Assembly (NCBI GenBank): GCA_021739765.1
Contig: JAIPBD010000001.1
Location: forward strand, 361,486-425,485
DNA: 64,000 nt
DNA from: Melioribacteraceae bacterium
GTDB lineage: Bacteria > Bacteroidota > Ignavibacteria > Ignavibacteriales > Melioribacteraceae
Direction: 5' to 3'
Below, piece after piece: positions 1 through 64,000 of the stretch (positions are counted from its first letter, which is position 1; each line of letters starts with the position of its first letter). A model generated the notes under the pieces. That model had not been told where the DNA came from. It made no database searches and was given only the letters and a program-made list of their open reading frames with translations. Both the position numbers and the translations under genes were made by a program.

Positions 1-3000
1 GTACCACCATATTTTCTTGTTGTCGAGCTATCGGCTTGGGAAAACTCTTGAAACATTTTATCGGCTTGTTCAGGGGTCATCCCAATTCCGGTATCCTTAA
101 CACCAAACTGTAGCAAAACTTTTTCCGGACTTTTTTCCATTACGCTGACTGACACAACAACTTCGCCCGAATCAGTAAACTTGATCGCATTGCTGCAAAA
201 ATTTGTGAGAATTTGAGTTACTCTCAGCGGATCACCGATAAGATTTGAGGGAACATTCGGAGCAACAAATATTGCAAATTCAATCCCTTTATCAATTGCT
301 TTTTGAGCGTTAAGATTTGAGACTGTATCCATCACGGTGTCCAAATCCATTTCTGTATATTCTATCGCAAGTTTCCCGGCTTCAATTTTTGAGAAATCTA
401 GAATGTCGTTAATTATTCCAAGCAGGGAGTTTGCTGAACGGTCAATTTTTGTCAAATAATCAAACTGTTTCGAGTTGAGTTCAGTTTGTAACGCAAGATG
501 CGTTAATCCGATAATCGCGTTCATCGGTGTTCGGATCTCGTGGGACATTGTGGCTAAGAATTGACTTTTTGCGACCGTTGCGGTTTCGGCTTCTTCTTTT
601 GCAAACTCAAGTTCAGCTTGAATGTTCATGAGTTCCGTGATGTCTCGAGATATGGAAAGAATTCCAACAATGTTTCCATTCAAATCTTTGAGAGGCCTTT
701 TTACGGTATTTGCCCATCCTTTCTGATTTCCGATTTTGATTATATCTTCTGTCAATTCAATGCTCTTTCCTTCATTGATAACTTGAATTTCAGGACCCTT
801 AGTAAACTTGATTACAGATTTTTCATTCTGAACCTCCTCTTCCATTTTGCCTACTATATCATGCCAGTCTTCATAACCGAGCATTTTCGCCATCGGCAAG
901 CTGCAAGCGCGATATCGCAAATCTTTATCTTTCAAGTAGACTAAATCCGAAGTGCTCTCAAGGAAGTTTGTAAAATCGCGACTTAAAACTTCTGCAGCTT
1001 CCTTCGCGGTTTTTAATTCAATTTCCGCTTCTCTCCGTTTTGAGATATCATTAAACGAAATTACCGAGCCGATCAGGTCATCATCTTTAATTATTGGAGT
1101 CGCTGTATATTCAACAGGCAAAGGTTTGCCATTCTTTGTCCATAGTACTTCGTCATCAACTCTGCTCGAAATACCTTCGGTAAATGCATGATACATCGGG
1201 CAATTTTCAACATGATATTCCGAACCATCGGCATGATGATGATGAAATATTGAATGGGCTTTATTACCAAGCAGTTCCTCTTTAGAGTAGCCCAAAATAT
1301 TTTCCACAGCCGGATTTACGAAAGTTATTTTACCATCCGCATCCGTCCCAAAAATTCCTTCTGTCGTTGATTCCAGGAGTAGCCGGCTTCGTTCTTCGGC
1401 CGCCTTTAGTTCTGCGGCGGCTTCTTTTTTCTCGGTTAAATCGCTCATTATCACGCCGAGGAAATTTCTTTCACCGACCGAAAAGGGGATTATTGTTAAG
1501 TCAACAAAGAATAAATCGCCATTATTTTTCTTCGCCAACCATTCTGTTTTTACTTTTTCGCCATTTTGAAATTTCAGATTATATTCAGCCAGATGTTTCT
1601 CAAAAGGTTTGCCGTCAGGTTGTATCTCTGCCGAAATTTCAGAGGGGGACAATCCGATCACTTCGGTTTCATTATCATACCCAAACATTTTTACCCAGGC
1701 TTTATTACACTCAATAAAGCTCATATCCTCAACAAAAGCGTAAGCATCGATTGCGTAATCATAAAGTGATTGGAATTTTGCCGAATTTACTTTGCGTTCG
1801 GTTATATCGTCTTCAATGGCAACATAATGTGTCAGCTTATTTCTTTCATCCGTTACTGAAGATATTGATATCGCCACCCAGTAATATTCGCCATTTTTCT
1901 TTCTGTTTTGAATTTCTCCTCGCCAGACTTTACCTACTGAAATTGTTTCCCACATATCTTTGTAGACTTCATCAGGCGTAATTCCTGAATTGAGAATACT
2001 TGGCTTCTTACCAAATGCCTCGTCTTGAGTAAAGCCGGTAAAGTTCATAAATTCTTGATTTACATATTCGATTTCACCGGAGAGATTTGTGATAAAAATC
2101 ATTGAAGGATTTTGTTCGACGGCGACTGAAAGTTTTTTAGTAATTTCTTCAGTTTTTTTGCGTTCTGTGATATCGAAACGAATTGAAATATATTCAGCCG
2201 GTTTGCCGTTTGCTCCGATGACAGGCGCAATCACCGTATCTACCCAATAAATTGATCCGTCCTTTGCCACATTTTTTACAATGTCCCGCCATACTTTCCC
2301 TTGTGCAATTTCATGCCACATCTTTTTCCAAAATTCAACTGGGTGGTAACCGGAATTTACGATGTTATGTTTTTTCCCTATGAGTTCGGAGCGTTCATAT
2401 TTGGAAACTTTGCAAAACAGATCATTAACAAAAGTTATTTCACCTCGTATATTTGTGGCTGAAACAATAGCCGTTTTATTTAAAGCGTTATTTTGTGAAG
2501 TAATTTTAAGATTTAAATTATTAGCTAATTTAATCGAATTTTCCAATTCCGCGGTTCTTCTTTTAACTTCATTCTCAAGATTTTCATTAATAGATATTAA
2601 CTTTATCTCCGATTGCTGCCGATCGTAGAAATTACCAATCAGCCGACAAAGCGCTGCGATCAGTTCTTTTTCCTCTTTTAGAAACGGGCCATCATCGGCT
2701 TCGGGCATTTCTTCAACATAAAAAACTTCTATTGATCCGATTACGCGCTCTGTTGTAACAATCTCACTTTTTTGCATCCACTCCGATTCTTCAAAATTAT
2801 CAGAAGTAAATATTTTATCACCAAATTTTATTCGACCTTTCGTGATCTCTGGGTATTGCCAACCGTTTGGAATTGCTTTGGCGGTTTCTTGTAATATAAA
2901 ATCTATATCAGACAAGGTATCTTCTGTTAATTGAGAAACCTTATATAGACATCTTAGTTCTTTAACTCTTTCATTTACATCATGTATTAATTTTTCCTTT

Positions 3001-4148
3001 TCTTTTTCTCTTTGCTTAATTCTCTGATTCATATAATCAAAGCTCGCGGCTAAAGATGCAACTTCATAACCTTTTGCGTTAACACTCAATTCTGAGTCTT
3101 TTCCCGCTGCTACGGACTCCACATGTTTTTGAAGAGTTTTAATTGGTTTTGTGATCTGGTTGGAAACGAAAAGTATTATTAAGACTGTGATAAAAATTGT
3201 AGCCAAAAAGAGCAAAATGAATTTTTGTATGGTACTGTTCACAATGCTTAATGCTGAAGACTCATTTGTCCCCACAAAGAACGTCCATTTTGTCGTTTCA
3301 ACCGGAGCGTAAAAAGTTAAGAATCTATCGCCGCTACTAAGATCTAATCTTTCTAAACCCGATCCTCCTTCAATAAATTTGCGGGCGACTTTATCTCTTT
3401 CTGATTTTAATAGTGAATTGGAATCCTCTTCGTCGAAAATATTCTTCCCAAGGAGTTCTTCTTTGCTATAAGATGTGTAAACATAGTTCCCCGCATTTGT
3501 AATAATTCCAACGGAATAATCATTCATTTCTTCTGCGGATAGATAACTCTCAAACTCTGAGATTGGTATGTCGATAGTTACAACAGCCCAAAAAGAATTA
3601 TCGCGGAAAACGGGCATGGAGTAAGTCACCATCCAAATATTACCTGCTTCGTTATCGAAGTAAGGTTCGGTCCAGATTGGTTTTTTCTCTTGTTGGGGTA
3701 AGTTATACCAATCCCACTCACCGTTGGAATAATCGTAAGCGTCTTTGCCAATTTCAATTTGTTTTATCCCGTCGGGACTTCGAAAAGAATATGGAGCGAA
3801 AAGTCGTTGATTCTTATTAAAAACGTAAGGAGCAAAAGTTATTGATGAGCCATAAATGAAGTCATTGTTCTCAACATTTCTTTTTGTCCAATTATATATC
3901 TCTTCTTCTGTGTAATCATCTTTTTCAATTAAAAATCTTCTATTTAAGGAGGCAACATCTGTAACTACTTGGAGATAACGATCGAGATTGCCGGCAGTTC
4001 GCCAAGTTAAATCCTTTAGTTTATATTCAATCTTATCTGTGGATTCATTTTTGATAGTTGTAATATTTATTAAAGCGATTACAACATAAAGCAAAATTAT
4101 GGGAGGCAGAATAAACAGTAAGAGTTTATTCGTGATCGATAATTTCAT
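1..4148 (-). CDS. Multi-PAS sensor histidine kinase, cut by the left edge
   Basis: Membrane-bound sensor kinase of which 1382 residues are visible; the 3' end lies outside the window. In order: a membrane segment at about 7-30, an extracytoplasmic Cache-like sensor at about 35-300, a second membrane segment at about 310-333, HAMP, a GAF-like stretch at about 396-500, five PAS domains (about 543-662, 672-786, 791-902, 916-1036, 1054-1170), HisKA with phospho-acceptor H1203 in [10 protein letters not shown], and an HATPase with the N box [10 protein letters not shown] and DTGIGM. The frame stops at the window edge inside KYGGT, so receivers or Hpt may follow. The start ATG at 4148 gives a typical [12 protein letters not shown] amino end. 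The kinase core is very similar to that of the next gene upstream, which suggests duplication. Ligand unknown. Confidence 0.93.
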
Positions 4149-4300
4149 ATTTAATTCCGGTGAGAGATAATGGTATAAAAGAGTAATTACAAGCAATAAT
4201 TTAAGGAAATAATGGTAGAAATGAGATGGTACTTTATCAATTATGGGATATAAGAACCGGTGAAGAAGATAAATAATTAATGCAATTATTTGCGATGAAA

Positions 4301-4332
4301 AATACTGTACTGAAGTAATTTTCAATACTGTA
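4301..4332. repeat. Short direct repeat AATACTGTA x2 upstream of the partial kinase
   Basis: AATACTGTA occurs at 4301-4309 and again at 4324-4332, 23 bp apart (about two helical turns), in the 258-bp gap between the two kinase genes. It could be a paired operator for the downstream kinase. This is inference only, and chance occurrence in AT-rich DNA is possible. I see nothing else definable in this gap. Confidence 0.25.
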
Positions 4333-4406
4333 GATTGGTCTTACAATCTAAATACGACTATTAGTTAAACAAATTTAATAATAATTAAAGATATATATAT
4401 TGCAAA

Positions 4407-7400
4407 TTAAATATTTTGAATCATTATCTCAAAATATTCCAACGCGCCTTCAAAATCGAAATCATTAATTTTCTGTTTTAGTTGGATTAATTCTTTATCG
4501 AATTTAGGATTCGAGCCCATCTCATCGACTGCATTTGTAGCATCCGGATTGAAATTATTCAACATTTCTTTCAATTTTTCTAATTTCCCTTTGAACTCAT
4601 CGTCACTAATTGCAGAAGCAGATTCTTCTTTTTGATCAAGTATTTTCTTTTTTACAGACACAAGAGTAGGAGAGAGGTATTGATCTAATTCAGCTAGTAA
4701 TTCTTCAATATTTTCTAATTCATGACTTATGAAAAACTTCTCTAATTCTTTTACTTTTTCGTGAAGAACAATTGCACCAATATTTCCGGTAACTCCTTTT
4801 AGAGTATGCATTAATCTATGAGCAGTTTCAAAATCTTTTTGGGCGACTTTTTTCTTTATTTCCTCAACAAGATTAATATTTCCGTTATAGAACTTTTCTA
4901 ATATTGAGAGATAAAGTTTTCTGTTTCCGCCAACTCTAAGCAATCCATTTTGAATGTCGATTCCTTCCAACTCTGGAATTTCAATTTCGTGATCAGTCTC
5001 TTTCCCTTTAGCATAATCTTTTTCGTCGTCGATTATTTTGTTTTTGACGTCTCCAGGTTTTATCCATTTCACAATAGCTCCAAATGCGGCATCCGGATCA
5101 ATCGGTTTGGTTACGAAATCCATCATTCCGGATTTAATGCACTTCTCTCTTACGCCGCTCATCGCATCAGCTGTTAAACCTAGAATTGGTAATTCTTTAT
5201 AATCAGCCAGTTTTCTAATCTCTTCAGTTGCTGTGTACCCATCCATTTCCGGCATCTGAATATCCATAAACACAAGATTGTATTTGGAGGGAATGCCAGA
5301 ATCGCGAACTTTTTCAAATGCAATTCTTCCATTCTCGGCTATCTCAACATTAAACCCAACTCCTTCAAACAATTCCGAGGCAACTTGCTGATTTATCTCG
5401 TTATCTTCTGCTATCAGAATTTTAGCACCTCTAATTTCTTTCAGAGCTTCGGTATGTCTCAAACCCTTCTCAACATGTGTTGTCGATATTACAGATTCCT
5501 TCCCAAATGTTGTCATTATTGCATCAAATAGGGAGGACAAAGAATACGGCTTGCTGATAATCGTACTTATCCCCAATTCCGCTGATTGTTTTGCTGTGTC
5601 TCCTTTTGCGAAAGCACTTATCATTATTACTTTAAGTTTTTTTAATTCTTCGACTTGCCTAATTAGTTTTACTGTTTCAATCCCGTCTAAATCCGGCATG
5701 CGCCAATCAACCAAAAATAAATCGTAAGGATTGGTCTTTAATTCTTTTATTGCTTCTTCTCCAGATTCAACTAATGTTATATCAAAATTGAAAGTTTTAC
5801 ACGCAGTCTTAAGTATTCTCCGAGCTATATGGTTATCATCGCACCCCAATATTCTGATTTTCCCCAGTCCATCGTTTGCTGAAAATTCACTTTTTTTCTG
5901 ATATTCCTGAACTCCATAAACACCAGTGAAATAAAATGTACTACCTTTTCCATATTCGCTTTCAACTCCCGTTTCTCCGCCCATTATTTCCGCAAGTTTT
6001 TTACTTATTGCCAATCCTAATCCGGTTCCACCGTATTTTCTTGTGGTTGAACTATCTGCCTGGCTGAATTCCTTAAACATTTTCCCTTGCTGCTCTTTGG
6101 TTAATCCTATACCGGTGTCTTTTACTTCAAACCGGAGTTTAATTTGTTCTTCGGATATTTTCTCAATAACAGATACATTTACAATAATGTCTCCTTTTTC
6201 AGTAAACTTTACAGAATTACTGCAAAAGTTTGTTACTATCTGCCCAATTCTCAATGGATCACCAACCAGATTGAGCGGAACATCCGGAGAAACATAAATA
6301 GAAAACTCAAGCCCTTTTTCTTGTGCTTTTTGTGAATTCAGATTTGAAATTGTATCAAGCACAGTTTCCAGATCAAAATCAACATTTTCTATGTTTAATT
6401 TTCCGGCTTCAATTTTTGAGAAATCGAGGATATCGTTAATAATGCCCAAAAGAGCAATAGCGGAGCGGTCAATTTTAACAAGATAATCATGTTGTTTTGG
6501 ATTTAGATCTGTTTTTAACGCAAGATTGGACAATCCAATTATCGCATTCATTGGTGTTCGAATTTCATGTGACATCGTAGCTAGGAATTGACTTTTTGTT
6601 TGTGTTGCAGCTTCGGCAGTTTCTTTCGCAATCTCCAATTCCTTTTCAGCATTTTTTATATCAGTTATATCCCAGACCAATCCAATTGAATCTGTGGGCT
6701 GACCATTTTCAGAATATGAGAACTTTCCGATTGACATTATATGCTTAACTTTTCCATCAGGAGTCAGTACTCTAAAGTTAGTCCTATAATCCACAATTTG
6801 GTTTGACATAGTGTCCTGCATAACTTGACCGATCGCTGCGATATCATCCGGATGAACAAAAGTGAACCATTGGTCCATTGTTCCATCCAATTCAATATTA
6901 TCAAGTCCATAAAGCCTTTTAGTATTTTCATCAGCATCCAATCTATTTTCTTGCACATAATATTTCCATGAGCCCATATTTGCCGCTTGAAGAGCTAAAT
7001 CTAAATTTTCTCTTGCCTCAAGAACTTCTTTTTCAGCTTTTTTACGATCAGTTATATCGTTTACAACGGCAGTAAAAAGTTTCCTGTCTTTTAATTCTAC
7101 TTCACTTATCCCTATTTCCACCGGGAATAATTCACCATTTTTTCTTAATGCTGTTACCTCAAGACGTTTATCAATAACTTTTTTAATACCCGTATTAAGG
7201 TAATTTTTAAGGTAAGCATCGTGATTAGCAGAGTGCTCGGCAGGAATAAGGATTCTTACGTTTTTTCCGTTTATTTCTTCAAATGAATAGCCGAAAATTT
7301 GCTCTGCAGCAGGATTGAATGTTTCAATAAGTCCTTTTTCGTTTATTGTTATAATTCCATTTGTCGATGCAGCAAGGATTGCATCCGTTTTATTTTTACT

Positions 7401-10400
7401 TTCAATTATTTTTTCTTCTTGTGATTTCCTCTCAGAAATATCATGGGTAAATGCGACAATGTAACTCGCGCCTTCAAATTCAAAATAGGATGCCGCTATT
7501 TCAACCGGTATCAATTTATCATCTGCCGAGCACAATACAGATTCGTAATATGCTTTTTCACCTTGTATTAATTTTTCCACAAATCCAGACCAATCTTCAG
7601 GTAAAAAGTTGATATCGAAATACCAAAATTTCTTTCCGACTACATCGTCTCTTTTCAAACCTAATGATTGATACGCATTGGAATTGGTATCAATAATTTC
7701 CCCTGAGATACAGTCAACGAAGCATATGCTGTCTCTAGCGTTATCAATGCCGAATTGTATGAGTTTTAGTTGTTTCTCAAGCTTAATTCTTTCAGTAATA
7801 TCTTTAAAAATTACAACCGAACCAATTACACTATTTCCTTTCAAAATAGCTGTACTAGTATATTCAACACTAAAATACGATCCGTCTTTTTTCCATAAGA
7901 CTTCATCATGTACTGTTGCTGATTCACCGTAATTATAAGATTTATACATCGGGCAGTGTTCAAACAAATACTTTGTGCCATCCGAATAGGAATGGTGAAT
8001 TAACGGATGTATTTTATTACCGACAATTTCTTCTTCCTTGAAACCCAGCATTTCGCAAGCTGCGGGATTTATAAAAGTTGTAACACCATTAGTGTCACAA
8101 CCAAATATTCCGTCGGCAGCAGAACTTAATAAGAGTCTGCTTTTTTCTTCAGATTCAAGTAATGCGGCTTCAGCATTTTTTCTATCGGTAATATCAAAAC
8201 GGATTGCTAAAAATTCTTCAGGTTTTCCTTTATCACCAAGCACGGGGGCAATTATTGATTCGGCCCAAAAGAATGAGCCGTCTTTTGCTCTATTCCTAAT
8301 TTGTCCTTTCCATACATCTCCGGAAAGAATTGTATTCCACATTTCTTCAAATAATTCTTTCGGGTGTAAGCCAGAATTTATAATTCGATGATTTTTACCA
8401 ATAATTTCATCTTTTGTGTATTGGGTAATTCTGCAAAATTCGTCATTGACCTCTGTAATATTTCCTTCCAAATCCGATATTGAAACTATTGCAGAGTAAT
8501 CAAGGGCAAGATTTTGAGAAGCTAATTTGGAATTCACAGCTTTAATCTCGGAAGTCCGTTCCGCCACTATTTTTTCCAGTTCTGCTTTTTGTCTTTCAAG
8601 TTTTCGGGAATTGTACCAAACGATTGTATAGATGAATCCTAATGCGAAAACAAAATAAAAACCATAAGCCCACCAGGCCAGGTACCATGGATGGTGAATT
8701 TTAAACCGATAAGCTGTGACGTTGCTTTCAGTTAAATAAACATTACGGGCCTTTACTTGAAAGGTATAATCACCTTCATTTAAATTCGTAAAAACAGATT
8801 TATTTTCCTTCGACCATGCACTCCAGTCTTTACTGTACCCAACTAACTTATAACTATACTGTGTCTCTTGGGGCTCCTCGTAAAACAGACCAGAATACTG
8901 TAGAGTTACAGAATTCAACGAATAATCAATATCAGGTATCTCTTGCCCGGTCTGATTTAATACTGGTGTTTTTAAACTATCTGAGGGTGAATAAAAACTT
9001 CCATCAAATAGTAGCGAATCAGAATCTATAGTAACCTTTCTTATGGCAACATTAAACGGTTTTGTGAAATCGCGTTTCGCCTTGATATTGTAATGAATAA
9101 AAGCTTCAGCAGTGCCAAAACTGATTGTTTTATCATTGTTTAAAAACGGGTGTAATTCATTAAATTCGGAGATTAATCGATTAAAACTCGTGGAGTCTAT
9201 TTCAATGCCTTGCGGTGTTTTTGTTATATATAAAATTGATTCACCTTTCAACAAATAGTTGTTTTCGTCAACTTTAATTATATACTCCATCGGGCTTTTT
9301 ATTTCCTTGCCGAAGAAATTGGTATAAGTAAATCTTATGAGTGAATCGGGTTCATTTGCATTTGGAAAATTGGCTTGCAGAATACCATTTTTTGTAATTA
9401 CAAATATATTGCCATCTATAATAAACGTTCTTGTTTCCTGAACATTCGGTAATCCATTATTGGTGCTCAGGTGAGTAATTTTATAGCTCTTTACATCGTA
9501 ATTTTCGAATTGAATAATATAAATACCACTATACTGAGTATTTACCCATAAATTTCCATCATTGTCTTCTGTGATGTTAAAAATTACGTCCTCAATTTCA
9601 GGGAAATACCATTCTTCTAAATACTTTACGTTTTCGAATGTAGCCTTGGAATTCAACCGCAGATACCCTAAACGGTTGTGGACACCAAAAAACAGTATAT
9701 CCGGATTTTTGTTAGAACCGGTAAAACATAATGATGTTAATCCATTAAATTTAAGCAATCCCTTTTTGGTAGAATCTTTTAGAACAATTAAATAACTTCC
9801 ACCTCCGGCAACTAATAAATCGTTCATTCTTTTTATTTCCCAGCAACTATTACTGAATAATTCAATTTTGCGATAAACCGAATTGTAATTCTTTTTAATT
9901 GTGTTGTCCGGCAAATAATAAATACCGTTCTGAGTACCTATGTATTGAAACCCGTCGTATGAATAAGCAGAAAGTACAGTTTCGTCAATGTTTTGCAATT
10001 TACCGGCAATAGTTGCCGGATAATTGATATCTACCTTGCAAATACCTCTTTGCATGCAAAGCCATAAATTTCCTGTATTCTCAGTAGTGATATAATATGT
10101 GCTGCCTCCCTGAAGTCCTTTATCTTCATTTAATACTTGAATAATTTCTCCGGTATTGGATAAAATAAGAACCCCTCCGGTACGTGTAGCAACTGCAAAA
10201 TTATTTTCATCGATTCGGATAGCAAAATAGAGCCTGTGTTCGTTTAAATATTTTTGCGCAGGTGTTTCAAATTTCTCAAATTGTTTTGTATCTAAATTGT
10301 ACAATCTCCAATTTATTTTTACGTCTGAAATTAGAATCTTATTGTCTGGGAACGGTATTATTAAGGTGAGATTTTCAACACTATTTTCAAGTTGCTTAAT

Positions 10401-10985
10401 AGGTTCAAGAACTGAATCTTGAATTAAGCAAATACCTTTGTTTTTATGTATTACATAAATATTGCTATTTAATTGAAATGCATATTGGGCGAATAATTCT
10501 GTCTTTATAGTTTTGAGTTTATTTTCAGAATAGATGTAAATATTTTCTCGCGCGAAAAAATATACTTTATCCGAACGTACAATTATTTTGTGTATATCCT
10601 GAAACCGAGGTTCATTTTTGGGTAATAAGACAGATAAAGAATTGTATTCCAGATTGCCTGATTTATCCGCTTTAAGGTATCCAAATTCGTTGAACGAACC
10701 TACATATATTCGACCTTTGTCGTCGATAGCTAACGAACGGACGATTGTTTTCGATGGCGTATGAATTCTTTTCCATGTAGTTCCATCAAATTCAATAATT
10801 CCCTGGTTGTCTCCAAAATACATTATCCCACGATTGTCTTGTAAAGCGCACCAGACCTGAGAACTCGCACCATATTCTTTTGGTGAATAATATTTAATAA
10901 ACGGAGAGCCATAATTGAATAAAGGCTGGGGGAATAAAATTCCGGTGTAGACAAACAGAGCAATTAACAGTAGCCTTATTTTCAT
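4407..10985 (-). CDS. Giant hybrid histidine kinase: propeller, Y_Y_Y, five PAS, HisKA, two receivers, Hpt
   Basis: A 2192-aa phosphorelay protein. It has a signal peptide or membrane anchor at about 1-20, an exported two-component-regulator propeller at about 40-640, a Y_Y_Y domain at about 690-760, and a membrane segment at about 770-795 (WWAYGFYFVFALGFIYTIVW). Five PAS domains follow at about 825-1460, then HisKA with H1473 in [10 protein letters not shown], HATPase at about 1590-1700 (NFCSNSVKFT, DTGIGL), receiver 1 with D1760 (LVDWRMPD), receiver 2 with D1908 (FMDIQMPEMDG), and Hpt with H2060 (MHTLKG). All phosphotransfer residues are present, so a full His-Asp-His relay within one chain is plausible. 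Propeller plus Y_Y_Y is the sensor layout of Bacteroidota hybrid two-component systems for polysaccharides, but those end in AraC DNA-binding domains and this one does not. The output partner is therefore elsewhere. Confidence 0.95.
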   Translation of the reverse strand: MKIRLLLIALFVYTGILFPQPLFNYGSPFIKYYSPKEYGASSQVWCALQDNRGIMYFGDNQGIIEFDGTTWKRIHTPSKTIVRSLAIDDKGRIYVGSFNEFGYLKADKSGNLEYNSLSVLLPKNEPRFQDIHKIIVRSDKVYFFARENIYIYSENKLKTIKTELFAQYAFQLNSNIYVIHKNKGICLIQDSVLEPIKQLENSVENLTLIIPFPDNKILISDVKINWRLYNLDTKQFEKFETPAQKYLNEHRLYFAIRIDENNFAVATRTGGVLILSNTGEIIQVLNEDKGLQGGSTYYITTENTGNLWLCMQRGICKVDINYPATIAGKLQNIDETVLSAYSYDGFQYIGTQNGIYYLPDNTIKKNYNSVYRKIELFSNSCWEIKRMNDLLVAGGGSYLIVLKDSTKKGLLKFNGLTSLCFTGSNKNPDILFFGVHNRLGYLRLNSKATFENVKYLEEWYFPEIEDVIFNITEDNDGNLWVNTQYSGIYIIQFENYDVKSYKITHLSTNNGLPNVQETRTFIIDGNIFVITKNGILQANFPNANEPDSLIRFTYTNFFGKEIKSPMEYIIKVDENNYLLKGESILYITKTPQGIEIDSTSFNRLISEFNELHPFLNNDKTISFGTAEAFIHYNIKAKRDFTKPFNVAIRKVTIDSDSLLFDGSFYSPSDSLKTPVLNQTGQEIPDIDYSLNSVTLQYSGLFYEEPQETQYSYKLVGYSKDWSAWSKENKSVFTNLNEGDYTFQVKARNVYLTESNVTAYRFKIHHPWYLAWWAYGFYFVFALGFIYTIVWYNSRKLERQKAELEKIVAERTSEIKAVNSKLASQNLALDYSAIVSISDLEGNITEVNDEFCRITQYTKDEIIGKNHRIINSGLHPKELFEEMWNTILSGDVWKGQIRNRAKDGSFFWAESIIAPVLGDKGKPEEFLAIRFDITDRKNAEAALLESEEKSRLLLSSAADGIFGCDTNGVTTFINPAACEMLGFKEEEIVGNKIHPLIHHSYSDGTKYLFEHCPMYKSYNYGESATVHDEVLWKKDGSYFSVEYTSTAILKGNSVIGSVVIFKDITERIKLEKQLKLIQFGIDNARDSICFVDCISGEIIDTNSNAYQSLGLKRDDVVGKKFWYFDINFLPEDWSGFVEKLIQGEKAYYESVLCSADDKLIPVEIAASYFEFEGASYIVAFTHDISERKSQEEKIIESKNKTDAILAASTNGIITINEKGLIETFNPAAEQIFGYSFEEINGKNVRILIPAEHSANHDAYLKNYLNTGIKKVIDKRLEVTALRKNGELFPVEIGISEVELKDRKLFTAVVNDITDRKKAEKEVLEARENLDLALQAANMGSWKYYVQENRLDADENTKRLYGLDNIELDGTMDQWFTFVHPDDIAAIGQVMQDTMSNQIVDYRTNFRVLTPDGKVKHIMSIGKFSYSENGQPTDSIGLVWDITDIKNAEKELEIAKETAEAATQTKSQFLATMSHEIRTPMNAIIGLSNLALKTDLNPKQHDYLVKIDRSAIALLGIINDILDFSKIEAGKLNIENVDFDLETVLDTISNLNSQKAQEKGLEFSIYVSPDVPLNLVGDPLRIGQIVTNFCSNSVKFTEKGDIIVNVSVIEKISEEQIKLRFEVKDTGIGLTKEQQGKMFKEFSQADSSTTRKYGGTGLGLAISKKLAEIMGGETGVESEYGKGSTFYFTGVYGVQEYQKKSEFSANDGLGKIRILGCDDNHIARRILKTACKTFNFDITLVESGEEAIKELKTNPYDLFLVDWRMPDLDGIETVKLIRQVEELKKLKVIMISAFAKGDTAKQSAELGISTIISKPYSLSSLFDAIMTTFGKESVISTTHVEKGLRHTEALKEIRGAKILIAEDNEINQQVASELFEGVGFNVEIAENGRIAFEKVRDSGIPSKYNLVFMDIQMPEMDGYTATEEIRKLADYKELPILGLTADAMSGVREKCIKSGMMDFVTKPIDPDAAFGAIVKWIKPGDVKNKIIDDEKDYAKGKETDHEIEIPELEGIDIQNGLLRVGGNRKLYLSILEKFYNGNINLVEEIKKKVAQKDFETAHRLMHTLKGVTGNIGAIVLHEKVKELEKFFISHELENIEELLAELDQYLSPTLVSVKKKILDQKEESASAISDDEFKGKLEKLKEMLNNFNPDATNAVDEMGSNPKFDKELIQLKQKINDFDFEGALEYFEIMIQNI

Positions 10986-11088
10986 TTCGTCTAATTCCTA
11001 ATTGTTCAGTGGAACAGCGCAACTAAACTCAACCTACAAGTATTATTTAGTCGCAGGGATTCCTTATAAAAAATACTATCCGAATCTT

Positions 11089-11496
11089 TTAGTTTACACC
11101 TTTACCATTCAGGTAAGGACCAAATTTCGTATCAGAACCTACAATATGATCATGTAGCCAATCGCGGAGAAAATTCATAACATCAATTGTCAAAACTCTT
11201 TCTCCGGCTTCAAACTTCTTCTGTAGAGCAGCAACCTGTTCTACTAACTCGGCATGCTGTTTTTTGTGAATATCAGATTCCGGGTAATCATATTGATCGA
11301 AATATTTTTCTTCAGTGCCGAAATGATAGACCGTATAATCTACAACATCACTCAAAATCTTGCTCATAGCTTCTTTTGCTTTTCCCATCATCATTGCTTC
11401 GTGAAGTTCGTTGATCAATTTGACTAACTTTTTGTGCTGTGAATCAATTTCCTGAATGTTAACTTCGTATACTTGTTTCCAATCGACCAAAGCCAT
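11089..11496 (-). CDS. Bacteriohemerythrin
   Basis: A 135-aa single-domain hemerythrin that binds oxygen at a non-haem di-iron site, with roles in O2 sensing, storage or delivery. The seven-ligand pattern is complete: H21, H58 and E62 (HxxxE), H77 and H81 (HxxxH), H117 and D122 (HxxxxD). Length is normal for the family. The ribosome site GGTGAGGG lies just before the ATG and overlaps the stop codon of a small upstream ORF. It sits directly upstream of the giant hybrid kinase on the same strand, about 100 bp away, so co-transcription is possible. A link between O2 and that kinase is inference only. Confidence 0.95.
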   Translation of the reverse strand: MALVDWKQVYEVNIQEIDSQHKKLVKLINELHEAMMMGKAKEAMSKILSDVVDYTVYHFGTEEKYFDQYDYPESDIHKKQHAELVEQVAALQKKFEAGERVLTIDVMNFLRDWLHDHIVGSDTKFGPYLNGKGVN

Positions 11497-11503
11497 AATA
11501 CCC

Positions 11504-11743
11504 TCACCATTTAATTTTTAATTGATGTTTATTAAGAGACGATGCTAAGTCAAAATCAATAAGTTCAAAAACATTTTTGCTTGTATTTCTTTCCACTTTA
11601 TAATTTGGAATTGGAGGAGTTCCTTTTATGATGGCTTGTACGGTCAGATCAAAGTTTTTAATGAGTCGCCGGACTGGTATTTTTAATAAGATGATTAATG
11701 ATAGAGTAAATAAGATTGGTTTTTTAAGTGTATTTCTGCTCAT
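11504..11743 (-). CDS. Possible small membrane or exported protein
   Basis: A 79-aa frame from an ATG at 11743, reading MSRNTLKKPILFTLSLIILL. This resembles a signal anchor (basic end, then a hydrophobic stretch), followed by an unremarkable soluble tail. A longer reading from a TTG at 11764 is possible. Its stop overlaps the ribosome site of the hemerythrin gene, which would fit translational coupling. I recognise no family and see no convincing ribosome site for it, so it may not be a real gene. Confidence 0.3.
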   Translation of the reverse strand: MSRNTLKKPILFTLSLIILLKIPVRRLIKNFDLTVQAIIKGTPPIPNYKVERNTSKNVFELIDFDLASSLNKHQLKIKW

Positions 11744-11895
11744 AAAATTATATCGCTGCAACAATTTTATATAGGAAGTAATTAAAAATTATAATTTAAG
11801 GAAATAATTACAAAAATGAGATAACGATATATTAATTTTAATATATTGGATAAATCGAATATACATAAGGCATTTTAGTTCGTTTAGAGGTCAAA

Positions 11896-13488
11896 TTGCA
11901 CGAGAAAGCACCATATTTATTTTTTGTTCTATTTTTCTTAAGAATCTCAGTTTGTGGTCAACAATTAATCACTTTTTCAAAAATCAGTGAAAATTCTGGG
12001 ATTCAAACCGACCGAAGACCAATCTCTGTCGCGTTTTACGATTCTATTTCCAACAAAACTTTTCTTAGCTGGATGGGTGGTTACAGTCACCCGCTTGTAA
12101 AATCTTACGATCATGCGACAACGGCTTGGAGTGAAGACAAAATAATCGGGACTTCTCCTTTCGCGGATGCGCATAATTATCCCGGAATGATTCAAGCAAA
12201 AAATGGGAAATTGATCATGTTTTATGGCTGCCATAATTCCGTGATGAAGATTTCCACTTCGCCGGTAGCAGGAAGTATAGAGGGCGATTGGGATGATCGA
12301 GAATTAGTTGAAGCTCAGGGGGCATCTTATCCCGTTCCAATAATTTTAGCCGATGGTACAATTTATTGTTTTTATCGCGTGACGATGAGAACGGTGTTTC
12401 CTTCTGAAAAATTTCCGGTGGATTACCGACCTCTGGCATTTGTAAAATCGACTGACAATGGTGAAACATGGAGCCGATCCGTCATAATCATTGATAATTA
12501 TCCTCGTACAGATAATTTGAACGAGATTTATCTGGGAAAAATAGCATACCAACCTAAATCCGATTCTGTTTCTGAGAGATTCCATATCGCTTGGTCAATC
12601 GCGGGTGGAGGACCGGATGTTCATGATCATGGAAATTATCGGCGACATGTTTACTATTCTTACTTCCAACCTCAAAACGATCTTTTGTTTGATATTAATG
12701 GAAATGAATTAGGAATTTCGATTGACAATGCAGAAGCCGAACAATATTGTAAAGTTATGTATACAGGCACTCCCCCTGAAGGTGATTATGTCGGCTATCA
12801 AGTTTCAACTCATTTTTGTGATGACGGTTTCCCGGTAATTGTGTTTCGACATGATGAGGCGTTTAAATGTGCTTATCGATCGGGTACTGAATGGAAAATT
12901 TCTGATGTTTACGAAAGTTCGAACGAACCACGAGATATTGAAAAGATTGGTTCGAAATCGTTCCGCACTTTTCGTACTTCCGGCAAATCATTGTACTCAT
13001 TCGTGACCGAAAACGGGGGCGAGAATTGGAAATTGGAGAGCAAAATTACTTCACCTATTTTTTTGCAGAGAAATTATATAATTCAGAATTACAAAGACGG
13101 GTTAAAACATTTGTTTACCGAAGGTGAAAGCGGCGGGAGCCATGTTGGAGAAGGAAAGTTTGATATTTACGTAGGAACCGTTGATGAGGTTACATCCGTA
13201 AATAAAAAGCATTTAGATTTTGAGAACACTTTCCGAATTTTCCCAAATTATCCGAATCCATTCAACCCGAATACAAATATCAGATATTTTGTGCAACAAT
13301 CCGGACGTGTAAAATTGGAAGTATTCGATTCTATGGGTTCTCGATTCCAAATTCTTAAGGATGGCTTTCATGCAAAAGGAGAGTATACGGTAAGTTTTGA
13401 TGGTTCCGGTTTGTCAAGTGGAATATATTATCTCCGCTCGACTTTTATGGATAAAGTCCTCGTACAAAAAATGGTTTTAATTCGATAA
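11896..13488 (+). CDS. Secreted BNR-repeat (sialidase-fold) protein with type IX sorting domain
   Basis: A 530-aa exported protein. The start is a TTG preceded by AGAGG, giving a signal peptide (hydrophobic core YLFFVLFFLRISV, then CGQQ). The body resembles the BNR_4 six-bladed propeller family, with repeated pieces such as STDNGETWSRS and TENGGENWKL, often found beside glycan-active enzymes. The last 80 residues form a C-terminal type IX secretion sorting domain (FPNYPNPFNPNTNIRY, GSGLSSGIYYLRS), so the product is predicted to be secreted or anchored at the cell surface. A sulfatase follows 59 bp downstream in the same direction. It is most likely a polysaccharide lyase or glycan-binding protein; I cannot assign catalytic residues with confidence. 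Confidence 0.85.
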   Translation: MHEKAPYLFFVLFFLRISVCGQQLITFSKISENSGIQTDRRPISVAFYDSISNKTFLSWMGGYSHPLVKSYDHATTAWSEDKIIGTSPFADAHNYPGMIQAKNGKLIMFYGCHNSVMKISTSPVAGSIEGDWDDRELVEAQGASYPVPIILADGTIYCFYRVTMRTVFPSEKFPVDYRPLAFVKSTDNGETWSRSVIIIDNYPRTDNLNEIYLGKIAYQPKSDSVSERFHIAWSIAGGGPDVHDHGNYRRHVYYSYFQPQNDLLFDINGNELGISIDNAEAEQYCKVMYTGTPPEGDYVGYQVSTHFCDDGFPVIVFRHDEAFKCAYRSGTEWKISDVYESSNEPRDIEKIGSKSFRTFRTSGKSLYSFVTENGGENWKLESKITSPIFLQRNYIIQNYKDGLKHLFTEGESGGSHVGEGKFDIYVGTVDEVTSVNKKHLDFENTFRIFPNYPNPFNPNTNIRYFVQQSGRVKLEVFDSMGSRFQILKDGFHAKGEYTVSFDGSGLSSGIYYLRSTFMDKVLVQKMVLIR

Positions 13489-13547
13489 TTATCTTTTTTC
13501 ATTAATGAAAATTTTCGACTTATTTATCTTAAACTGAATGGTGATTC

Positions 13548-15149
13548 ATGGAAAGGAAAGAGTTTCTGAAGTTGTGCGGTTTGAGTGCATCCGCTTTTAT
13601 TTTACCATTTGGCAACATCAATATTGCTGATAATACAAAAAGACCGAACGTATTGTTTATTATGAGCGACGATCATGCCGAAGGAGCAATAAGCTGCTAC
13701 GGAAGTAAATTGATTAATACTCCAAACATCGACCGAATCGCGAAAGAAGGAGTGAAGTTTCAGAATAGTTTTGTGACAAATTCAATTTGTGGTCCGAGTC
13801 GAGCTGTTTTGCTAACGGGTAAATACAGCCACTTAAATGGCTTTAAAGATAATCTCGATAAATTCGATGGCTCCCAACAAACTTTTCCGAAGCTGCTGAA
13901 AAATGAAGGATATCAAACGGGAATGTTTGGAAAATGGCATTTAAAAAGTGAACCAACCGGATTTGATTCTTGGAAAGTGTTAATCGATCAGGGTGAATAT
14001 TACAATCCAACACTGCTTGAAAATGGAGAGGAAAAGGAACACATCGGATACACAACTGATATTATTACAGATATTGCGCTTGATGAGTTGGAAAACAGAG
14101 ATAATGAAAAACCATTCTGTTATTTTGTTCACCATAAAGCACCTCACAGAAATTGGATGCCGAATCCAAAATATTTTGATGTTTTTGAAGATGAAGAATT
14201 ACCGATTCCGGAGACATTCTACGATAATTACAAAGGTCGAAAGGCTGCTGAATTTGCCGATATGCGAATTGAAAACATGTTTCTTTCACTCGATCTAAAA
14301 TTAAAAGCTGATGATATCAAATATGAAACCGGTACAGGAGGGAATTCTGAGTTTGCCTCAAAAGTTATAGCGAATTGGGAAAGGGAATACAATCGTCTAA
14401 CTCCAGAACAAAAAGCGGCTTGGGATAAACATTATGACAAAGTGAGGAAGGAATACAGAGATTCAAAGCTTGAAGGCGATGAGCTGCTTCGGTGGAAATA
14501 CCAGCGCTACATAAAAGACTATCTTCGATGTATTCTTTCTGTTGATGAAAGTGTCGGAAGACTTCTGGATTATCTTGATGAAAATAATTTACGCGAAAAT
14601 ACGATAGTGGTTTATACTTCAGATCAAGGATTTTATCTTGGAGAACACGGCTGGTATGACAAACGATTTATGTACGAAGAATCATTATCGATGCCCCTCC
14701 TGATGAGATATCCGGAGGAAATTCCGGCAGGTTCCGTAAATGAAAACTTGGTTCTAAACCTCGACTTTGCGCCGACATTTTTAGATTACGCCGGAGTCTC
14801 AATCCCTGATGATATGCAAGGTAAGACTTTAAGAAAATTAATCTCAAACGGAAAATTAGAATGGCGTAATTCAATTTATTATCATTATTACGAATTCCCC
14901 CACGGTTGGCACAATGTTTATAAACATTTTGGTGTCAGAACAGATCAATATAAGCTTATCTATTTTTATGGCGATGAGAATTTTTGGGAATTCTACGATC
15001 TGGAATCAGATCCGAATGAACTGCACAATTTGTATGGCAGACCGGAATATTCCGATCAGATTCTTAATCTAAAAAGGGAATTGATCAGGCTTCAAACGAA
15101 ATATGAGGATAAAAACGGGTCAGATATTCTTGCTAATGCAGCTAATTAA
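13548..15149 (+). CDS. Sulfatase of the formylglycine-dependent S1 family
   Basis: A 533-aa sulfate ester hydrolase of the alkaline phosphatase superfamily. It starts with an export signal (ERKEFLKLCGLSASAFILP, with an RK pair, so possibly Tat-like). RPNVLFIMSDDHA supplies metal-binding D41 and D42. C81-G-P-S-R85 is the CxPSR signature in which the cysteine becomes formylglycine. A second signature lies around TGKYSHLNG. The region near VVYTSDQGFYLGEHGWYDKRF supplies late metal and sulfate ligands. Length is normal. It pairs with the preceding BNR protein, which suggests removal of sulfate from a polysaccharide. No maturase (anSME or FGE) is in the window, so activation depends on a gene elsewhere. 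The substrate cannot be read from the sequence. Confidence 0.95.
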   Translation: MERKEFLKLCGLSASAFILPFGNINIADNTKRPNVLFIMSDDHAEGAISCYGSKLINTPNIDRIAKEGVKFQNSFVTNSICGPSRAVLLTGKYSHLNGFKDNLDKFDGSQQTFPKLLKNEGYQTGMFGKWHLKSEPTGFDSWKVLIDQGEYYNPTLLENGEEKEHIGYTTDIITDIALDELENRDNEKPFCYFVHHKAPHRNWMPNPKYFDVFEDEELPIPETFYDNYKGRKAAEFADMRIENMFLSLDLKLKADDIKYETGTGGNSEFASKVIANWEREYNRLTPEQKAAWDKHYDKVRKEYRDSKLEGDELLRWKYQRYIKDYLRCILSVDESVGRLLDYLDENNLRENTIVVYTSDQGFYLGEHGWYDKRFMYEESLSMPLLMRYPEEIPAGSVNENLVLNLDFAPTFLDYAGVSIPDDMQGKTLRKLISNGKLEWRNSIYYHYYEFPHGWHNVYKHFGVRTDQYKLIYFYGDENFWEFYDLESDPNELHNLYGRPEYSDQILNLKRELIRLQTKYEDKNGSDILANAAN

Positions 15150-15155
15150 AAAGAC

Positions 15156-15812
15156 TTACGTCGCGGCTCGACCTTCGTTTAAGTTGTAGAAATCATCAAC
15201 CAGGTCTTGTACTGCTTCCAAATTGTGGGAGACTATAATCAGCGTTACGTCTAATTCGTATTTGAGGAATGAAAGGATTTCTTCAAGTTTTGATTGCGCG
15301 TAAACATCCTGAGCCGAAAAAGGTTCGTCCAATATCAACAGTTTTGGTTTTGCTATTAAAACCCTTGCCAATGCAACTCTTTGAAGTTCGCCACCGCTCA
15401 ATTGGTATCCGATTTTGTTCAAAAATCTTTCGTTTATTTGGAGCTTATCCAAAATCATCGAGTAAAAGTTTTCACCATTTCTTGATTTAAATAGGCTTTG
15501 AGTATCGTCAAGAATTGAACTCACCTTCCTGACCGGATTTATTAAATGACGGTTATTTTGGAATAATATCTGAATTTGCTGTTTTTCCGAAACGGAATTG
15601 TGGTACTCAATTTCACCGGCTGTCGGTTTTAAAACACCGGCGATTAATTTTATAAGTGTCGTTTTTCCCGAACCCGACTCACCGATTATCCCCGTTGTTG
15701 TATTCTTATAAAAACACGTATTTACATTCGATAAAATCCTTTTTTTCCCTTTCGAGAGAAAAGTGGAGTGGCTAAAATCAACATTTCTGAATTCCACTAA
15801 TTTAGTTTTCAT
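15156..15812 (-). CDS. ABC transporter ATP-binding protein, OppF/DppF-like
   Basis: A 218-aa ATPase with Walker A GESGSGKTT, signature LSGGELQRVALARV and Walker B LLILDEPFSAQD. The ATG at 15812 is preferred over a TTG two codons upstream, and it overlaps the end of the companion ATPase gene by 11 nt, which indicates translational coupling. It is shorter than usual OppF because the C-terminal oligopeptide-transporter extension is missing. It is encoded divergently from the binding protein and permeases on the plus strand, and only 6 bp separates its stop from the sulfatase stop. Peptide or nickel are the usual substrates of this class; the actual substrate is unknown. Confidence 0.9.
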   Translation of the reverse strand: MKTKLVEFRNVDFSHSTFLSKGKKRILSNVNTCFYKNTTTGIIGESGSGKTTLIKLIAGVLKPTAGEIEYHNSVSEKQQIQILFQNNRHLINPVRKVSSILDDTQSLFKSRNGENFYSMILDKLQINERFLNKIGYQLSGGELQRVALARVLIAKPKLLILDEPFSAQDVYAQSKLEEILSFLKYELDVTLIIVSHNLEAVQDLVDDFYNLNEGRAAT

Positions 15813-16530
15813 TAGCAAGTAAATTTGTTTTTAATTCTTGCATACTTATGCTACTGTCTAAAAATTTCAGCTCACCATCATTTGTTATCATGCTAAAATG
15901 TGTACCTAATTGAACCGCCGTAAATAAATCTTGTGTAACTAATAATACTGCCCGATCTTCAGTGGAAATCCAATTTTTTAGAAATCGAATCATTTTTTCA
16001 GTTGTTTCTTTATCGACGGCTGAGGTCGGTTCATCCAGAACCAGTAGATTTGGATTTACCGAAACCGCAATCGCAAGCATCACTCTCTGCGCCATCCCGG
16101 TGCTTAATTCGTGAGGATATGAATTTAGTATTTGCTGCGGATTTTTCAATCCAAGTTCTTCGAAAATTTTCGAATTGGTTTGCATCGAAATTTCATCATT
16201 CTGAAAGTAATATTTAAGTTTTTTAAGCGGATTCAAAGACGAGATTGGATCCTGAAATACGTACCTAATACGTTTTTTTCTATAGTCCAATAAAGTGTTG
16301 TTCGAAGCCTTGGTTAGCTCGAAATTATTGAATTGTACCGATCCGTTAAAAGATATATTTTTAGAATGAAGACCGGTAAGAATTTTCAGAAATGTTGATT
16401 TACCGCAGCCGTTTCGCCCGATTATCGTGAAGATTTCACCCTTCTTAATTTTAAAGGAAATATTCTTGAGTAACGGTAATTCAACCCCATTATTATTGAT
16501 TGCAGCTTGATTTATATTGATCGATACCAT
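15802..16530 (-). CDS. ABC transporter ATP-binding protein, OppD/DppD-like
   Basis: A 242-aa ATPase with Walker A GRNGCGKST, Q-loop region YVFQDP, signature LSTGMAQRVMLAIAV (a T replaces the second G of LSGG) and Walker B LLVLDEPTSAVD. With its coupled partner it should form the heterodimeric motor for the permeases encoded on the opposite strand. It lacks the usual C-terminal oligo_HPY extension. The start ATG faces the binding-protein start across a 78-bp divergent gap, which must hold promoters for both arms. Confidence 0.9.
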   Translation of the reverse strand: MVSININQAAINNNGVELPLLKNISFKIKKGEIFTIIGRNGCGKSTFLKILTGLHSKNISFNGSVQFNNFELTKASNNTLLDYRKKRIRYVFQDPISSLNPLKKLKYYFQNDEISMQTNSKIFEELGLKNPQQILNSYPHELSTGMAQRVMLAIAVSVNPNLLVLDEPTSAVDKETTEKMIRFLKNWISTEDRAVLLVTQDLFTAVQLGTHFSMITNDGELKFLDSSISMQELKTNLLANEN

Positions 16531-16608
16531 TTCACTTTTTAGTAGAGTTTCTTTTATAGCTACAAAATAATAAATTAGTCAAACTTTTTATCAAATCATC
16601 CAATAGCA

Positions 16609-18228
16609 ATGAAAATCATTAGAAAATCATTCCTTTTATTATTACTTACAATCCTGGTATCATGCTCGGTCGAGAACGAAAATTCAAAACGGGTTGTCAT
16701 CGGTATTACCAGCGACATCGAATCTTTTAATCCGCTTTATGCTTTCAGCATTACGGAAGGAAACTTAGGCGAATTACTTTTTCCCGTTCTTGTATCCCAC
16801 ACATGGGATTTTGAAAAGGGAGAGATTGAATCGGATTTATCTTTGGCGAAAAATATTGAATGGATTGACGGGAATAGTGTAAAAATTAAGATTCACGAAG
16901 ATAGGAAATGGTCCGATGGTGAAAGTATTACAGTTGAGGATTTGATATACAGTTTTATCCTATATTCTCATCCCGAAGTTGAAAGCAGGCTGTTTGATGG
17001 CTTTGAAAACTACAACTTATCAGACGATGGCGTAATTGATTCCCTAAAAACTTTCGATAAAATTAATGATTTTGAGATTATTCTTAATTTTTCGACTGGA
17101 GCAAAACCATCAGTTTTCGATTTTGATTTTCCCTTATTGCCGAAACATTACTTCAAATCGATAGATTTTATCGATATTCCAAAAAACAAATTTAATTCAA
17201 ACCCTGTCACCGGCGGTGAATTTTTCGTCTCCCAGTGGGAAAAGGGGGAGTTTATTGAACTTTTGGTTGATAAAAATTCTTCACGATTTGTAGACGGTAA
17301 TATTGAAAAGCTGGTTTTTCGAATTGTCCCGGAATACAATTCGCGCTTGATGCTTCTTAAAACGGGTGGAATTGATATCATGGAAGATTTGAGACCGGAC
17401 GATCTCAGTTTTATTGATGATTCCGTTATCGAGCTTAATTCAATTAAAGGAAGGGAGTACGATTACATCGGATTTAACCATGATGACGAAGCTGGGAATC
17501 CTCATCCGTTGTTTTCTGATGCGGAAGTAAGAATAGCGATTACGCAGCTAAACGATAGAGAGTTAATTGTGGATGAATATCTAAACGGATTCGGAGAGCC
17601 AGCAATTTCTCCAATCTCGGAGATTTTTGCATCGGTATACGATTCAAATTTAAAACCGTATCCTTTTGGAATTGAAGCAGCGGTTACCAGGTTGAATAAA
17701 GCCGGATGGAAAGATTCGAACCAGAATGGAATTTTAGATAAAAACGGAAGTGAATTAAGTTTTGATTTGTTGATCCCAACCGGAAATCCAAGAAGGGAAT
17801 ATGTTGCGACACTTTTTAAAAACAATGCCCAAAAAGCTGGAATTAAAGTGAACTTGGTTCCGCAGGATCTTGGGGCATTAATAGAAATGCTGCAAACCGG
17901 GAAAGCTGATGCTTGGATAGCCGGCTGGTCAATCGCGCTCCCTGTTGAATTGACCATGTTTTGGTCTTCAAATCCTGATAGGGGTTTTCTAAATTTCCAG
18001 AATTATGCGAATCCGGAAATGGATGTTTTGCTAGATCGCATTGAAGCTAATGATGTTAATCGGAACGAACTTTACAAAAAGTTTCAGAAAACCATTCATA
18101 ACGATCAACCGGTTTCGTTTTTATATTGGGTCGATAATATTGTTGGAGTAAATTCGAGAGTGAAAAATGTTTCGGTTACTCCTCTCGGTGTTATTCATCA
18201 TTGTTGGAATTGGCGAATTGAAAATTAA
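16609..18228 (+). CDS. Extracellular solute-binding lipoprotein, family 5 (Opp/Dpp type)
   Basis: A 539-aa substrate-binding component of the ABC importer. It has a lipoprotein signal with lipobox LVSC (C19), so it is anchored to the outer leaf of the inner membrane. The SBP_bac_5 fold is shown by the N-terminal ITSDIESFNPLYAF, by KWSDGESITVEDLIYSF, and by the C-terminal half ending NPDRGFLNFQNYANPEMD. Length is normal. The stop is overlapped by the first permease. The ligand cannot be predicted; oligopeptides are the commonest ligands in this family. Confidence 0.93.
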   Translation: MKIIRKSFLLLLLTILVSCSVENENSKRVVIGITSDIESFNPLYAFSITEGNLGELLFPVLVSHTWDFEKGEIESDLSLAKNIEWIDGNSVKIKIHEDRKWSDGESITVEDLIYSFILYSHPEVESRLFDGFENYNLSDDGVIDSLKTFDKINDFEIILNFSTGAKPSVFDFDFPLLPKHYFKSIDFIDIPKNKFNSNPVTGGEFFVSQWEKGEFIELLVDKNSSRFVDGNIEKLVFRIVPEYNSRLMLLKTGGIDIMEDLRPDDLSFIDDSVIELNSIKGREYDYIGFNHDDEAGNPHPLFSDAEVRIAITQLNDRELIVDEYLNGFGEPAISPISEIFASVYDSNLKPYPFGIEAAVTRLNKAGWKDSNQNGILDKNGSELSFDLLIPTGNPRREYVATLFKNNAQKAGIKVNLVPQDLGALIEMLQTGKADAWIAGWSIALPVELTMFWSSNPDRGFLNFQNYANPEMDVLLDRIEANDVNRNELYKKFQKTIHNDQPVSFLYWVDNIVGVNSRVKNVSVTPLGVIHHCWNWRIEN

Positions 18229-19222
18229 TTCTCTTAACTATTCAAGAATCTTCCGATCAGTTTTTTTTCGTTTTATTAACTCGTTTATCGTTCTATTTCT
18301 ACTTGCGACTTTTATTTTTTTTATGATTCGATTGGCTCCCGGTGATCCGACTCAGAAATTTGTCAGCGCTGAGGCAAGTCCCGCACTTATTGAAAATCTA
18401 AAAAAAAGTTATGGCATTAACGATTCACTCTCGGAGCAATATCTTAATTTCTTGCAAGAAACTCTTTCGTTGAATTTTGGATATTCATTCAGTTATAGAA
18501 CTCCTGTTATTGATGTGATAAAACCCGCCTTTTCATTCACTGCTTTTTTTGCGGCAATTGTATTTGTTTTTCAATTCGGTTTGGGGTTAATATTGGCGCT
18601 TTTTATCACAAACACCTCGAATTCAAAAATTGAAAAAGTTGCGGATAATTTGGGGATTCTACTTTTCTCAATTCCTTCTTTCGTTATCGCGTTATTTCTG
18701 CTTCAAATATTTTCAGTAAAATTAGGAATTCTTCCTCAAGGTGGACTGAAATCGTACGATTTTCATTCCTTCGGATTATTAAATAAATTTTTCGATTACA
18801 CTTCGCATCTCATTTTGCCCATAGTAACTCTCTCGTTCGCGGGAATCGCATTGTTTTACAAATACTTTAAAGATAGTCTGAAAGCAAATTATCAAACTGA
18901 TTATGTGCTGTTTCTGCGTTCAATCGGCACAAAAGAAAAATCAATTTTACGGGATCATGTTTTGCCCAATTCAATAATTCCTTCAATTTCTATTGCGGGA
19001 ATTACATTAGGATTACTTTTTAATGGTGCCTTAATCACAGAATATATATTTGAGCTTCCGGGAATGGGAAGGTTGACGATGAATGCCATTTTTGCGAGAG
19101 ATTACCCGTTAGTGATGGGAACAACATTTGTAGCGGGATTTTGTGTTATTGTAATCAATTTTTTAGCTGATTTGTTAAAGATTCTTTTTAATCCGCAGTA
19201 TTCGGAGACATCGCTAAACTGA
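18218..19222 (+). CDS. ABC transporter permease, OppB/DppB-like
   Basis: A 334-aa inner-membrane permease with about six membrane segments. The typical amino end is FIFFMIRLAPGDPT and the EAA coupling loop is FLRSIGTKEKSILRDHVLPN. I chose the TTG at 18218, which overlaps the binding-protein stop by 11 nt and gives the family-typical short tail before the first membrane segment. An ATG at 18167 would add 17 residues that are just the binding-protein sequence read in another frame. It ends in an ATGA overlap with the next permease. Confidence 0.9.
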   Translation: MKINSLNYSRIFRSVFFRFINSFIVLFLLATFIFFMIRLAPGDPTQKFVSAEASPALIENLKKSYGINDSLSEQYLNFLQETLSLNFGYSFSYRTPVIDVIKPAFSFTAFFAAIVFVFQFGLGLILALFITNTSNSKIEKVADNLGILLFSIPSFVIALFLLQIFSVKLGILPQGGLKSYDFHSFGLLNKFFDYTSHLILPIVTLSFAGIALFYKYFKDSLKANYQTDYVLFLRSIGTKEKSILRDHVLPNSIIPSISIAGITLGLLFNGALITEYIFELPGMGRLTMNAIFARDYPLVMGTTFVAGFCVIVINFLADLLKILFNPQYSETSLN

Positions 19223-20448
19223 TGAAATCGAATAAAGTTATAAATATTGCAGTATTGATTTTACTTATTATTTGGATGCTGAATTATAACCAAAACTACA
19301 ATGTGTTTTTAATGTTCATCGATTGGGTTAGGGGAGGATTCTCAACATCAATTCCTACTTTCGATTTTTTCGATTTGATGTTCAGTTTATTTTTACCGCC
19401 GATATTGGCAGCGAGTTATTACATTTTCCGGAATCGGCTGAATTTTGAAATTAATACCAACTTTGGTCTAGTTTTCATTACAATGTTTTTCGTCTATTCG
19501 TTTCTGTTTGCTCCATTATTAACAATTTCCGATCCTAATTATCAATTCAATCAAAGGATCGCACGATTAATATCACCATTTGAATCGATAAAATATCTGG
19601 AGAAAAATGAATCAGACAAAACAAATGGTTCATTCAATTATAAAAACCGTATATATTTTAGCAGTTATTCCGTATTGGAAGATTCGATAAAGGTATTTCA
19701 GGGGAGAAATCAAACGATTTACAACAAGAGACAAATTGTATTCTCTGATCAAAAACCGAAAGTATTTGATACATTTCTACCCTTCGGCACAGATGATTAC
19801 GGGAGATGCGTATATTCGAGAATTATTTACGGTACAAGAATTTCAATATCAATTGGCGCACTTTCTGTATTTATTTCCTTTCTGGTTGGTCTATTTCTGG
19901 GACATTTAGCCGGAATTGCGGGAGGAATAACAGACAAATTTTTGAGTCGCATCTCCGATCTCTTCCTGGCAGTTCCAATTATATTTTTTATTCTCTTTTT
20001 GTTGATTTCTTTTGGAAATAATTTCTTCACAATTGTTATGGTTCTAGGTTTTTCAGGCTGGATGTCTATTTTTAAACTTGTAAAGGACGAAACAACAAAG
20101 GCAAAAAATTACGATTTTATCTCAACATCACGGCAACTTGGTTTCGATTCGTTGTATATTTTGATCAAAGATTATTTCCCGATTATAATAATCCCGGTAA
20201 CAACTAATTTGGTATTCCAATTCGCAAATGTTATTCTTGCCGAATCAGCGCTTAGCTTTTTGGGATTGGGAATAAGTTTGGAGGAACCAAGTTGGGGAGC
20301 GATGATTCGCTCAGGACAGGGTTATTTAAATCAAGCATGGTGGTTAATATTTTTCCCCAGTCTTACATTTGTATCATTATTAATAACACTAAAAATTTTA
20401 GGCGAGAAATTAGTGCAACACCTAAATCCGATTTTGAATGATAATTAA
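19222..20448 (+). CDS. ABC transporter permease, OppC/DppC-like
   Basis: A 408-aa permease whose ATG overlaps the previous stop. It is longer than usual OppC (about 300 aa): before the core lies an extra amino-terminal membrane hairpin plus a roughly 100-residue loop (about 100-200) containing YKNRIYFSSYSVLEDSIK. The permease core has GALSVFISFLVGLFLGHLAG, and its EAA loop holds STSRQLGFDSLYILIKDYFP. Domain content otherwise fits the C permease of the Opp class. Its last 11 nt are overlapped by the Ser/Thr kinase gene, so transport and signalling genes are translationally linked. Confidence 0.92.
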   Translation: MKSNKVINIAVLILLIIWMLNYNQNYNVFLMFIDWVRGGFSTSIPTFDFFDLMFSLFLPPILAASYYIFRNRLNFEINTNFGLVFITMFFVYSFLFAPLLTISDPNYQFNQRIARLISPFESIKYLEKNESDKTNGSFNYKNRIYFSSYSVLEDSIKVFQGRNQTIYNKRQIVFSDQKPKVFDTFLPFGTDDYGRCVYSRIIYGTRISISIGALSVFISFLVGLFLGHLAGIAGGITDKFLSRISDLFLAVPIIFFILFLLISFGNNFFTIVMVLGFSGWMSIFKLVKDETTKAKNYDFISTSRQLGFDSLYILIKDYFPIIIIPVTTNLVFQFANVILAESALSFLGLGISLEEPSWGAMIRSGQGYLNQAWWLIFFPSLTFVSLLITLKILGEKLVQHLNPILNDN

Positions 20449-23400
20449 TAACAGATATAAACTACTCGAGAAAATCGGTGCGGGCCGAAGTGTCGTTTAC
20501 CTTGCGGAAGATTTACATGGTAAATTTCAAAAAATTGCCATAAAAATTCTGAAGTCCAACATTTCAGAAATCGAAGAATCCTCGTTTATAAAAGAATTCC
20601 AAACACTGCAGAAATTTGACAATCCGGGTATAATAGAAGCTTATGAAATCGGGAGGATTCATAAACTGGATTATTTTGAAAATGTCGACGCCAACATTAG
20701 TCTAAAATCAAATTTTATGGTATTGCAGCATTTTGAAGGAAAAACACTCGATAATTTTGCCGGAAAGTTGCATAAAGATAATCTGCGTGATCTCATTATC
20801 AAAATTGCTGATCTGCTCTTTTATTTGCACCAATTAGGATTTGTTTATTACGATCTGAAGCCCGACAATGTGCTTTATAACGAAGCAACAAACGAAATCA
20901 AAATTATCGATTTTGGTCTCGCCGAAAAAGTGGAATATATTAGTCAGAAGACTAAAAAGGGGAGCGTTCGATATATCGCACCCGAAATATTAGATGGAGA
21001 TATAAGCGATCACCGTTGCGATCTGTATTCTTTCGGTGTGATGATTTATTATTTAATTGAGAATGAATTGCCGTTTAAGTCAACTCAAGAAATAGAAATC
21101 ATCAAAGAACAGTTATCGGAAGAAATTGATGTTGATAAAATAAAATCGAGTGAAATATTCAAAAAAATTGTCACAAAGCTTACACGTATCCATCCATCCG
21201 AACGTTATTACACCTCACTCGAGGTTTTGCATGAGCTCGATTTTGAAATTACTTTATCGCAAAAAGTTGGTTGGACCAAATTCAATAATTTCTTTGCCTC
21301 CTCGCAGGTGAAATCTTTATTAAACGGAATTGAAAAAAATAGCTACGCGAATATTATAATTAAGGGAATTCCTCAAAGTGGTAAAACGAGTACAATATAT
21401 TATTTAGCAGAACATGCGGATAATTCTTTAGTCATTAATCCTAAACGATTTAACTCGGTATCAAGTTTTTATCATAATATCATTTATAAATATTTATTTG
21501 AGTTTGGAGTATTCGATCTGCTTTCGCATGAAGAAATTGAATTAGTAAATTCATTTATGCTTGAAGCGGAGAATATCTCAAAAGAACAATTTTTTGAGCT
21601 GTTCTACAAATTTATTTTGAAAACTAAATTTGTTCTGTTTATTGATGATTACAACTTAACGCCAAGCTTCCTGGAGGAATCACTTAAGGAATTTATAACC
21701 GTCGCACAAATCAACAGCATTAAAATAGTAATTTGTACAAGTGAGTCTAACGGATGGAACAATCAACTGAATTCCGAATTCCAAATTTTCAATCTGCTTC
21801 CATTGAATTCAAATGAGATTTCGGATCTTCTTCAAGAACGATTCGCTCCATTTCTCCCCCTTACTCAGATTTCTGATGCAATTACGAAATATTCCGATTC
21901 ATCCGTTTCAGCGATTTTGAGTGCGCTAAAAGAATACGCGATCTCCGGAATTATAGGTTACAAATCCAGCATTCCGACATTTGAGGCAAACGCGAAAAGG
22001 CTAAAGCTGATATCAGAATCACAAAACGAATTGGTTTTGGAACGTATTTCGAAGTTGACGAGAGTTGAAAAGTCCGTTCTTGAGATTATTTCCGCATTTA
22101 AAAATGTTGTCCCGGAATTTATTTTAGCTGAAATCTTGCATAAGCAGCCCGATGAGATAAAAGGGATAATTCATAAATTTAATAATCTCAGTCTTGTAAA
22201 CATAGATACAAACGAACATCTGATCCGGATCAATGGCATTAAGTTGAAGGAAGCTGTATATAATCAAATCGAGGATGTCGTTCAAACGCATCAAAGAATA
22301 AGTAAATGTTTGAACCGTTATAAAAACACTCTTCAATTTGAAGAATTGTACCATCATGCTCTGAAAGCGAACAATTTCAAAAAATGTGAAGAATATTTAA
22401 ACGACGAGCTGAAGATTGCCAAAAAATCGGGTAATCATTCTTATAGTCTAAAATTGCTAAAAGAATATTTAGAACTGCCGATAGACAAGAATAAAAAATC
22501 AGAACTTCAAATTGAAATTGCAGGTGAGTACTTCTCGATGGGGGAATATATTGAAGCGAATAATTATTTGGAAAATCTTCCCTCGAATGTGAAAGCTGAA
22601 AATAAAACGGTAAAAAAGCTAAGTGTGAAAATAAATCTCGCGACCGGTAATCCTTTAGAGGCGGAGCGAAAATTGAACAAGTTCGATTTGGAGAATGATG
22701 AAGAGGTTGAATGCCTTAAGATTGAAGCAATATTTGACAAATGTAATTATAAAGAGGTGTTGCGTAAAGGGAAAAATCTTAACAAGAGTTTTAAATCGAA
22801 AGAACTTACCGGGAAAATATACAACCTGACCGCCTTATCACACATTTATGAGAATGGCGATTTTGACTCCGCCGAGAAATACTTCCTTGATGCGATGGAG
22901 AAGTTTTCAAAAGTCGGGAAAAATGATCTGATTTCCGGAGCATTGGTAAATTTGGGGAATATTTCAAATATAAGGGGAAATTCGAAATCTGCCGTTAAAT
23001 ACTGGGACGAAGCGCTGCAGCTCAATAAAATTACAGGGAATTTAGATCAAGAAGCAAAGCTATTAATTAATTACGGAATTTTCGATTTCGAGCAGTGTAA
23101 TTTTTTTGGTGCGAAGGAAAAATATAAAAGGGCTCATTCCATATTTAAAGCGCTCGGTAGTAAAGGGGGCGAAGGACTCGCTCTTGCAAATTTAGGAGAA
23201 GTTAATACAATTACTTGCGATTACGAGAAAGCGATTATTAATCTTGCTGATGCTGAAAGTATATTTCGCTCCATAAATAATCGGGAGGAGGATGCGGCGG
23301 CGTTAATCGGTCAGTTCAAACTTTATTCTCAATTAGGATTTCAAGAGGATTTGACGAAAGCTTGTAAAAAAATCGTATTCGTCGTAAATGAGAATTCGCT

Positions 23401-23980
23401 TCCTGAAAAATACGCTCAATTTGTTGAATGCTTTGAACTACTGACAAAAAGTAAACTGACAAATAACGATCGCAAAAGACTTACTGAAATTTTAATTGAA
23501 TTAGCAGGGCAAAATGAAGATCAGAATTTTGCTTTTATCTTTTTTGAAGTTGTTGAAAGTTTACACAATCAAAATAACTTCGCTGAATCCAAGAAATTTT
23601 TACAAAATGAATTATTTACCGAAATAATTAAACGAAATGAATATTTCTCTGCTAAATATTATTTCCTGATGTCCCAAAATCTAATCAGTTCAAATGATTC
23701 ACAATCCGAGGGATTTTCTCTGCTGAATAGTACTTATGAGAAGGTGAGGAATATGGAAATAACTATTCTTACTCACCAAATTACATTTGAATTGGCTAAA
23801 ATTTATGTTTCGCGTGGAAATAAAGTTAAAGCAAAGGACTTTATTATTTTAACAAATGGACTAATTGAATATATTGCCTCTCAAATAGAAGATATCAATC
23901 TTCGAAATAAATACTTTGAGGCTTCGAAGCAGAAAGAAATAATTGATAAATTATCCGTCTTTAGTGAGGTTGTTAAATAA
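20438..23980 (+). CDS. Ser/Thr protein kinase fused to a P-loop NTPase and TPR repeats
   Basis: A 1180-aa cytoplasmic signalling protein. The kinase domain at about 1-275 has glycine loop GAGRSVVYLAED, K36 in AIKILK, catalytic loop YYDLKPDN (D139, with Y in place of the usual H-R), DFG at D158 and APE in RYIAPEIL, so it appears active. A P-loop NTPase follows, with GIPQSGKT at 310-317 and a Walker B-like VLFIDDYN, up to about 560. A winged-helix-like linker and many TPR repeats (about 640-1170) complete it. The architecture resembles PknK/MalT-type STAND regulators. It overlaps the upstream permease by 11 nt and is followed 2 nt later by a sigma-54 activator, suggesting a kinase-to-activator pathway. 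The phosphorylation target is not shown by sequence. Confidence 0.93.
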   Translation: MIINNRYKLLEKIGAGRSVVYLAEDLHGKFQKIAIKILKSNISEIEESSFIKEFQTLQKFDNPGIIEAYEIGRIHKLDYFENVDANISLKSNFMVLQHFEGKTLDNFAGKLHKDNLRDLIIKIADLLFYLHQLGFVYYDLKPDNVLYNEATNEIKIIDFGLAEKVEYISQKTKKGSVRYIAPEILDGDISDHRCDLYSFGVMIYYLIENELPFKSTQEIEIIKEQLSEEIDVDKIKSSEIFKKIVTKLTRIHPSERYYTSLEVLHELDFEITLSQKVGWTKFNNFFASSQVKSLLNGIEKNSYANIIIKGIPQSGKTSTIYYLAEHADNSLVINPKRFNSVSSFYHNIIYKYLFEFGVFDLLSHEEIELVNSFMLEAENISKEQFFELFYKFILKTKFVLFIDDYNLTPSFLEESLKEFITVAQINSIKIVICTSESNGWNNQLNSEFQIFNLLPLNSNEISDLLQERFAPFLPLTQISDAITKYSDSSVSAILSALKEYAISGIIGYKSSIPTFEANAKRLKLISESQNELVLERISKLTRVEKSVLEIISAFKNVVPEFILAEILHKQPDEIKGIIHKFNNLSLVNIDTNEHLIRINGIKLKEAVYNQIEDVVQTHQRISKCLNRYKNTLQFEELYHHALKANNFKKCEEYLNDELKIAKKSGNHSYSLKLLKEYLELPIDKNKKSELQIEIAGEYFSMGEYIEANNYLENLPSNVKAENKTVKKLSVKINLATGNPLEAERKLNKFDLENDEEVECLKIEAIFDKCNYKEVLRKGKNLNKSFKSKELTGKIYNLTALSHIYENGDFDSAEKYFLDAMEKFSKVGKNDLISGALVNLGNISNIRGNSKSAVKYWDEALQLNKITGNLDQEAKLLINYGIFDFEQCNFFGAKEKYKRAHSIFKALGSKGGEGLALANLGEVNTITCDYEKAIINLADAESIFRSINNREEDAAALIGQFKLYSQLGFQEDLTKACKKIVFVVNENSLPEKYAQFVECFELLTKSKLTNNDRKRLTEILIELAGQNEDQNFAFIFFEVVESLHNQNNFAESKKFLQNELFTEIIKRNEYFSAKYYFLMSQNLISSNDSQSEGFSLLNSTYEKVRNMEITILTHQITFELAKIYVSRGNKVKAKDFIILTNGLIEYIASQIEDINLRNKYFEASKQKEIIDKLSVFSEVVK

Positions 23981-23982
23981 TT

Positions 23983-25332
23983 TTGAAAAGGAAATTTGAA
24001 ATACAGGTTTTCTCCGATCACAAAGTAGATGAGTCAATCCTATATTTGCTCGGTAAGTTTGATATCGTCAATTATGAAGTTATTAGTGATGAAAGGCGAA
24101 TTGATTTTTCCTATGACCTCAACATATTTTTCATTGAGGATGTTGAATCTAAATTGGTAAGCTCAATTATTCAGAGTCCGATTGAAAATTACGATACATC
24201 CAGATTTTTGATTGTAAATGATAAACCCGAAATCTATTCTACATTGGCTAGGATCGGGTTTAATAATATATATCACTTTGGAAGTGAGTTAATAAAATTT
24301 GAATCAGATCTGTCGATTTTATTTACACAAGTAAATGAAAATATTAATGAATTGAATCCCGTTTCGACTGATGAGATACTAATTGGGGAATCCCCATCAA
24401 TAAAGCAAATTTCTGAAATAGTTGAAAAAGTAGCCTCTAATCCCGAGATAAATGTATTAATTCTGGGCGAAACCGGAACCGGAAAGGGACTGCTGGCGAA
24501 GTTTATTCACGACAAAACTTTCAGAAAAAAAGGTACACCTTTTATTGATGTACTTATGACCGCAATTCCGGATGCTTTGCTTGAATCCGAATTATTCGGT
24601 TATGAAAAAGGGGCCTTTACTGATGCGAAAACAGCGAAAGAGGGATTATTCGAAATAGCGAATGGAGGGACAATTTTCTTAGATGAAATAGGAGAAATTT
24701 CACCGGAATTTCAGGCAAAATTGTTAAGAGTTATCGAGAAAAAGGAAATTCGTAGAATTGGTGGAATTGAACAAATTATAGTCAATTCCAGGATTATAAC
24801 AGCAACAAATCAGAATCTGAAATATTTTGTGGAAAAAAATAAGTTTCGACGCGATCTATACTATAGGATTAACACAGTCACGATCGAGCTTCCGCCTTTA
24901 AGGGAAAGAGGAGATGATATCATAATTCTAGCCGATCATTTCGTTAATCAATATTGCAGAGAGTTCAACAAATTTATTTCCGGCTACGACGACGAGGTAA
25001 AAGAATTTCTGATGAGTTACTCATGGCCCGGAAACATAAGAGAATTACAGCACGCAATTGAAAAAGCCGTAATTTTGGAAAACAGTCCGATTCTCAGAAT
25101 CGAAAATTTTGATTCTGACATAAAAAACGTGGAAAATCCGATAAAGGAAGAGACTCAAAATTCTGATCCGTCAAGTCATATTTTAATGAACATAAACTAT
25201 TCAGAAGTTACGCTTGAAGGTTTGGAACGAGAATATGTACTACGTGTACTCTCCAAATTGAACGGAAATAAAACTTTAACAGCAAAATACCTCAACATTT
25301 CGCGCCCACGCCTAAATCGCATTATAAATTAA
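23983..25332 (+). CDS. Sigma-54 enhancer-binding activator with a pseudo-receiver-like N-terminus
   Basis: A 449-aa regulator starting at a TTG just after the kinase stop. Residues 1-125 look like a receiver-type alternating fold but lack the acidic pair and the conserved lysine, so phosphorylation at an Asp is unlikely. The AAA+ sigma-54 interaction domain at about 130-370 has Walker A GETGTGKG (162-169), the loop GAFTDA at 210-215 (a natural variant of GAFTGA), Walker B GGTIFLDEIGE and RDLYYRI. A Fis-type helix-turn-helix closes the protein (NGNKTLTAKYLNISRPRLNRII). The intact AAA+ features predict an active activator. A sigma-54-like promoter lies 127 bp downstream, the obvious candidate target. 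Confidence 0.93.
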   Translation: MKRKFEIQVFSDHKVDESILYLLGKFDIVNYEVISDERRIDFSYDLNIFFIEDVESKLVSSIIQSPIENYDTSRFLIVNDKPEIYSTLARIGFNNIYHFGSELIKFESDLSILFTQVNENINELNPVSTDEILIGESPSIKQISEIVEKVASNPEINVLILGETGTGKGLLAKFIHDKTFRKKGTPFIDVLMTAIPDALLESELFGYEKGAFTDAKTAKEGLFEIANGGTIFLDEIGEISPEFQAKLLRVIEKKEIRRIGGIEQIIVNSRIITATNQNLKYFVEKNKFRRDLYYRINTVTIELPPLRERGDDIIILADHFVNQYCREFNKFISGYDDEVKEFLMSYSWPGNIRELQHAIEKAVILENSPILRIENFDSDIKNVENPIKEETQNSDPSSHILMNINYSEVTLEGLEREYVLRVLSKLNGNKTLTAKYLNISRPRLNRIIN

Positions 25333-25459
25333 TTTTAAACCCTCTTGTAAAATTTACCATATTGTAATATATTGTTACGAGTTGATTTTTAATACAAGTA
25401 ATAATTACTTCTAGCCATTAAAAAATGATTCAAAATTGTGTTTTAGATAACAATAATAC

Positions 25460-25474
25460 TGGCACCGAAATTGT
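25460..25474 (+). promoter_or_regulatory. Sigma-54 (-24/-12) promoter candidate
   Basis: TGGCAC at 25460-25465, five bases, then TTGT at 25471-25474, matching the TGGCAC-N5-TTGC consensus with one mismatch (T for C at -12). GG and GT are separated by exactly the required 10 bp. It lies 48 bp before the ATG of the lipoprotein gene and right behind the gene for a sigma-54 activator. Transcription would start near 25485. A long upstream reading of the lipoprotein would start inside the -12 element, which argues for the shorter start. Confidence 0.7.
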
Positions 25475-25521
25475 ATATTAGCAACAAGAAATTAAATACA
25501 CATCATTCATTGGGGTTATAT

Positions 25522-26076
25522 ATGAAAAAGCTCATTTTCTCATCACTATTTTTTGTAATACTGTTCTCTGCCTGTTCGGAACTACCTACCGAAGGCGATC
25601 AACTGATCGGAATCGAAAGTTCGCAACAACAATTCCAACCCTTAGCAATCGGAGATGCCGGTAATATTAGTCTTGAAAAACGAAGACTTTTGGCAATTGA
25701 AAAAATCGACGGTTCAGAGGGGGGCGAATTAGAAGGCGAGGCGACTTTTAAAACAGGAAATGGAGATATCGAACTTTCCACAAAACTTATTTTCTCACCG
25801 GGTGCTTTTAAAGGTGATGAAGTTATCAGGTACTGGGTTGATGCCTCAGAGGCGAGTTTTATCTTTAAACCATCCATGGATTTTAATGTACCGGCAATAT
25901 TCTCAGCGAAAATATCAAATATGAATGTTTCCGATTCCGATAAAATTTACTTCGTGTATGTTGGCAGAAACGGATTCGAATTAGTCGATGGTGCGGAAGT
26001 TAAAGTTAAAGATGGCGAAATATCCATCACAGGTGTGAAACTTAATCATTTTTCACGCTATGCTTTTGTAAAATAG
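25522..26076 (+). CDS. Predicted lipoprotein, possibly with a ZU5-like domain
   Basis: A 184-aa exported protein. The ATG at 25522 has GGGG seven bases upstream and gives a clean lipoprotein signal (MKKLIFSSLFFVILFSAC, C18). The mature part is beta-rich and contains EGGELEGEATFKTGNGDIEL and LIFSPGAF, reminiscent of ZU5 domains; that assignment is tentative. It is the first gene after the sigma-54-like promoter, so it is predicted to be made when the upstream activator is on. Function unknown; a surface or periplasmic structural or sensing role is a guess. Confidence 0.8.
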   Translation: MKKLIFSSLFFVILFSACSELPTEGDQLIGIESSQQQFQPLAIGDAGNISLEKRRLLAIEKIDGSEGGELEGEATFKTGNGDIELSTKLIFSPGAFKGDEVIRYWVDASEASFIFKPSMDFNVPAIFSAKISNMNVSDSDKIYFVYVGRNGFELVDGAEVKVKDGEISITGVKLNHFSRYAFVK

Positions 26077-26148
26077 CAGATTTTAGAATTATTATAATTT
26101 TAATTATAAAATGTTCTTGAAATAAAAAACCATGAGACTAAAAATTAG

Positions 26149-27354
26149 ATGTTAGTAAATATACTAAACAAGTATTTTGAATCGAAGGAACAGAAACTCC
26201 TTACAACGGAACTCGAAAATTCGGAATGGATGGCGAGATTCAAGTCGGGTTTTAAGTCAAACGGTAAAGACAATTTGGCAGATGTCGAATCAAAATTTAT
26301 CTCAAGAACAGAATTAGAGAAAATAATTTCATTTACTGAGGAAAATTTAACCCCAACAAAGTTTTTAGAATTCCTCATCGATATAGGCAGGCTCGGTATT
26401 GAGGTAGGTCAATTCGAGCTTGCCTATTTTATTTTTAACAAAATCATTTCCGGTTCATCCGATTCCAAAAGGGCGAATAGTAATCATGCATATTCTCTGT
26501 TAAATCTTGGAGAAATTGCACTTAACAAGAATAAGTGGAAAGAAGCTCTCAAACTATTAAAGAAAGCGGAAAAATTACTGGTTGAACTGAATGATAACCA
26601 AGGTATTGCACGTACTAAAAATTTAATAGGCAATATTTACGGTGAACAGAATAATTTTAAGAAGGCTCTCAAATATTGGGAAGAAGGACTAACCTTCCTG
26701 AAAGGGAAACAATCCAAAATAATCCGGGCCGGCATTATTAATAATATGGGCATCATATATAATATGATTGGCGAATACGATAAAGCCTATAATAATTATA
26801 CAAGAGCCTTGGTTGAATTTGAGAGTACCGAATCTTTTTTGAAAATCGCCCAAACTAAACACAATCTCGGAATGCTTTTTCTCAAGAAGAAACAATTCGA
26901 TGAAGCTTATAAATATTTTAATGAAAGTCTATCACTATCTTACAAAATCAGAAGTTTATCACAGATTGCGATTACATATGTGAGTAAAGCCGAACTTTAT
27001 ACTAGTTTAAACGAAATGGCTTTGGCCGAAGTATTTGTAGAAAGATCTTTGGAAAACGCCTACATGCTCGAAGATAATTTAACTATTGCCGATTCATTTA
27101 AAGTGAAAGGAATTATCGAGAGAGAAAAGGATAATTTTAAACTATCCCTCAACCATTTCAAAACGAGTATTCGTTTTGCCAAACATTATAATGCAAATCT
27201 TATTCATGCCGAAGCATTGATGGAATGTGGAAAATTGTATGAAAAACAGAATGATGCCAAGAATGCATCAAAATTATACAATGAAGCGAAGGATATCTTT
27301 AAACGTATCGGAGCAAAAGCTGATCATAAAGTAGTAGAAAGTTTACTCGCCTAA
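26149..27354 (+). CDS. TPR-repeat protein
   Basis: A 401-aa protein made almost entirely of tetratricopeptide repeats from about residue 75 onward (ALKYWEEGLTFL, IYNMIGEYDKAYNNYTRALVEF, FDEAYKYFNESLSL). It has no signal peptide or catalytic motif. The repeats resemble those at the end of the Ser/Thr kinase encoded 2 kb upstream, and such modules often dock onto regulators. It lies in the plus-strand signalling run, 42 bp before a GAF histidine kinase, and is likely part of the sigma-54-driven operon. Confidence 0.85.
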   Translation: MLVNILNKYFESKEQKLLTTELENSEWMARFKSGFKSNGKDNLADVESKFISRTELEKIISFTEENLTPTKFLEFLIDIGRLGIEVGQFELAYFIFNKIISGSSDSKRANSNHAYSLLNLGEIALNKNKWKEALKLLKKAEKLLVELNDNQGIARTKNLIGNIYGEQNNFKKALKYWEEGLTFLKGKQSKIIRAGIINNMGIIYNMIGEYDKAYNNYTRALVEFESTESFLKIAQTKHNLGMLFLKKKQFDEAYKYFNESLSLSYKIRSLSQIAITYVSKAELYTSLNEMALAEVFVERSLENAYMLEDNLTIADSFKVKGIIEREKDNFKLSLNHFKTSIRFAKHYNANLIHAEALMECGKLYEKQNDAKNASKLYNEAKDIFKRIGAKADHKVVESLLA

Positions 27355-27395
27355 AAAAGACGTCTTTATTTCAACATATTTGCGGATTATCCAGA

Positions 27396-28715
27396 ATGAA
27401 GTTCAAAGATTTTGAAAGATCTGTTCTTTCTTCCTACAAATCTAAGGGTGGGGAAAGTAATTCAAATAAAAATCTTGCAGCAATATTAAATATTGTTAAA
27501 AGTATTAATAGCTCGTTAATACTTGATGACGTGCTGGAGCTTGTCCTCAAAAATGCAATTCTTATAACAAATTCAGATCGTGGGTTTATTGTTCTCCACG
27601 ACGACGAAACCGAACTTATTTTTGAACTGGGTCTTGATTCAAATGGAAAAAAATTAGACGAGTATTCATTTGAAATAAGTAGAAGTGTTGTAGAAGAAGT
27701 TTTCAGGAGCGGTCTATCGAAATTTGTAGAAAATGCTCAAGATGAGCATGACGGCATATCTACTAAAAGTATTCTCGATCTAAATCTCCAGACAATTCTT
27801 TGCTCGCCATTAATAATTGATAATAAGAAAATCGGCGTAATTTATGTCGACAGCAAGAATTTCCATAAAATCAATTCCGGTGAAATTACAGAGACATTCG
27901 AAATATTAACCGGGCAGGCAGCGATCGCAATTAAAAACGCCAAGTTATATAATGGTCAGTTAAAAGCCTATAAGGCTCTTCAAAAGGCGAATCAAGAGTT
28001 GACGATCGCGAAAGAAAAATCAGAAAAATCGGAAGAATTGAAATCTGAATTTCTCGCACAAATGTCTCATGAAATTCGAACCCCTCTGAACATAATCATA
28101 AATTTTTCGAATATGATTCGTGAAGAATATTCTGATCAATTAGACAAAGCTCTTTTTGATGATTTCTGTACGATTGAAAATGCAGCCAAAAGAATAATTA
28201 GAACAGTAGACTTAATACTAAATATGTCAGAATTACAAAGCGGGACCTATCGCACTCATGAAAATCAATTTGACCTCATTAAATCGGTGATGATGCCTCT
28301 GTTTATGACTTTTGAAAGTGAGGCAAAAGAGAAGCTTCTTGAACTTAGGATGACTTCTCCAAAATCAATCATGCTAAAAGGGGATGAGTACGCGGTTTTC
28401 CAGATTTTCAGTCATCTAATTGATAATGCAATCAAGTATACCGAGATTGGCAGCGTTAATATTGATATCAAACTAATTGAGAATAAAATTGTTGCAGAAA
28501 TTGCGGATACTGGAATCGGAATAGATGAGAAGTATATTGGCAAGATTTACGAACCGTTTACCCAAGAGCACCAAGGATATTCGAGGAAATTTGAAGGTAA
28601 TGGACTAGGACTATCACTGGTGAAAAGACTGTGTGAGATAAATAATTTCGACATCCGTGTTGAATCCAATAAAGGTGAAGGCACCACTTTTTCTATAATC
28701 ATTTCGATGGATTAA
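27396..28715 (+). CDS. Cytoplasmic GAF-domain histidine kinase
   Basis: A 439-aa soluble kinase. GAF domain at about 35-185 (NSDRGFIVLHDD, CSPLIIDNKKIGVIYVD), coiled-coil linker, HisKA with H225 in [10 protein letters not shown], and HATPase with N box HLIDNAIKYTEIG, DTGIGIDEKYIG and GNGLGLSLVKRL. No membrane segment and no receiver, so phosphate must pass to a partner encoded elsewhere. The receiver-PP2C phosphatase at 38.8-40.0 kb is one candidate; this is inference. Confidence 0.92.
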   Translation: MKFKDFERSVLSSYKSKGGESNSNKNLAAILNIVKSINSSLILDDVLELVLKNAILITNSDRGFIVLHDDETELIFELGLDSNGKKLDEYSFEISRSVVEEVFRSGLSKFVENAQDEHDGISTKSILDLNLQTILCSPLIIDNKKIGVIYVDSKNFHKINSGEITETFEILTGQAAIAIKNAKLYNGQLKAYKALQKANQELTIAKEKSEKSEELKSEFLAQMSHEIRTPLNIIINFSNMIREEYSDQLDKALFDDFCTIENAAKRIIRTVDLILNMSELQSGTYRTHENQFDLIKSVMMPLFMTFESEAKEKLLELRMTSPKSIMLKGDEYAVFQIFSHLIDNAIKYTEIGSVNIDIKLIENKIVAEIADTGIGIDEKYIGKIYEPFTQEHQGYSRKFEGNGLGLSLVKRLCEINNFDIRVESNKGEGTTFSIIISMD

Positions 28716-28778
28716 CCTGTAATATACTTTTGGAACTAACCTTTTATTTCTTATTTTTTGGACAAATATTGAATCAAT

Positions 28779-29207
28779 GTGACACAAATCCAAAAAATAT
28801 TGACGAATAACTTATCTGAGCTCGAGACACTTGCGGTGACTTTAGATGAGTTCTGTACAGCAAATTCAATCCCGAAGGAAATCTTCTATGAAATCAATCT
28901 TTGTCTTGATGAATTAGTAACAAATATTATCAGTTACGGGTATGATGATGACATCGAACATGATATTTTGCTAAAGTTAGAGTACGATTCCGGAATATTA
29001 AAAGTTGAATTGGCAGATGATGGAAAAGAATTTAATCCTTTGAATAGTGCTGAGCCTGATATAAATTTAGAAATCGAAAATAAACCGATAGGTGGTTTAG
29101 GAATATTCTTCGTGAAGAATAAGATTGACGATATCAAATATACTCGTAAAAACAATCGAAACATTTTAATATTAAAAAAGAAATTAGATTATACTAAAGG
29201 TAAGTAA
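28779..29207 (+). CDS. RsbW/SpoIIAB-like anti-sigma factor kinase
   Basis: A 142-aa GHKL ATPase of the HATPase_c_2 type with a GTG start. N box NLCLDELVTNIISYGYDD, then ADDGKEFNP and GGLGIFFVKNKID. Family members bind a sigma factor or other target and phosphorylate a STAS antagonist. The STAS gene follows directly (stop, then ATG), the classic pairing. No sigma factor gene is in the window, so its target is unknown. Confidence 0.88.
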   Translation: MTQIQKILTNNLSELETLAVTLDEFCTANSIPKEIFYEINLCLDELVTNIISYGYDDDIEHDILLKLEYDSGILKVELADDGKEFNPLNSAEPDINLEIENKPIGGLGIFFVKNKIDDIKYTRKNNRNILILKKKLDYTKGK

Positions 29208-29537
29208 ATGGATATAACAGAACAAAAAAACGGCAAATACTTTATACTTGGAATAGCTGGTCGATTGGATGCAAGCACGGCAGGCGCTTTTGAACAAATG
29301 TTAATGAAAACTATTGAAGCCGGTGAAAAAGATATATTGGTAGATTTCAGCAACCTTGATTATATAAGCAGTTCCGGATTAAGAGTGCTTTTGATGGGCG
29401 CAAAAAAACTAAAGGGCAACGATGCCGTTCTGAATCTATGCGCGTTAAAAGACCATATCAAAGAAGTTTTCGATATAGCAGGATTTACACCTGTGTTTTC
29501 AATAAAACCAAATGTGGATGCTGTCCTAAATGGTTAA
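29208..29537 (+). CDS. STAS-domain anti-sigma factor antagonist
   Basis: A 109-aa RsbV/SpoIIAA-like protein. The conserved site reads LDYISSSGLRVLL; S56, the serine just before the glycine, aligns with the phosphorylated serine of the family. When unphosphorylated it should sequester the anti-sigma kinase encoded immediately upstream. A PP2C phosphatase that could dephosphorylate it lies 9 kb away on the opposite strand. Its stop converges with the PKD-protein stop 10 bp away. Confidence 0.9.
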   Translation: MDITEQKNGKYFILGIAGRLDASTAGAFEQMLMKTIEAGEKDILVDFSNLDYISSSGLRVLLMGAKKLKGNDAVLNLCALKDHIKEVFDIAGFTPVFSIKPNVDAVLNG

Positions 29538-29547
29538 TAAAAAATAA

Positions 29548-32500
29548 TTATCTTTTCTTTATCACCAACTCAAATGATTCTTTAGATTCTGAGCAGGCAG
29601 TTGAAGATAAATCAATTGCGCTCAGAACTACAGTATAAGTTCCTTCTGAAATATATTGGTGAAATACTTTTGCTCCGTTCTTGACTGTTCCATCACCAAA
29701 ATCCCAGATATATCTTATTGCATCTCCATCCGCGTCAATTGATTTTGAGGCGTCAAATAAAATCTGATCATTTGCTCCACCCGTGAACAAATCTCCCGAA
29801 TAACTATATTCTATTTTTGGCGCAGAGTTTACGATCACTTCAAATTGATAAGAATCCGAATCGCAATCTGTATTAGAATTATCATTCACTTTCAGCTCAA
29901 CTTGATAACGTCCGGGTAGAGAATAAGAATGCGTTGGATTGATTTCGGTAGATGAACTGCCATCGCCAAAATTCCATCGAAACGATAACTCCTTGCTATC
30001 CACATCAGTTGAAAGGGAGCCGTCGAATTGAACCAGATCATTTGGACAGACACGTCCAATATTCACCGCACTCGCATTTGGTTGGGAATTAACTATCAGT
30101 TTTTTTGCGATTGTTACTACGCTGTTATCAAGCGCGGAATTATCTGTAACGGTTAATTTTACATCATAAATGCCAAATTTGGAATAGGTATGTGAGGCTG
30201 TTATTCCTTTGGCCGTATTACCATCACCAAAATCCCAATCGTACTGAATTATTTCACCATCGTCTGTCGAAGCCGAACCATTAAACGTAATTTCAGAACC
30301 GACACAAGTTTCATTCTCCGAAGAAATTACCGGATTAGGCGCGTTATTAACTGAAACTTTTATAGTATCTATGTCATAATTATTCTCGAGATCTGTATCA
30401 TCCGTAACACGCAATATTACATTATAAGTACCGGCTTCACTGAATTGATGTCTGACTTCAAGCCCTTGACTATTATTGCCATCCGAAAAATCCCACTCGT
30501 AATCTGTAATAGAACCATCAATATCTGAAGATGCCGAACCATTAAAAACCACCGGAATATTTACTCCCGTGCTGATATCTTCACCCGCACGCGCAATGGG
30601 TGATTCATTTAGTTTTATCAGTTTGCTGAAAGACGCAAGCTCACAATCAGTTCCGGAGTTGGTGCGAACTTGAAGACTGACAACATAATTACCTGTTTGG
30701 GAATATGAATGGGATGTCTTCAATCCGTTGCCTTTAGTTCCGTCTCCAAAATCCCAGGCATATTCAACAATTTCTGAACCTTCAACTGATGAAAGGGAAG
30801 CGTCAAAAAATACTTGTGTATTTACCGGGGCTTTATCAACCGAGGTGAATTTGGCTTCCGGAGCGGCGATTACATTTACTATCAATTCATCGGTATCCGA
30901 ATTGTCGCATCCTTCTGTAACATCGCCGGTTATGGTTAACGTTACTTTGTATTTGCCTGATTGTGAAAATATATGAGTTGGAGAAGCACCGCCACCTGTT
31001 GTTCCATCGCCGAAATTCCAAAAATAACTATTAACAACACCATCAAAATCCGTTGATTTGGAACCATCGAACTTGACTTCTGAGTTGGCGCAGACAGTTA
31101 TATCCTGGCCGGCGTTTGCGACCGGGGCTTCGACAACTTTAACCACTAATCTGTCCACATCCGAATTACAGGGTAAGCCCGAATCATCTTCAATTTTAAG
31201 CGTGACTTCATAAATCCCTCCAACAGAGTACGATTTTGTTGTATTAATGCCTTCTGCTTTAGTTCCATCCCCGAAATCCCAGTAGTATACTAAAACGCCC
31301 TCTTCTGGATCACTGGAGGCGCTACCGTTAAAGATGGCAACATTACCTGCACAAATTATTCTATCGGCACCCGCATCGGCTAATGGCGGTTGATTGATAC
31401 TAACTGTAATTGTGCTCGTTGATGTTGAGTTCGGTAAACCAAGACCGTCATCAACGGTAAGGGTCACCGGAAAGTTTCCACCATTTACAAAATCGTGAAT
31501 AACTTTAACTCCGTTTTCCGTAGGAGAACCGTCGCCGAAATCCCAAATATAATTCAGTGCGTCACCATCTGCATCCACCGATTGAGAAGCATCGAAGGTA
31601 ATTATTGAGTTACAAGATTTGATATTTTCGCCGGCATCTGCAACCGGGGTTTCGTTAACTCTTATCAATACAAAATCTGTTGAAATCGAATTTGATAAAC
31701 CCGAATTATCTTTTACGGTAAGAGTCGCTTTGTAAACACCGCTTTTCTCAAAGGATCTTTTTACATCACGTTGATTATGGGTTTCATTAAATCCGCTTAT
31801 TGTCCAAGAATAAGACACGATTGAACCATCTTCATCTTTCGAATTAACACCGGTTAGTAAAACCTCCTTACCCGGATAAGTGACAATATCTAATCCGGCA
31901 TCCGCTATCGGGGCTTTGTTTACTACTAAAGCTGATTCATCAAAATCGTAGGCGGATTCGTGTCCGGTGTTATCTTCAACTCTTAATGTAACAGAGTAAC
32001 TTCCGGAATTTTCATACAGATGTTCAACTATTTTTCCCTCGGCTGTATTTCCATCTCCAAAATCCCAAACATATTTTACTATTTCTCCGTCCGGATCGAA
32101 TGAATTTGATCCATCAAATTGCACCTTTTGGTTTGGAACAACTGTTCTATCGGGACCGGCATCAGCGATCGGTTTTTGATTTACAATCACTTTGAGTTGG
32201 TCTGTTGATCTGTTATTCTTCGTGCCTGAATTATCAGTCACAATAAGTTTTACAAGATATTCGCCCGAGTTATTGTAAAGATGACTCGGGGATTTTTCGT
32301 TGCTGGTATTACCATCACCAAAATCCCATAAATACGATAAATTCCCGCCCTCACTATCGGTAGATCCCGATCCATCAAATTGCACTGTTCCGCGTGTAAC
32401 AACAATATCGGAACCCGCATTTGCGGTCGGGGCAGAATTTACATTTACCAATAAATCATCTGAAGTTGAAGCAGACGTAGTCCCTGAATTATCGGTAACA

Positions 32501-34359
32501 GTTAGTTTTACGCTATACCTACCGGCTTCTGAATAAACATGTGAAACATTTGCTCCGACTCCTTTTTCGCCATCGCCAAAATCCCACTCATATTTAATTA
32601 TTTGTCCATCTTGATCCGACGATCCTTGTCCACTAAATAAAATTAGTTCACCCTTTGCGACATTTTTATCAGCACCGGCATCCGCTTTTGGGGGATAGTT
32701 TACATTGACGATCAAAAGATCTTCTGAATAACTGTTCTCTACTGAAGCATCATCCGAGATTTTTAGGGTGACAGGATATTGACCGGGTTCGCTAAAAGTG
32801 TGATTTACAGAGAGACCATTCTTAATTAATCCATTTCCAAAATCCCAAGTATAACTGCTTATTTCTCCGTCGGGATCTATACTTTTGGCTGCGTCAAACT
32901 TAACATTGTCTCCAGCCGCGACTGTTAAATCATCTCCCGCTCGGGCCAACGGGGTTTCGTTTACTTTTATGGCTTTTGTAATTGATGTACTGTTACAAGG
33001 GCTGTCTGAATCGTCGGTGACAACAAGTTGCACGGAATATGTTCCGGTTTTTGCAAAGCTATGGCTAATCACTTTACCATTTTTAACGACTCCATCCCCA
33101 AAAGTCCATGTATATAAAATAATATCTCCGTCTTGATCGGTAGACGAATTTGCATCGAAATTAATTTTTTGATTCGGGGCAACGACGCTTGGGAAGTTAA
33201 ATTCAGCTTTAGGTGGTTGGTTAATATTTACTATAAATTTTTCAAATGAACTATTGGCAACTTGATTTGAATTATCAAAAACCAATAAAGTGACCGGATA
33301 ATCGGTACGCAACTGATACTTGTGAACAACTCTGGCACCGCTTTCCTCAGTACCATCGCCAAAATCCCACAAATATTTTAATTGATCTCCATCGGGATCC
33401 ATTGAACCGGACGCATCAAATACGACTGAGAAACAATCAGAAAGTTTATTAACCGTTTTCGAAATTACTGGTCGTTTATTACTTTTTCCATCAATAATTG
33501 GGAGTAAAATTGGGAGGGCTTTAAGGTTTGCATCAGTGATATAAAATGTAGCATCATTTGGAGATTCACCACCTTGTCCAAAATGAATTTCACTTAAAGT
33601 ATTTTGTTCAACATCTTCGAGAGCAATTTTCTGGCTTACCCAGTTTCCTTGTCCGCTCCTGCTCGTCATTTTAAAGGTACGGAAAGGCGTTTCAAAACTC
33701 ATATCCGAAGTTCCCGCATCAAAATGGTTCACTTCAATTGAACTTTGATTCAGGGGTGTCATAAATCTTACGCTGGCATAATTATCAAATTGAGTTAATC
33801 TAATTGTTACTTCGTAAGCGAACAATTCAACACTTTCCGATTGGTGATTATCAAATTCACTATCAGAAACCAGCACATCGTAAACATTTGCATCGTTCCC
33901 ATTATTTCCTTCAACAAGTAACTTAAACTCGAAGTATCCGTCGGAAGAATCCCCGAGAAACGGCATAACATTGGCAAGCGTTATCCAATCGGCATTTGCA
34001 TTTATATCTTCACCAAATGTAACCGATTCAATTACTTCACCTGAATGCATTGACGCTGAATCCGGAAAAGCTGCTTTTAATGTCTCCGGAACTGCACCTT
34101 CGCCACCCAAAAGAGTAAATTTAGTTGTTGTATTCCATGGCCCAAACGGCATATCAAAATCACCGCCAATATCGGCATCAAATATTTTAACATAGATTGG
34201 AGTGATACGATTGGCAGGCACTTTTATAATTAGAATTTGATGATGGTCGTCATCGCCTTCATTTATTGAGGCATCCGAACCGTAAGTAATATAATTGATT
34301 CGATCTTGCGCAAAGATTGAAATCGAAAAAATCAAAATTAGTGTCGTTATTAATTTCAT
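29548..34359 (-). CDS. Secreted protein with fifteen PKD domains
   Basis: A 1603-aa exported protein. The ATG at 34359 gives a clean signal peptide (MKLITTLILIFSISIFAQ); a TTG four codons upstream is the alternative. A unique N-terminal domain of about 270 residues (begins DRINYITYGSDASINEGDDD) is followed by fifteen PKD domains of about 88 residues, each built around variants of YxWDFGDG; the seventh is degenerate (YSWTISG). PKD domains are Ig-like folds used in surface and carbohydrate-binding proteins. There is no type IX sorting domain at the end, unlike the BNR protein, so periplasmic retention or another export route is likely. It is the last gene of the minus-strand sensory run, 15 bp after the LysM-FecR gene. 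Confidence 0.92.
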   Translation of the reverse strand: MKLITTLILIFSISIFAQDRINYITYGSDASINEGDDDHHQILIIKVPANRITPIYVKIFDADIGGDFDMPFGPWNTTTKFTLLGGEGAVPETLKAAFPDSASMHSGEVIESVTFGEDINANADWITLANVMPFLGDSSDGYFEFKLLVEGNNGNDANVYDVLVSDSEFDNHQSESVELFAYEVTIRLTQFDNYASVRFMTPLNQSSIEVNHFDAGTSDMSFETPFRTFKMTSRSGQGNWVSQKIALEDVEQNTLSEIHFGQGGESPNDATFYITDANLKALPILLPIIDGKSNKRPVISKTVNKLSDCFSVVFDASGSMDPDGDQLKYLWDFGDGTEESGARVVHKYQLRTDYPVTLLVFDNSNQVANSSFEKFIVNINQPPKAEFNFPSVVAPNQKINFDANSSTDQDGDIILYTWTFGDGVVKNGKVISHSFAKTGTYSVQLVVTDDSDSPCNSTSITKAIKVNETPLARAGDDLTVAAGDNVKFDAAKSIDPDGEISSYTWDFGNGLIKNGLSVNHTFSEPGQYPVTLKISDDASVENSYSEDLLIVNVNYPPKADAGADKNVAKGELILFSGQGSSDQDGQIIKYEWDFGDGEKGVGANVSHVYSEAGRYSVKLTVTDNSGTTSASTSDDLLVNVNSAPTANAGSDIVVTRGTVQFDGSGSTDSEGGNLSYLWDFGDGNTSNEKSPSHLYNNSGEYLVKLIVTDNSGTKNNRSTDQLKVIVNQKPIADAGPDRTVVPNQKVQFDGSNSFDPDGEIVKYVWDFGDGNTAEGKIVEHLYENSGSYSVTLRVEDNTGHESAYDFDESALVVNKAPIADAGLDIVTYPGKEVLLTGVNSKDEDGSIVSYSWTISGFNETHNQRDVKRSFEKSGVYKATLTVKDNSGLSNSISTDFVLIRVNETPVADAGENIKSCNSIITFDASQSVDADGDALNYIWDFGDGSPTENGVKVIHDFVNGGNFPVTLTVDDGLGLPNSTSTSTITVSINQPPLADAGADRIICAGNVAIFNGSASSDPEEGVLVYYWDFGDGTKAEGINTTKSYSVGGIYEVTLKIEDDSGLPCNSDVDRLVVKVVEAPVANAGQDITVCANSEVKFDGSKSTDFDGVVNSYFWNFGDGTTGGGASPTHIFSQSGKYKVTLTITGDVTEGCDNSDTDELIVNVIAAPEAKFTSVDKAPVNTQVFFDASLSSVEGSEIVEYAWDFGDGTKGNGLKTSHSYSQTGNYVVSLQVRTNSGTDCELASFSKLIKLNESPIARAGEDISTGVNIPVVFNGSASSDIDGSITDYEWDFSDGNNSQGLEVRHQFSEAGTYNVILRVTDDTDLENNYDIDTIKVSVNNAPNPVISSENETCVGSEITFNGSASTDDGEIIQYDWDFGDGNTAKGITASHTYSKFGIYDVKLTVTDNSALDNSVVTIAKKLIVNSQPNASAVNIGRVCPNDLVQFDGSLSTDVDSKELSFRWNFGDGSSSTEINPTHSYSLPGRYQVELKVNDNSNTDCDSDSYQFEVIVNSAPKIEYSYSGDLFTGGANDQILFDASKSIDADGDAIRYIWDFGDGTVKNGAKVFHQYISEGTYTVVLSAIDLSSTACSESKESFELVIKKR

Positions 34360-34386
34360 TTGGTTACTCAAATATGTGAAAATGAA

Positions 34387-36690
34387 TTATTGAGTTAGAT
34401 GATATTCCTTTTTATTTCCAAGATAGTCTTCAACAATAACCGAAGTTATTCTCGGTAAATATTCAGAAGAAGGATTATAAACTCTTCCTTCGTACGATTT
34501 ATTATATGGAATATACCGCAAGTAATAAAACTTGACTTCCTTTCCGAAAAGGACTTTCAGCCGCGCGGTGTTTTTAACCGGGGATGAATCTTCGATATCC
34601 AGCCTTACCGTTATTGCTGATGTTTTACCTACCGGTTGTGAGTTTAACTTAAAATCCTTCAGAAGAGGCGGTTCAATATCTAACTTAACAATTTGATTAA
34701 TTGTTGTAAGATTCCCGGCTTTATCAACCGCTTTTAATGTCACGATATTTTCACCCGGTTCCAATACCAGATTTTTTCGGAATTGATTCGCGGTCATTGT
34801 CACGGTTTCGTTATCTATCGAAAGTTGCGAATTTTCGGAAACACTACCGCTAACCTCCAGAGCTGACTTATTCGTTACTTCGGGAATTTGGTTATCAAAT
34901 ACAATAACGGGAGGTGTTTTGTCAATAACGATAAGTACCGAATCGCTAAATTCTAATTTAGAAGGCGTGATAAATGAAACCTTGTGGAACAAACTATCCG
35001 ATCTTTGAGACATATTGAAATTGAATTTTCCAAGATCGTCAGCGTAGGTTTTGTAATTTCCTTCATCCGAAACAATTTGTACTAAGGCGTTTGGTCTTGC
35101 GGAACCTCCAATCGAAAATTTATTCGAATTAAATAAAAATTCATGATCATTTATTTTATACAGACCTTCGTTAAAATTAATTCTAAGCTCTTTTGGTAAA
35201 TCAAAAATCACTTTTCGAATAATGGTTTTTTCTCTTTGACTCTTATTTACCGCTTTAATATTGATTTCATTCAAACCGGAGTTTAGCTCCAGATTAAATT
35301 TGAATTCGTTTTTATCGTCTAACTGAACATTCAATCCGTTGATTGAAATTTGTGCATTTTGTTCGGACTTACCTTGGATCTCGATAGTATTGGTTGTAAC
35401 GATGGTTCCGTCTTCAGGAGTAAAAACTACTAAGTAAGCATCTTCGGATTCCGGACTTACTATAAATGAAGCGTTCTGGCTAAATGGTCCCGGAAAATCT
35501 TCATTGTCGATCGCTGAAACACGCCAGAAATAGATCCCATTTTCCATTTCAACAGAACTAAGTTCAGTTCCCTGGAAATTAAATTCGTTGAACAATGTTT
35601 TTTTGAAGTTGGCATCCGAAGCAATTTCAATAAGATAACCTTTTGCTTTCGGATTTGGCTCCCAGTTAAAAACGAGATCTTTTGCCGAGACACCGGCAGA
35701 ATTAATAGGCTTTATCAATTTTGGAGCCGCGAGAAGGTTTTCAGCTTTCGATGGAGCTTGTCCATTTATAATCGTTGATTTCTGGTTTTTTCCAATTTTT
35801 ACGGTCTCACCGCCGGATGCGATTTCGATATTGCCATCATAATTCGCAATTTTCGTTGCTTTTTTTTCTTTTTTTACCCAGAAATTCCTCGAATCAAGCT
35901 TGGTTTCTACTCCATCTAACTTTACGTCAAATTGCTTTTTTGCCGCTGAACCTGATAAATAAGCGAATGCGTCTCCTTCAACAATTTTAACACTCGATTC
36001 TTTCTTTTTTTGAAGCAAATCAACACGCATAGTTTGAATTAGAGCTTGGGCATTGGAATTCAGTTTTATTCTATTTTGATCTTCAAAAGTAATTTCAGCA
36101 AAAGAACTCGAAAGGGTTCTAACTTTCTCTCCTTCGGATAATTTGCCGGATAAGGGGAGATCACTCCAAACCGTTTGTGATGGACTAATATTGTTTACTG
36201 TACCTTTTTTATCCGTTAATTGCGCCGAAGATTTTTGACTTCTCTTTGAAAGCGCTTCTTTTTCAGCTTTTTCGGCCGATGCAAAAGCTTCATTCGCTTT
36301 TGCCAAAGATTTTTTCAATTCACCTTCGGTTCTCAAATCGAGCGATTCATTATAGGAGTTTTCGGCAGAGGAGAGTAAAGATTCTGAAAAGAGCTTGGCT
36401 CCGGCATCAGAGGCGGCATTTATTTTCTTTATTGCCACATCGATCGCGTTATTCGCATCTCTAAAATCACCGACCGGAATTTTGATTTTTACTCCGGGCT
36501 TAACATCGGAAGGGCCGTTTAATTTGTTAATCTTGAGCAGAGCTTGCCAATAATCGGCCTTTTGCAAATACTTTTTAGAGATATCCCGGATGTTCTCGTT
36601 TTGTGCTACGGTAATTTCAATTACGCCGGAATTTTGACCGTAAGAGATCATACTTATCAATAGGAATGCTAATAGAATTAACTTTTTCAT
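34387..36690 (-). CDS. LysM-FecR envelope protein with Ig-like domains
   Basis: A 767-aa exported protein. Signal peptide at 1-18, a LysM peptidoglycan-binding domain at about 22-72 (VAQNENIRDISKKYLQKADY), and an alanine-rich helical stretch at about 80-155. A FecR-like domain spans about 165-310 (LSEGEKVRTLSSSFAEITFED, VKIVEGDAFAYL, DGNIEIASGGETVKIG). A fibronectin-like unit lies at about 325-415 and several Ig-like units follow. LysM places it at the cell wall, and FecR domains often sense or transmit signals in the periplasm. It is 8 bp downstream of a Cache histidine kinase and 15 bp upstream of the PKD protein, so the three are probably one transcript. Confidence 0.87.
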   Translation of the reverse strand: MKKLILLAFLLISMISYGQNSGVIEITVAQNENIRDISKKYLQKADYWQALLKINKLNGPSDVKPGVKIKIPVGDFRDANNAIDVAIKKINAASDAGAKLFSESLLSSAENSYNESLDLRTEGELKKSLAKANEAFASAEKAEKEALSKRSQKSSAQLTDKKGTVNNISPSQTVWSDLPLSGKLSEGEKVRTLSSSFAEITFEDQNRIKLNSNAQALIQTMRVDLLQKKKESSVKIVEGDAFAYLSGSAAKKQFDVKLDGVETKLDSRNFWVKKEKKATKIANYDGNIEIASGGETVKIGKNQKSTIINGQAPSKAENLLAAPKLIKPINSAGVSAKDLVFNWEPNPKAKGYLIEIASDANFKKTLFNEFNFQGTELSSVEMENGIYFWRVSAIDNEDFPGPFSQNASFIVSPESEDAYLVVFTPEDGTIVTTNTIEIQGKSEQNAQISINGLNVQLDDKNEFKFNLELNSGLNEINIKAVNKSQREKTIIRKVIFDLPKELRINFNEGLYKINDHEFLFNSNKFSIGGSARPNALVQIVSDEGNYKTYADDLGKFNFNMSQRSDSLFHKVSFITPSKLEFSDSVLIVIDKTPPVIVFDNQIPEVTNKSALEVSGSVSENSQLSIDNETVTMTANQFRKNLVLEPGENIVTLKAVDKAGNLTTINQIVKLDIEPPLLKDFKLNSQPVGKTSAITVRLDIEDSSPVKNTARLKVLFGKEVKFYYLRYIPYNKSYEGRVYNPSSEYLPRITSVIVEDYLGNKKEYHLTQ

Positions 36691-36698
36691 TATTTATA

Positions 36699-38690
36699 CT
36701 ACTTCTTTTTATTTGCAAGTGGAAGTTTAATAACAAACTCTGTGAATTCGCCTTCTTTACTGTTCACAACAAATTCACCATTGTGCATTTGAGCAATAAT
36801 ATCATGGCTCAGAGAAAGTCCTAATCCTGTTCCTTCACCGGTTGGTTTTGTGGTGAAGAAAGGTTCAAAAATTTTCTTTTTTACACTCTCCGGCATGCCG
36901 GTTCCATTATCCCGAATAGTAATTTCAACTTCTTCTTTTGTTTTCTTTGTGGATATCGCTATTTCGGGCATGTAGTCGGGAAGATTAAGTTTCGATTTTT
37001 CTATTGTCGCATAAATCCCGTTATTGATAACATTTAAGAAAACTCTATTCAGTGTTTGAGGGTTGACATAAACTTTTTTTAATGTTTTGTCAAAATTTTC
37101 AACATATTTTGCTTCGAAATCTTCCTTCTTGCTTTTGGTACCGTGGTACGCAAGATTAAAGGATTCGGCGAGCATGGAGTTGATATCCGAGTCTTGGAAT
37201 TCACCTTGATCGCCTCTGGAGTGCTCAAGCATTCCGGTTACAATTCTTTCGGCTCTTTTGCCATGTTCACTAATTTTCGAAGTATTTGTCCTTAAATCTT
37301 CAATTATTTCATCGAGAACTTCATAATCTTCCGCATCCATTTTATCTTTACTACGTTCAACTTCTTCCTTCAACTCAGCCGCCAAATTGACTGATAGCTT
37401 GCCGAAATTATTTATAAAATTAAGCGGGTTTTGAATTTCATGTGCGATACCGGCGGTTAATGATCCCAGAGATGCTAATTTTTCCTGTACAATCAACTTT
37501 TCTTGAGCGTCTTTTAATTGTTTGGTTCTTTCGTCAACCATGTCTTCCAAATTATGGCTGTAATCTTCCAATTCTTTATTTTGCTGTTCAATTTTCGCAA
37601 AATTTGCCTTTAACGATTGCGCCATGCTTACAAGCGTGTTCCCAAGAAATCCGATCTCATCTTTGGCTTTATAATCATTCGTTACATCGAAATTTCCACC
37701 AGAGATAATCTCGGCTTTTTCGCTCAGAACGGTAATCGGCTTGCTTAATTGACGTGAAAATACCAAACCTGTAATTATTGCAATTCCTAATCCGAAGATT
37801 ACCCAATAAATCAGTTCAAGCTGCATTTCCGAAACAGCAGCATAAGCGGTTTTTTCTCCCATTTGAGCAATTATTACCCATTTGATATTCAGCGGAAACG
37901 CGCAATACGCGAGCACTGTTTCGCCATCATTTGTTTCGAATGAGCTGTTATAATTCACTCGATTGGGTGTATTAAGAATATTCGCCGCTTCTCCAACAAC
38001 TGGATTTTCCTTTAATGAACTTTCAGTTTTTCCAAAAATCAAATTTTTGTTTTTATCAACAATGAATAACTCACCTCTTTGATTAAACGGATGATCATCT
38101 ATTGTCGTTCTGAGATTATTCAAATTTATTTTTGCGGCAAGAAATCCCGGCGGTGCGTTTGGAACCTCAACCGGAATCATCATATCTAAAACCCACAAGT
38201 CCGAAGTCGGCAAATAAATCGGTTCGCCGATAAAATTATCTTTTAATTTTAATTGAATAAGGCTCTCTTCCGAGAAGGATGTTAATTCTTGGAAATCTTC
38301 CTCAGCGAGGGATTCGAGGAAATTATCTTTATTAAAATTTACCGCGCGTGAAAATTTGTTCTCAGCTTCTTCAAATAAAAGTGATAAGCTGATAATATCT
38401 TCGCTGTTTTCAATTACCGCATTTAAGTAGGATGTTTTCCCGCTGGCGTCAAGTGATGGGTTTTTCAGACCGTCTTTTGCATAAAACAGGGGAGCTAACC
38501 AATTATTTGTGTAAAGCTCATTTATTTGGTTAGCAAGATTGTCCGTGATTGAGTTTAGTTCTGTATTACGGCTGGATTTTAGTTCGTCCTTTGTAATATT
38601 GATCATGTTAAAACTGGAAAAAGCACCGGGAAGGATTGCGATCAGTGCTGCAAAAAGGTATAGTTTTGTCTTCCAATTTAGTTGTATCAT
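36699..38690 (-). CDS. Membrane sensor histidine kinase, Cache-HAMP-HisKA type
   Basis: A 663-aa kinase. I use the ATG at 38690; a TTG at 38744 would add 18 residues but has no visible ribosome site. Membrane segment near the amino end, extracytoplasmic Cache-like sensor, second membrane segment (VIFGLGIAIITGLVF), HAMP, coiled coil, HisKA with H417 in GIAHEIQNPLN, and HATPase with DNGTGMPE and GTGLGLSLSHDI. The HEIQNPLNFINNF core is the type often linked to cyclase or phosphatase output. No receiver in the chain; the receiver-PP2C protein encoded just upstream on the same strand is the natural partner. Confidence 0.92.
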   Translation of the reverse strand: MIQLNWKTKLYLFAALIAILPGAFSSFNMINITKDELKSSRNTELNSITDNLANQINELYTNNWLAPLFYAKDGLKNPSLDASGKTSYLNAVIENSEDIISLSLLFEEAENKFSRAVNFNKDNFLESLAEEDFQELTSFSEESLIQLKLKDNFIGEPIYLPTSDLWVLDMMIPVEVPNAPPGFLAAKINLNNLRTTIDDHPFNQRGELFIVDKNKNLIFGKTESSLKENPVVGEAANILNTPNRVNYNSSFETNDGETVLAYCAFPLNIKWVIIAQMGEKTAYAAVSEMQLELIYWVIFGLGIAIITGLVFSRQLSKPITVLSEKAEIISGGNFDVTNDYKAKDEIGFLGNTLVSMAQSLKANFAKIEQQNKELEDYSHNLEDMVDERTKQLKDAQEKLIVQEKLASLGSLTAGIAHEIQNPLNFINNFGKLSVNLAAELKEEVERSKDKMDAEDYEVLDEIIEDLRTNTSKISEHGKRAERIVTGMLEHSRGDQGEFQDSDINSMLAESFNLAYHGTKSKKEDFEAKYVENFDKTLKKVYVNPQTLNRVFLNVINNGIYATIEKSKLNLPDYMPEIAISTKKTKEEVEITIRDNGTGMPESVKKKIFEPFFTTKPTGEGTGLGLSLSHDIIAQMHNGEFVVNSKEGEFTEFVIKLPLANKKK

Positions 38691-38799
38691 ACGCCCATCC
38701 GGTTGTGAAAAAAATTTTAAAAGATTACGAGAGCTTACAATCAATATAACAGATTTATAATAAAATTGGCAAATCTATCTTTAATACCGGATTCTGAAC

Positions 38800-39960
38800 C
38801 TAAACTCGTTTCACAGCTAACATGGTGATGTCGTCCGAAGCTTTTGCTTCTTTAACAAATCCTTTCACTTCTGCATAGACACTTTCAAGTAATTCAGCGG
38901 GTGAATTATGACCATTTTTCAAGAAATCAATAAGTCTTTGATCGGAAAATAATTTGCCGTCAATATCCGATGCTTCGGGAACTCCATCAGTAAAAGTAAA
39001 GAAAGTCGCGCCTTTCTCCAGTGTGCAATCACCACTATTGAATTGACTGAAGGGAAGAATTCCTACTGCCGGACCGGTTGGTTTTAATTCAGTCAGACTG
39101 TTATTCGAACTGATTATAATCGGAGGATTATGACCGGCATTCACATAATCGATTCTACCGGTTTCAGGATCAAGGATTCCAAAAAACATTGTGGCAAACA
39201 TACCCGATTCACCGTGATTATCTTCGATATACATGTGCGCCTTTTCAATTGTGTTTTTTACCAATTCTGCTGGGGAAGCATCCATATTTGAAAATGCCCT
39301 TACCAAACTTCTAATTAGCGCCATAAACAATGCTGCTCCAACACCTTTATCACACACATCGGCCATAACCAATGCCATTTTATTGCTTTTGGGAAGCATA
39401 AATGCATCGTAGAAATCACCGGCAACTTCCCGGGCGGGGAAGAAATCCGCTGCTACTTCATATCCTTCAATTGTGGGTAATTTATCGGGAAGAAAACTGT
39501 TTTGAATTTTCTGGCCGATTTTTAATTCATTTTGAAATGACATAAGTTGGGCTTTGGCATCATCGGCATCTTTAACCCGTTGTACTTCTGCCAAAGTTTT
39601 TTTCATTGTAATTTCAATATCTGTAAAGTCGATAGGTTTTGTTACAAAATCGAAAGCGCCATTGTTCATTGCTTTGCGAACATTATCCATATCACCATAA
39701 GCAGATACGACAACCGCTTTAACTTGTGGATGCTTTTTGGTGAGTTTTTCAATAAATGTAAGTCCATCCATCTCCGGCATATTTATATCGGAGAAGACCA
39801 TGTCGATATCTTTGTGTTCTTGCAGTTTTTCGAGGGCTTCACGACCGTTATGAGCAAATTCCAGTTCTAATTCACCACCTCTGACTTTTCTTCTGAAATA
39901 TTGCTTTACCATTATTTCTAAATCGAGCTCATCATCAACAAACATAATTTTATTAGCCAT
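38800..39960 (-). CDS. Response regulator with PP2C (RsbU/SpoIIE) phosphatase output
   Basis: A 386-aa protein. Receiver at 1-125 with phospho-acceptor D58 (MVFSDINMPEMDG) and acidic D9-D10, a short coiled coil, then a SpoIIE-type PP2C domain at about 155-385 (AREVAGDFYDAF, MADVCDKGVGAALFMAL, GHNPPII, FTDGVPEA). Phosphorylation should switch on dephosphorylation of a STAS antagonist. The STAS protein and its kinase are encoded at 28.8-29.5 kb on the plus strand. AGAGGACA precedes the ATG, and a 12-bp palindrome lies in the leader. Confidence 0.95.
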   Translation of the reverse strand: MANKIMFVDDELDLEIMVKQYFRRKVRGGELELEFAHNGREALEKLQEHKDIDMVFSDINMPEMDGLTFIEKLTKKHPQVKAVVVSAYGDMDNVRKAMNNGAFDFVTKPIDFTDIEITMKKTLAEVQRVKDADDAKAQLMSFQNELKIGQKIQNSFLPDKLPTIEGYEVAADFFPAREVAGDFYDAFMLPKSNKMALVMADVCDKGVGAALFMALIRSLVRAFSNMDASPAELVKNTIEKAHMYIEDNHGESGMFATMFFGILDPETGRIDYVNAGHNPPIIISSNNSLTELKPTGPAVGILPFSQFNSGDCTLEKGATFFTFTDGVPEASDIDGKLFSDQRLIDFLKNGHNSPAELLESVYAEVKGFVKEAKASDDITMLAVKRV

Positions 39961-39993
39961 TTTGTCCTCTTTAAATTTCTTTCACGAATTTAG

Positions 39994-40005
39994 TGATTCG
40001 AATCA
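39994..40005. promoter_or_regulatory. 12-bp perfect palindrome upstream of the receiver-PP2C gene
   Basis: TGATTCGAATCA is a perfect palindrome 34 bp upstream of the ATG, between the PrsW-like gene and the receiver-PP2C gene. It may bind a dimeric regulator. No second copy was noticed in the window, so this is only a candidate. Confidence 0.3.
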
Positions 40006-40018
40006 ATAATTTCTACAA

Positions 40019-41017
40019 TTATACTTTTTCAAGCATCTTTAATTTCCATATATCTTTTTTACTCATACGTAATATCGGTGTTAATGCCAGAAGCCCTGTT
40101 TTACCAATATTTTTCTCTAATTCTTTCATTTCATCCAATTTGGTTTTAATAGTCGGATCTTTTTCAACCGGTAAATCATTCTCCTGAAGAAACATAACGC
40201 CTTTTGCCTTTACCGAAAGTTCAAGGTAAAGTTTGGTATAGACTAACATATCAAAAAATACTTCAGGTGGAAATTGAGATTTCATGGAGACGATAAACAT
40301 TCCGCCACGAGTTTTTGAAAATTCTCCTTTATTTATGCTTGTCAGTAAATTGGTTTCCGTATCGAATTCATCATCCATCCATTTCTGCAAATCCGATTGA
40401 TTCTTTGTAAAAATTAAAATAATGATCGATGGAATTAATATGAACGTCAACATTGTTGTTAAATACGGCTGAATTATAAATTGGTTATAAAGACTGTGAA
40501 TAATAACTGCGATTAAAAGTCCCGGTAAGTATGCTTTAAGATAGTTTTTCTTTTCCGAGTTATAAGCATTCATCACGAATATCGCAACAATCGATGTCGC
40601 TCCGCCATGCATTACAGCCGCGCCCAAACCCCTCATTACCCAAACAAGGGGATCAGGATTTTCCAACATCTGGAAATAATATATATTTTCCATTATTGAA
40701 AATCCTGCGCCCGATGCAAAACCCATAATGGCGCCATCAACAATAAAACCAACTTTTCTGAGCTGTATTAAAATGGCGATCAGCAGTATTTTTAACACTT
40801 CTTCAACAATAGGCGCGACAAAGTGGGAATAGGATGCGGCGGGAATGTTTAATAAACCGATAAAAAAATTATTTATATCAAATGAAAATCCGGCGGCTAC
40901 CAGACCCCAAAGGAGACAAAATAAAATTGACGAAATTTTTATAATTTTAAAGCTTTCCATAAAAAAGAGAAAAACTATAAAAAGTACAACCGGTAATACG
41001 CTAAAAATAATTGCCAT
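40019..41017 (-). CDS. PrsW-like intramembrane protease
   Basis: A 332-aa multi-pass protein of the PrsW/CPBP-related glutamic membrane protease group. Motifs in order: APIVEEVLK (E72, E73), ASGAGFSIMENIYYF (E110, N111), MHGGATSIVA (H137) and a later HSLYNQF. Residues after about 215 form a soluble cytoplasmic tail not usual in minimal PrsW. PrsW cleaves anti-sigma factors in Bacillus, so its place at the head of a run with partner-switching and envelope sensor genes is suggestive. The substrate is unknown. Confidence 0.82.
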   Translation of the reverse strand: MAIIFSVLPVVLFIVFLFFMESFKIIKISSILFCLLWGLVAAGFSFDINNFFIGLLNIPAASYSHFVAPIVEEVLKILLIAILIQLRKVGFIVDGAIMGFASGAGFSIMENIYYFQMLENPDPLVWVMRGLGAAVMHGGATSIVAIFVMNAYNSEKKNYLKAYLPGLLIAVIIHSLYNQFIIQPYLTTMLTFILIPSIIILIFTKNQSDLQKWMDDEFDTETNLLTSINKGEFSKTRGGMFIVSMKSQFPPEVFFDMLVYTKLYLELSVKAKGVMFLQENDLPVEKDPTIKTKLDEMKELEKNIGKTGLLALTPILRMSKKDIWKLKMLEKV

Positions 41018-41119
41018 GTTCTATAAATTTTTTCTAAAAAATTATTTCGAATTTAGTTAACTTCTGACAACTTATCCTATTTTTCGAAAAAACTATTTAC
41101 AATTTAAGGAGAAAATAGA

Positions 41120-41647
41120 ATGGCAGGTAAAGGTCGAGGCAAATTAGCACTGATTGTCTTTTTTGTTGTGATCGTTAATGGAGCATTCCTTTTTTGGGTT
41201 GGGACTTCTGCATTAAATACTCGGAATCACGCTGATACATTTAAAGTTTCTGATTTTTTTGGAACGATGGCTTCCAAAGATCTTATGAATGAAGAATTGA
41301 AGACCGATCAAATAAGTTTTCAAGGTGATGGACTTAAAGGAGAAGTGATTACAATTAATGAAGAGGGGAATATCAGCGCAAAAATCAGCATCAGTTCTGC
41401 GGTAAACTTGACGGGACGATTGGATTTTAATCCCGATCATTACAGCGTTGCTTCTTTTTCATTTTTGAAAGAAAATCATTCTGAAACACTTAATTTAGAC
41501 GGCGGTTCAATTGAATTTGATACAGATGGTGAAAACGAGTTCTTTGTAATTTTGAGAACTAAATCTGAAGATCTTTCTCCTCTTTCGTTTCAGCTCGCCG
41601 ACGCAACCGGAATCATTTACGAAAAAGAAGTTAAAACCTCAAAATAA
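41120..41647 (+). CDS. Single-pass membrane protein of unknown function
   Basis: A 175-aa protein with a strong ribosome site (AAGGAG) before the ATG. A basic amino end (AGKGRGK) and a membrane segment at about 9-30 are followed by a beta-rich outer domain (EGNISAKISISSAVNLTGRLDF). I recognise no family. It is transcribed divergently from the PrsW-like gene and is followed by a strong terminator-like hairpin, so it is probably a single-gene transcript. Confidence 0.75.
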   Translation: MAGKGRGKLALIVFFVVIVNGAFLFWVGTSALNTRNHADTFKVSDFFGTMASKDLMNEELKTDQISFQGDGLKGEVITINEEGNISAKISISSAVNLTGRLDFNPDHYSVASFSFLKENHSETLNLDGGSIEFDTDGENEFFVILRTKSEDLSPLSFQLADATGIIYEKEVKTSK

Positions 41648-41650
41648 TAG

Positions 41651-41709
41651 TTTGAAAATTAAAATCGAGAGGATGATATAGGCATATCATCCTCTTGCTA
41701 ATTTTCAAA
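41651..41709 (+). terminator. Strong two-part hairpin terminator
   Basis: An inner perfect 12-bp stem AGAGGATGATAT / ATATCATCCTCT (41668-41679 and 41684-41695) with loop AGGC is flanked by outer 11-bp arms TTTGAAAATTA / TAATTTTCAAA (41651-41661 and 41699-41709). It lies immediately after the 175-aa gene. The T-rich outer arm would act as the U tract, and the symmetry means it could stop transcription from either side. Confidence 0.75.
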
Positions 41710-41798
41710 AATATTGCAAACACCTAAATTGATTTTATTCCGATAGAGAAAATGACCGGAGATCATTATCTTTTGATTCAATTTATTGGACTGAAGAA

Positions 41799-42563
41799 AT
41801 GAAAATTATCTCATGGAATATTAACGGAATTAGAGCAGCACATAAAAAAGGATTTTTAGACTGGTTTCAAAAAGCTAATGCCGAAATTGTTTGCGTGCAG
41901 GAAACCAAAGCCCAGCTTGAACAAATCCCCACAGATTTAACTGAAATAGAGAATTTTACTTTTTATAATAATTCTGCTGAAAGGAAAGGATACAGCGGAG
42001 TTGCCACAATAACATCAATCGTACCCACTGAAACAACTAATGGATTGGGAATTGAAAAGTTTGATATTGAAGGGAGAGTTTTGAAACATAAGTTCGATAA
42101 CTTCTTTCTTTACAACATTTACTTCCCAAATGGCAAAGCTAAAAAAGAACGTCTGGATTATAAAATGGAATTTTATGAAGAATTTCTTAAAATACTTGAG
42201 AACCATAAAAAAAATGGCGAAGAAGTTGTTATATGTGGAGATGTGAATACAGCTCACAAAGAAATTGATATCGCGAGACCGACTGAAAATTCGAAAGTTT
42301 CGGGGTTCTTACCGATGGAAAGGGAATGGATAGATCGATTACTCGCATTAGGATTTGTCGATTCCTTCCGTTTGTTTAATCAGGAGCCGAACCAATACAC
42401 TTGGTGGGATGTATTTACAAGAGCGCGAGAAAGAAATGTTGGTTGGAGAATAGATTATTTTTTTGTGAGTAAAGGGTTAAAAGATAATCTGAGCAATGCA
42501 TTTATTTTACAAGATGTTATGGGATCAGATCATTGCCCGGTTGGTATTGAATTGAAATTTTAG
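41799..42563 (+). CDS. xth: Exodeoxyribonuclease III
   Basis: A 254-aa AP endonuclease and 3'-5' exonuclease of the exonuclease III family, used in base excision repair. Amino end ISWNINGIRAAHKKG (N7), metal ligand in VCVQETKAQ, GDVNTAHKEIDIARP with the Asp/Asn active-site pair, TWWDVFTRARERNVGWRIDYFFVS, and the final SDHCPVGIEL with catalytic DH. Length is normal and all motifs are intact. Peptidase E follows 8 bp downstream behind GGAGG. Confidence 0.96.
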   Translation: MKIISWNINGIRAAHKKGFLDWFQKANAEIVCVQETKAQLEQIPTDLTEIENFTFYNNSAERKGYSGVATITSIVPTETTNGLGIEKFDIEGRVLKHKFDNFFLYNIYFPNGKAKKERLDYKMEFYEEFLKILENHKKNGEEVVICGDVNTAHKEIDIARPTENSKVSGFLPMEREWIDRLLALGFVDSFRLFNQEPNQYTWWDVFTRARERNVGWRIDYFFVSKGLKDNLSNAFILQDVMGSDHCPVGIELKF

Positions 42564-42571
42564 GAGGTGGT

Positions 42572-43282
42572 ATGAAAAAATTATTGTTATTAAGTAATTC
42601 AAAAGTCGAAGGATTTGATTATCTCGGATTTGCGGAAGAAGAGATTAAATCATTTTTAGGCAAAGAGATTCAAGATCTTTTATTTATTCCTTATGCTGCG
42701 GTTTCGTTTTCATACGATAAATATGAAGAGATAGTTAAGGAAAGATTTGAAAGATTCGAATATAGAATAAACTCAATTCATAAAACTCTAAATCCTCAAA
42801 ATGCCGTAAAACACGCCGACGCAATTATTGTTGGAGGCGGAAATACTTTTCATCTGTTGGATGAATTGTATAGAAATGATTTGATAAATATTTTGAAGGC
42901 GAAGTTGGAAAATGGAACACCTTATATCGGATGGAGCGCGGGCGCGAATCTTGCTTGCCCAACAATAAAAACTACAAACGATATGCCGGTTGTATATCCG
43001 CCCAGTTTTGATTCGCTCAATCAGATTCCATTTCAAATCAACCCACATTTTACCGACGCACAACCCGAAGGCCACAAAGGGGAGACTCGCTCTGAGAGGA
43101 TAAATGAGTTTCTCGTTTCAAATCCGGATCTAAAAGTTGTTGGTTTGCCGGAGGGATGTATTCTCAAAATTTACGATGAAAAGATTGAGCTCATCGGTGA
43201 AAGGAAAATAAAATTATTTGCTAAAGATCAAACTGTTGAAGAGTTCTCCAAAGATGATGATCTGAATTTTTTATTAACATAA
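42572..43282 (+). CDS. pepE: Peptidase E (alpha-aspartyl dipeptidase)
   Basis: A 236-aa S51-family serine peptidase that cleaves Asp-X dipeptides. Catalytic S122 in GWSAGANLACP, D137 in TTNDMPVVYP and H159 in INPHFTDA correspond to the family triad. Oxyanion and fold signals are in IVGGGNTFHLL. Length is normal and it is predicted cytoplasmic. It lies between exonuclease III and ElbB in a tight same-strand run. Confidence 0.94.
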   Translation: MKKLLLLSNSKVEGFDYLGFAEEEIKSFLGKEIQDLLFIPYAAVSFSYDKYEEIVKERFERFEYRINSIHKTLNPQNAVKHADAIIVGGGNTFHLLDELYRNDLINILKAKLENGTPYIGWSAGANLACPTIKTTNDMPVVYPPSFDSLNQIPFQINPHFTDAQPEGHKGETRSERINEFLVSNPDLKVVGLPEGCILKIYDEKIELIGERKIKLFAKDQTVEEFSKDDDLNFLLT

Positions 43283-43295
43283 AAAGAGGTGTAAA

Positions 43296-43976
43296 ATGAA
43301 AATTGGAGTAATTTTAAGCGGTTGTGGAGTTTATGATGGAACCGAAATTCAAGAAGCTGTATTCACACTTTTAGCGATTGATGAAAACGGAGCCGATTCG
43401 GTTTGTTTCGCACCGGACATTGAGCAACATCATGTTGTAAATCATCTAAACGGTGAAGAAATGAAAGAAACTCGGAATGTTTTGGTAGAAGCGGCTCGAA
43501 TTGCACGCGGTGATATTAAATCCCTAAATGAATGCAACGTTGATGACCTGGATGGATTGGTAATCCCCGGTGGATTTGGCGCCGCGAAAAATCTCACAAA
43601 ATGGGCATTTAACGGGCCGGATGGAGAAATTGATCCGCAAGTTAAAAGAGTAATTAATGAATTTGTTCTCGCCGGCAAACCTGTCGCCGGACTTTGTATG
43701 GGTCCGACCGTGATCGCAAAGGCGCTTGATGAGAGTAAAATTAAAACTACTCTTACCGTTGGCACCACCACGGAAAAATCGCCCTACGACATAAAAGCCG
43801 TAAGTGAAGGTATGGAAAAGGCCGGAGCGACTGCCGTAATGAAATCAGTTCGAGAAGTTTCGATAGATTTGGAAAATAAGATTGTTTCCGCACCTTGTTA
43901 TATGATGGAAGCCTCGATTTCAGAGATTCGAAAGAACATTAAAGATGCTGTCGATAGTTTAATAAAACTAATATAA
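43296..43976 (+). CDS. elbB: ElbB-type isoprenoid biosynthesis glyoxalase-like protein
   Basis: A 226-aa DJ-1/PfpI superfamily protein. It matches ElbB over its length: amino end GVILSGCGVYDGTEIQEAVF, LVIPGGFGAAKNL, nucleophile elbow C134 in AGLCMGP, and TTEKSPYDIKAVSEGMEKAGA. E. coli ElbB shows weak glyoxalase activity and its biological role is unsettled. The stop is 1 bp from the stop of the convergent CYTH gene. Confidence 0.93.
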   Translation: MKIGVILSGCGVYDGTEIQEAVFTLLAIDENGADSVCFAPDIEQHHVVNHLNGEEMKETRNVLVEAARIARGDIKSLNECNVDDLDGLVIPGGFGAAKNLTKWAFNGPDGEIDPQVKRVINEFVLAGKPVAGLCMGPTVIAKALDESKIKTTLTVGTTTEKSPYDIKAVSEGMEKAGATAVMKSVREVSIDLENKIVSAPCYMMEASISEIRKNIKDAVDSLIKLI

Positions 43977-43977
43977 T

Positions 43978-44454
43978 TTAGATCTGATCCTTCGGTTTGC
44001 CTTGAACTGCAAGCAGGTAGTTTTTGTATCTTTTATCGTTTGTAACCTCTTTGCCAAAGTAAACCGGAGGAACAAAATTCTCCGAGTCTAAAATTGAATT
44101 AAACTCAACCTCAGCAATTTGTAAACCGTTCAATTCGCCTTCGTAAATATCAATTTCTATTTTTACTTTCGAATCGAATAATTCGCTTCGCGTTTTATAA
44201 ATTCGTCGTCCCTCCGTAATCTCCCAAAGTTTTTCGAAGTCCTCATTTCTAATCTCAAATTCAATTTCAATTCGATTCAAATTATTCATACTTTTCACGG
44301 TCTGATAAAATTTTCCGCTCTTTTCCCTGATCCTGACTTCAAATTTTCCATCTTCGATTGCTACGTAACCTTGCCTTATGCAAAATTTTTTGGCTAGGTC
44401 AAAATTTTCGGGCAAATACTTTATTAAGAATTTCTTTTCAATTTCTTCGTGCAT
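43978..44454 (-). CDS. CYTH-domain triphosphate tunnel protein
   Basis: A 158-aa CYTH domain whose members are inorganic triphosphatases or class IV adenylate cyclases. The amino-terminal signature EIEKKFLI is an ExExK-type metal site, and other tunnel residues appear in FEVRIREKSGKFYQTVK, RIEIEFEI, KVEIDIYEGELNGLQIAEVEF and NDKRYKNYLL. Length is usual for single-domain bacterial forms. It lies 9 bp downstream of the GAF response regulator gene and is probably co-transcribed. Confidence 0.9.
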   Translation of the reverse strand: MHEEIEKKFLIKYLPENFDLAKKFCIRQGYVAIEDGKFEVRIREKSGKFYQTVKSMNNLNRIEIEFEIRNEDFEKLWEITEGRRIYKTRSELFDSKVKIEIDIYEGELNGLQIAEVEFNSILDSENFVPPVYFGKEVTNDKRYKNYLLAVQGKPKDQI

Positions 44455-44463
44455 AATTTCCGG

Positions 44464-45567
44464 TCAGTTTAGCTCATATAATTTATTTTGAAGCAATTGC
44501 GATATTTTCGATGCCTCAGGTTCGGATATCATCGAAGCGATTTCATTTTTAATCTCAAAAATGATGCTTCTTTTTGTCTCATTTATCAAAGCATTTTGTG
44601 ATTGATAAAGATCTTGATACAATTTTTCAGTTTCTTCAATCGTTTTTTCATTCTTTTCATTTAACAAAATGTTTTCCAAAGCAATCGCAGTGCTGGTTGC
44701 CAGAGAATTGGCGAAGGAAATATCGTCACTGCTAAAATTTTCAGATGAAACGTTAAGGATTTGAAAAGCCCCTAATGTTTTTCCATTTAGGTTGATCAGC
44801 GGAACACAAATAAGATTATTCGTATGAAAACCGGTTTTTTGATCGAATTCCTTGTTGAATTTCGGATGGGAATATGGTGAATTCGTAATTATTGGCTCCT
44901 TTTTTGTCACAACTTCTCCGGCAATTCCCATTGAGGCTGGAAAACGTATCTCTTTCTGTCCGATTCCAGTTCCTTCCCTTGACCACAATTCGTTGTTTTC
45001 TTCATCCAACAAAAACAAGGTGGCTCTTTCCGCAGATAAAGCATCTTTCGCCTGTTCTACAATAGATTTTAATAATTGATCAAAATCCTTAATCGAAACT
45101 AAACATTTCGATATTTCAAACAATATTGAAAGTCGTTTATTCTCTTCAACTAACGGATGATTTTCAATTTTATTTTCATCGTCATCTGATATTTCATTCT
45201 CAGCATTTTCCCTTATTATTTCAAGTGTTTTGTAAAGTTTGTCCAGACTTAAAGGTTTTGAGATGAAACCGTTTATCTTATTCCCAAACACATTTTCCTG
45301 TGTTTCGCGGAAAAATTCGGAAACGACAAATATTTTTAATGAAGGAAAAGATCCTCGTAATTCAGAAACGAAATCAACTTCGGACATCATCGGTTGGTCG
45401 AGTTCAACAAATATTGAACTGATTTGAAGGGTTTTGAGAGTTTTTAAACTTTCGGCAGCACGAGTCAGAAAAATTAATTCAAAATTGCCCAGGGTTTTGA
45501 AGGTTTCGTATATATGTCTGGTTGAGGAGTTATTTGTTAGAATTACAATTGAGATTAAATTTTCCAA
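44464..45567 (-). CDS. Receiver-like plus GAF domain protein
   Basis: A 367-aa regulator. I prefer the TTG at 45567, which has AAAGGTGA just upstream; a longer frame to 45609 lacks a site. Residues 1-120 look like a receiver (ISIVILTNNSSTRHIYETF, ISSIFVELDQPMMSEVDF). The expected phospho-Asp is replaced by a glutamate (FVELD), though a D lies two residues on. Then a GAF domain at about 155-305 (ERATLFLLDEENNELWS, GIAGEVVTKKEPI, GAFQILN) and a coiled-coil tail. No catalytic output domain, so it probably acts through protein contacts. Confidence 0.82.
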   Translation of the reverse strand: MENLISIVILTNNSSTRHIYETFKTLGNFELIFLTRAAESLKTLKTLQISSIFVELDQPMMSEVDFVSELRGSFPSLKIFVVSEFFRETQENVFGNKINGFISKPLSLDKLYKTLEIIRENAENEISDDDENKIENHPLVEENKRLSILFEISKCLVSIKDFDQLLKSIVEQAKDALSAERATLFLLDEENNELWSREGTGIGQKEIRFPASMGIAGEVVTKKEPIITNSPYSHPKFNKEFDQKTGFHTNNLICVPLINLNGKTLGAFQILNVSSENFSSDDISFANSLATSTAIALENILLNEKNEKTIEETEKLYQDLYQSQNALINETKRSIIFEIKNEIASMISEPEASKISQLLQNKLYELN

Positions 45568-45722
45568 AATGTCACCTTTATCAGTTTTGCGATTTGGTAA
45601 GTGTCCCATTAATTTTTGCGCAAAATACTAAATAAAATTTTTATTTATTCTGGGCTCAGATCTGAGAATAAATGTCACGAGCATAGTTAATTTTTCTCAG
45701 GATAAGCGATAAATTATTTTAT

Positions 45723-45738
45723 AAACCGGTAGCGGTTT
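45723..45738 (-). terminator. Possible terminator after the universal stress gene
   Basis: AAACCG / CGGTTT with a 4-base loop lies 74 bp beyond the universal stress protein stop. On the minus strand it is followed by an A/T-rich run. The stem is short, so confidence is low. Confidence 0.35.
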
Positions 45739-45811
45739 GAGTAAAGTGATTTCCTGTCCAATAGCTGGATTGTATCGAAATCAAAATTGGGAATAGGTCG
45801 CTAATTCAAAT

Positions 45812-46285
45812 TTAGCTTTCGTTTTTAAACTTGAATCCTTTAAATGGATCGCGCAAAGTTAGAACAGGGCAAGGAGCCTTTCGAACAACTTTCTCGGCTG
45901 TGCTTCCAAATAACAAATGTTCTACTCCGGTGTGACCATGCGTGGCGATTATTATTAAATCCGCATCAATTTCGGACGCATAATTAATAATTTCGAGGAA
46001 TGGTTTTCCGCTTTTAATTGCTGTGGATACTTGAACTTCCTTGCTAATTTCTGTTTCGGCCAATTTTTTCAATTCTTCTTCGAACTTAAAATCCACATCG
46101 ATTTTAGGTGAAGGAATAACAATTTCGCCTGTTGAAAAATCGGAAGGGTACATCATTGGTTCGACAACATTTAATAAATACATTTCGGAATTAAAATTAA
46201 TGGCGAATTCAACGGCATATTTCAGGGCATTTTTGGAATAGTCTGAAAAATCAATCGGGACCAAGATTTTGTTGATATCAATCAT
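45812..46285 (-). CDS. Universal stress protein (UspA family)
   Basis: A 157-aa single Usp domain. The ATP-binding pattern is visible: VPIDFSDYSKNALKYA at the amino end and ATHGHTGVEHLLFGSTAEKVVRKAPCPVLTLR at the carboxyl end (G-x2-G-x9-GS). An inserted segment around PSPKIDVDFKFEEELKK is usual for Bacteroidota forms. It overlaps the cyclic-nucleotide-binding gene by 8 bp, so the two are co-translated and may act together. Confidence 0.93.
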   Translation of the reverse strand: MIDINKILVPIDFSDYSKNALKYAVEFAINFNSEMYLLNVVEPMMYPSDFSTGEIVIPSPKIDVDFKFEEELKKLAETEISKEVQVSTAIKSGKPFLEIINYASEIDADLIIIATHGHTGVEHLLFGSTAEKVVRKAPCPVLTLRDPFKGFKFKNES

Positions 46286-46814
46286 TTTTAATCTCCTCCT
46301 TTTCGAAATACAGTTTTAGATAATCTTCATTTATTGCTCTTAAACGAGTTGTTATGATTACAGACATTCCCCGCAATATTTTGATTCCAACAACCGGATT
46401 CCTCTCGATGTAATCATCAAGATCCGGTTTAAAGATAACTGCCAAATTTGTTTCAGATAAAGCAATCGCTGAAGCTGATCGTACCTGATCATCAATAAGC
46501 GCAAGTTCTCCAAAAAAATCACCTTTCCCAAAAGTCACTAAATCAATATTCTTTTCACCTTCCAGAGTTTGAGTAATTAAAACTTTACCTTCTTTGATGA
46601 TATAAAGTCCAATTCCTGGATCACTCTGATGAAAAATATATTCGTTCGCTTGGTACGCGCGGTTATGGATCAATTCCATAAAATTGTTAAGGTCTTTATT
46701 TCGGACTCCTTCAAACATCGGCATGGAACGAAGTACGTTCTCTAAATCTGTTTTTGCGGTTGGGGATTTAAATAAGTTAGCCCAAAAACTACTGCTGCTG
46801 ATTTCACGATCCAT
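46278..46814 (-). CDS. Cyclic nucleotide-binding domain protein without DNA-binding domain
   Basis: A 178-aa protein with a single cNMP-binding (Crp-type) beta barrel at about 30-150. The phosphate-binding cassette region reads FGELALIDDQVRSASA. The helix-turn-helix of Crp/Fnr regulators is absent, so it is a binding module rather than a transcription factor. Its end overlaps the universal stress gene. Ribosome site AGGTGTT precedes the ATG. Confidence 0.9.
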   Translation of the reverse strand: MDREISSSSFWANLFKSPTAKTDLENVLRSMPMFEGVRNKDLNNFMELIHNRAYQANEYIFHQSDPGIGLYIIKEGKVLITQTLEGEKNIDLVTFGKGDFFGELALIDDQVRSASAIALSETNLAVIFKPDLDDYIERNPVVGIKILRGMSVIITTRLRAINEDYLKLYFEKEEIKND

Positions 46815-46825
46815 ATTAACACCTA

Positions 46826-47578
46826 TTAACTAAAAATTCCGGATTCTGCGACACGCCAGATTTTCTGACATGGGAAACGATTTTCATACATTGCGCGACC
46901 GATAATAACAGAATCAACGCCATGGTTTCGATGATCTGTAACATAGCGAAGATCTTTATAGTCACCAATTCCACCGGATAATGTAATTCTTTTTCCGGTT
47001 ATTTTGCTAATTCTGTTTGAAAGTTCAAGATTTGGTCCGCTCAACATTCCGTTTCTATTTACATCTGTAACAACAATTCTTTCTACACCGAGCTCAACTA
47101 ATCGTTTTGCGTATTCATCGACTGTCATCCCGGCTTTTTCCTTCCGGCCATGGATCATTACCTGGTTGTCAACAACATCGATAGCTGCACATATTTTTTG
47201 AGGACCAAATTTTTCTAAAATTTTAATAAACTCCTCTTCATTGTCACGAATCAACGATCCAATTATTAATCGATAAACACCTAAATTAATAGCTTGTGTA
47301 GCATCGTGCAGTGAGTGCATGCCTCCGCCATATTGGACGGGAATTATAACCGAATCACAAATTTCTTCAATAATTTCAAAATTTTTGTGCGAATGTTCGC
47401 GGGCTGCGTCAAAATCGACAACATGTATGCATTTTGCGTTTTCGGCGCGCCAAATCATGGCCATCGCTACCGGATCGTTTCCGTATTGCATACATTCTAA
47501 TTCGGGAATTCCTTGAACCACTCGAACCGTGTGGCCATCTTTAATATCGATGGAAGGAATTACTAATAGCTGGCCCAT
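46826..47578 (-). CDS. hisA: HisA, phosphoribosylformimino-AICAR isomerase
   Basis: A 250-aa (beta/alpha)8 isomerase of histidine synthesis. Catalytic acids D11 (SIDIKDG) and D134 (AAIDVVD) are present. Phosphate-binding signals GGGMHSL, VTDVNRNGMLSGPNLEL and TLSGGIGDY match HisA. The loop VTDVNRNG is slightly unusual, since HisA more often has TDIxRDG. No other histidine gene is in the window. It directly abuts the acyl-CoA dehydrogenase gene, which is upstream on the same strand. Confidence 0.9.
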   Translation of the reverse strand: MGQLLVIPSIDIKDGHTVRVVQGIPELECMQYGNDPVAMAMIWRAENAKCIHVVDFDAAREHSHKNFEIIEEICDSVIIPVQYGGGMHSLHDATQAINLGVYRLIIGSLIRDNEEEFIKILEKFGPQKICAAIDVVDNQVMIHGRKEKAGMTVDEYAKRLVELGVERIVVTDVNRNGMLSGPNLELSNRISKITGKRITLSGGIGDYKDLRYVTDHRNHGVDSVIIGRAMYENRFPCQKIWRVAESGIFS

Positions 47579-48724
47579 TTAAATTTTCCAAGCTCCATTT
47601 TGTTTTATTGTTTTTCGACTGATAATCAGTTTCTGAATTTCACTCGTTCCTTCAAAAATCCTAAGAATTCTGGCATCGCGATAAAATCTTTCGATCGGAA
47701 GTTCCCTTGAAAAACCCATTCCGCCATGAAGTTGAAGCGCTTTATCAGCGACTTCTGAAATTGCTTCGGAACAATACAATTTAATTATTGCAGCATCGGT
47801 CGAGATATCCACTCCTTCGTCATATTTTGAAGCTCCACGATATAACATGCTTTCCATCGCGTAAGTTTGAGTTGTCATTTCCGCGAGCATAAATTGAACA
47901 GCTTGAAATTTTGAAATCGGTTGATCAAATTGAATTCTTTGGTTAGCATATTTTGTTGATAATTCGATCATCTCTTTGGCAGCTCCCACACAAGCGGCGC
48001 CGATACCCAATCGTCCAGCATCCAGGGTTTTCATTGCAATCAAAAATCCCCGGCCGTCAGCTCCGATTAAGTTTTCTTCAGGTAATTCAACATCTTCAAA
48101 AAACACTGTATTTGTTGAACTTCCTCTTATTCCTAGTTTTTTTTCATTTGGCCCGATCGAAACTCCGGGGAAGTCTTTTTCAACCACAAATCCGGTTATT
48201 CCTCTCTCTGTTCTTGCAAATGTTGAAAAAACCTGTGCATCAGCGGCATTGGTAATCCATAATTTTTCACCATTCAAAATCCATTTATCGCCCTTTTTTA
48301 CAGCAGTAGTTTTCAGATTAAACGAGTCTGAGCCGGCACCGGATTCAGTTAAGGCGAATGCGGCTATTTTTTCACCTGATGTAAGTTGGGGTAAGTATTT
48401 TTGTTTAAGTTCTTCCGATCCACCGATATAAATCGCGTTTGATCCGATTGATTGATGCGCTCCAATAAATGCGGCAGTTGAACCGCAAGCTCTGGTAACT
48501 TCTTCTTGCGCGATACAATAACCAATTTCACCAAATCCTCCACCGCCATATTTTTCAGGAAACAATGTTCCAAGCAAACCCATTTCAGCCAATTTTGTTT
48601 TTAACGATTCGGGGATTTTCTCCTCCTCATCAATTTTGGCCGCAATTGGTCTAATTTCAGAATCAGTAAATTCTTTTACCATTGACCTAATCATTAAATT
48701 ATCTTCAGAATAGTGGAAATCCAT
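47579..48724 (-). CDS. Acyl-CoA dehydrogenase, short-chain type
   Basis: A 381-aa FAD enzyme that oxidises acyl-CoA to enoyl-CoA and passes electrons to ETF. Signatures: AFALTESGAGSDSFNLKTTA and WITNAADAQVFSTFA (FAD and substrate contacts), LQLHGGMGFSRELPIERFYRDARI, and the catalytic base E358 in IFEGTSEIQ. Length is typical for butyryl-CoA-like members. A membrane Fe-S protein that could accept such electrons is encoded 1.6 kb away on the plus strand. Confidence 0.96.
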   Translation of the reverse strand: MDFHYSEDNLMIRSMVKEFTDSEIRPIAAKIDEEEKIPESLKTKLAEMGLLGTLFPEKYGGGGFGEIGYCIAQEEVTRACGSTAAFIGAHQSIGSNAIYIGGSEELKQKYLPQLTSGEKIAAFALTESGAGSDSFNLKTTAVKKGDKWILNGEKLWITNAADAQVFSTFARTERGITGFVVEKDFPGVSIGPNEKKLGIRGSSTNTVFFEDVELPEENLIGADGRGFLIAMKTLDAGRLGIGAACVGAAKEMIELSTKYANQRIQFDQPISKFQAVQFMLAEMTTQTYAMESMLYRGASKYDEGVDISTDAAIIKLYCSEAISEVADKALQLHGGMGFSRELPIERFYRDARILRIFEGTSEIQKLIISRKTIKQNGAWKI

Positions 48725-48898
48725 TAATGCCTCAATATTAAGTGAAATTAAAATTACTCATTTCCATGATCAAAATAAATTTTGTGATGTATTCGCAGGA
48801 AATTCCATTTTTCCGGATCATGCAGATAAAAATATCCATACATCATTATTATAAATGCAAAATCTTGATTTTTGGTTCATCTATCAAGATATTTAGAG

Positions 48899-49726
48899 AT
48901 GACCAACAATTATTTACTCAAAACCAAAGATTCCCACAATATCAGAATAACAACCTTCGGAAATCCAACATCTGATAGGTGTTTAATTTTTGTGCATGGA
49001 TTTAAAGGATTCAAAGATTGGGGTTTTTTCCCTTATTCCGGAAAGTACTTTGCTGATAGAGGTAATTTCGTAATTACATTTAATTATTCGCACAACGGAG
49101 TTGGAGAATCACTTACTGAATTTACGGAACTTGAAAAATTTGGTGAGAATACTTTTAGCAGGGAAGTTGATGAATTGAATCAGATTATCGATGTCGTTCA
49201 TTCCGGTTTTTTTGGAAATGAAACCTTCGCAAGATTAGGAATTATTGGTCATAGCAGGGGAGGGGCTGATGTTTTGCTCACCGCCACTAACCGTGAAGAA
49301 GTCGATGCCATTGTTACGTGGGCGTCAATCGCAAAATTGGATCGTTATTCCGAACGGCAAAAAATCGAATGGCGAGAAAAGGGTGTGTTTAATATTGAAA
49401 ATGCGCGTACAAAACAAATAATGCCTTTGTATATTGGTTTGTTAAATGATATTGAAAGTAATATGAATGGTTCGCTCAATATGCAAAAAGCGGCCTCACA
49501 ACTAAATAAACCTTGGTTAATCGCGCACGGCAAACAAGATCTTGCCGTTCCGATCGGTGAAGCCGAACAGTTATATGAATGGTCGGATAAAAGTAAAACA
49601 GAAATGTTCGTGTTGGAAGCAACCGGTCATACTTTTGATATCGAACATCCGTTCACAAAATCAAATTTTAAGTTTGATAAATTGTTGGAAAAAACTAATT
49701 TATTCTTAATAAAACATCTAAATTAA
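48899..49726 (+). CDS. Alpha/beta hydrolase
   Basis: A 275-aa serine hydrolase. The ATG at 48899 begins MTNNYLLKTKDS; longer readings are less natural. Oxyanion region FVHGFKGFKDWG, nucleophile elbow GHSRGG (S119), acid near HGKQDLAVP and histidine in ATGHTFDIEHP complete a plausible triad. It has no signal peptide. The substrate cannot be told; such dienelactone-hydrolase-like proteins are usually esterases. BioY follows 19 bp downstream. Confidence 0.88.
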   Translation: MTNNYLLKTKDSHNIRITTFGNPTSDRCLIFVHGFKGFKDWGFFPYSGKYFADRGNFVITFNYSHNGVGESLTEFTELEKFGENTFSREVDELNQIIDVVHSGFFGNETFARLGIIGHSRGGADVLLTATNREEVDAIVTWASIAKLDRYSERQKIEWREKGVFNIENARTKQIMPLYIGLLNDIESNMNGSLNMQKAASQLNKPWLIAHGKQDLAVPIGEAEQLYEWSDKSKTEMFVLEATGHTFDIEHPFTKSNFKFDKLLEKTNLFLIKHLN

Positions 49727-49745
49727 ATTATAGCGGAGTATTTTA

Positions 49746-50318
49746 ATGGAAAACGAAAAAGCAGTCAAAAATTCACTGCTAACATTATGGACTAAAGCCC
49801 GAACGAGTGAGCTTTTTTGGATCACTTTTTTTACATTTTTAACTTTTCTTGGCGCACAAGCAGCGATTCCGGTTCAACCTGTTCCATTTACATTACAAAC
49901 ATTGGTTGTATTGTTAGCCGGAGCCTTCCTGGGTTCAAAAAATGGTGCTTATAGTATGGGCTTGTATCTTGTATTGGGCACTATCGGATTACCAATTTTT
50001 GCAAATTTTGGATTTGGATTTGCCAAAATTTTTGGTCCAACCGGCGGCTATTTGCTCTCATTTCCCTTCGCGGCATATCTGGTAGGTTATATCTTAGAGA
50101 AAAGAAGGAATAAAGTTACTATTGCGATCTCCTTCTTTGCAGGAAATTTGATGATAATATTAACAGGTGCTCTTTTCTTGTCGCTGTTTTTCAACGGTGA
50201 TTTTCAAGCGGCATTTTACTCGGGTGCAGCAATATTTTCAATTTGGGGATTAGTTAAAGTCAGCTTAGCAATTGCAGCTTATTACACAATTTCAAAAAAA
50301 GTATCAAAGTTACCTTAA
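49746..50318 (+). CDS. bioY: BioY biotin transporter S component
   Basis: A 190-aa integral membrane protein, the substrate-specific unit of an ECF-type biotin importer. Conserved features: ALAAQAAIPVQPVPFTLQTLVVLLAG-type amino region (here seen as QAAIPVQPVPFTLQT), GAYSMGLYLVLGTIGLPIFA, and FGPTGGYLLSFPFAAYLVG. No ECF ATPase or T component is nearby, so it works alone or uses shared modules. It is preceded by GGAG. Confidence 0.95.
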   Translation: MENEKAVKNSLLTLWTKARTSELFWITFFTFLTFLGAQAAIPVQPVPFTLQTLVVLLAGAFLGSKNGAYSMGLYLVLGTIGLPIFANFGFGFAKIFGPTGGYLLSFPFAAYLVGYILEKRRNKVTIAISFFAGNLMIILTGALFLSLFFNGDFQAAFYSGAAIFSIWGLVKVSLAIAAYYTISKKVSKLP

Positions 50319-50334
50319 TTAGTGAATTAAATTA

Positions 50335-52338
50335 ATGGAATTAAAAAACGTAATTTTTAGCATTGTATTTTTGATCTCTTTCGGATTCTTAGGTTATAAT
50401 CTCAATAGGATTTTATCTTACCTCAAACTGGGACAGAAAGCGGATAGATTCGATAATCCAAAAACTCGAATCAAGAATGTTCTAAAAATTGCATTCGGTC
50501 AATCAAAATTATTGCAAGATCCTATGGCCGGTTTAATCCATTTTTTCATTTTTTGGGGATTTGTACTTTTTCTAGGAGCTGTTGTCGAATCAGTTTTACA
50601 AGGATTTTACACACCGTTTAATCTTGAATTTCTGGGACCGATTTACTCTCTGATTACTTTGTCTCAGGATGTTTTAGGATCACTTGTCCTTGTTTCTTTA
50701 GCATATGCCGTTAATCGGCGGTACATATTAAAAGTAAAAAGGTTACAAGGCGGAACCGCAGAAAAATTAGATGCCGCACTTGTACTTTTTATGATCGCTG
50801 TTGTAGTTATATCAATGTTTGGTCAAAATATCACTCACATCGCGAAGAATAATCTAGAGTTGGCGACTTTCGAAGTAAGGCCCATTTCAATTTATTTGGC
50901 AAAGATTATATATACCGATGCCTCAGCAAATGTAAATTTTATGTATGAAGTATACTGGTGGATACACATTGTCGCGGTATTCGGATTCATGAATTATCTT
51001 CCATATTCAAAACATTTTCACGTATTTACTTCTATTCCAAATGTATATTTTGCAAAACATGGCAACGAAAAATACGCGCTCAAAAAGCTCGATCTTGAAG
51101 ATGAAGAAGCCGAACAATTTGGTGTGGCGGATATGGAGCACCTCACCTGGAAACAAATGCTGGATGGCTTTTCCTGCACTGAATGCGGGCGATGCACAGC
51201 TGTCTGCCCCGCGGCAAATACAGGCAAACTTCTTTCACCACGCAAAATTATTGTTGATATTCGCAAACGAACCGAACAGAAATCGCCTTATCTTTTGAAA
51301 GGAATTGAGGAACAAGCCGGAATTCTTGATAAAACGCTGGTTCACGATTTTATAAGTGATGAAGAGTTATGGGCATGCACGACGTGTAATGCGTGTGTGT
51401 ACGAATGTCCGGTAACGATCGAACATGTTGATTCGATTGTTGATATGCGAAGGAACCTGGTATTGATGGAATCTGAATTCCCGCCGGAATTAAATACGGT
51501 ATTCAAAAATCTTGAGACTAACTTTACGCCGTGGGCATTTAACGCTCAGGACCGTGCGAATTGGGCCGAAGGAATGGATATTAAAACTTTAGCTGAAGAT
51601 CCAAACGGGGAAATACTATTTTGGGTTGGTTGTTCGGGATCGTTTGATTCACGTTACCAAAATGTAACAAAGTCATTCGCGAAAATTATGCAGAAAGCGG
51701 GTGTAGATTTTCGAATTCTTGGAACGGAAGAAAAGTGTAACGGTGATTCGGCCAGAAGACTTGGAAACGAATACCTCGCTCAAATGATGATGATGGATAA
51801 TGTGGAAACACTCAACAATTATGGTGTTAAAAAAATTGTTACCGGATGCCCTCACTGTTTTAATTCTCTCAAAAATGAATTTCCGCAATTTGGCGGAGAA
51901 TACGAAGTGATTCACCATTCAGAAATGATTGACGAATTAATCAGCGATGGTAAAATTAAATTGAAAGAAAAATCTGAAATTTCATCAAAAACCACTTTTC
52001 ACGATTCTTGTTATTTAGGACGATATAACGGAATTTATGATGAACCAAGGGATTCGATTTCAAAAATCAATGGTCTGGAATTGGTTGAAATGGAAAGAAA
52101 TAAACAAAAAGGATTCTGCTGCGGAGCCGGCGGTGGAAGAATGTTCCTTGAAGAAACCGAAGGTCAGAGAATTAATGAAAATAGAACAAAAGAGGCTCTT
52201 GAGACCGGTGCGGACACGATCGCTTCTTCTTGTCCGTTTTGTATGACAATGATGACCGATGGAGTTAAAACTTTTGAAAAAGCTGATGAAGTGAAAGTTA
52301 AAGATATTGCTGAAATAGTTCTTGAAAATTCAGTATAA
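50335..52338 (+). CDS. Membrane-bound Fe-S oxidoreductase with two CCG domains (HdrD-like)
   Basis: A 667-aa protein. Amino half (about 1-230): five or so membrane helices of a NarI-like, probable haem b domain. Then two 4Fe-4S motifs, C281-C284-C287-C291 (CTECGRCTAVCP) and C348-C351-C354-C358 (CTTCNACVYECP). Two cysteine-rich CCG domains follow (WVGCSGSFD with EEKCNGDSARRLG; HDSCYLGRYNGIYDEPR with FCCGAGGGRM). This layout is the EtfB/ETF-linked or HdrDE-like quinone oxidoreductase type, often paired with acyl-CoA dehydrogenases. An acyl-CoA dehydrogenase is encoded 1.6 kb away, supporting electron flow from beta-oxidation to menaquinone. No etf genes are in the window. Confidence 0.92.
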   Translation: MELKNVIFSIVFLISFGFLGYNLNRILSYLKLGQKADRFDNPKTRIKNVLKIAFGQSKLLQDPMAGLIHFFIFWGFVLFLGAVVESVLQGFYTPFNLEFLGPIYSLITLSQDVLGSLVLVSLAYAVNRRYILKVKRLQGGTAEKLDAALVLFMIAVVVISMFGQNITHIAKNNLELATFEVRPISIYLAKIIYTDASANVNFMYEVYWWIHIVAVFGFMNYLPYSKHFHVFTSIPNVYFAKHGNEKYALKKLDLEDEEAEQFGVADMEHLTWKQMLDGFSCTECGRCTAVCPAANTGKLLSPRKIIVDIRKRTEQKSPYLLKGIEEQAGILDKTLVHDFISDEELWACTTCNACVYECPVTIEHVDSIVDMRRNLVLMESEFPPELNTVFKNLETNFTPWAFNAQDRANWAEGMDIKTLAEDPNGEILFWVGCSGSFDSRYQNVTKSFAKIMQKAGVDFRILGTEEKCNGDSARRLGNEYLAQMMMMDNVETLNNYGVKKIVTGCPHCFNSLKNEFPQFGGEYEVIHHSEMIDELISDGKIKLKEKSEISSKTTFHDSCYLGRYNGIYDEPRDSISKINGLELVEMERNKQKGFCCGAGGGRMFLEETEGQRINENRTKEALETGADTIASSCPFCMTMMTDGVKTFEKADEVKVKDIAEIVLENSV

Positions 52339-52363
52339 TTGCAAACCAATAAAGGAGGATATA

Positions 52364-52549
52364 ATGGAAAGTTACCAAAAACTCGTTGACTTTGTAGATT
52401 CGTTGAAGACGGATGCAGAAAAGTTTTACGTTAAAGAACAAGCCGCTGCCGGAACTAGATTTCGCAAAGGTTTAAGCGACCTAAAAAAAATGGCACAAGA
52501 TCTTCGGAATGAAGTTCAAGAACTTAAAAATACTCGTAAAGGCAGCTAA
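52364..52549 (+). CDS. Histone H1-like DNA-binding protein
   Basis: A 61-aa basic protein behind a perfect ribosome site (AAAGGAGG, 6 bases before the ATG). The sequence YQKLVDFVDSLKTDAEKF and KEQAAAGTRFRKGLSDLKK matches the short Hc1/histone H1-like proteins of Bacteroidota, which compact DNA. A helical, lysine-rich tail follows. The longer upstream reading is rejected because it would run through the ribosome site. A hairpin follows the stop. Confidence 0.87.
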   Translation: MESYQKLVDFVDSLKTDAEKFYVKEQAAAGTRFRKGLSDLKKMAQDLRNEVQELKNTRKGS

Positions 52550-52561
52550 TAACATATATTA

Positions 52562-52588
52562 ATAAGCTGTAGCTGGTCTGCAGCTTAT
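52562..52588 (+). terminator. Terminator-like hairpin after the histone H1-like gene
   Basis: ATAAGCTGTAG (52562-52572) pairs with CTGCAGCTTAT (52578-52588), with one G-U pair and loop CTGGT, 12 bp after the stop. There is no clear U tract after it, so it may be a 3' stabiliser or an inefficient terminator ahead of the CapA gene. Confidence 0.6.
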
Positions 52589-52599
52589 GGATTCATCCA

Positions 52600-53757
52600 G
52601 TGCAAATTCCACAAATTCAGAAATTTTTCTACTTCATTGCATTAATTGTTTTATTAATCCCTTCGAAATATTTATCGCAAACGGACTCTACTGTCTCTTT
52701 TACAATCTCAGCGGTGGGTGATTTGATGTGTCATTCAACTCAATTTAAATATGCAAAAGTTGACACAGATAAATACGATTTCGGCAAAGTTTTCAGTTCT
52801 ATCGCTCCATATTTATCACAATCCGATGTGACCATAGGAAATATTGAAACGGTTTTTGCAGGCCGGGATAAGGGAATTGCAGGCTATCCCGTTTTTAATA
52901 CGCCGGATGAATACCTCGATGCCCTCAAAGACGCGGGTTTTGACGTTCTTGTTACAGCAAATAATCACTCGCTTGATATGGATGTAGAAGGGCTGTTGCG
53001 AACAAATAACTTAATCCGCGAAAAAAAGATGGAACCGGTCGGCACTTTTGTCTCAGAAGCAGATCGTGATTCGGTAAGGATATATGAATACAACGGACTT
53101 AAAGTTGGAATAACTTCTTACACTTATGCTACAAATATTCGAAGCGCGCCTAAAGACAGCTCATATCTGATTAATTATATTCAAGATTCAATTATCAAAA
53201 ATGACATCCAAAATCTAAGGAATGCCGGGGCTGAGTTGGTTATCACATTTTTTCATTTTGGAACTGAATATGAACGTTATCCTTCCGGCTATCAGAAACG
53301 AGTTGTACAAAACACCATTTCTTACGGTGCGGATATAATTTTAGGATGTCATCCGCATGTTGTTCAGCCATTCGAATATTTCCAGTCGGAGGAATCCAAT
53401 ATAGATCGTGGATTTGTCGCTTATTCGCTGGGTAATTTTGTATCCAATCAACGCTGGCAATATTCAGATGGCGGTGTGATTGTTAATATTGAAGTTGAGA
53501 AATTGATTCCTGATAATTCTTTGAAACTAAAAAACGTAAGTTTTGTCCCGGTCTGGGTCTACAAAGGAGTGGTAAATTATGACGCTGAGTATTTTATTCT
53601 GCCATCCCGAATAAGTGAAACCGGTTCATTCCCAAGTTATTTTACCGATGAAGATAAGGCTCTGATGAAACAAAGTTATTTTGACACCAGAGAGATTATT
53701 AATTCTGATTCATTGACTACATTCAATGAACTGACAATTTTACCGAGTACCGATTAA
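52600..53757 (+). CDS. CapA-family metallophosphatase-like protein
   Basis: A 385-aa exported protein of the CapA/PgsA group, named for poly-gamma-glutamate capsule synthesis. GTG start, then a signal or anchor (FFYFIALIVLLIPSKYL). Family motifs are SAVGDLMCHS, IGNIETVFA, TANNHSLDMDVEGL, FFHFGTEYERYPSGYQ, GCHPHVVQPFEYF and YSLGNFVSNQRW. No pgsB or pgsC gene is near, so an actual capsule role is doubtful. Its stop overlaps the MFS gene start by one base. Confidence 0.92.
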   Translation: MQIPQIQKFFYFIALIVLLIPSKYLSQTDSTVSFTISAVGDLMCHSTQFKYAKVDTDKYDFGKVFSSIAPYLSQSDVTIGNIETVFAGRDKGIAGYPVFNTPDEYLDALKDAGFDVLVTANNHSLDMDVEGLLRTNNLIREKKMEPVGTFVSEADRDSVRIYEYNGLKVGITSYTYATNIRSAPKDSSYLINYIQDSIIKNDIQNLRNAGAELVITFFHFGTEYERYPSGYQKRVVQNTISYGADIILGCHPHVVQPFEYFQSEESNIDRGFVAYSLGNFVSNQRWQYSDGGVIVNIEVEKLIPDNSLKLKNVSFVPVWVYKGVVNYDAEYFILPSRISETGSFPSYFTDEDKALMKQSYFDTREIINSDSLTTFNELTILPSTD

Positions 53758-54944
53758 TGCCCAAAAAAGCCTCTCTGTTAATCATTTTTATGACCGTATT
53801 TATTGATCTGCTCGGTTTTGGGATCTTAATTCCTATTCTTCCGACATTCGCAAGCAAAAATCTTGGTGTATCCGATTTTGGAATTGGAATTATCGTTGCC
53901 GGTTATTCTTTGATGCAATTTATCTTTAATCCAATTCTCGGTAAATTATCAGATAGATACGGAAGAAAACCTTTTATAGTTTGGCCTTTGCTGATGGTTT
54001 CGTTTTCATACCTGATATTTAGTTTTTCAAATTCGTTTTTTCTTCTTTTACTTTCCAGGGTAATTGCAGGAATTGGTGGTAGTAATATCGGTGTTGCTCA
54101 GGCATATATTTCAGATGTAACAACAAAATCTAATCGCGCGAAAGGAATGGGTTTAATAGGTGCCGCTTTTGGTCTGGGCTTTGTATTCGGACCGTTTATA
54201 GGAGGCGTAATTTCGAAATATGGTTATGATGTGGCCGGATTTTTCAGCGCCGGATTTTCGTTTCTGGCTTCATTATTTGCCTTCATATTTCTTAAAGAAT
54301 CGAATAATGAAAGAAAAGATAAAGTGCGAATTCGTATTAGAATAATGGATTTTTCCGCTTTATTCTCTGTACTTAAGACACCAATTGTCGGAATTCTTGT
54401 AACAATCTTTTTTATTATAATTTTTTCGATCGCAAATATATACGGAACATTTTCCTTATTAGGATTTAAGTATTACAGTTTTACCGATGCTCAAAACGGA
54501 TATCTGTTCGGAATTATGGGAATAGTTAGCGCGACTATTCAAGGTCTTTTTATTCGGCCAATAACAGCCAAATTCCAAGACAGATCAATTTTACTAACCG
54601 GTGTATTATTTATGTCTTTTGGCTTGGGTGCCATTCCGTACGGCGTTAATTTTCTCGGTGTCGCAATTGTAGTGGGAATTTTATCAATTGGAACCGGATT
54701 GCTGCAACCGACTGTTTTAAGTATGATATCAAAATTCTCAGATGAAAGAAGGCAAGGCGAAGTTCTGGGTTTGAATTCCTCAATGGCTTCATTAGCCAGA
54801 GTGTTTGGTCCGGTATGGGGAGGATTTTCTTTTCATTACATCGGTTTTGAATTCCCCTTTTTAACAGGTGCTTTCTTCACTTTGCTAACTTTTTTTATAG
54901 TGCTATTTTTATTAAGTTCACAACGTTTACGACAATTTTCATAA
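53757..54944 (+). CDS. MFS transporter, TetA-like drug exporter group
   Basis: A 395-aa protein with about twelve membrane helices. Motif A reads GKLSDRYGRKP, DxxG-like signals appear in FIDLLGFGILIPILPTF, and motif C-like GAAFGLGFVFGPFIGG is in helix 5, which is typical of proton-driven antiporters. Resistance to a particular drug cannot be claimed. It overlaps CapA and is followed 6 bp later by the Dus gene. Confidence 0.92.
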   Translation: MPKKASLLIIFMTVFIDLLGFGILIPILPTFASKNLGVSDFGIGIIVAGYSLMQFIFNPILGKLSDRYGRKPFIVWPLLMVSFSYLIFSFSNSFFLLLLSRVIAGIGGSNIGVAQAYISDVTTKSNRAKGMGLIGAAFGLGFVFGPFIGGVISKYGYDVAGFFSAGFSFLASLFAFIFLKESNNERKDKVRIRIRIMDFSALFSVLKTPIVGILVTIFFIIIFSIANIYGTFSLLGFKYYSFTDAQNGYLFGIMGIVSATIQGLFIRPITAKFQDRSILLTGVLFMSFGLGAIPYGVNFLGVAIVVGILSIGTGLLQPTVLSMISKFSDERRQGEVLGLNSSMASLARVFGPVWGGFSFHYIGFEFPFLTGAFFTLLTFFIVLFLLSSQRLRQFS

Positions 54945-54950
54945 GATGAT

Positions 54951-55940
54951 ATGTTAAAAATAAGAGAAATAAATATTGATAAAGCTCTTCTGCTTGCCCC
55001 AATGGAGGATGTGACCGGAATCGCTTTTAGAAGAATTTGTAAAGAATTAGGCGCCGATATAGTTTTTACCGAATTCGTTAATTCTGATGGTTTGATTCGT
55101 GATAACGAAAAAACCAAAAAGAAGATGGAAATTACAGAAAACGAACGACCGGTCGGTATTCAGATCTATGGCGGTAATCTGGAACCGATGATTGAAGCCG
55201 CACGAATTTCGGAACGAATGAATCCGGATATTATTGATATAAACGCCGGTTGTTGGGTGAAAAAAATCGCAAAAAGAGGTGCCGGTGCCGGATTGTTGAA
55301 AGATCCCGAATTTATGGAAAAAATGGTCAGCGAAATCGTAAAAGTAGTCGAAAAACCGGTTACAGTAAAAACTCGGATTGGTTGGGATTCAAACTCCATA
55401 ATGATTGAAGAGATCGCTCAAAGGGTTGAGGATGCGGGAGCGGAAGCGCTTACAATACACTGTCGCACTCGCGAAATGGGTCACAAAGGCGATCCACAAT
55501 GGGAGTGGATAGCAAAGGTAAAAGAAAAAATCACAATTCCCGTAATTTTAAACGGTGGTTTATTTACACCGGAGGATGTTCGAGACGCTTTCGAACAGAC
55601 CGGTGCAGATGGAGTTATGATTGCTCGAGGTGCGATCGGTAATCCATGGCTTTTCAGAGAAGCTAAAGAGATTCTTGAGAAGGGAAGTGTATTGTCGCCT
55701 GTAAGTATTGAGGATAGAATTAAAACAACTTTGCTGCACCTTAAATACGAAATTGAAGAAAAAGGTGAGCGTAGAGGAACAATTCCTTTCAGAAAATATT
55801 ATTCGGGTTATTTGAAAGGTTTGCATAATGCTTCAGGTGTTCGATCTCAATTGATGCAATTTGTTGAGTATGAGCCAATCGAAGAATTGCTGTTAGAATA
55901 TCTGACTTATTTGCAAAATTATGAACCAATTGCCATTTAG
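54951..55940 (+). CDS. dusB: tRNA-dihydrouridine synthase
   Basis: A 329-aa FMN enzyme that reduces uridine in the tRNA D loop. LLAPMEDVTGIAFR at the amino end binds FMN. C101 in DINAGCWVKK is the catalytic cysteine; most family members have GCP, here GCW. KRGAGAGLL, VKTRIGWD, IHCRTREMGHKGDPQWEW, NGGLFTPEDV and MIARGAIGNPWLF complete the signature. Length is that of DusB. Confidence 0.94.
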   Translation: MLKIREINIDKALLLAPMEDVTGIAFRRICKELGADIVFTEFVNSDGLIRDNEKTKKKMEITENERPVGIQIYGGNLEPMIEAARISERMNPDIIDINAGCWVKKIAKRGAGAGLLKDPEFMEKMVSEIVKVVEKPVTVKTRIGWDSNSIMIEEIAQRVEDAGAEALTIHCRTREMGHKGDPQWEWIAKVKEKITIPVILNGGLFTPEDVRDAFEQTGADGVMIARGAIGNPWLFREAKEILEKGSVLSPVSIEDRIKTTLLHLKYEIEEKGERRGTIPFRKYYSGYLKGLHNASGVRSQLMQFVEYEPIEELLLEYLTYLQNYEPIAI

Positions 55941-55951
55941 CAGCTATTGAA

Positions 55952-56551
55952 TTGAACTCAAAATCAGTTAAACGAATAGCAAGAATCGTCTCCAATATAT
56001 TTATTCCTCCATTTCCGACTTTTGCAATTTTTTTGTTATTTAGTCTACATTTCGAAAATCCGGAAAAGACGATTCTTTCGATCTTACTGGCACTCATTTT
56101 TACTGTTATATTACCCATCAGCTTTTTCGTTTGGCTGCGTTCTAATCATGCTGTATCGGATAATGACGCAACAAATAAGGAAGAACGAAGTGTACCATAC
56201 ACTTTTGGATTGATTATTACGGTAATCGCGTTTATCCTTTCACGATTTTTGGAGATGTCAAATGAAGTGCAGACACTTTGGGTTATCTACATTGTTAATA
56301 CATTCGTCATTCTTGCTATTAATCGATACTGGAAGATTTCCGCACACGCTATGGGCGTCAGTGCTCCGGCAGCCGCGCTATTTTATCTTTTTCCGCTCTA
56401 TGGGTTATTCGCACTTTTGCTTGTCGGAATAGTGGGATTTGCAAGAATCAAACTGAAAATGCATACTCCGGCGCAGGTTATTGCGGGATCAATTTTGGGT
56501 TGGATTTTAGCCGCATCTCAATTATTATTAGTAACAGATTTACTTGGATAA
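55952..56551 (+). CDS. PAP2-like membrane protein
   Basis: A 199-aa protein with about six membrane helices and a TTG start. It resembles the PAP2 phosphatase superfamily in layout (EERSVPYTFG, ISAHAMGVSAPA, KLKMHTPAQVIAGSILGW), but motif 2 reads SAHAMG rather than PSGH. Motif 3 reads HTPAQVIAG, with Q in place of the usual Asp. It may be a divergent lipid phosphatase or a non-catalytic relative. It lies between Dus and PolX on the same strand. Confidence 0.7.
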   Translation: MNSKSVKRIARIVSNIFIPPFPTFAIFLLFSLHFENPEKTILSILLALIFTVILPISFFVWLRSNHAVSDNDATNKEERSVPYTFGLIITVIAFILSRFLEMSNEVQTLWVIYIVNTFVILAINRYWKISAHAMGVSAPAAALFYLFPLYGLFALLLVGIVGFARIKLKMHTPAQVIAGSILGWILAASQLLLVTDLLG

Positions 56552-56554
56552 AAT

Positions 56555-58240
56555 ATGTCAATGAAAAAAGAAATTGCGAAGATACTGGACGAAATGTCCA
56601 ATATTTTCGAATTCAACGGTGAAAATCAATTCAAAGTAAACGCGTTTCGTAATGGCAGCAGAACAATTTCAAGGCTGGAAAACGATATTGAAGATATGAT
56701 TCAAGATGGTTCAATAAAAAACGTAAAAGGGATCGGTAAGGGAATACTTTCAGTTATTGACGAATACTTCGAAAAAAATGTATCGAACGATTACGAACAA
56801 CTTAAATCAACAATCCCGGATGGAATTCTCGATATGTTTGATGTTCGGGGAATTGGAGCAAAAAAAATAAGACTGCTCCACGATGAACTTGGGATCACGA
56901 ATTTAGATCAATTAGAAAAAGCATGCAGAAAAAATAAACTTGCCGAGTTGAAAGGTTTTGGGAGCAGTACGCAAGAGAAAATATTGAATGAAGTTATCAG
57001 AATAAAAAAATCGCAAGGAATGCTCCACCTTCATCGAGCACTCGAATTAGGCAAAAAACTACAGTCTAAATTTGAAGATTTCGACTCTGTTAAAGCAGTT
57101 TTTATCACGGGAGATTTGAGACGCAACATGGAGATCGTATCATCCGTAGATTTTGTAATTCTCGTAAATGATAGAAAAGTATTTGAGGTGGAGTTAGCTA
57201 AACTGCATGAATATAACAAGTTAGACTCTAATGAATATTACAAAGTAATAAGATTCGTATACGGTTTTACAAAAACCGTTTATCTCTTCGTTACATCGGA
57301 AAAGGAATATTTGGGAAACTTAAAATTCCTTACGACCGGCTCTAACGAATTTCTGGAAAAGATTGGATATGAAAAGGCAAAATTTTGGGAGCACGAAGAA
57401 CATCAGATACTGGAAAAGCTCCAAATTGGGATAAAATCACCTGAAATGAGAGAAGTGGAGTCGTTGGAATCATCTGAAGAGCATTTCAAGGATTCCGATC
57501 TCGAAGAAAATGTACTTAACGGATTGTTGCATTTTCATACGACAGCTTCCGATGGTAACAACACGCTCGTCGAAATGATAAATGAGGCTAAGGCACACGG
57601 ATTTAATTATTACGCCGTTTGCGATCATAGCAAATCAGCGTTCTATGCAAATGGATTAACTGAAGACCGTATCTTATTGCAAAAAAAAGAGTTACGAAAA
57701 TTAGCTGATTCCAAAAATGAAAATATTTTTCAAGGAATTGAGAGTGATATCCTAAAAGACGGGAGTTTAGATTATTCTGATGATTTCCTTGCAAATCTTG
57801 ATTTTGTGGTTGCTTCAATTCATTCTATTTTTACTCTTTCCGAGGATGAAATGACTGCTCGGGTTATTAAAGCAATTGAAAATCCGTTTACAGATGTTTT
57901 TGCTCATCCGACAGGCCGCTTGCTCCTGTCACGTGATCCTTATAAAATCAATATTAAAAAAGTACTCGAAGCATGCTCCCAAAATGATGTCGCGATTGAA
58001 ATAAATGCCAATCCACATCGGCTCGATTTAGATTGGCGTTGGATAATGTATGCGAGGGAGCAGAATTGCAAATTCGCTATTAATCCTGATGCGCATTCAA
58101 CTCATGGAATAGAAGATGTCAAGTATGGAATAATGATAGCACGTAAGGCCGGACTGACATCGGCAGAGGTTATTAACTGTTATTCAGCTGAAAAATTCAA
58201 AAAATATTTGAATCGAAAAACTAAACGAAATTTTGATTAA
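56555..58240 (+). CDS. polX: PolX-PHP family protein with degraded polymerase site
   Basis: A 561-aa protein with the PolX order: 8-kDa domain and helix-hairpin-helix units (KGIGKGILSVIDEYF, VRGIGAKKIRLL, LKGFGSSTQEKIL), a polymerase X core, then a PHP phosphoesterase. In the core, GDLRRN (186-191) is followed by SSVDF. The first catalytic Asp is replaced by S197, with D199 kept, and the third position reads TVYLF (Y243) where VDLR is expected. The PHP site looks intact: H326-F-H328-T, CDHS, ESDIL, SIHS, HPTGR, INANPHRLD, NPDAHS. It is therefore predicted to keep the 3'-5' exonuclease or phosphoesterase but not polymerase activity. Confidence 0.9.
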   Translation: MSMKKEIAKILDEMSNIFEFNGENQFKVNAFRNGSRTISRLENDIEDMIQDGSIKNVKGIGKGILSVIDEYFEKNVSNDYEQLKSTIPDGILDMFDVRGIGAKKIRLLHDELGITNLDQLEKACRKNKLAELKGFGSSTQEKILNEVIRIKKSQGMLHLHRALELGKKLQSKFEDFDSVKAVFITGDLRRNMEIVSSVDFVILVNDRKVFEVELAKLHEYNKLDSNEYYKVIRFVYGFTKTVYLFVTSEKEYLGNLKFLTTGSNEFLEKIGYEKAKFWEHEEHQILEKLQIGIKSPEMREVESLESSEEHFKDSDLEENVLNGLLHFHTTASDGNNTLVEMINEAKAHGFNYYAVCDHSKSAFYANGLTEDRILLQKKELRKLADSKNENIFQGIESDILKDGSLDYSDDFLANLDFVVASIHSIFTLSEDEMTARVIKAIENPFTDVFAHPTGRLLLSRDPYKINIKKVLEACSQNDVAIEINANPHRLDLDWRWIMYAREQNCKFAINPDAHSTHGIEDVKYGIMIARKAGLTSAEVINCYSAEKFKKYLNRKTKRNFD

Positions 58241-58250
58241 AGGAGATGGA

Positions 58251-58772
58251 ATGGATTTAAAATCCAAAATACGGGACGTTCCCAACTTCCCCAAAGAAGG
58301 CATTATATTTAAAGATATCACGACTCTACTCCAAGATCCGGCCGCTTTCAATTTTACACTCAAAAGACTGGTCGAGTTGTCGGAGAATAAAGGAATTACA
58401 AAAGTTGTCGGGATTGAATCACGCGGATTTATATTTGGCGCCGCTTTGGCAGAACGATTGGGAGTGGGATTCGTTCCAATTCGTAAACCGGGTAAATTGC
58501 CCGCTGCAAAAGAAAGCGAATCGTATATTTTGGAGTATGGAAGTGATCAGATAGAAATTCATAAGGATGCCTTAGATAAAGATGATGTAGTACTATTACA
58601 TGATGATTTACTTGCTACGGGGGGCACAATGAAAGCGGCTACTACTTTGGTGGAAAGACTCGGTGCTAAAATTGCCCAACTTTCATTCGTAATTGAATTA
58701 TCATTTTTGCATGGACGTAAATTGTTCGATAATTATGAGGTTATTTCTTTGATTCAGTATGATTCCGAATAA
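58251..58772 (+). CDS. apt: Adenine phosphoribosyltransferase
   Basis: A 173-aa purine salvage enzyme converting adenine and PRPP to AMP. The ATG at 58251 follows AAAGGAG. Motifs: IRDVPNFPKEGIIFKDITTLL, GIESRGFIFGAALAERLG, FVPIRKPGKLP and the PRPP loop VVLLHDDLLATGGTMKAA. Length is normal. It is the last housekeeping gene before the accessory island. Confidence 0.96.
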   Translation: MDLKSKIRDVPNFPKEGIIFKDITTLLQDPAAFNFTLKRLVELSENKGITKVVGIESRGFIFGAALAERLGVGFVPIRKPGKLPAAKESESYILEYGSDQIEIHKDALDKDDVVLLHDDLLATGGTMKAATTLVERLGAKIAQLSFVIELSFLHGRKLFDNYEVISLIQYDSE

Positions 58773-58850
58773 AGAAAATAAATTATTAATCGAAGAATTT
58801 TTAACGACTCCTAACTATTATTCAAATAATTGAGTGAAGCAAATAAGTTT

Positions 58851-58917
58851 TAACAACGAATAGGAGGCATACAAAGAAAGCCAAAGCTAAAAACCAAAAG
58901 TGCCTGTTTGTTGCTGA
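58851..58917. repeat. Imperfect inverted repeat at the left edge of the restriction island
   Basis: TAACAACGAATAGGAGGCA (from 58851) faces GTGCCTGTTTGTTGCTGA (to 58917); CAAC, AA, AGG and GGCA pair across a 30-base centre. It separates the apt gene from vsr and may mark the island boundary. The rest of the 172-bp gap holds nothing else I can define. Confidence 0.4.
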
Positions 58918-58944
58918 CCCTTGACAAAGAAAGTTCAATTGAAA

Positions 58945-59376
58945 ATGGATAGACTGACTAAAGAACAGAGAAGAAAAAATATGCAAGCTATAAAAAGTAA
59001 AGGTTCTAAAATTGAAAAATTGCTTGCGAAAGAACTTTGGAAAAGAGGACATAGATACAGAAAGAACAACAAGACAGTTTATGGCACGCCAGACCTGACT
59101 TTTAAAAAATACAAAATTGCAATATTCGTCGACAGTGAATTTTGGCACGGAAAAGATTGGGAAACGAGAAAAAAAGACCACAAAAGCAATAAAGAATTTT
59201 GGCATAAAAAAATTGAACGAAATATTGGAAGAGATAAAGAGGTAAATAGCTACCTGTTAAAAAACGGGTGGCAAGTTCTTCGCTTTTGGGGCAAAGAAAT
59301 CGAGTACGAATTAGTAAATTGTATCAAAATAATAGAAAGTAAGATAGATGAATCTGATAGAAAAAATATCACTTGA
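58945..59376 (+). CDS. vsr: Very short patch repair endonuclease (Vsr)
   Basis: A 143-aa nuclease that nicks beside T:G mismatches made when 5-methylcytosine deaminates. The ATG at 58945 gives MDRLTKEQRRKNMQAIKSKGSK, the usual beginning. Catalytic D50 (YGTPDLTF), F67-W-H68-region FVDSEFWHGKDW and FWGKEIE are present. Cysteines that hold zinc in E. coli Vsr are absent (SEFW in place of GCFW). It overlaps the C5 methyltransferase start by 29 nt, the standard pairing that protects against mutation at methylated sites. Confidence 0.93.
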   Translation: MDRLTKEQRRKNMQAIKSKGSKIEKLLAKELWKRGHRYRKNNKTVYGTPDLTFKKYKIAIFVDSEFWHGKDWETRKKDHKSNKEFWHKKIERNIGRDKEVNSYLLKNGWQVLRFWGKEIEYELVNCIKIIESKIDESDRKNIT

Positions 59377-60511
59377 AGAAGTTTGTGGACAAACCTTTAA
59401 AATCAGGGTGGTAGAAGCTTCTGAATGCGGAAAAGCCGCATTCACTCACTACTTGCACAATCATAAAAACAGTGCTTCCAAATTTTATAAAAAAGAAGCA
59501 ATTCAGCACGTAAAACGTGCTTTGGAATATAAATTTCCTGATGAAGATATAACTGATAAGGTAGCCGAAGAAGCGTTGCAGTATATGATTTTCGATTTCA
59601 AAAAGGATGTTCCTTTTCCTGAACCAGAAATTCCAAACTTTAAGTTTATTGACTTGTTTGCTGGAATAGGTGGTTTTAGAATTGCAATGCATAGTCTTGG
59701 TGGAAAATGTGTTTTCACAAGCGAGTGGGACGAACAGGCAAAAAAAACTTATGTGGCAAATTTCGGAGAAGTTCCATTTGGAGACATAACCAAAGAAGAA
59801 ACTAAAAAATTCATCCCTGACGGATTTGATGTTCTTTGTGCAGGTTTCCCTTGTCAAGCATTTTCTATCGCAGGTAAAAGAGGAGGCTTTGAGGACACGA
59901 GAGGGACATTATTTTTTGATGTGGCAGAAATCATTAGAAGAAAACAACCCAAAGCAATTTTCTTAGAGAATGTAAAAGGGCTTTTCAATCACGAGAAAGG
60001 TAAAACGCTTAAAACAATCCTAAATGTTTTACGAAATGACCTTGGTTATTACGTTCCTGACCCACAAGTAATAAATGCGAAAGATTTTGGAGTTCCACAG
60101 AATCGAGAAAGAATTTTCATAGTTGGTTTTAGAGGTGATTTGGGAATTGATAGTTTTGAATATCCTAAACCAACAAAGAAGAATGCAACATTTGAGGACG
60201 TTAAAGAGGAAAAAGTTGTATCCGTAAAATATTATCTCTCCGACACTTACCTAAATACCTTAATCAATCATAAAAATCGGCACGAAAACAAAGGTAATGG
60301 CTTTGGCTATGAAATCATTCCTGATGACGGAACAGCCAATGCAGTAGTTTGTGGTGGAATAGGCAGAGAAAGAAACTTGGTTTATGATGACAGATTGGAA
60401 GATTTTTATTTGGGCGTTCCCCTATCGGGTCGGGCTTTTCGTTTCAATCTTTTTGTTCGTACCTCACAAAAAGGATTTCCACTACATTCCCTAACGCAAA
60501 AAGCCGCTTAA
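59348..60511 (+). CDS. DNA cytosine-5 methyltransferase (HpaII-like), C-terminally truncated
   Basis: A 387-aa frame whose first 353 residues are a C5 methyltransferase. Motif I is FIDLFAGIGGFR, motif IV GFPCQAF with C169, motif VI FLENVKGL, motif VIII NAKDFGVPQNRERIFIVG, and the target region ends in GGIGRERNLVYDDRLEDF. Residues 354-387 (starting YLGVPLSGRAF) are not methyltransferase: they are the translation of a repeat element at 60410-60497. The closing part of the fold, with the usual RLQGFP and GNSV motif X, is missing, and I find no remainder in any frame downstream. Activity is doubtful. The neighbouring vsr and HpaII-type restriction gene suggest CCGG as the original target. Confidence 0.9.
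   Translation: MNLIEKISLEEVCGQTFKIRVVEASECGKAAFTHYLHNHKNSASKFYKKEAIQHVKRALEYKFPDEDITDKVAEEALQYMIFDFKKDVPFPEPEIPNFKFIDLFAGIGGFRIAMHSLGGKCVFTSEWDEQAKKTYVANFGEVPFGDITKEETKKFIPDGFDVLCAGFPCQAFSIAGKRGGFEDTRGTLFFDVAEIIRRKQPKAIFLENVKGLFNHEKGKTLKTILNVLRNDLGYYVPDPQVINAKDFGVPQNRERIFIVGFRGDLGIDSFEYPKPTKKNATFEDVKEEKVVSVKYYLSDTYLNTLINHKNRHENKGNGFGYEIIPDDGTANAVVCGGIGRERNLVYDDRLEDFYLGVPLSGRAFRFNLFVRTSQKGFPLHSLTQKAA
60410..60497 (+). repeat. Folded repeat element, copy A (fused to methyltransferase frame)
   Basis: Begins TTGGGCGTTCC, contains CCCTATCGGGTCGGGCT and ends CCCTAACGC. The ends pair (GCGTT with AACGC) and the centre forms a stem (AATCTTTTTG with CAAAAAGGATT, one bulge), so a single strand folds into a long imperfect hairpin. 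Copy B, inverted, lies 1 kb downstream. From memory, similar GC-richer elements are common between genes of Bacteroidota; no database check was possible. Confidence 0.8.
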
Positions 60512-60727
60512 ATGAAAAATTACAAAGAAATAAATAGAGAAGAATTTATGCAGTTTTTTAGAGATGATGAAAAGCTGAATGAGTTAACCCCTGATGATAG
60601 AGATGAGATTTTCAGAACAATCCTTTTAGGAAGCTGTGACATCACAAAAGAACTATTGGAAGAAATAATTTCAGATTACAGTGTATCAAATTTAAAGGTA
60701 ATAAATGTAAATGGTGGCGAAGAATAA
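60512..60727 (+). CDS. Small acidic protein of unknown function
   Basis: A 71-aa frame beginning one codon after the truncated methyltransferase stop (TAAATG) and 15 bp after repeat copy A. Helical and acidic (EEFMQFFRDDEKLNELTPDDRDEIF). No recognised family. Its end overlaps the HNH gene start by 17 nt, so the two look co-translated; an immunity or accessory role for the nuclease is conceivable but unsupported. Confidence 0.65.
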   Translation: MKNYKEINREEFMQFFRDDEKLNELTPDDRDEIFRTILLGSCDITKELLEEIISDYSVSNLKVINVNGGEE

Positions 60728-61478
60728 TTGGACTAGAGAAGAAACGATTATTGCCTTCAATGTTTATTGCAAAATTCCATTTAAGAGTAGCAGTAAATCA
60801 AACCCAACTATAATCAAATATGCCGATATCATTGGTAGGAGTCCTTCTGCATTAAATATGAAAGTTGGAAATTTTGGTAGACTTGACCCTGAATTAAAAA
60901 AACAAGGCATTGTTGGTTTGGCTCACGGTAGTAAATTAGAAGAAGAAGTTTGGGATGAATTTAATGGAAATTGGGAAAAACTCGCTTTTGAAAGTGAGCA
61001 ATTAATTGCAAAATTTTCTAATCGTCCAATTGAGGAAGTTTCTGAAATTGAAGTCGAAGACATTAGAGAAGGACTAGAAAGAGAATCAGTTGTTAAGCAA
61101 AGAGTTAATCAAAGTTTTTTTAGGTCAACAGTACTTTCTTCTTACTATTTTAAATGCTGTATAACAGGTTTATCCATTCCTGATTTTCTAGTTGCAAGTC
61201 ATATTATTCCTTGGTCAAGTAATACAGAGCAAAGATTAAACCCTAGAAACGGACTTTGTTTAAATTCCATTCACGATAAAGCATTTGATAGAGGTTTTAT
61301 TACAATTACACCTGAATTTAATATAAGGGTTTCAAAAATCTTCGGTGATTTTGAAAAGGAAAAAGCAGTACAAGATTTTTTTATAAAATATGAAAATCAA
61401 AAAATCAATTTACCTGATAAGTTCTTACCAGCGAAAGAGTTTTTAGATTACCACTATCACAACATTTTCAAGAAGTGA
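60711..61478 (+). CDS. HNH endonuclease, restriction-associated type
   Basis: A 255-aa protein. The amino part (WTREETIIAFNVYCKIPF, IGRSPSALNMKVGNFGRLDP) is a small helical domain often found in predicted restriction HNH enzymes. The nuclease is at about 145-210: CCITGLSIPDFLVASHIIPW, then NPRNGLCLNSIHDKAFDRGFITI, giving H, N and H catalytic positions. It lies between the two inverted repeat copies with the small 71-aa gene, so the pair forms a compact insert within the HpaII-like locus. It could be an additional restriction or defence nuclease. Confidence 0.87.
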   Translation: MVAKNNWTREETIIAFNVYCKIPFKSSSKSNPTIIKYADIIGRSPSALNMKVGNFGRLDPELKKQGIVGLAHGSKLEEEVWDEFNGNWEKLAFESEQLIAKFSNRPIEEVSEIEVEDIREGLERESVVKQRVNQSFFRSTVLSSYYFKCCITGLSIPDFLVASHIIPWSSNTEQRLNPRNGLCLNSIHDKAFDRGFITITPEFNIRVSKIFGDFEKEKAVQDFFIKYENQKINLPDKFLPAKEFLDYHYHNIFKK

Positions 61479-61490
61479 ATTTTTGATTTT

Positions 61491-61538
61491 GCGTGAGGGA
61501 TAGACGCGAATAGCCCGACCCGATAGGGACACGCCCAA
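61491..61538 (-). repeat. Folded repeat element, copy B (inverted, shorter)
   Basis: On the minus strand this reads TTGGGCGTGTCC, CCCTATCGGGTCGGGCT, then a shorter centre and CCCTCACGC. It aligns with copy A over both ends with a few changes and lacks the middle hairpin. The outer pair is GCGTG with CACGC, against GCGTT with AACGC in copy A: a compensated change. The ATG of the restriction gene sits at its edge. Confidence 0.8.
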
Positions 61539-62608
61539 TGAATAAAGATGAATGGAGTGAAATATACACACTTCTAAAAATCATATCGGACAAAAAGCTA
61601 TTTGCAGGAGAAAGCGGCTTAAAGAAGATTGAAAGCCTGATTTTCCCGATAATTAAAATTCTACGAGACGGATCAAACGGAACTTATGAATATGCTTATG
61701 ATAGAGATTTGGTTATCATAAAAGGAGCTGACGAAGAATTCAGAATTCCAATTACCGCATTTCAAGAGAAAGCAGTTTTACTACTGACAAAACTGAAAGA
61801 AACATCTTCAGCAACTTTTTCAATTCCCGAAATTGAAACATTTATCAAATCATTTAACTGTGTCTCGCTTAAAGCTAAATCATCTGTAAAAAGCGACATC
61901 AGAATTGTAATTCACGACCAAAGAACAGGGACAACTCCCGAACTTGGCTTTAGCATTAAGTCACAACTTGGAGGTGCATCCACCCTTTTGAATGCAGGTA
62001 AGACCACTAATTTTATCTATGAAATAGAGAATACGGTTTTAGCAGAAACTCAAATTCAAGCAATCAATGGAATTGATTCAAGAAATAAAATCAAGGAAAG
62101 GATTGAGAAAATAAAAGGTTTTACGGGAGTATTGAGTTTTAGTCAAACGGAAAGCTCAATATTCGGCAATAATCTAACCTTGATTGACAGTGCATTGCCA
62201 GAAATTCTTGCCGAAATCGTTTACCTATTTTTCACATCGAGCCACTCAAAAACAGCCGATTTAGTAAATGAAATTTCGAAATTAAACCTACTTGAATTCA
62301 ACCTTCAAACAAATCACCCTTTTTACTCATACAAAATTAAACGCTTTTTGACAGACATTGCACTAGGTATGATGCCATCAAAAGTTTGGACAGGAGAGCT
62401 TGATGCAACAGGTGGCTATTTAGTTGTTAAAGAAGACGGTGAAATATTGTGCTACCACATTTACAATAGAAATGAATTCGAAGATTACTTGCTAAACAAT
62501 ACAAAGCTTGAAACAGCTAGTAGTACAAGACACGGTTTTGGCACAGTTTACTATGAAGATTCTAAACAGTTTTTTAAACTGAATTTACAAATTAGATTTT
62601 TGAAATAA
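61538..62608 (+). CDS. HpaII-family type II restriction endonuclease
   Basis: A 356-aa protein that I recognise as the HpaII restriction endonuclease family (CCGG cutters), full length and with the expected beginning MNKDEWSEIYTLLK. Characteristic stretches include GTTPELGFSIKSQLGGASTLLNAGKTTNF, a PD-(D/E)xK-like segment (ELGFSIKSQ), and GMMPSKVWTGELDATGGYLVVKEDGEILCYHI. It lies downstream of vsr and a truncated C5 methyltransferase, so an active enzyme would need protection from another CCGG methyltransferase. There is no ribosome site of note; the start is at the end of repeat copy B. Confidence 0.87.
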   Translation: MNKDEWSEIYTLLKIISDKKLFAGESGLKKIESLIFPIIKILRDGSNGTYEYAYDRDLVIIKGADEEFRIPITAFQEKAVLLLTKLKETSSATFSIPEIETFIKSFNCVSLKAKSSVKSDIRIVIHDQRTGTTPELGFSIKSQLGGASTLLNAGKTTNFIYEIENTVLAETQIQAINGIDSRNKIKERIEKIKGFTGVLSFSQTESSIFGNNLTLIDSALPEILAEIVYLFFTSSHSKTADLVNEISKLNLLEFNLQTNHPFYSYKIKRFLTDIALGMMPSKVWTGELDATGGYLVVKEDGEILCYHIYNRNEFEDYLLNNTKLETASSTRHGFGTVYYEDSKQFFKLNLQIRFLK

Positions 62609-62634
62609 TGCTAAAGCTCAACAGCCACACACTT

Positions 62635-62861
62635 TGCCAAGCCGCACGAACCAAAGCTTGTCAATTAGTGCGTTTGAGCCAACGCACGGACGAAAAAAAG
62701 TACGATTGCCCAGCATTGCATAAGAGCAAAAGCAGGTGAAGTGGTAAAATCAAGGTCTGTGCAATTAATAAACTTTGGTGGTTGCAGACTGGTAATCGTC
62801 TTGAAATCCGCTACTACTCTTATAGGTAACAGATGGCTTGGCATAATGGCAGACCACCAAA
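62635..62861. repeat. Overlapping inverted repeats between the restriction gene and an unknown gene
   Basis: Two 9-bp inverted pairs overlap here: TGCCAAGCC (62635-62643) with GGCTTGGCA (62835-62843), and TTTGGTGGT (62774-62782) with ACCACCAAA (62853-62861). No ORF fills this 266-bp gap. It resembles non-coding mobile or cassette-boundary sequence, but its identity is unknown. Confidence 0.5.
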
Positions 62862-62874
62862 AAATTGAAAAAAC

Positions 62875-63735
62875 ATGGATTTAAAAGACATACAAAGACA
62901 TATAGACCAAATAATGCATGAAGAGAACAATCGGTCGATTCCGGAATTTGAAGGATATTCGCCTTTTGAGATGCATCAGATTTTACATTTTACTTTCGGA
63001 ATTGACAGTCCTATTCAATTACATAAATTATCCGACAAAGATTATAAAAGGATTCCGATACTTCACCAGATAAAGTATTTAACTGATATGATCGACAAAA
63101 ACGGAGAACTTAAGCTGACGAACAAGGGATTTTTACCGGCAAAGCTAGTTTCAGACATTTATCAGCAAGGCTTTTTAAAAGATGAGTATGTTGAAAAAGG
63201 GATTTCAAAATTGAATAAAGAATCCGATTCAATGACGATAAATTTGACCAGGATTTTAATTGAACTTAGTGGATTAGTAAAAAAGAGAAACGGTAAATTG
63301 AGTTTAACAAAAAGTTCAAAAAAAGTACTTGGAGACGATTTCGAGTTATTACGTTTGATATTCTTGACAATTGCCACAAAATTCAATTGGCCTTACTACG
63401 ATGGATATGGAGAAAACCAAATAGGACAACGTGGATATGGGTTTTCATTGATTCTGTTATCAAAATACGGAGATGACAGGCGACAGGATTCATTTTACGC
63501 TAAAAAATATTTTGATGCATTTCCACAATTGTTAGAATCGATTGAGCCGGATTATGATGCATTAGAAGGACACACGGCCAGATGCTATTCAATTCGGACT
63601 TTTGATAGATTTTTGGATTATTTCGGCTTGATAAACATCGAGAAAGAAGGGAAAGGACTCGATTCTATTAAGTACATTTCAAAAACAGATATTTTCGATA
63701 AATTTATAAACTGCAGGCCACACAAAACGCCATAA
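62875..63735 (+). CDS. Protein of unknown function
   Basis: A 286-aa soluble protein with no signal or membrane segment. Visible features: an acidic amino end (HIDQIMHEENNRSIPEFEGYSPFEMHQILHF), a possible winged-helix pair (ELKLTNKGFLPAKLV, SGLVKKRNGKLSLTKSSKKVL), and TIATKFNWPYYDGYG. I recall similar proteins in Bacteroidota islands but know no function. It is the last cassette-like gene before an insertion sequence. Confidence 0.8.
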   Translation: MDLKDIQRHIDQIMHEENNRSIPEFEGYSPFEMHQILHFTFGIDSPIQLHKLSDKDYKRIPILHQIKYLTDMIDKNGELKLTNKGFLPAKLVSDIYQQGFLKDEYVEKGISKLNKESDSMTINLTRILIELSGLVKKRNGKLSLTKSSKKVLGDDFELLRLIFLTIATKFNWPYYDGYGENQIGQRGYGFSLILLSKYGDDRRQDSFYAKKYFDAFPQLLESIEPDYDALEGHTARCYSIRTFDRFLDYFGLINIEKEGKGLDSIKYISKTDIFDKFINCRPHKTP

Positions 63736-63883
63736 TGCACATTGCGCTTATGGTGCTAAATTTGAACGAAATAACCGGCAATCAATGTTATAGCATGCTG
63801 AAATGTTGGTGACTCAAATTGTAAAGCTTCAGATGGAAATGGAATTTTCATAAATTACATTAGAGAAAGAAAAGGAGAATTCC

Positions 63884-64000
63884 ATGAAGCAGAGAAAGCG
63901 TTATAGCGGCGAACAAAAAGCAATAATTCTGCGAGAGCTATTAGAGAATAATGTTCCGATAAGCGAGTTGAGCGAGAAATATTCTGTACGTCCTAATGAT
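63884..64000 (+). mobile_element. Insertion sequence start: IS3-type transposase OrfA, cut by the right edge
   Basis: The ATG at 63884 follows AAAGGAG. The 39 visible residues (MKQRKRYSGEQKAIILRELL, then NNVPISELSEKYSVRPND) match the helix-turn-helix start of IS3/IS911-family OrfA proteins, which bind the element ends. The rest lies beyond the window. The 148-bp gap before it may hold the left terminal repeat, which I cannot delimit without the right end. Confidence 0.75.

Follow-up and report, generated by a model that had tools for sequence, protein, structure and literature searches.

The window, the whole 64,000-nucleotide stretch analysed here from a Melioribacteraceae bacterium, contains a locus in which vsr, a C5 methyltransferase gene and an HpaII-family nuclease gene follow one another, an order already given in the original prediction and borne out by profile matches. 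The very-short-patch mismatch endonuclease gene vsr (58921..59376, + strand) has a TTG start with homology beginning at residue 9 and matches PF03852 (Pfam, 1.3e-29) and TIGR00632 (NCBIfam, 1.9e-45). M (59348..60511, +) encodes a truncated M.HpaII-like C5 methyltransferase matching PF00145 over positions 1-230 of 324 (1e-80), and R (61538..62608, +) a restriction endonuclease of the HpaII family matching PF09561 over positions 1-359 of 359 (1.5e-138, 462 bits). M and R are separated by a 1.13-kb unit (60409-61537) whose left end is an imperfectly palindromic REP-like repeat (TTTGGGCGT...CCCTAACGC; 60409..60498, +) and whose right end is a shorter, inverted copy of it (GCGTGAGGG...ACGCCCA(A); 61491..61537, -). 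Between them lie S71 (60512..60727, +), a 71-aa ORF, and directly downstream H (60711..61478, +), a predicted 255-aa HNH_2 endonuclease (PF13391, 4.2e-13; PADLOC PDLC04132, 5.6e-94). The original prediction missed both genes inside the inverted repeats and with them the cause of the truncation of M, which is the HNH-carrying unit.

The truncation is real and was produced by this unit. M is homologous to its relatives over residues 1-353 (59348-60406), and over 347-353 residues it shares 85-90% identity with several M genes, most of them from Bacteroidota; beyond residue 353 the left end of the unit takes its place and supplies the last 34 codons, as the original prediction had it and as the comparison with relatives confirms. 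The absence of motif X was also seen correctly, but motif IX (TPREWARLQGFPD in relatives) has gone as well, and the missing length, put at about 50 residues, is nearer 70 judging by the continuation in relatives. No remainder of M was found here either: the 75-aa M C-terminus of a related locus (L006) has no match in the window's own genome at E<=10 in a search run without a positive control. M shows no clear decay as a sign of age. In a functional HpaII system the cognate C5 methyltransferase is complete from motif I to motif X, which M is not. C5 methyltransferases truncated before motifs IX and X are unlikely to be active, and the option that the truncated enzyme still works is unlikely on that ground.

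R was said to appear full length, which holds for the PF09561 match but not for its native start, which has been lost. The right end of the unit abuts R, which begins MNKDEW with its ATG at the junction, whereas 15 of the 16 relatives listed begin M-x-x-GNKGEW and the remaining one (L008) has a longer start. No clear sign of decay was found in R: of 113 columns that are otherwise invariant, three carry an unusual residue, and its pN/pS is like that of its relatives. A hairpin silencing R at the new start was considered and rejected, since the fold of -14.9 lies inside the range of 15 relatives (-6.9 to -15.5). Across 58700-63000 no terminator was found between H and R, and promoter-like sites are fewer than expected (8 against 13.7 by chance). 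The profile search for a second M.HpaII homologue, proposed as a check, returned a single PF00145 gene in the genome, M itself, and CCGG is frequent, with 240 sites in positions 1-58800 of the window (4.08 per kb) against a dinucleotide expectation of 103; for these two reasons R is probably off in this genome, and of the four options originally offered a silent or inactive nuclease is the likeliest. The silencing is deduced rather than seen, because R has no clear decay and its start folds like those of its relatives. Avoidance of CCGG by the host as a mark of long restriction was rejected, the opposite being observed. The locus itself holds no CCGG where 3.0 are expected, numbers too small to mean much. 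Another CCGG methyltransferase may nevertheless exist, since four PF01555 matches represent three further methyltransferase genes (two matches fall in one 286-aa ORF), two of which carry an S-P-P-Y motif that we take to be N4C-like.

The ends of the unit form an inverted pair with 81% identity over 47 nt, and at E<=0.01 they are the only matches to the end repeat in the genome. The boundary was set from an alignment of the window with two related loci (L031 and L080), whose units are 80% identical and have identical borders (TTTGGGCG / ACGCC); the window's left end is 92% identical to that of L031. In three further loci (L070, L171 and L191) only the left end is present. The remaining option, misassembly at a repeat, could be suspected of a unit bounded by inverted repeats, but it is very improbable, because only two repeat copies were found in the genome and because other assemblies (L031, L070, L080, L171 and L191) likewise show the repeat and H attached to a cut M. 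As a whole, the interpretation in the original prediction is supported in part. The same unit with inverted ends recurs at different sites in L031 and L080, as a terminal-inverted-repeat transposon would. A transposase gene was absent, ORFs and profile searches giving S71 and H alone inside, and by eye no target-site duplication was seen at the borders in the window, L031 or L080, all of which have lost adjacent DNA as well. The constant insertion site of a homing endonuclease is not found either, as M is broken at about residues 8, 73, 268, 300, 349, 353 and 410. The seven left junctions differ; six are made by the repeat, and in all six the M frame reads through the repeat to a stop no more than 2 nt away from the start that follows. 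S71 has homologues at 53-72% identity (tblastn) in eight H loci (L031, L080, L136, L187, L189, L190, L192 and L194), on the opposite strand from H in L190, and no match above a curated cut-off.

The HNH domain of H matches VcaM4I (PDB 6yex; phmmer 3.7e-13, profile 1.3e-20) and is thus of a type found in type IV endonucleases. VcaM4I, described as an EVE-HNH 5mC-dependent endonuclease (PMC7897488), has its HNH domain at the C-terminus like H, whereas H has no match to the N-terminal EVE part. Examined for a modification-sensor domain of a recognised kind (EVE, SRA, NEco or SBD), residues 1-100 of H have no Pfam match and only weak PDB profile matches (8erw, 0.0097; 5t3u, 0.13), and are modelled as three helices (pLDDT ~60-80) for which a fold search gave no significant match; the model as a whole (pLDDT 54, fold search not significant) was too poor for use. 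The HNH match leaves 5mC dependence unproven, so that H is a putative 5mC-dependent enzyme for which CCGG would be the predicted target. EcoKMcrA, an HNH enzyme, restricts plasmids methylated by M.HpaII according to the account in PMC7145662, and PDB searches gave no sequence link between it and H.

The arrangement recurs. Among the best 80 of 95 M loci from a genome scan, 75 retain the C-terminus including motifs IX and X, two end at a contig end and three are interrupted, each of these holding H. Within M or the M-R unit, H sits at a different place in each of the three: M is cut at 349 and resumes at 369 in L031, is cut at 300 in L070, and is cut at 410 in L080, where R has been lost to about residue 118-123. 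The M of L080 keeps motifs IX and X, having lost only its last ~12-14 residues, and could therefore be active beside an intact H. In the stretches searched around the other 77 of these best 80, no full-length H was found. Beyond R in L008 there is a 110-residue HNH match (32%) on the other strand. In a family sample M occurs in 21 of 397 genomes, with open frames of at least 420 aa in 20 and cut by H in one (G431). No H match was seen in 80 viral M loci; a first scan confirmed no H in viral contigs and a second yielded four relatives, one of which (L220) has vsr downstream and a methyltransferase fragment upstream that, at 25 residues, is too short to count.

HpaII loci might simply die first, with repeat-bounded cassettes such as H reaching defence islands by chance. 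Five loci (L006, L008, L017, L052 and L084) have other ORFs separating M from R, so the spot accepts genes, and some genomes contain scattered copies of the end repeat (15 matches in G103, 18 in G549). Against such a neutral landing, the C-terminus of M is kept in all five of these loci, interruptions of M other than contig ends are confined to the three H-holding loci of the best 80 of 95, and the association is limited to one clade of the H tree, which makes the explanation improbable. The repeat search gave 51 matches and 30 loci. In those of the 30 that lack H, most copies stand alone and most are intergenic, and the idea that they form the paired ends of many other cassettes was dropped; copies doubled within ~130 bp occur in a few such loci (L262, L263 and L266; looked over, unscored).

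Searches based on H, independent of M, gave 14 close loci (at least 61% identity, range 61-77%) and 39 distant ones. HpaII M or R remnants flank six of the close loci (L171, L186, L187, L188, L189 and L191), whereas among the 39 distant loci neither an R match nor a cut gene of the M.HpaII type occurs (Fisher p 1.3e-4, uncorrected for kinship). A further locus (L198, in G103), with a C-terminal H piece and R pieces at 33-39%, may be the other half of the L171 locus and was not counted, as L171 already represents that genome. vsr was dropped as a sign of HpaII remnants because vsr-like sequences also occur in six of the 39 distant stretches (L137, L149, L150, L152, L153 and L196) and in three close ones that lack both M and R (L194, L229 and L231). 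The remnant-bearing loci fall in a single 15-row clade with support 98/97, which would also be expected if an ancestral H had entered an HpaII locus once and spread with it, the junctions being later deletions or recombinations and no conflict being involved. The junction at M 268 that L171 and L191 have in common fits such an old insertion. It is nonetheless quite improbable, as the unit is the same in L031 and L080 but its sharp ends fall at different positions of M, and as a gonococcal H, with only 49% identity, lies below the range of the close set.

This gonococcal locus has vsr, a truncated M of 133 aa and H in the same order as the window, and its M and H are located between genes which, from our reading of the ORFs, we take to be pheS and pheT. 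It is taken to be NgoAXIII, a remnant in which vsr is likewise followed by a truncated methyltransferase, of 112 aa in FA1090 (inactive) and 133 aa in other strains as described in PMC6789123, the main text of which does not contain the term HNH. An H homologue thus adjoins this locus, which differs from the window in having no R.HpaII match. In meningococci NmeDI (RCCGGY) lies with Vsr between pheS and pheT in the account of PMC7973814, where the gonococcus has truncated M and H, and this raises the alternative that H is a conventional CCGG-type restriction enzyme, NmeDI-like for example, which shared the M.HpaII-type methyltransferase, the loci being vsr-M-H / vsr-M-R mosaics that are decaying and by now dead. 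L080, with H, a nearly whole M and a broken R, fits this reading, as do some distant relatives with intact C5 methyltransferases. In 11 of the 39 distant stretches the fetched DNA contains, at some point, a C5 methyltransferase belonging to a different kind (22-47%); it ends immediately upstream of H in L197, is full length (41-47%) and two genes upstream in L168, and lies in the neighbourhood in L148, L150, L152 and L267. The H frame in the window is open, however, although M is cut, no other C5 methyltransferase was found and there are about four CCGG per kb, and no full-length H stands beside any of the 75 M genes whose C-terminus is intact (best 80 of 95). A conventional enzyme is therefore rather unlikely.

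The explanation we favour, which we hold tentatively and at close to an even chance, is that the repeat-bounded H unit cut M in an HpaII locus in an epigenetic conflict that left M dead, R inactive and H retained. The ancestral locus would have been a vsr-M-R HpaII-type restriction-modification system, into which the unit of S71 and H entered, removing the end of M and becoming the part that was retained. H is proposed to cut DNA carrying the M.HpaII mark (C5mCGG); if so, H and an active M cannot coexist in one cell, and H persists where M is dead. The combinations to survive would be those where M was destroyed and R disarmed, either when H arrived or by a subsequent deletion. In the window genome M would then be dead and R would not act on the chromosome, while H with S71 may serve as a solitary methylation-dependent defence enzyme, its translation probably coupled to that of the truncated M frame. 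In line with this, no second M.HpaII-like gene of at least 60% identity was found in the 15 genomes with close H, the nearest being 55% identical over 208 residues (G681). Several observations count against a conflict: the methyltransferases near distant H, including those of L197 and L168, fit a conventional enzyme, as said; within the close clade, H of L136 lies near an intact-looking 749-aa C5 methyltransferase, and L080 has its nearly whole M; and eight of the 14 close loci show no M or R remnant. Survivor selection alone does not explain why H arrives so frequently at a type of locus present in so few genomes of the family sample.

The wider proposition, possible but with the chances somewhat against it, is that this HNH clade displaces HpaII systems by recognising C5mCGG, using REP-like ends and an in-frame break of M, separately in Bacteroidota and Neisseria. 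The H clade would have taken the place of the middle part of HpaII-type loci again and again, the in-frame break placing H under the operon of its victim. Known HpaII type II systems resemble the window in the identity of M, the full PF09561 match of R and the vsr neighbour, and differ in that here M lacks motifs IX and X, the HNH unit stands between M and R and the start of R is replaced. A tested precedent described in PMC8989522 is PcaRCI/PcaRCII of Pectobacterium carotovorum, where a mobile C5 methyltransferase system conflicts with PcaRCII, a solitary 5mC-dependent HNH enzyme that also resembles VcaM4I and is here likened to H by description. There the methyltransferase silences the HNH promoter, whereas in the window the HNH unit breaks the methyltransferase gene, and if the displacement reading is true the two would be mirror images. 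A limited literature collection contained no relevant report of an HNH insertion in a methyltransferase gene, of conflict by disruption, of truncated-methyltransferase HpaII systems or of Bacteroidetes repeat cassettes.

A few experiments (McrBC, PcaRCII) have shown that methyltransferases and methylation-dependent nucleases can come into conflict. The present loci would add, from sequence alone, a recurrent and clade-specific outcome in which a methyltransferase gene is broken by the insertion of its own antagonist, and they provide a natural series of junctions. They yield C5mCGG as a predicted specificity for an uncharacterised HNH family and may explain truncated-methyltransferase remnants such as gonococcal NgoAXIII. 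The relatives of H in the remains of HpaII-type systems elsewhere point to a conflict between two DNA-defence enzymes.

The interrupted locus comprises, in reading order, vsr (58921-59376), the truncated HpaII-type C5 methyltransferase M (59348-60511), a 71-aa ORF, S71 (60512-60727), the 255-aa HNH_2 protein H (60711-61478) and the HpaII-family restriction endonuclease R (61538-62608). HpaII-type loci have repeatedly been replaced by an HNH unit, and the truncated M is one example. As originally predicted, M is homologous to its relatives up to residue 353 and continues for 34 further codons inside a repeat; the PF00145 match covers only profile positions 1-230 of 324, and about 70 residues present in relatives are missing, motifs IX and X among them. 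The prediction of a full-length nuclease holds in that PF09561 spans R end to end, but not for the native start: 15 of the 16 listed R relatives begin M-x-x-GNKGEW (L008, a locus in another genome, has a longer start), and the window R reads MNKDEW instead, with its ATG placed where the inserted unit meets R. The anatomy of the locus is secure and the structure is real; the misassembly at a repeat raised in the original prediction is very improbable. Downstream of R lies a 286-aa ORF (62875-63735) that gave no Pfam, PADLOC or NCBIfam match at the limits used, and at the window edge (about 63884-64000) an ORF start reads by eye like an IS3-type transposase.

The unit is bounded by inverted arms of 47 nt with 81% identity (60403-60449 and 61499-61545), and alignment of the window with loci L031 and L080 places its borders at TTTGGGCG... 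and ...ACGCCCA (60409 to about 61537; the right border in L080 reads ...ACGCCTA). The units of L031 and L080 are 80% identical across 1184 bp, yet occupy different positions in M. Left junctions in M fall at about residues 8, 73, 268, 300, 349, 353 and 410. In all six M junctions that the repeat forms (window, L031, L070, L080, L171 and L191, the last two of which may represent a single event) the M frame stays open through the repeat (LGV..., 30-37 codons). Its stop codon is no more than 2 nt away from the start codon (ATG) of S71 or H, and in L031 and L080 the two overlap by 1 nt. This arrangement suggests translational coupling of H to the broken M; M of L171 is additionally frameshifted further upstream. 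The repeat matches only the two unit ends in the window's own genome. Among 12 genomes compared it is dispersed in G103 (15 matches), G549 (18), G681 (5) and G804 (5), rare (1-2 matches) in G000, G431, G461, G802 and G803 and without a match in G716, G792 and G588; the unit may therefore stem from a lineage carrying the repeat.

Recurrence was counted first from M, retaining the best 80 of 95 relatives. Of these loci, 75 keep a C-terminus that includes motifs IX and X, two are cut by a contig end and three are interrupted (L031, L070 and L080), all three of which carry H; L080 retains both motifs and has lost the last residues alone. No full-length H occurs in the compared stretches of the other 77, and L008 has a 110-residue HNH match (32%) on the opposite strand beyond R; 16 of the 80 loci span less than 6 kb. 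In a family sample of 397 genomes, whose species may overlap with the scan, M (E<=1e-100) is present in 21, with open frames of at least 420 aa in 20 and the G431 copy cut by H. H had no match among 80 viral M loci. Extra ORFs also separate M from R in loci whose M has an uncut C-terminus. L052 has one of 293 aa (6256-7134; no PADLOC match) and L084 one of about 200 aa (about 6200-6815), both resembling additional restriction enzymes by eye; that of L008 has about 230 aa (about 1720-2370), and those of L006 and L017 about 105 aa each. In L006, the closest M relative, the C-terminus of M is present, and R, from about 6592, meets an in-frame stop codon after codon 163. A Tenacibaculum gallaicum contig (L025) holds two nearby M-R copies (5001-7330 and 9436-11045), the second R extending past the end of the fetched stretch.

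Counted from H, searches covered 395 genomes of the phylum (E<=1e-3; 113 matched), 397 genomes of the family of genome G103 (1e-70) and 395 of its order (1e-85). Flanks were fetched for 53 loci: 36 from the phylum, taken as the longest and strongest matches outside the own genome (the remainder being mostly HNH-domain matches), 13 from the family and four new from the order. HpaII remnants flank six of the 14 close H (61-77% identity): M is kept to residue 268 in L171, to 73 in L187 and to 268 in L191, which also has R from residue 126; L186 retains eight codons of M (by eye) and R from about 133, L188 an R fragment (37%) and L189 R from 265. No M or R remnant lies beside the other eight (L136, L185, L190, L192, L194, L229, L230 and L231), and the 39 more distant loci show neither an R match nor a cut gene of the M.HpaII type (Fisher p 1.3e-4, ignoring kinship of loci). 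In an H tree of 31 rows the HpaII-associated H all fall inside one 15-row clade (support 98/97), accounting for 10 of its rows (four found through M or the window itself) and none of the 16 outside, two of which are one locus. The habit of residing in HpaII loci may thus have a single origin, and the junctions many. In G103 some 250 kb of the chromosome separate a C-terminal piece of H with R pieces (L198, 8764-11107) from the stretch that holds M and the N-terminal H part (L171), as if an interrupted locus had been split by later rearrangement.

H matches PF13391 (HNH_2) and the PADLOC HNH model PDLC04132, and scores 66 bits against the phosphorothioate-DNA restriction family, below the cut-off of 180. 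Its HNH half matches VcaM4I (phmmer 3.7e-13, profile 1.3e-20), a 5mC-dependent enzyme (PMC7897488); the N-terminal half gave no convincing match. PcaRCII, an experimentally tested 5mC-dependent solitary enzyme, combines an hTRF1-like N-terminus with a VcaM4I-like HNH (PMC8989522), and from its WTREE... start and three helices predicted in a poor model we read H as built alike. The main rival is that H is a conventional CCGG-type restriction enzyme which once shared an M.HpaII-type methyltransferase. A lead for it comes from Neisseria, where meningococcal NmeDI (RCCGGY) sits between pheS and pheT (PMC7973814) and R.NmeDI might be an H relative. The gonococcal record NZ_CP119142.1 (2.17 Mb, filed among plasmids) has, between pheS- and pheT-like ORFs (by eye), vsr, a truncated M of 133 aa (about M residues 58-165) and then, after a short ORF, a homologue of H that is intact (49% identity; L228, 4344-5759); one more record is 99.9% identical in this region. 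We take this methyltransferase to be NgoAXIII, which has 112 aa in FA1090, an inactive form, and 133 aa in other gonococci; 'HNH' is absent from the main text of that report (PMC6789123).

If H cuts C5mCGG, it could not coexist with an active M.HpaII and would be found where M is broken. EcoKMcrA restricts M.HpaII-methylated plasmids (PMC7145662), and with McrBC an arriving methyltransferase gene kills (PMC2614495). No second M.HpaII-like gene (>=60%) was found in 15 genomes with close H, several of which have less similar C5 methyltransferases (nearest 55% over 208 residues, G681). Of the 10 loci in Bacteroidota that combine H with remains of an HpaII system, just two retain R as a full frame, those of the window and L031, and in L031 a C-terminal piece of M persists as a separate ORF. 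Weak points are L080, L136, the eight close H without remnants and the C5 methyltransferase present somewhere in 11 of the 39 distant stretches, directly upstream of H in L197; moreover, survivor selection alone fails to explain frequent arrival of H at a locus type found in 21 of 397 genomes, to which transfer of already interrupted loci via flank homology could be a supplement. Such exclusion of M by H has about an even chance of being the cause of the pattern. The operons that hold the distant H relatives of L148, L150 and L152 also encode a C5 methyltransferase and an ATPase-like protein, and those of L148 and L152 a response-regulator-like protein as well (names by eye).

CCGG is over-represented in window positions 1-58800 (240 observed, 103 expected from dinucleotides) and absent from 58921-62608 (3.0 expected). 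Because CCGG occurs about four times per kb in the window and the single C5 methyltransferase found in the genome is broken, active R should be lethal in this host, where N4C-like methyltransferases are present that could in principle protect CCGG. In G000 (C11, about 111094; L233 1429-3439) a 432-aa N4C-like methyltransferase precedes a 241-aa protein, GIY-YIG-like by eye with no PADLOC match. A hairpin block, terminator or decay was sought for R and none was found, so that its silence is a deduction, and the lack of decay in M and R points to a recent event.
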